Assembly (NCBI GenBank): GCA_026981635.1
Contig: JALSIF010000288.1
Coordinates: forward strand, 1 to 10,099
DNA length: 10,099 nt
Reading direction: 5' to 3'
Source of the DNA: JALSIF01 sp026981635 [NCBI: bacterium]
GTDB lineage: Bacteria; 4484-113; JALSIF01
The notes under the pieces were generated by a model. It saw nothing but the letters and a program-made list of their open reading frames with translations, made no database searches and was not told the DNA's origin. Shown here piece after piece: positions 1-10,099 of this stretch (positions within the stretch are counted from its first letter, which is position 1; each line of letters begins with the position of its first letter). Made by a program: the position numbers and the translations under genes.

Positions 1-812
1 CCTGGCTTGACCCCGGCGCAGGCAAACTGGTCGCCCCCCTAATCGCGGTGGTGGCAGAAAAAGGGAGCCGGGGAACCATCTACTTTGACCTCACCGGCCC
101 CGCCGAGGCAGAGGAGAACCTGGTACTCCCCTCCATCGCCATCCTCACCGACCAGGGAGCCGATCTCACCCTGGTCCACAAGCAGACCCTGGCCCAGAGC
201 CAGTGGGTCATCGCCACCCGCCGCATTGAACTGGCCAGAGACAGCCGGCTCAAGGTGCTTGAGGTTTCGGTAGGTGGAAGGCTTGCCCGCACCGAGACCA
301 CCACCGAGATCGCCGGCCAGGGGGCCGAAGTGGAGCTTCTGGGAATAACCTTTGCCGGCAGCCGCCAGCAGATCAACCACTACGTCATCAACCGCCACAG
401 CGTGGGCAACGCCCACTCCGACCTGCTCTACAAGACCGCCGTGGGAGGGCGGGCGCGCTACGTCTTCTACGGCAACATCGTGGTGGAGAAAAACTGCGAT
501 CTCACCAATGCATATCTAGCCAACCGCAACCTCATCCTCTCCGACCAGGCCAAGGTAAACACCATGCCCACTCTGGAGATCATGAGCAACGACGTGCGCT
601 GCACCCACGGCGCCACGGTGGGCAAGCTGGATGAGGAGATGCGCTTCTACCTCCTTTCCCGCGGCATTCCACCTGCGGAGGCCCAGAAGCTCTTGGTCTT
701 CGGCTTCTTTGGCGAGGTGCTAAGCAAGATTGAAAATCCCTTCCTGCGCAAGAAGGTGGACCAGAGCGTGGCAAGAAACATTGAGCGGATCGGGACATGG
801 CAGGAGAGCTAG
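1..812 (+). CDS. sufD: SufD, Fe-S cluster assembly scaffold subunit (5' partial)
   Basis: The reading frame is open from the left edge (first full codon at 3) to TAG at 810-812, giving 269 residues. SufD is usually about 400-440 residues, so the N-terminal third lies outside the window; the GTG at 48 is internal. In SufBC2D complexes SufD pairs with SufB to form the scaffold on which new iron-sulfur clusters are built, driven by the SufC ATPase. The sequence shows the beta-helix core and the C-terminal signature CTHGATVGKLDEE, with its His at 606-608, followed by FYLLSRGI. The HGATVG form marks SufD; SufB normally has a HEA-type motif here. From memory this His corresponds to the functionally important His360 of E. 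coli SufD. The stop overlaps the next gene, so translation is probably coupled. sufC and sufB are expected upstream but cannot be seen. Confidence 0.93.
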   Translation, partial: WLDPGAGKLVAPLIAVVAEKGSRGTIYFDLTGPAEAEENLVLPSIAILTDQGADLTLVHKQTLAQSQWVIATRRIELARDSRLKVLEVSVGGRLARTETTTEIAGQGAEVELLGITFAGSRQQINHYVINRHSVGNAHSDLLYKTAVGGRARYVFYGNIVVEKNCDLTNAYLANRNLILSDQAKVNTMPTLEIMSNDVRCTHGATVGKLDEEMRFYLLSRGIPPAEAQKLLVFGFFGEVLSKIENPFLRKKVDQSVARNIERIGTWQES

Positions 813-1141
813 CCAAAAAGCAGTCGGACCAGATGGTAAGGGTTGCCCGGCTGGAGGAGCTGCCCGAGGGAGTACCGGTGTCGGTGGAGGCGGAGGGCTG
901 GTTCATCGGCCTGGTAAGGTTTGGCGATCAGGTGTTTGCCTTCCTGGACGAGTGCACCCACATGGAGGTGCCGCTTACCGAGGGAGAGGCTTCCCCCGAC
1001 CTGGTAATTACCTGCTCCGCCCACGGAGCCAAGTTTGACCTCCGCACCGGTAAGGTGCTCAGCATGCCCGCCACCGAACCCCTTACCGTCTTTCCCGTCA
1101 GGGTGGAGGATGGTGAGGTTTGGGTTAAACTACCTGAGTAG
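797..1141 (+). CDS. Rieske [2Fe-2S] ferredoxin in the suf operon
   Basis: A 114-residue soluble Rieske-type ferredoxin with no signal peptide or membrane anchor. The cluster ligands are C53-x-H55 and C73-x2-H76, separated by 17 residues, within CTHMEVPL and CSAHGAKFD; this is the normal spacing for ferredoxins of the NirD/dioxygenase-ferredoxin type. The family carries single electrons for redox enzymes. Its ATG at 797 overlaps the sufD end by 16 bases. An in-frame ATG at 833 would give MVRVARLEELPEG, a typical family N-terminus, and removes the overlap; neither start has a clear Shine-Dalgarno, so the first 12 residues are doubtful. sufS follows after 12 bases. Similar Rieske genes occur in suf operons of actinobacteria and Thermus. 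A role as electron donor or cluster client of SUF assembly is inference. Confidence 0.9.
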   Translation: MAGELAKKQSDQMVRVARLEELPEGVPVSVEAEGWFIGLVRFGDQVFAFLDECTHMEVPLTEGEASPDLVITCSAHGAKFDLRTGKVLSMPATEPLTVFPVRVEDGEVWVKLPE

Positions 1142-1153
1142 AGGGGATACTTC

Positions 1154-2443
1154 ATGGGAATGAGTATGCCGATGCCCAAGGGTAGCTCCGAGCTTGAACA
1201 GGCGGCCGAGCAGGAAGCGGCCGGCGAGTGTAGCTGGCGCAGGGACTTTCCTATCTTTAACCAACCCTACCGGGATGGAATCCCCCTCACCTATCTGGAT
1301 TCAGCCGCTACCACCCAGAAGCCCCAGGTGGTGATTGATGCCCTAAGCGACTTCTACTCCCACACCTACGCCACCGTCCACCGGGGAGCCTATGAACTTA
1401 GCTCCCAGGTGACCGACCGCTTTGACCAAGTGAGGGCCAAGCTGGCCCAGTTTCTCGGTGCTCCCGATGAGCGGGCCATCGTCTTTACCCGCAACGCCAC
1501 CGAAGCCATCAACCTGGTGGCCTACGCCTGGGGGCTGGACAATCTGAGCCCGGGCGACAACGTGGTGCTCACCATCATGGAGCACCACTCAAACATCATC
1601 CCCTGGCAGCTCATGGCCCACTACCGGGGGATTGAACTGCGCTATGTGGAAATTGACCAGCAGGGCGAGCTCAAGCTTGACCAGCTTGCCGAGCTCATTG
1701 ACGAGCACACCCGCCTGGTGGGGGTGACCCACGTCTCAAACGTGCTGGGGACAGTAAACCCCCTGCCGGAGATCGGCCGGCTGGTGAGAGAATGCTCCGA
1801 CGCCCTGATCCTCTTTGACGGCGCCCAGGCCGCCCCCCACCTGCCGGTAAACCTCACCGAGCTTGAGTTTGACTTTTATGTTCTTTCTGCCCACAAGATG
1901 CTCGGTCCCACCGGCATCGGAGCGCTTATCAGCCGAAGCGAGCTGCTTGAGAAGATGCAGCCCTTCAACGGGGGCGGCTCCATGATTGAGCGGGTTGAGC
2001 TGGACACTGCAACCTGGGCAGAACTGCCCTACAAGTTTGAGGCCGGCACCCCCCACATCGCCGGAGTGATCGGCTGGGGAGCCGCCCTGGACTACCTCAC
2101 CCAAGTGGGTATGGAGCGGGTGCTTGATCACGAGCTTGCCCTCACCGACTACGCCCTGGCGAGGCTTTCTCAGGTGCCGGGGATAAGGATCTTCGGCCAG
2201 GGCCAGAAGATGCGCCTGGGGGTGATCTCCTTTGAGCTTGCCGGCATCCACCCCCACGACATCGCCACCATCCTGGATCACCACGGGGTCTGCATCCGGG
2301 CCGGCCACCACTGCGCCCAGCTTTTAATGAAGTTTCTAGGCGTCCCCGCCACCTCTAGGGCAAGCTTTTACCTCTACAATGGGAGAGACGACGTTGACCG
2401 GCTGGTCAACGCACTGATGGAGGCGGTGGAGATCTTCCGATGA
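1154..2443 (+). CDS. sufS: SufS, group II cysteine desulfurase
   Basis: A PLP-dependent cysteine desulfurase that converts cysteine to alanine and holds the sulfur as a persulfide for Fe-S assembly. At 429 residues it is slightly longer than the usual ~406. The extra length is a Met-rich, uncharged-to-acidic N-terminal extension of about 28 residues before RDFPIF. Visible motifs are YLDSAATTQKP (about 47-57), the cofactor-stacking EHHSN (143-147), FDGAQ (about 222), the Schiff-base lysine K248 in SAHKMLGPTG, and the sulfur-carrying C387 in RAGHHCAQ. The RAGHHCAQ loop and the length mark group II (SufS) rather than IscS. GAGGGG at 1141-1146, seven bases upstream, supports the ATG at 1154, although further ATGs follow closely at 1163 and 1169. 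Its last codons overlap sufU by four bases (ATGA), so SufU is the expected sulfur acceptor. Confidence 0.97.
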   Translation: MGMSMPMPKGSSELEQAAEQEAAGECSWRRDFPIFNQPYRDGIPLTYLDSAATTQKPQVVIDALSDFYSHTYATVHRGAYELSSQVTDRFDQVRAKLAQFLGAPDERAIVFTRNATEAINLVAYAWGLDNLSPGDNVVLTIMEHHSNIIPWQLMAHYRGIELRYVEIDQQGELKLDQLAELIDEHTRLVGVTHVSNVLGTVNPLPEIGRLVRECSDALILFDGAQAAPHLPVNLTELEFDFYVLSAHKMLGPTGIGALISRSELLEKMQPFNGGGSMIERVELDTATWAELPYKFEAGTPHIAGVIGWGAALDYLTQVGMERVLDHELALTDYALARLSQVPGIRIFGQGQKMRLGVISFELAGIHPHDIATILDHHGVCIRAGHHCAQLLMKFLGVPATSRASFYLYNGRDDVDRLVNALMEAVEIFR

Positions 2444-2916
2444 GTCTCAGATCGCTTTACGGAAACATCATCCTTGATCACTACAAGAATCCCCGCAACA
2501 TGGGCGAACTGCCCGAGGCCGACGTGGTGGTGGAGGCTAGAAACCCCCTCTGCGGGGACGAGCTTACCCTCTACCTCAAGCTGGACGACAACCAGCGCCT
2601 GGCCGAGGTGAAGTTTACCGGAGTGGGCTGCGCCATCTCTCAGGCTTCCGCCTCCATGATGACGGTGGCCGTGCAGGGCCTGCCCAAGGAAGAGGCCGAG
2701 GAGTTGATCCAGCTCTTCAAGCAGATGGTGATGGGAGAGGCAGAGCTCGACGCCGAGGCCGAAGCCAGGCTTGGCGACCTGGTCTCCCTGGAGGGGGTGA
2801 GCCAACTCCACAACCGGGTAAAGTGCGCCACCTTGGCCTGGAACGCCCTGCAGGAAGGACTGGAAGAGTTCGCCCGCGGGGGAAGCCGCGCCGAGCTGGT
2901 GGAAAAGGCCGACTAG
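2440..2916 (+). CDS. sufU: SufU, zinc-dependent sulfurtransferase partner of SufS
   Basis: A 158-residue IscU-like protein of the SufU class. SufU binds zinc, swaps a ligand with SufS and accepts its persulfide sulfur, passing it to the SufBCD scaffold. The four expected zinc ligands are present: C38 and D40 in NPLCGDE, C64 in GVGCAISQAS, and C129 in RVKCATLAW. The insertion between the second and third cysteines (about 65-128), including GVSQLHNR, separates SufU from IscU, which is shorter and has a conserved His next to the last Cys. ATG overlaps the sufS stop (ATGA), and GGAGAT at 2428-2433, six bases upstream, is a good ribosome binding site. The C-terminal ~25 residues are charged and low in complexity. 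It ends the operon visible here; only 13 bases separate its stop from that of the convergent transaldolase, with no terminator hairpin. Confidence 0.96.
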   Translation: MSLRSLYGNIILDHYKNPRNMGELPEADVVVEARNPLCGDELTLYLKLDDNQRLAEVKFTGVGCAISQASASMMTVAVQGLPKEEAEELIQLFKQMVMGEAELDAEAEARLGDLVSLEGVSQLHNRVKCATLAWNALQEGLEEFARGGSRAELVEKAD

Positions 2917-2929
2917 GCCCCCTCCCCGG

Positions 2930-3598
2930 CTAACCCCCTGCTCCCTCCTTTACCTCAAGCCTGGCCCTGTGCCAGTCCTCCAGGAACTTCTCCAGCCCTT
3001 GGTCAGTAAGGGGGTGGGAAAAGAGCTTCCGGAACACCCCAAAGGGGATGGTCACCACGTCAGCACCCACCAGCGCCGCCTGGCGCACGTGCTCTGGGTG
3101 GCGGACGGAGGCGGCCAGCACCTTGGTCTCAAACCCATAGGTGGCAAAGACCTCCACGATCTCCTCCAGCACCGCCACCCCGTCCATCCCGATGTCGTCC
3201 AGCCGGCCGATGAAGGGGCTCACATAGGTGGCCCCCGCCTTGGCGGCCATGATGGCCTGGTTTACCGAGAAGCAGAGGGTGAGGTTGGTCTTGATCCCCT
3301 CTTGGGAGAGGGTGGCAACCGCCCGCACCCCCTCCGGGATCAGGGGGACCTTTACCACCACCCGCTCATCCAGGGCGGCGATTCGTCGAGCCTCCTCCAG
3401 GATGCCCTGGTAGTCGGTGGCGATCACCTCGGCCGAGACCGGCCCATCCACGATCCGGCAGATCTCTCGGATGGTGCTCTCAAAGTCGGCCCCCTCCCGG
3501 GCGATGAGTGAGGGGTTGGTGGTCACCCCATCAACCACCCCGCTCTCCGCCGCCTGCCGAATCTCGTCCAGGTTTGCCGAGTCAATGAATATCTCCAC
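2930..3598 (-). CDS. tal: Transaldolase, small TalC/FSA-type subfamily
   Basis: A 222-residue class I aldolase-fold enzyme of the short transaldolase/fructose-6-phosphate aldolase family, acting in the non-oxidative pentose phosphate pathway by moving dihydroxyacetone units between sugar phosphates. Motifs are FIDSAN (4-9), the phosphate-site GVTTNPSL (24-31), the Schiff-base lysine K83 in VVVKVPL, GIKTNLTLCFS (101-111) and ATYVSPFIGRLDD (123-135). Phe129 sits where E. coli FSA has its diagnostic Tyr131. Since the matching Phe-to-Tyr change in TalB creates FSA activity, true transaldolase is the better call. The start is GTG with a strong GGAGGAG (3605-3611) six bases upstream. It is divergent from ribH and convergent with sufU, so it is probably a single-gene unit, with a TATAAT box on its strand at 3640-3645. 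Confidence 0.95.
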   Translation of the reverse strand: MEIFIDSANLDEIRQAAESGVVDGVTTNPSLIAREGADFESTIREICRIVDGPVSAEVIATDYQGILEEARRIAALDERVVVKVPLIPEGVRAVATLSQEGIKTNLTLCFSVNQAIMAAKAGATYVSPFIGRLDDIGMDGVAVLEEIVEVFATYGFETKVLAASVRHPEHVRQAALVGADVVTIPFGVFRKLFSHPLTDQGLEKFLEDWHRARLEVKEGAGG

Positions 3599-3604
3599 CG
3601 GCTT

Positions 3605-3611
3605 CTCCTCC
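3605..3611 (-). promoter_or_regulatory. Ribosome binding site of transaldolase
   Basis: On the - strand this reads GGAGGAG, six bases before the GTG at 3598. It fixes the GTG start and shows that canonical Shine-Dalgarno initiation is used in this genome alongside the apparently leaderless starts. Confidence 0.85.
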
Positions 3612-3639
3612 AGCCTAAGGGACTAAGTGAGTGAGCGAG

Positions 3640-3645
3640 ATTATA
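3640..3645 (-). promoter_or_regulatory. -10 box for transaldolase
   Basis: A perfect TATAAT on the - strand, about 42 bases before the transaldolase GTG. That leaves a leader of roughly 34 bases holding the GGAGGAG site. I see no good -35 hexamer at 16-18 bases upstream, so the promoter is inferred mainly from the -10 box and the divergent gene layout. Confidence 0.55.
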
Positions 3646-3671
3646 ACCCTCAGCGGGCCTTGGGCGGCCGT

Positions 3672-3677
3672 TATACT
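3672..3677 (+). promoter_or_regulatory. -10 box for ribH-tsaB, leaderless layout
   Basis: TATACT (5 of 6 consensus bases) ends seven bases before the ATG at 3685. Transcription would begin at or within a base or two of the start codon, giving a leaderless mRNA. The AAGGG in the gap touches the ATG and is too close to act as a normal ribosome binding site. No clear -35 hexamer is visible. Confidence 0.55.
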
Positions 3678-3684
3678 CCAAGGG

Positions 3685-4161
3685 ATGGCAAAGAGCCCTC
3701 CCCTGCCCGAGGTGCACCTTCCCCGCGCCAGGGTCGCGGTGGTCCACACCTCCTGGTATGGAGAGCTGATGGATACCCTCCTCTCCCGCTTCAGCGAGAC
3801 CCTCAATCAACATGTACGAAAGCTTGAACTGGAGACCTTCCGCTGCGCGGGAAGCTTTGAGCTCCCCCAGACCTGCGCCCTGGTGAGTGAGCAACTGGAG
3901 CTTGACGGCATCGCTGCCCTAGGCATCATCGTCCAGGGGGAAACCTCCCACCACCACTACCTGGCCCGGGCGGTGATTGGGGAGCTTTGTGCCCTCTCTA
4001 CCGGCCTCTCCGTCCCCCTGGTGATGGGGGTAATCACCGCAGGAAGCCTGGAACAGGCCAGGCAGCGGGTTGACCCTGAGGGGCTGGACCGGGGAAGGGA
4101 GTTCGCCCTATCATTGCTCACCCAGATGGAGCTTTTTCAGAAGCTGAGGGAGAGGGAGTGA
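3685..4161 (+). CDS. ribH: 6,7-dimethyl-8-ribityllumazine synthase (RibH) homolog
   Basis: Lumazine synthase joins the pyrimidine intermediate with 3,4-dihydroxybutanone 4-phosphate in the penultimate step of riboflavin synthesis. From ATG 3685 the protein has 158 residues, the normal size; a GTG at 3631 in frame would add 18 unlikely residues. Family landmarks in order are HTSWYGEL (21-28, aromatic W24 at the substrate pocket, as in actinobacterial enzymes), AGSFELP (55-61), LGIIVQGETSHHHY (79-92) with H89 matching catalytic His88 of the B. subtilis enzyme, and EQARQR (123-128) with the phosphate-binding Arg at 128. Differences from typical enzymes are M114 where Phe is usual, R136 for Lys, and HHHY for HFDY/HYDY. 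Activity is likely but not certain. It stands apart from other rib genes and is fused translationally (TGATG) to tsaB. Confidence 0.85.
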   Translation: MAKSPPLPEVHLPRARVAVVHTSWYGELMDTLLSRFSETLNQHVRKLELETFRCAGSFELPQTCALVSEQLELDGIAALGIIVQGETSHHHYLARAVIGELCALSTGLSVPLVMGVITAGSLEQARQRVDPEGLDRGREFALSLLTQMELFQKLRERE

Positions 4162-4871
4162 TGTTTGCCGTCTTTGACTCAAGCGCCGACCACTTCCGGG
4201 TGGTGATCGCCCGCGGGAAGCAGGTTCTGCTTGATCTCTCCTACCCCACCGACTCCAAGGAGGCCCGCCGCCTGTTTGGCTCCCTCTCCGAGGTGCTGGC
4301 CGAGCACTCCATCTCCCTCTCCCACCTTGAGTGGCTGGCCTGCGGCCGCGGCCCTGGCGGCCTCATCGCCACCCGCCACGCCATCTCGGTGGTCCACGGC
4401 TTGGCCGTAGCCCTGGACCTCCCCCTGTTTGGCCTAAACAGCCTCTATGCCCGCATCCTGGGCGAGGAGGGGGCCAGCCCTGAACACCCCGTCCTGGCGG
4501 TGGCCCCCGCCCGCCGGGGGCTGGTCTTTGCCTACCTGGCAGGTCCTGGCAGGGAGCGAGAACCCCTGCCCCTGGAGAGCTTTATGGCAGGCGACCTGGA
4601 CAAGGGCTATCTGCTGAGCGAGACCGCTGCCGCCGAGCTGAGCAGTGGGTTGGCCGACCGCTACGGGGGCCTCACCGTAATCGTCACCCGACAGGGGCTG
4701 ATGGAGACCAGCTTCGTTGACTCACGCATCACCTACCTTCACCAGCCGGTCATTCCCACCCCCGGCCTTATGAGGGCGGCCTGGCGGGCGTGTGAGAGTG
4801 AGGAGCGGGAACGAAGACACCTTCGTCCGGTCATTGAACCCATCTATCTCACCTCACCAGTGGAGGGATAG
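4161..4871 (+). CDS. tsaB: TsaB-like protein, tRNA t6A biosynthesis
   Basis: A protein of 236 residues from ATG 4161, whose A is the last base of the ribH stop codon (TGATG). A GTG at 4158 directly before it would add one residue. TsaB is the ASKHA-fold partner of TsaD and TsaE in making threonylcarbamoyl-adenosine at position 37 of tRNAs reading ANN codons. Supporting signs are the N-terminal strand FAVFDSSADHFRVVIARG, the family motif WLACGRGPGG (about 59-68) followed by HAISVVHGLAVALDLPLFGLNSL, and the C-terminal HLRPVIEPIYL, matching the usual P-x-YLR ending. It is diverged: DTST is DSSA, GPGSFTGLR is GPGGLIATR, and the DAR-x-G-x-VY segment reads APARRGLVFAY. TsaB itself is noncatalytic, so such drift is tolerable. 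tsaD, tsaE and rimI are not adjacent. The length (about 230) fits TsaB. Confidence 0.82.
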   Translation: MFAVFDSSADHFRVVIARGKQVLLDLSYPTDSKEARRLFGSLSEVLAEHSISLSHLEWLACGRGPGGLIATRHAISVVHGLAVALDLPLFGLNSLYARILGEEGASPEHPVLAVAPARRGLVFAYLAGPGREREPLPLESFMAGDLDKGYLLSETAAAELSSGLADRYGGLTVIVTRQGLMETSFVDSRITYLHQPVIPTPGLMRAAWRACESEERERRHLRPVIEPIYLTSPVEG

Positions 4872-4914
4872 CTCCCTTTTTGTCACCTCCCCGCTCATCT
4901 ACCGTCCCCTGGCC

Positions 4915-4920
4915 TATAAT
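4915..4920 (+). promoter_or_regulatory. -10 box for the FixX-like gene, leaderless layout
   Basis: A perfect TATAAT followed by six bases and then GTG at 4927. It lies in the 55-base gap after tsaB. No -35 hexamer is evident at the usual spacing; TTGTCA at 4880-4885 is 29 bases away, which is too far. The layout predicts an mRNA starting at the GTG. Confidence 0.6.
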
Positions 4921-4926
4921 CGGTGC

Positions 4927-5448
4927 GTGGCAGAGCTTTCCCTCACCGACTTTCTGGAAAAGAGCCGCGAGCTTCTGAAGAAGAACCGCGAGCTGGTGGG
5001 CGAGGGCGGCCAGGGCGGAGTGCGTGGCCACCCCGAGCTTGAGGGACACTTTGAGGAGTTTCTTCCTGCCGAGGAAAAGGGTCCCGCCAAGCGTCCCGGC
5101 CCGGTCAACTTTGAGACCCTAAAGCAGGAGGTGGAGCTACTTTCTCCCCCCGAGCGCCTGCGCTACGAGAAGGTGGACATGCTCACCAAGCTATTCCGTG
5201 ACAAGTGGGTCACCCACCCCTCCGACCCCCACCTCATCGTGGACAACGAGATCTGCGCCAAGTGCCCCGGAGAATGGTGCCTCTATGTGTGCCCCAGCCA
5301 GCGCTACTCCAAGGACGAGCAGGGGCTGATCCATGTGGACTATGAGGGGTGCTTTGAGTGCGGAACCTGCCGGGTGGCCTGCCTGCCGGGAGGGGTCTAC
5401 TGGAAGTACCCGCTGGGCTCCTTTGGGGTGAGCTACCGGGAGGGCTGA
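4927..5448 (+). CDS. FixX-like ferredoxin with N-terminal extension
   Basis: The C-terminal ~90 residues match FixX-type ferredoxins, which work with FixABC/ETF-quinone oxidoreductases in passing electrons between flavoproteins and quinone. It has HPSDPHLIVD, then C110-x2-C113-x4-C118-x3-C122-P, then VDYEGCFECGTCR with C142, C145, C148 and C152, and the FixX hallmark ending WKYPLGSFGVSYREG. Eight Cys suggest two [4Fe-4S] clusters; E. coli FixX lacks the last Cys. The first ~85 residues are not part of ordinary FixX (about 97 residues): a charged helix SLTDFLEKSRELLKKNREL, a Gly-rich stretch, then another likely helix. GTG 4927 is chosen because TATAAT lies six bases upstream; the longer frame from 4792 would run back into tsaB. 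No fixA, fixB or fixC is nearby, so its redox partner is unknown. No signal peptide, so cytoplasmic. Confidence 0.85.
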   Translation: MAELSLTDFLEKSRELLKKNRELVGEGGQGGVRGHPELEGHFEEFLPAEEKGPAKRPGPVNFETLKQEVELLSPPERLRYEKVDMLTKLFRDKWVTHPSDPHLIVDNEICAKCPGEWCLYVCPSQRYSKDEQGLIHVDYEGCFECGTCRVACLPGGVYWKYPLGSFGVSYREG

Positions 5449-5469
5449 CCCCCCAAGAGAGAAGGCTAG

Positions 5470-6825
5470 CTAGTCTTCCTTTTCCGCTTTCTTATCTAGG
5501 TTGCCTGCCTCTTTCTCCGCCTCTTCAGCTCCAGCCAGCTCCGGTGGAGGCCCGATGCGCAGGACCGGCATAACCCGGCTGCGTCTGGCCGGCTTAGCGG
5601 TCTTTAGGGCCTTATCAGCCTTGGGAGACTCTTTAACTTCGGGTTCAGCCTTGGACCGTTTGGCGGTATCCCCGCCGACACCGGTCTTCATCTCCTCAAT
5701 CACCACCGCCGGCCCAATGGCCAGACCCCTCGCTGGTGGCGCTTTTACCTTGCCCCCCGCCGGTGCAGCTGGTGAAGCACCGCCTGCCAGCTGGGGAGGT
5801 GAAACCTTTTTAACTGGTGCCCCTTGCTCGTGGGATACCCCTGTGCCCAGCTCGGGCCTGGGTCCCACTGCCGGCCTGGGGCCGCTGGGCGAGGGGGAAG
5901 TCCCACCCCTGCCCTTCCCCAGCTCTTCGGCCCTCCTGGGGGGGGCGACCCCGGGCAGTCCACCTGGGCTGGGGGATGGCTTGCTCTCCCCCTCCTCACC
6001 CCGCTTCTTCACCTTAATCTCCAAGGGAGGCTTGAGCTGCAGGGGCGGCTCCTTGTAGTCTGGCGGGACCTCGGTATTGCCGGGAAGGTCCAGGGCTACA
6101 AAGATGGTCCCCACCCCGGTGTCATACTTGACCACCTCGGTGCGGCCGTTTATATCGGCCAGCCAGAGGTACTGGGTAACCATCCCCACCTGGTAGCTGA
6201 GCTTCCTCGCCTGCCATGCCCGGTCGCCGGAGACCACTACCTCCTCCCCCACCGGGTTCCAGTAGGTCATCAGCACCCCCCGGTCCCCGGTGTGGTAGAG
6301 GGGCAGGTAGTAGCGCACATCGGGCCTGGGCTCGGCCAGGGGAAGCAGAAACATCACCTGCTCATAGTCGTAGACCGGTCCGCTCTTGGGGTAGGCGTAG
6401 CGCTTAACCCGGTCTCCCCGCCGCCGGGTGACCACGATGCGATTGGGAAGGTAGTCCACGATCCAGTAGGTGGTTTCCCCCGCCGCCACGATCTTTCGGG
6501 TGGTGCGCAGGGGGACTAACTGCTCGGGGTCAAACACCACCACCGACGACTCACTCAGGTTGGGCCCCTGGGCCATGTAGCGCAGCTCCCACATTCCCGC
6601 CCCGTACTCGGGGGAAGCCTTAACCACCTTGTAGTAGGCGGTGCCGATGCGCTTGCCGGTGGTGTCCTTGATGGCGTAGGAGAGCTCGGTGCCCGGCTTC
6701 CACTGGAAGGGACGAAAGGTGGGCAGCGAGAGCCGTACCACCCGCTGGGCGCTGGCCGGAAGGGCCAGGAGCAGCATCCCGACCACCAGGAGTACAAATA
6801 GTCCAATCCATCTAGCTCTCACCAT
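5470..6825 (-). CDS. Exported protein with Pro/Lys-rich C-terminal tail, function unknown
   Basis: A 451-residue protein I cannot assign. Residues 1-26 form a classical signal peptide: MVRARW, a long hydrophobic run, then LPASA with probable cleavage after Ala26. There is no lipobox Cys. Residues about 27-255 look like a compact beta-rich domain with many Tyr/Trp/Val strands (FQWKPGTELSYAIKDTTG, MWELRYMAQGP, WNPVGEEVVVSGDRAWQARKL). The pattern resembles DUF3108-like periplasmic domains, but that is an impression only. Residues about 256-451 are low-complexity Pro/Gly/Ala/Lys/Glu, probably disordered, ending in a highly charged KKAEKED-type stretch. It is transcribed alone, convergent with the FixX-like gene (21 bases between stops) and divergent from the pseudouridine synthase. 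Upstream GGGGGCGG is only a weak ribosome binding site. Confidence 0.8.
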   Translation of the reverse strand: MVRARWIGLFVLLVVGMLLLALPASAQRVVRLSLPTFRPFQWKPGTELSYAIKDTTGKRIGTAYYKVVKASPEYGAGMWELRYMAQGPNLSESSVVVFDPEQLVPLRTTRKIVAAGETTYWIVDYLPNRIVVTRRRGDRVKRYAYPKSGPVYDYEQVMFLLPLAEPRPDVRYYLPLYHTGDRGVLMTYWNPVGEEVVVSGDRAWQARKLSYQVGMVTQYLWLADINGRTEVVKYDTGVGTIFVALDLPGNTEVPPDYKEPPLQLKPPLEIKVKKRGEEGESKPSPSPGGLPGVAPPRRAEELGKGRGGTSPSPSGPRPAVGPRPELGTGVSHEQGAPVKKVSPPQLAGGASPAAPAGGKVKAPPARGLAIGPAVVIEEMKTGVGGDTAKRSKAEPEVKESPKADKALKTAKPARRSRVMPVLRIGPPPELAGAEEAEKEAGNLDKKAEKED

Positions 6826-6844
6826 GGCAGCATCCGCCCCCGAA

Positions 6845-6873
6845 ACGATATCAGGCCTTGTCCATTAGACCAA
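6845..6873 (-). promoter_or_regulatory. Possible promoter of the exported-protein gene
   Basis: On the - strand, TTGGTC (6868-6873) and TATCGT (6845-6850) are separated by exactly 17 bases, and the -10 box ends 19 bases before the ATG at 6825. The hexamers match consensus at 3 of 6 and 4 of 6 positions, so the case rests on spacing and on position in the divergent gap. Confidence 0.4.
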
Positions 6874-6909
6874 GCTCTGCCCGGTTGGTTCTCTCCCTTT
6901 TGGCTGGTC

Positions 6910-6915
6910 TATCCT
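6910..6915 (+). promoter_or_regulatory. -10 box for the pseudouridine synthase, leaderless layout
   Basis: TATCCT (4 of 6) is followed by six bases and then GTG at 6922. This is the same geometry as the boxes before ribH and the FixX-like gene. TTGGTT at 6885-6890 could be a poor -35 element with a 19-base spacer. Confidence 0.45.
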
Positions 6916-6921
6916 AGCCTG

Positions 6922-7671
6922 GTGGGCAAGGTAGAGAGCCGGCGAGCCATGCGCATAAACCGCGCCCTGGCCTTCCTGGGGGCGGGATCAAGGCGCAGGG
7001 TGGAGGAGCTTATCCGCCAGGGCAGGGTCAGGGTAAACCGGCAGGTGGTAGAGGACCTCTCCCTGCGGGTGGACCCGTGGGAGGACCTGATTGAAGTTGA
7101 CGGCAGAAGGCTTTCCCCCCCTCCCCTGCTCTACTTTGCTTACCACAAGCCGGCCGGCATCATCTCAACCCTGCGAGATGAGCGGGGAAGAAAGAGCCTT
7201 GCCCCCATTGCCGCCGCCATGGGCGGGGGCGTCTTTCCGGTGGGCCGCCTTGACCGGGAGAGCGAGGGGCTGATCGTCTTTACCAACGACGGCGAGTTCG
7301 CCCACCGCCTCCTCCACCCCAGCTTTGGCTTTACCCGGGAATACCTGGTATGGGTGAGGGGCCGCCCCGCAAAGGGGGAGCTTTCCCGCCTCACCCAAGG
7401 GGTGGAGATCGGCGAACCGAGGAGGGCCCGGGCACTCGCGGTTGAGGTGCTGGAGCAAGGAGGGAGAGAGACCAAGCTCAGGGTGGTGGTGGCCGAGGGA
7501 AGAAAGCGGCTGGTGAGGAGGATGTTTCAGGTGGTGGGCCACCCGGTGATGCGCCTGCTCAGGGTCCGCCACGGCCCCATCCGGCTGGGAGGGCTGGAAG
7601 CGGGAAGTTTTCGGCCGCTTAGCGAAGGGGAGGTCTCCGCCGTGTTGGGAGGGGATCAAGATAGACGCTAG
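6922..7671 (+). CDS. rRNA pseudouridine synthase, RsuA/RluB family
   Basis: A 249-residue enzyme that isomerises a specific uridine in ribosomal RNA. An N-terminal S4 RNA-binding domain (about 10-62: MRINRALAFLGAGSRRRVEE, GRVRVNRQVV, LIEVDGRRL) is followed by the catalytic domain. That contains YHKPAGIISTLRDERGRKSL (75-94), the active-site aspartate D111 in PVGRLDRESEGLIVFTNDG, the tyrosine-containing FTREYLVWVRG, and the RKRLVRRMFQVVGHPVMRLLRVRHG motif typical of RsuA/RluB/RluE/RluF proteins. With this short form, RluB-like (23S rRNA, near U2605) is more common than RsuA (16S U516) outside enterics, but the sequence alone does not settle it. Start GTG 6922 fits the leaderless promoter; ATG 6949 would give the usual family N-terminus directly and is a fair alternative. 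Confidence 0.93.
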   Translation: MGKVESRRAMRINRALAFLGAGSRRRVEELIRQGRVRVNRQVVEDLSLRVDPWEDLIEVDGRRLSPPPLLYFAYHKPAGIISTLRDERGRKSLAPIAAAMGGGVFPVGRLDRESEGLIVFTNDGEFAHRLLHPSFGFTREYLVWVRGRPAKGELSRLTQGVEIGEPRRARALAVEVLEQGGRETKLRVVVAEGRKRLVRRMFQVVGHPVMRLLRVRHGPIRLGGLEAGSFRPLSEGEVSAVLGGDQDRR

Positions 7672-7686
7672 CGGCCCCCAAGTTGG

Positions 7687-7692
7687 TAAAAT
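7687..7692 (+). promoter_or_regulatory. Extended -10 promoter of rimP-nusA operon
   Basis: TAAAAT (5 of 6) is preceded by TGG, forming an extended -10 element (TGn). TAGACG at 7662-7667 could be a weak -35 with a 19-base spacer. It lies 16 bases past the pseudouridine synthase stop and precedes the attenuator-like leader, with transcription expected to start near 7699-7702. Confidence 0.55.
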
Positions 7693-7707
7693 ATGTAGCT
7701 AGGTGAA

Positions 7708-7730
7708 GGCAACTCGGCGGGGCGAGTGCC
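7708..7730 (+). promoter_or_regulatory. Antiterminator-like hairpin in rimP leader
   Basis: GGCAACTC (7708-7715) pairs with GAGTGCC (7724-7730): seven base pairs with one bulged A and an eight-base loop. Its 3' arm shares bases 7728-7730 with the 5' arm of the terminator hairpin, so the two structures exclude each other. It forms first during transcription. The regulatory reading is inference from this overlap. Confidence 0.45.
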
Positions 7731-7751
7731 ACCTTGCGGGGTGGCTTTTTT
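7728..7751 (+). terminator. Intrinsic terminator/attenuator ahead of rimP
   Basis: GCCACC (7728-7733), loop TTGCGG and GGTGGC (7740-7745) form a perfect six-base-pair stem, directly followed by six Ts (7746-7751). It lies between the promoter at 7687 and the rimP ATG at 7778. It therefore cannot simply end the upstream gene, whose stop is 57 bases earlier and beyond that promoter. The short stem is the kind of weak terminator that can depend on NusA. In B. subtilis, as I recall, the equivalent ylxS(rimP)-nusA leader carries a NusA-dependent terminator used for autoregulation. Confidence 0.7.
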
Positions 7752-7777
7752 ATTCCCGCCGGGGTAGTGAGAAGGAG

Positions 7778-8299
7778 ATGGAACTTACGCCAACACAGCT
7801 GGAAGAGCGGCTGGACCGCTTCCTCCACCAGCGCGGCTATGAGCTGGTTGCGCTGGAGGTTGTCCACATGCGCGGCGGGACCCTCTTCCGGCTGTTCATT
7901 GACCGGCTGGACGAGGAGCGGGTGACCATTGGCGACTGCACCAAGCTGAGCCCTCCCCTCCGCCTGGAGCTGGAGGCACTGGGGGTCTACGACGAGAAGA
8001 GTTCCCTTGAGGTTTCCTCCCCCGGCATTGAACGGGTGCTGACCAAGACCCACCACTTTGAGCGCTTCGTGGGCCACCGCGTCAGGGTTACCTTGCTGGA
8101 CGACGGCCTGCGCAAGACCATTGTTGGGGTGCTGCAGGGGGCCGATGAGGAGCAGATCTGGCTGGGTCTTGACGCCAGGACTTCAGCTCAACTCAAGAGC
8201 ATCTCCCTGCCCGATCCCCAGATTGAGCCCGGTGCCTTGCGTCAGGTCTCCATCCCCCGCGACCAGGTGCTCCGCTGCCAGCTGGTCGCGGAGTGGTAA
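7778..8299 (+). CDS. rimP: RimP, ribosome maturation factor
   Basis: A 173-residue RimP (older name YlxS/YhbC), which binds the 30S subunit precursor and helps its maturation. The N-terminal alpha/beta domain shows GYELVALEVVHMRGGTLFRLFIDR, the central motif VTIGDCTKLSPPL stands where VTLDDCE-x-VSR is usual, and LEVSSPGIERVLTKTHHFERFVG is the strongest family signature. The C-terminal SH3-like domain (about 95-173) follows. The length is near the upper end of the family norm. The ATG at 7778 matches family N-termini, but the AAGGAG before it abuts the ATG with no spacer, which is unusual. The frame is also open without a stop back to a GTG at 7703 just after the promoter, passing through the attenuator hairpins. 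First gene of the rimP-nusA-ylxR-infB operon; nusA begins 14 bases after its stop. Confidence 0.95.
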   Translation: MELTPTQLEERLDRFLHQRGYELVALEVVHMRGGTLFRLFIDRLDEERVTIGDCTKLSPPLRLELEALGVYDEKSSLEVSSPGIERVLTKTHHFERFVGHRVRVTLLDDGLRKTIVGVLQGADEEQIWLGLDARTSAQLKSISLPDPQIEPGALRQVSIPRDQVLRCQLVAEW

Positions 8300-8305
8300 G
8301 GAGGT
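8298..8305 (+). promoter_or_regulatory. Ribosome binding site of nusA
   Basis: AAGGAGGT, a full match to the anti-Shine-Dalgarno core, overlaps the rimP stop (TAA). It lies eight bases before ATG 8314 but only two before GTG 8308, so it selects ATG 8314. Confidence 0.85.
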
Positions 8306-8313
8306 AGGTGGCC

Positions 8314-9483
8314 ATGAAGCTGGATCCCGGAGTGGTTGAAGCCCTGGCCGAAATTGAGCGCGAGCGGGGGATTGAACAGGAGCGCCTGGTGGAGCTCCTC
8401 AAGGAGGCCTTCGTTGCCGCCTGGCGCAAGGAAAACGGCGAGGACAAGGAGATTCAGATTGAGATCAATCTTGCCGCCCGCCCCCCAGTGGTGGAGGGCT
8501 ACATAGAGAAGGAGGTAGTGGAGGAGGTAACTGACCCCTCCACCCAGGTGAGCCTGGCAGATGCGCGAGAGAAGGTGGGTGAGGAGGCCGAGGTGGGTGA
8601 CATCGTCCTGGTGGAGGTGGACCTGGAAGACTTCGGTCTGCTGGCGGTGGATTACTTCCGCCACCAGCTCCAGGAGCTGCTCAGGGAAGAGGAGCGGGGC
8701 CGGGTCTACGAGCAGTTCAAGGACCGTGTCTTTGAGGTCTTCAACGTAAAGGTCCTCTATCGCGACCGGGGCGATGTCTACGTGGAGGTAGAAGAGAAGT
8801 ACGAGGGGATCATCCCCCGCCGCGAGCAGATCCCCACCGAGCGCTACGACAACGGCACCCGCCTGAAGGCCCTGCTGATTGAAGTTCAGCCCAACCGCTC
8901 ACCCATGTTGGTCTTTTCCCGTGCCCACCCCAAGCTGATTGAAAAGCTCTTTGAGCACGAGGTGCCCGAGGTAGCGGAGGGAAACATTGAGATTGTGGCC
9001 ATCGCCCGCGACCCTGGCCATCGGGCCAAGGTGGCAGTCCGCTCCAAGATCCCCGAAATTGACCCGGTGGGAACCTGCATCGGCACCAAGGGCATCCGGG
9101 TTACGGCGGTCTCCAGCGAGATCGCCAACGAAAAGATAGACCTGATTGAGTGGAAGGACGATCCCTTTGAACTCATCGCCGAGTCCCTTAGCCCGGCCAA
9201 GGTCTATTCGGTGGAGATCTTTGAGGACACCAACCGGGCCGAGGTGATCGTCCCCGACGACCAGATCGCCATCGCCATCGGCCGCGGCTGGCGCAACGTG
9301 AAGCTTGCCTCCCGCATCACCGGCTATCACATTGAGGTCAAGTCCATGTCGGAAGCTGGCCTGACGCCAGAAGAGGAAGAGGAGGAGGGAGAGGGAGACG
9401 CAGATTCCGGCGAGCAGGCAGCGGAAGCCTCCGCCAGCGGAGAGGAGAGGGAAACTAGTGCCCAGGAGGTGGAGGGTGGCTAG
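8314..9483 (+). CDS. nusA: NusA, transcription elongation/termination factor
   Basis: A 389-residue NusA, which binds RNA polymerase, promotes pausing and intrinsic termination, and joins antitermination complexes. Domain order: the polymerase-binding N-terminal domain (1 to about 135); S1 domain (about 140-200) with YEGIIPRREQIPTERY; KH1 (about 205-280) with VFSRAHPKLIEKLFEHEVPE and an intact GTKG loop; and KH2 with SLSPAKVYSVEI and VPDDQIAIAIGR. The KH2 loop reads G323-R-G-W326 where GKEG or a close GxxG is expected, so the last glycine is a tryptophan. A Glu-rich tail of about 45 residues (PEEEEEEGEGDADSG onward) replaces the acidic repeats of proteobacterial NusA. ATG 8314 is supported by AAGGAGGT upstream; GTG 8308 would add two residues. 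The gene overlaps ylxR by eight bases. Likely autoregulated through the leader attenuator. Confidence 0.97.
   Translation: MKLDPGVVEALAEIERERGIEQERLVELLKEAFVAAWRKENGEDKEIQIEINLAARPPVVEGYIEKEVVEEVTDPSTQVSLADAREKVGEEAEVGDIVLVEVDLEDFGLLAVDYFRHQLQELLREEERGRVYEQFKDRVFEVFNVKVLYRDRGDVYVEVEEKYEGIIPRREQIPTERYDNGTRLKALLIEVQPNRSPMLVFSRAHPKLIEKLFEHEVPEVAEGNIEIVAIARDPGHRAKVAVRSKIPEIDPVGTCIGTKGIRVTAVSSEIANEKIDLIEWKDDPFELIAESLSPAKVYSVEIFEDTNRAEVIVPDDQIAIAIGRGWRNVKLASRITGYHIEVKSMSEAGLTPEEEEEEGEGDADSGEQAAEASASGEERETSAQEVEGG
9464..9469 (+). promoter_or_regulatory. Ribosome binding site of ylxR
   Basis: AGGAGG, six bases before GTG 9476 and inside the end of nusA. It favours GTG 9476 over the upstream in-frame GTG 9458. 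Confidence 0.8.
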
Positions 9484-9832
9484 CGCTCCCTGGGTTCCCA
9501 TCCGCACCTGTATCGGCTGCCGCCGCCGCCTGCCCAAGCCGCAGCTTATCGTGATCAAACTTAATGAGGGACGCTTTGAGGTCTACCCACCGGGCACCAA
9601 ACTGCCGGGGCGCAGTCTATATCTCTGTCCCCGGGCCGACTGTCTGGATAAGCTGAGGCGCCGCAAGAAGGTGGTTTTCAAAGCCCAGCCACCCGGCAGG
9701 TCTATAATCCCGCTCTCAAGCGAGGCGGGCAGGGAGCTGCTCGCCAAGCTGGCCCGGCTGATTGAGAGGCTCGGCCCGCCAGATGAGAACCGGCTGGCGG
9801 GGCCCGGTCAGGCCAGGCGGGGAGAAATGTAG
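9476..9832 (+). CDS. ylxR: YlxR (DUF448) RNA-binding protein
   Basis: A 118-residue basic protein of the YlxR family, encoded between nusA and infB in many bacteria. B. subtilis YlxR (RnpM) has been reported to bind RNase P RNA and lower its activity. The family signature is clear: RTCIGCRRRLPKPQLIVIK (C12, C15), then GRSLYLCPRADCLDKLRRRKK (C51, C56), where most members have GRGAYLC. The four cysteines could bind metal. The last ~40 residues go beyond the compact DUF448 domain and are Pro/Arg-rich. GTG 9476 is chosen because AGGAGG lies six bases upstream; it overlaps nusA by eight bases. infB follows after four bases, with no ylxQ (L7Ae-like) gene between, unlike B. subtilis. Confidence 0.92.
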   Translation: MASAPWVPIRTCIGCRRRLPKPQLIVIKLNEGRFEVYPPGTKLPGRSLYLCPRADCLDKLRRRKKVVFKAQPPGRSIIPLSSEAGRELLAKLARLIERLGPPDENRLAGPGQARRGEM

Positions 9833-9836
9833 CCAT

Positions 9837-10099
9837 ATGCCTGCAAAACTGATCACACTGCTCAGGCGCTTCAAGGGATTGGGCGTAAGCTCAGTGGAGG
9901 AGCTCATTGAGCTGCTCGCCCAGCTGCGCGGCGTCAAACCCGACAGCATCTCCGCCATGGAGACGGTAAGCGACGACGAGGTCGCCGCCCTGGAGCAGCT
10001 GGTCAAGGGAAACGGCGCCGCTGCCGAGGTGAAAAAAAAGCCCCCCCAGCCCAAGCGAGTCCAGCCCGCCCGTCGCCTGAGAAGAAAGATAAGCGAGCT
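9837..10099 (+). CDS. infB: Translation initiation factor IF-2, N-terminal part (3' partial)
   Basis: An ATG at 9837 opens a frame that runs off the right edge after 87 codons. The first ~60 residues (LITLLRRFKGLGVSSVEELI, then ELLAQLRGVK, METVSDDEVAALEQLV) have the helical pattern of the IF2_N domain, in which VSS-x-ELIELL and a Leu-rich second half recur. After this comes a Lys/Pro/Arg-rich stretch (EVKKKPPQPKRVQPARR) like the flexible linker of IF-2. IF-2 is the GTPase that brings initiator tRNA to the ribosome; its G domain lies outside the window, so the call rests on the N-terminal pattern and on position after nusA-ylxR. The nearest purine-rich site, GGGGAG at 9819-9824, is 12 bases upstream, longer than usual. 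Confidence 0.85.
   Translation, partial: MPAKLITLLRRFKGLGVSSVEELIELLAQLRGVKPDSISAMETVSDDEVAALEQLVKGNGAAAEVKKKPPQPKRVQPARRLRRKISE

Follow-up and report, generated by a model that had tools for sequence, protein, structure and literature searches.

Attenuation before rimP in other bacteria and the locus examined

The rimP-leader heads the list of attenuated genes compiled by Naville and Gautheret (2010), and it is the most frequent attenuator in their survey (PMC2965389). Its general form is a short terminator with an unusual conserved stem, GGGc...gCCC, and no visible antiterminator. Since NusA is a repressor of the operon, it was judged the best candidate for the regulator, and the question of what reads the fixed stem sequence was left open (PMC2965389). 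In several Gammaproteobacteria a further terminator stands upstream in tandem; its motif is inverse, and it comes with a possible antiterminator (PMC2965389). According to the excerpted text of PMC4448216, transcription in Streptococcus agalactiae terminates 31 nt past the operon start, and feedback by NusA was proposed. The excerpts of a review (PMC12288461) describe B. subtilis NusA as autoregulated through attenuation in its leader; those of PMC8060035 make no mention of ylxS, rimP or autoregulation, and those of PMC12691694 hold nothing on the nusA leader. Feedback by NusA on the rimP–nusA operon has already been proposed or reported in other bacteria, and what is new at the present locus is the exchange of the two stem arms. 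Among the matches listed in a literature search, neither titles nor abstracts dealt with a reversed form of the general rimP-leader.

The DNA analysed here, called the window, is a stretch of 10,099 nt from JALSIF01 sp026981635 (contig JALSIF010000288.1), the features of which are collected in Table 1. With rimP and nusA confirmed by profiles, the leader lies where rimP-leaders are found, in the 5′ UTR of a rimP–nusA(–infB) operon. The infB gene is not seen in the window and would sit at or beyond its end, the last frame being without a family match in the profile search. The pseudouridine synthase gene and rimP are separated by 106 nt, and these two, nusA and the rnpM/ylxR-like gene all lie on the + strand. 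The start of rimP is consistent with the starts of its relatives. At 7770–7780, purine-rich AGAAGGAG abuts the rimP ATG with zero spacer, closer than a usual ribosome-binding site. Farther upstream, a frame of 451 aa on the − strand (5470–6825) has what looks by eye like a probable signal peptide, and its C-terminal half is charged and rich in proline; it gave no NCBIfam or Pfam match at E up to 0.001.

Table 1. Features of the rimP leader and its neighbouring genes in the window.
Feature	Position	Strand	Basis or remark
RluB/RsuA-type pseudouridine synthase gene, upstream	6922–7671	+	TIGR00093 above cut-off
Extended −10 box, TGGTAAAAT	7684–7692	+	sequence; predicted +1 at about 7699
Early competing structure, 12 bp	7701–7734	+	energy −14.8 kcal/mol; not clearly above shuffles
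Outer helix around the terminator, 10 bp, possible after readthrough	7713–7722 with 7754–7763	+	
Predicted 7-bp hairpin of the intrinsic terminator, GCCACCU-UGCG-GGGUGGC, a rimP-leader stem with its arms reversed	7728–7745	+	
Terminator U tract, six Ts	7746–7751	+	sequence
rimP, heading the operon, 173 aa	7778–8299	+	Pfam RimP_N and RimP C-terminal domain above cut-off
nusA, 391 aa	8308–9483	+	NCBIfam TIGR01953, 350 bits (cut-off 253); Pfam NusA_N and KH_5
rnpM/ylxR-like gene, start uncertain	9458–9832	+	NCBIfam RnpM model, 36.6 bits, under the cut-off of 80

The leader was compared across ten genomes of one small phylum, among which the window's genome is the sole member of its family. Of two scans for close relatives, one gave no match and the other eight NusA loci at 32–40% identity, none of them close. 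A rimP leader can be read in nine of them; the tenth (G009) was excluded, its rimP beginning at a contig end. The extended −10 box that the initial annotation had placed before rimP is there in the sequence, and TGN-TANNAT stands at the matching place in 8/9 phylum leaders, the ninth having CGCTATAAT. A two-hexamer sigma-70 scan lists no promoter at 7684–7692 (two sites elsewhere, 1.2 expected). With +1 assumed to lie 7 nt past the −10 box, the predicted +1 precedes the stem by 18–60 nt in the nine leaders. The leader RNAs L005–L010 tend to start with GACA or GUCA at the predicted +1, L003 and L004 less exactly so; the leader RNA of the window has neither there.

A terminator stem with exchanged arms

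The terminator claimed before rimP, a stem of 7728–7733 with 7740–7745 followed by six Ts, is present, and a further pair, U7734–G7739, brings it to 7 bp. The hairpin is predicted at −12.2 kcal/mol (z −3.64), with none of 200 shuffles equally stable. When the 120 nt preceding rimP were dinucleotide-shuffled 20,000 times, stems of 6 bp or longer with a loop of 3–8 nt and six Ts turned up in 3 of the shuffles. A loose terminator scan of the whole window gave 5 sites, below the shuffle mean of 8.0. From the end of the U tract to the ATG there are 26 nt, within the 4–130 nt at which the terminator and U tract of rimP-leaders precede the start codon, as predicted from sequence. In L005, L007 and L008 (the leaders of G005, G008 and G007) the likely rimP ATG lies 3–4 nt past the U tract; a purine-rich ribosome site is absent between the two, and the terminator practically touches the start codon.

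The same arrangement recurs throughout the phylum. Each of the nine readable leaders has a terminator-like hairpin before rimP, with the 5′ arm GCCAC (GUCAC in two), the 3′ arm GUGGC and then Ts, which bears out the promoter-proximal intrinsic terminator proposed ahead of rimP–nusA. Stem length and loop (3 to 42 nt) vary greatly among the nine, and the core is nearly invariant. Its five pairs show a single change, C-G to U-G in L007 and L008, and since this sole change is one-sided, the evidence for the terminator is sequence conservation rather than covariation. We regard the predicted terminator before rimP as real.

The polarity of this stem is what sets the locus apart. The rimP-leader has a G-rich 5′ arm, GGGc...gCCC, and in the window the two arms are exchanged. 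A canonical-type hairpin was defined by a 5′ arm G[UC]GG and a 3′ arm CC[AG]C, and the same finder was used inside and outside the phylum. The outside leaders came from two samples. The first held 61 leaders from 64 matched genomes (G025, G055 and G072 excluded); the second held 60 more genomes, taken from the higher-scoring among the matches listed (192 of 250 genomes matched), with some same-genus duplicates and all lower-scoring rows skipped. Among the resulting 121 leaders, 73 have the canonical type, 2 the reversed type only, 22 another terminator-like hairpin and 24 none. Three of the 73 canonical-type leaders also hold a weak reversed hairpin, and counting them makes 5/121 reversed. In the phylum, 9/9 leaders are reversed and 0/9 canonical, with 240 nt and 180 nt upstream of the rimP match searched for a canonical-type terminator. 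For reversed leaders in the phylum against 2/121 outside, Fisher's test gives P 2e-12 when related genomes are counted as independent.

The strict reversed core occurs in 0/61 and 0/60 of the outside leaders, and the wider definition admits two, L124 and L155. The arms read GGCCCACG/CGUGGG in L124 (G154) and AAAGCCGC/GCGGUUU in L155 (G127). Because these two leaders outside the phylum look arm-reversed too, the reversal may have more than one origin.

The strict core pattern GCCACN{3,33}GTGGCNTTTT has 12 sites in the ten genomes, of which 5 are rimP leaders, and its backward-read control has 6; the window's genome holds the strict core once, at the rimP leader itself. By inspection of open reading frames without profiles, five of the 7 non-leader sites lie beyond the end of a frame and two within or antisense to long frames, and none of the seven precedes rimP. 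The canonical-type pattern has 3 sites in the ten phylum genomes (backward control 7). The reversed core was found in 0/33 terminators from 346 kb of sampled phylum sequence, the canonical type in 4/33, by a finder stricter than that used on the 121 leaders, which recovers 8/9 phylum leaders. Judged by these patterns, the reversed core is not a general habit of the phylum's genomes.

The Rfam family RF01770 ('rimP'), which we take to be the gammaproteobacterial tandem form, gives no match in the window at E up to 1, and 0/10 phylum genomes score above its gathering cut-off; because it passes its cut-off in just 1/14 control genomes, the model is unsuited to testing for the general leader. Rfam as a whole gave no meaningful match in the window, three hits to microRNA, snoRNA and lncRNA families being at chance level, and the search of thirteen other loci gave no rimP match and one chance-level match to L20_leader. 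Set beside the known rimP leader RNA families, the element corresponds to the rimP-leader of PMC2965389 with its motif reversed, and does not match RF01770. The initial annotation had seen the leader terminator and had missed both its correspondence to a known family and the reversed polarity of its stem.

Competing folds and constraint upstream of the stem

An early hairpin of 7 bp with one bulge had been described upstream of the terminator. It is present and bulged; its length is 8 bp, made up of GGC 7708–7710 with GCC 7728–7730 and ACUCG 7712–7716 with CGAGU 7723–7727, and pairing of AGGU 7701–7704 with ACCU 7731–7734 lengthens it to 12 bp. The 12-bp structure spans the entire 5′ arm of the terminator, 7728–7734. 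The early hairpin alone has z −2.60 (2/200 shuffles equally stable), the 39-nt nascent leader z −1.26 (16/200) and the fold of the whole 83-nt leader z −1.91. The claim that only one of the two hairpins can form goes too far. Because the apical 5 bp (7712–7727) and the terminator do not overlap, and are predicted to reach −18.7 kcal/mol jointly against −14.8 kcal/mol for the early structure, the final state is not an either/or, and the competition is limited to the lower 7 pairs of the early structure.

In equilibrium predictions on the growing transcript the early structure dominates as far as 7740; at 7746 it is the terminator that is favoured (P 0.63). At 7749–7758 the minimum of the equilibrium model is a third fold (−20.9 to −21.2 kcal/mol), in which the U tract is buried and which may be unreachable during transcription. 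From 7761 the terminator is predicted to be clamped by the outer helix, which in its complete form pairs 7713–7722 with 7754–7763 and which dominates the full-length fold.

Constraint on the RNA ahead of the stem was measured in two same-genus pairs, L007/L008 and L009/L010, both outside the window's own genus. From the predicted +1 to the stem, 20/21 and 26/30 positions are identical, together 46/51, against 57% and 61% (about 59%) of the synonymous third positions of rimP in the same pairs (pooled Fisher P 1e-5). The 6-nt spacers between the −10 box and +1 match at 2/6 and 1/6 positions, and the 100 nt above the −10 box at 52/86 and 58/94 aligned positions. The excess of identity over synonymous sites implies that, in both genera, some element ahead of the terminator matters. 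L009 and L010 share two identical blocks of 19 nt, the first at the 5′ end and the second spanning arm and loop; these are mutually complementary, with a variable stretch between them.

A rival reading is a two-state switch, in which the early structure of 12 bp would act as a true antiterminator, with NusA, RimP, the ribosome or the speed of transcription deciding between the states. Its coverage of the whole 5′ arm, the constraint from +1 in the two genera and the complementary blocks all agree with such a switch, as does the predicted pairing of the 5′ arm before the 3′ arm exists, which is at least 0.60 in 6/9 leaders and 0.59 in a seventh. Shuffled leaders, however, pair the arm nearly as well. 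The combined P for mean pairing over the nine leaders is 0.09 (Fisher); for the opening energy of the arm it is 0.02 over seven genera, 0.03 with a simpler shuffle and 0.04 with the other members of the pairs; and the window's own values, 0.06 and 0.32, are not significant. In L003 and L010 the arm opens more readily than it does in shuffled leaders on average (P 0.74 and 0.75), in L007/L008 it is near the shuffle mean, and the state in which apical hairpin and terminator coexist lies 3.9 kcal/mol lower. Leaders of different families are unalignable by eye upstream of the stem, and shuffle tests took the place of formal covariation; compensatory changes could not be counted for the early hairpin because the families are unlike one another in the upstream parts. 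The arm-pairing shuffle tests prove no common upstream structure across the nine phylum leaders. The conserved two-hairpin switch envisaged at the outset is thus not borne out, its arm pairing being only marginally above shuffles in the nine leaders, and because of this marginal excess we keep a true antiterminator as a possibility on the unlikely side.

The structure of the 5′ RNA could instead serve mainly translation or mRNA stability, the outer helix clamping the hairpin after readthrough with little termination. The helix is GC-rich and strong in the leader of the window (P 0.006 against shuffles), where it dominates the full-length fold, and the closeness of start codon and U tract in G005, G007 and G008 would suit a role of this kind. 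Against it, the U tract follows the stem in 9/9 leaders and is not needed for such a role, and the outer helix reaches P <0.05 in 2/9 leaders only; as a common feature of the phylum it was rejected. We hold this explanation to be improbable.

That the hairpin is an ordinary 3′ terminator belonging to the pseudouridine synthase gene, with no part in rimP control, is very improbable and largely refuted: in the window this gene does share the strand of rimP, its end lying 56 nt ahead of the stem, and the nearest upstream gene of L006 (ribosomal protein S20) is likewise on the same strand, but the upstream frame is divergent in 7/9 members with the terminator retained (five confirmed by Pfam, namely phosphorylase/DUF3417 in L003, YbjN in L004 and LptF/LptG in L005, L007 and L008; long frames without a Pfam match in L009 and L010), and the extended −10 box precedes the terminator in 8/9 leaders. 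Because of these divergent frames the terminator is assigned to rimP.

Proposed control and comparison with known attenuators

The reading we favour with good, though not full, confidence is that the element is a cis-acting transcription attenuator of the rimP–nusA operon, of the NusA type. RNA polymerase would start about 29 nt ahead of an intrinsic terminator of weak to moderate strength; some complexes would halt in the U tract (at about 7751, giving an RNA of about 53 nt) and others would read on into rimP–nusA. NusA would raise the fraction that stops, as in other bacteria, and would by this keep its own production in check. Selection probably acts on the initial ~30 nt of the transcript too, which would tune the speed at which the terminator hairpin forms, in the window's genome by way of a 12-bp structure that would be obliged to release its lower 7 pairs. 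By analogy with those bacteria, control of the window's leader by NusA is likely. We infer termination in the cell, the effect of NusA and a tuning role of the early hairpin; the two-hairpin switch and the NusA feedback loop first proposed for this leader are likewise inference. Since the stem motif of the family is reversed here, a contact of NusA or another protein that needs the 5′ arm to be G-rich might not hold for this phylum.

The retention of the terminator with swapped arms throughout a phylum offers a natural experiment on what reads the stem of the rimP-leader. If NusA feedback survives the reversal, recognition does not rest on the strand order of the stem; if the feedback is lost, or the phylum's NusA has changed accordingly, the motif is a genuine contact for a protein. 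It is conceivable, although we think it rather doubtful, that the GCCAC...GUGGC hairpin of the phylum and the constrained 5′ RNA from +1 together form an attenuator read by NusA with a specificity unlike that of the GUGGG...CCCAC type, the contact in the phylum's NusA (or another factor) having changed along with it.

Compared with the general rimP-leader (PMC2965389, Figure 2b), the phylum's element is alike in being a single small intrinsic terminator just before rimP–nusA, 4–130 nt from the start codon, with a conserved stem core, a U tract and no large sensor domain. It is unlike the general form, GGGc...gCCC, in that the window has the 5′ arm GCCAC and the 3′ arm GUGGC, and in that its genome also has a competing 5′ structure. 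The upstream terminator of the gammaproteobacterial tandem form (PMC2965389, Figure 2a) is likewise inverse, CCCg...cGGG, and comes with a potential antiterminator; unlike that form, the phylum leaders gave no second, canonical terminator. With the autoregulation of B. subtilis NusA, as the excerpts of PMC12288461 present it, the window's leader would share the proposed logic of NusA-stimulated intrinsic termination in the leader of NusA's own operon, the dependence on NusA being reported for B. subtilis and drawn by analogy here. The element corresponds to the known rimP-leader attenuator, and it is best described as an arm-reversed variant of it.
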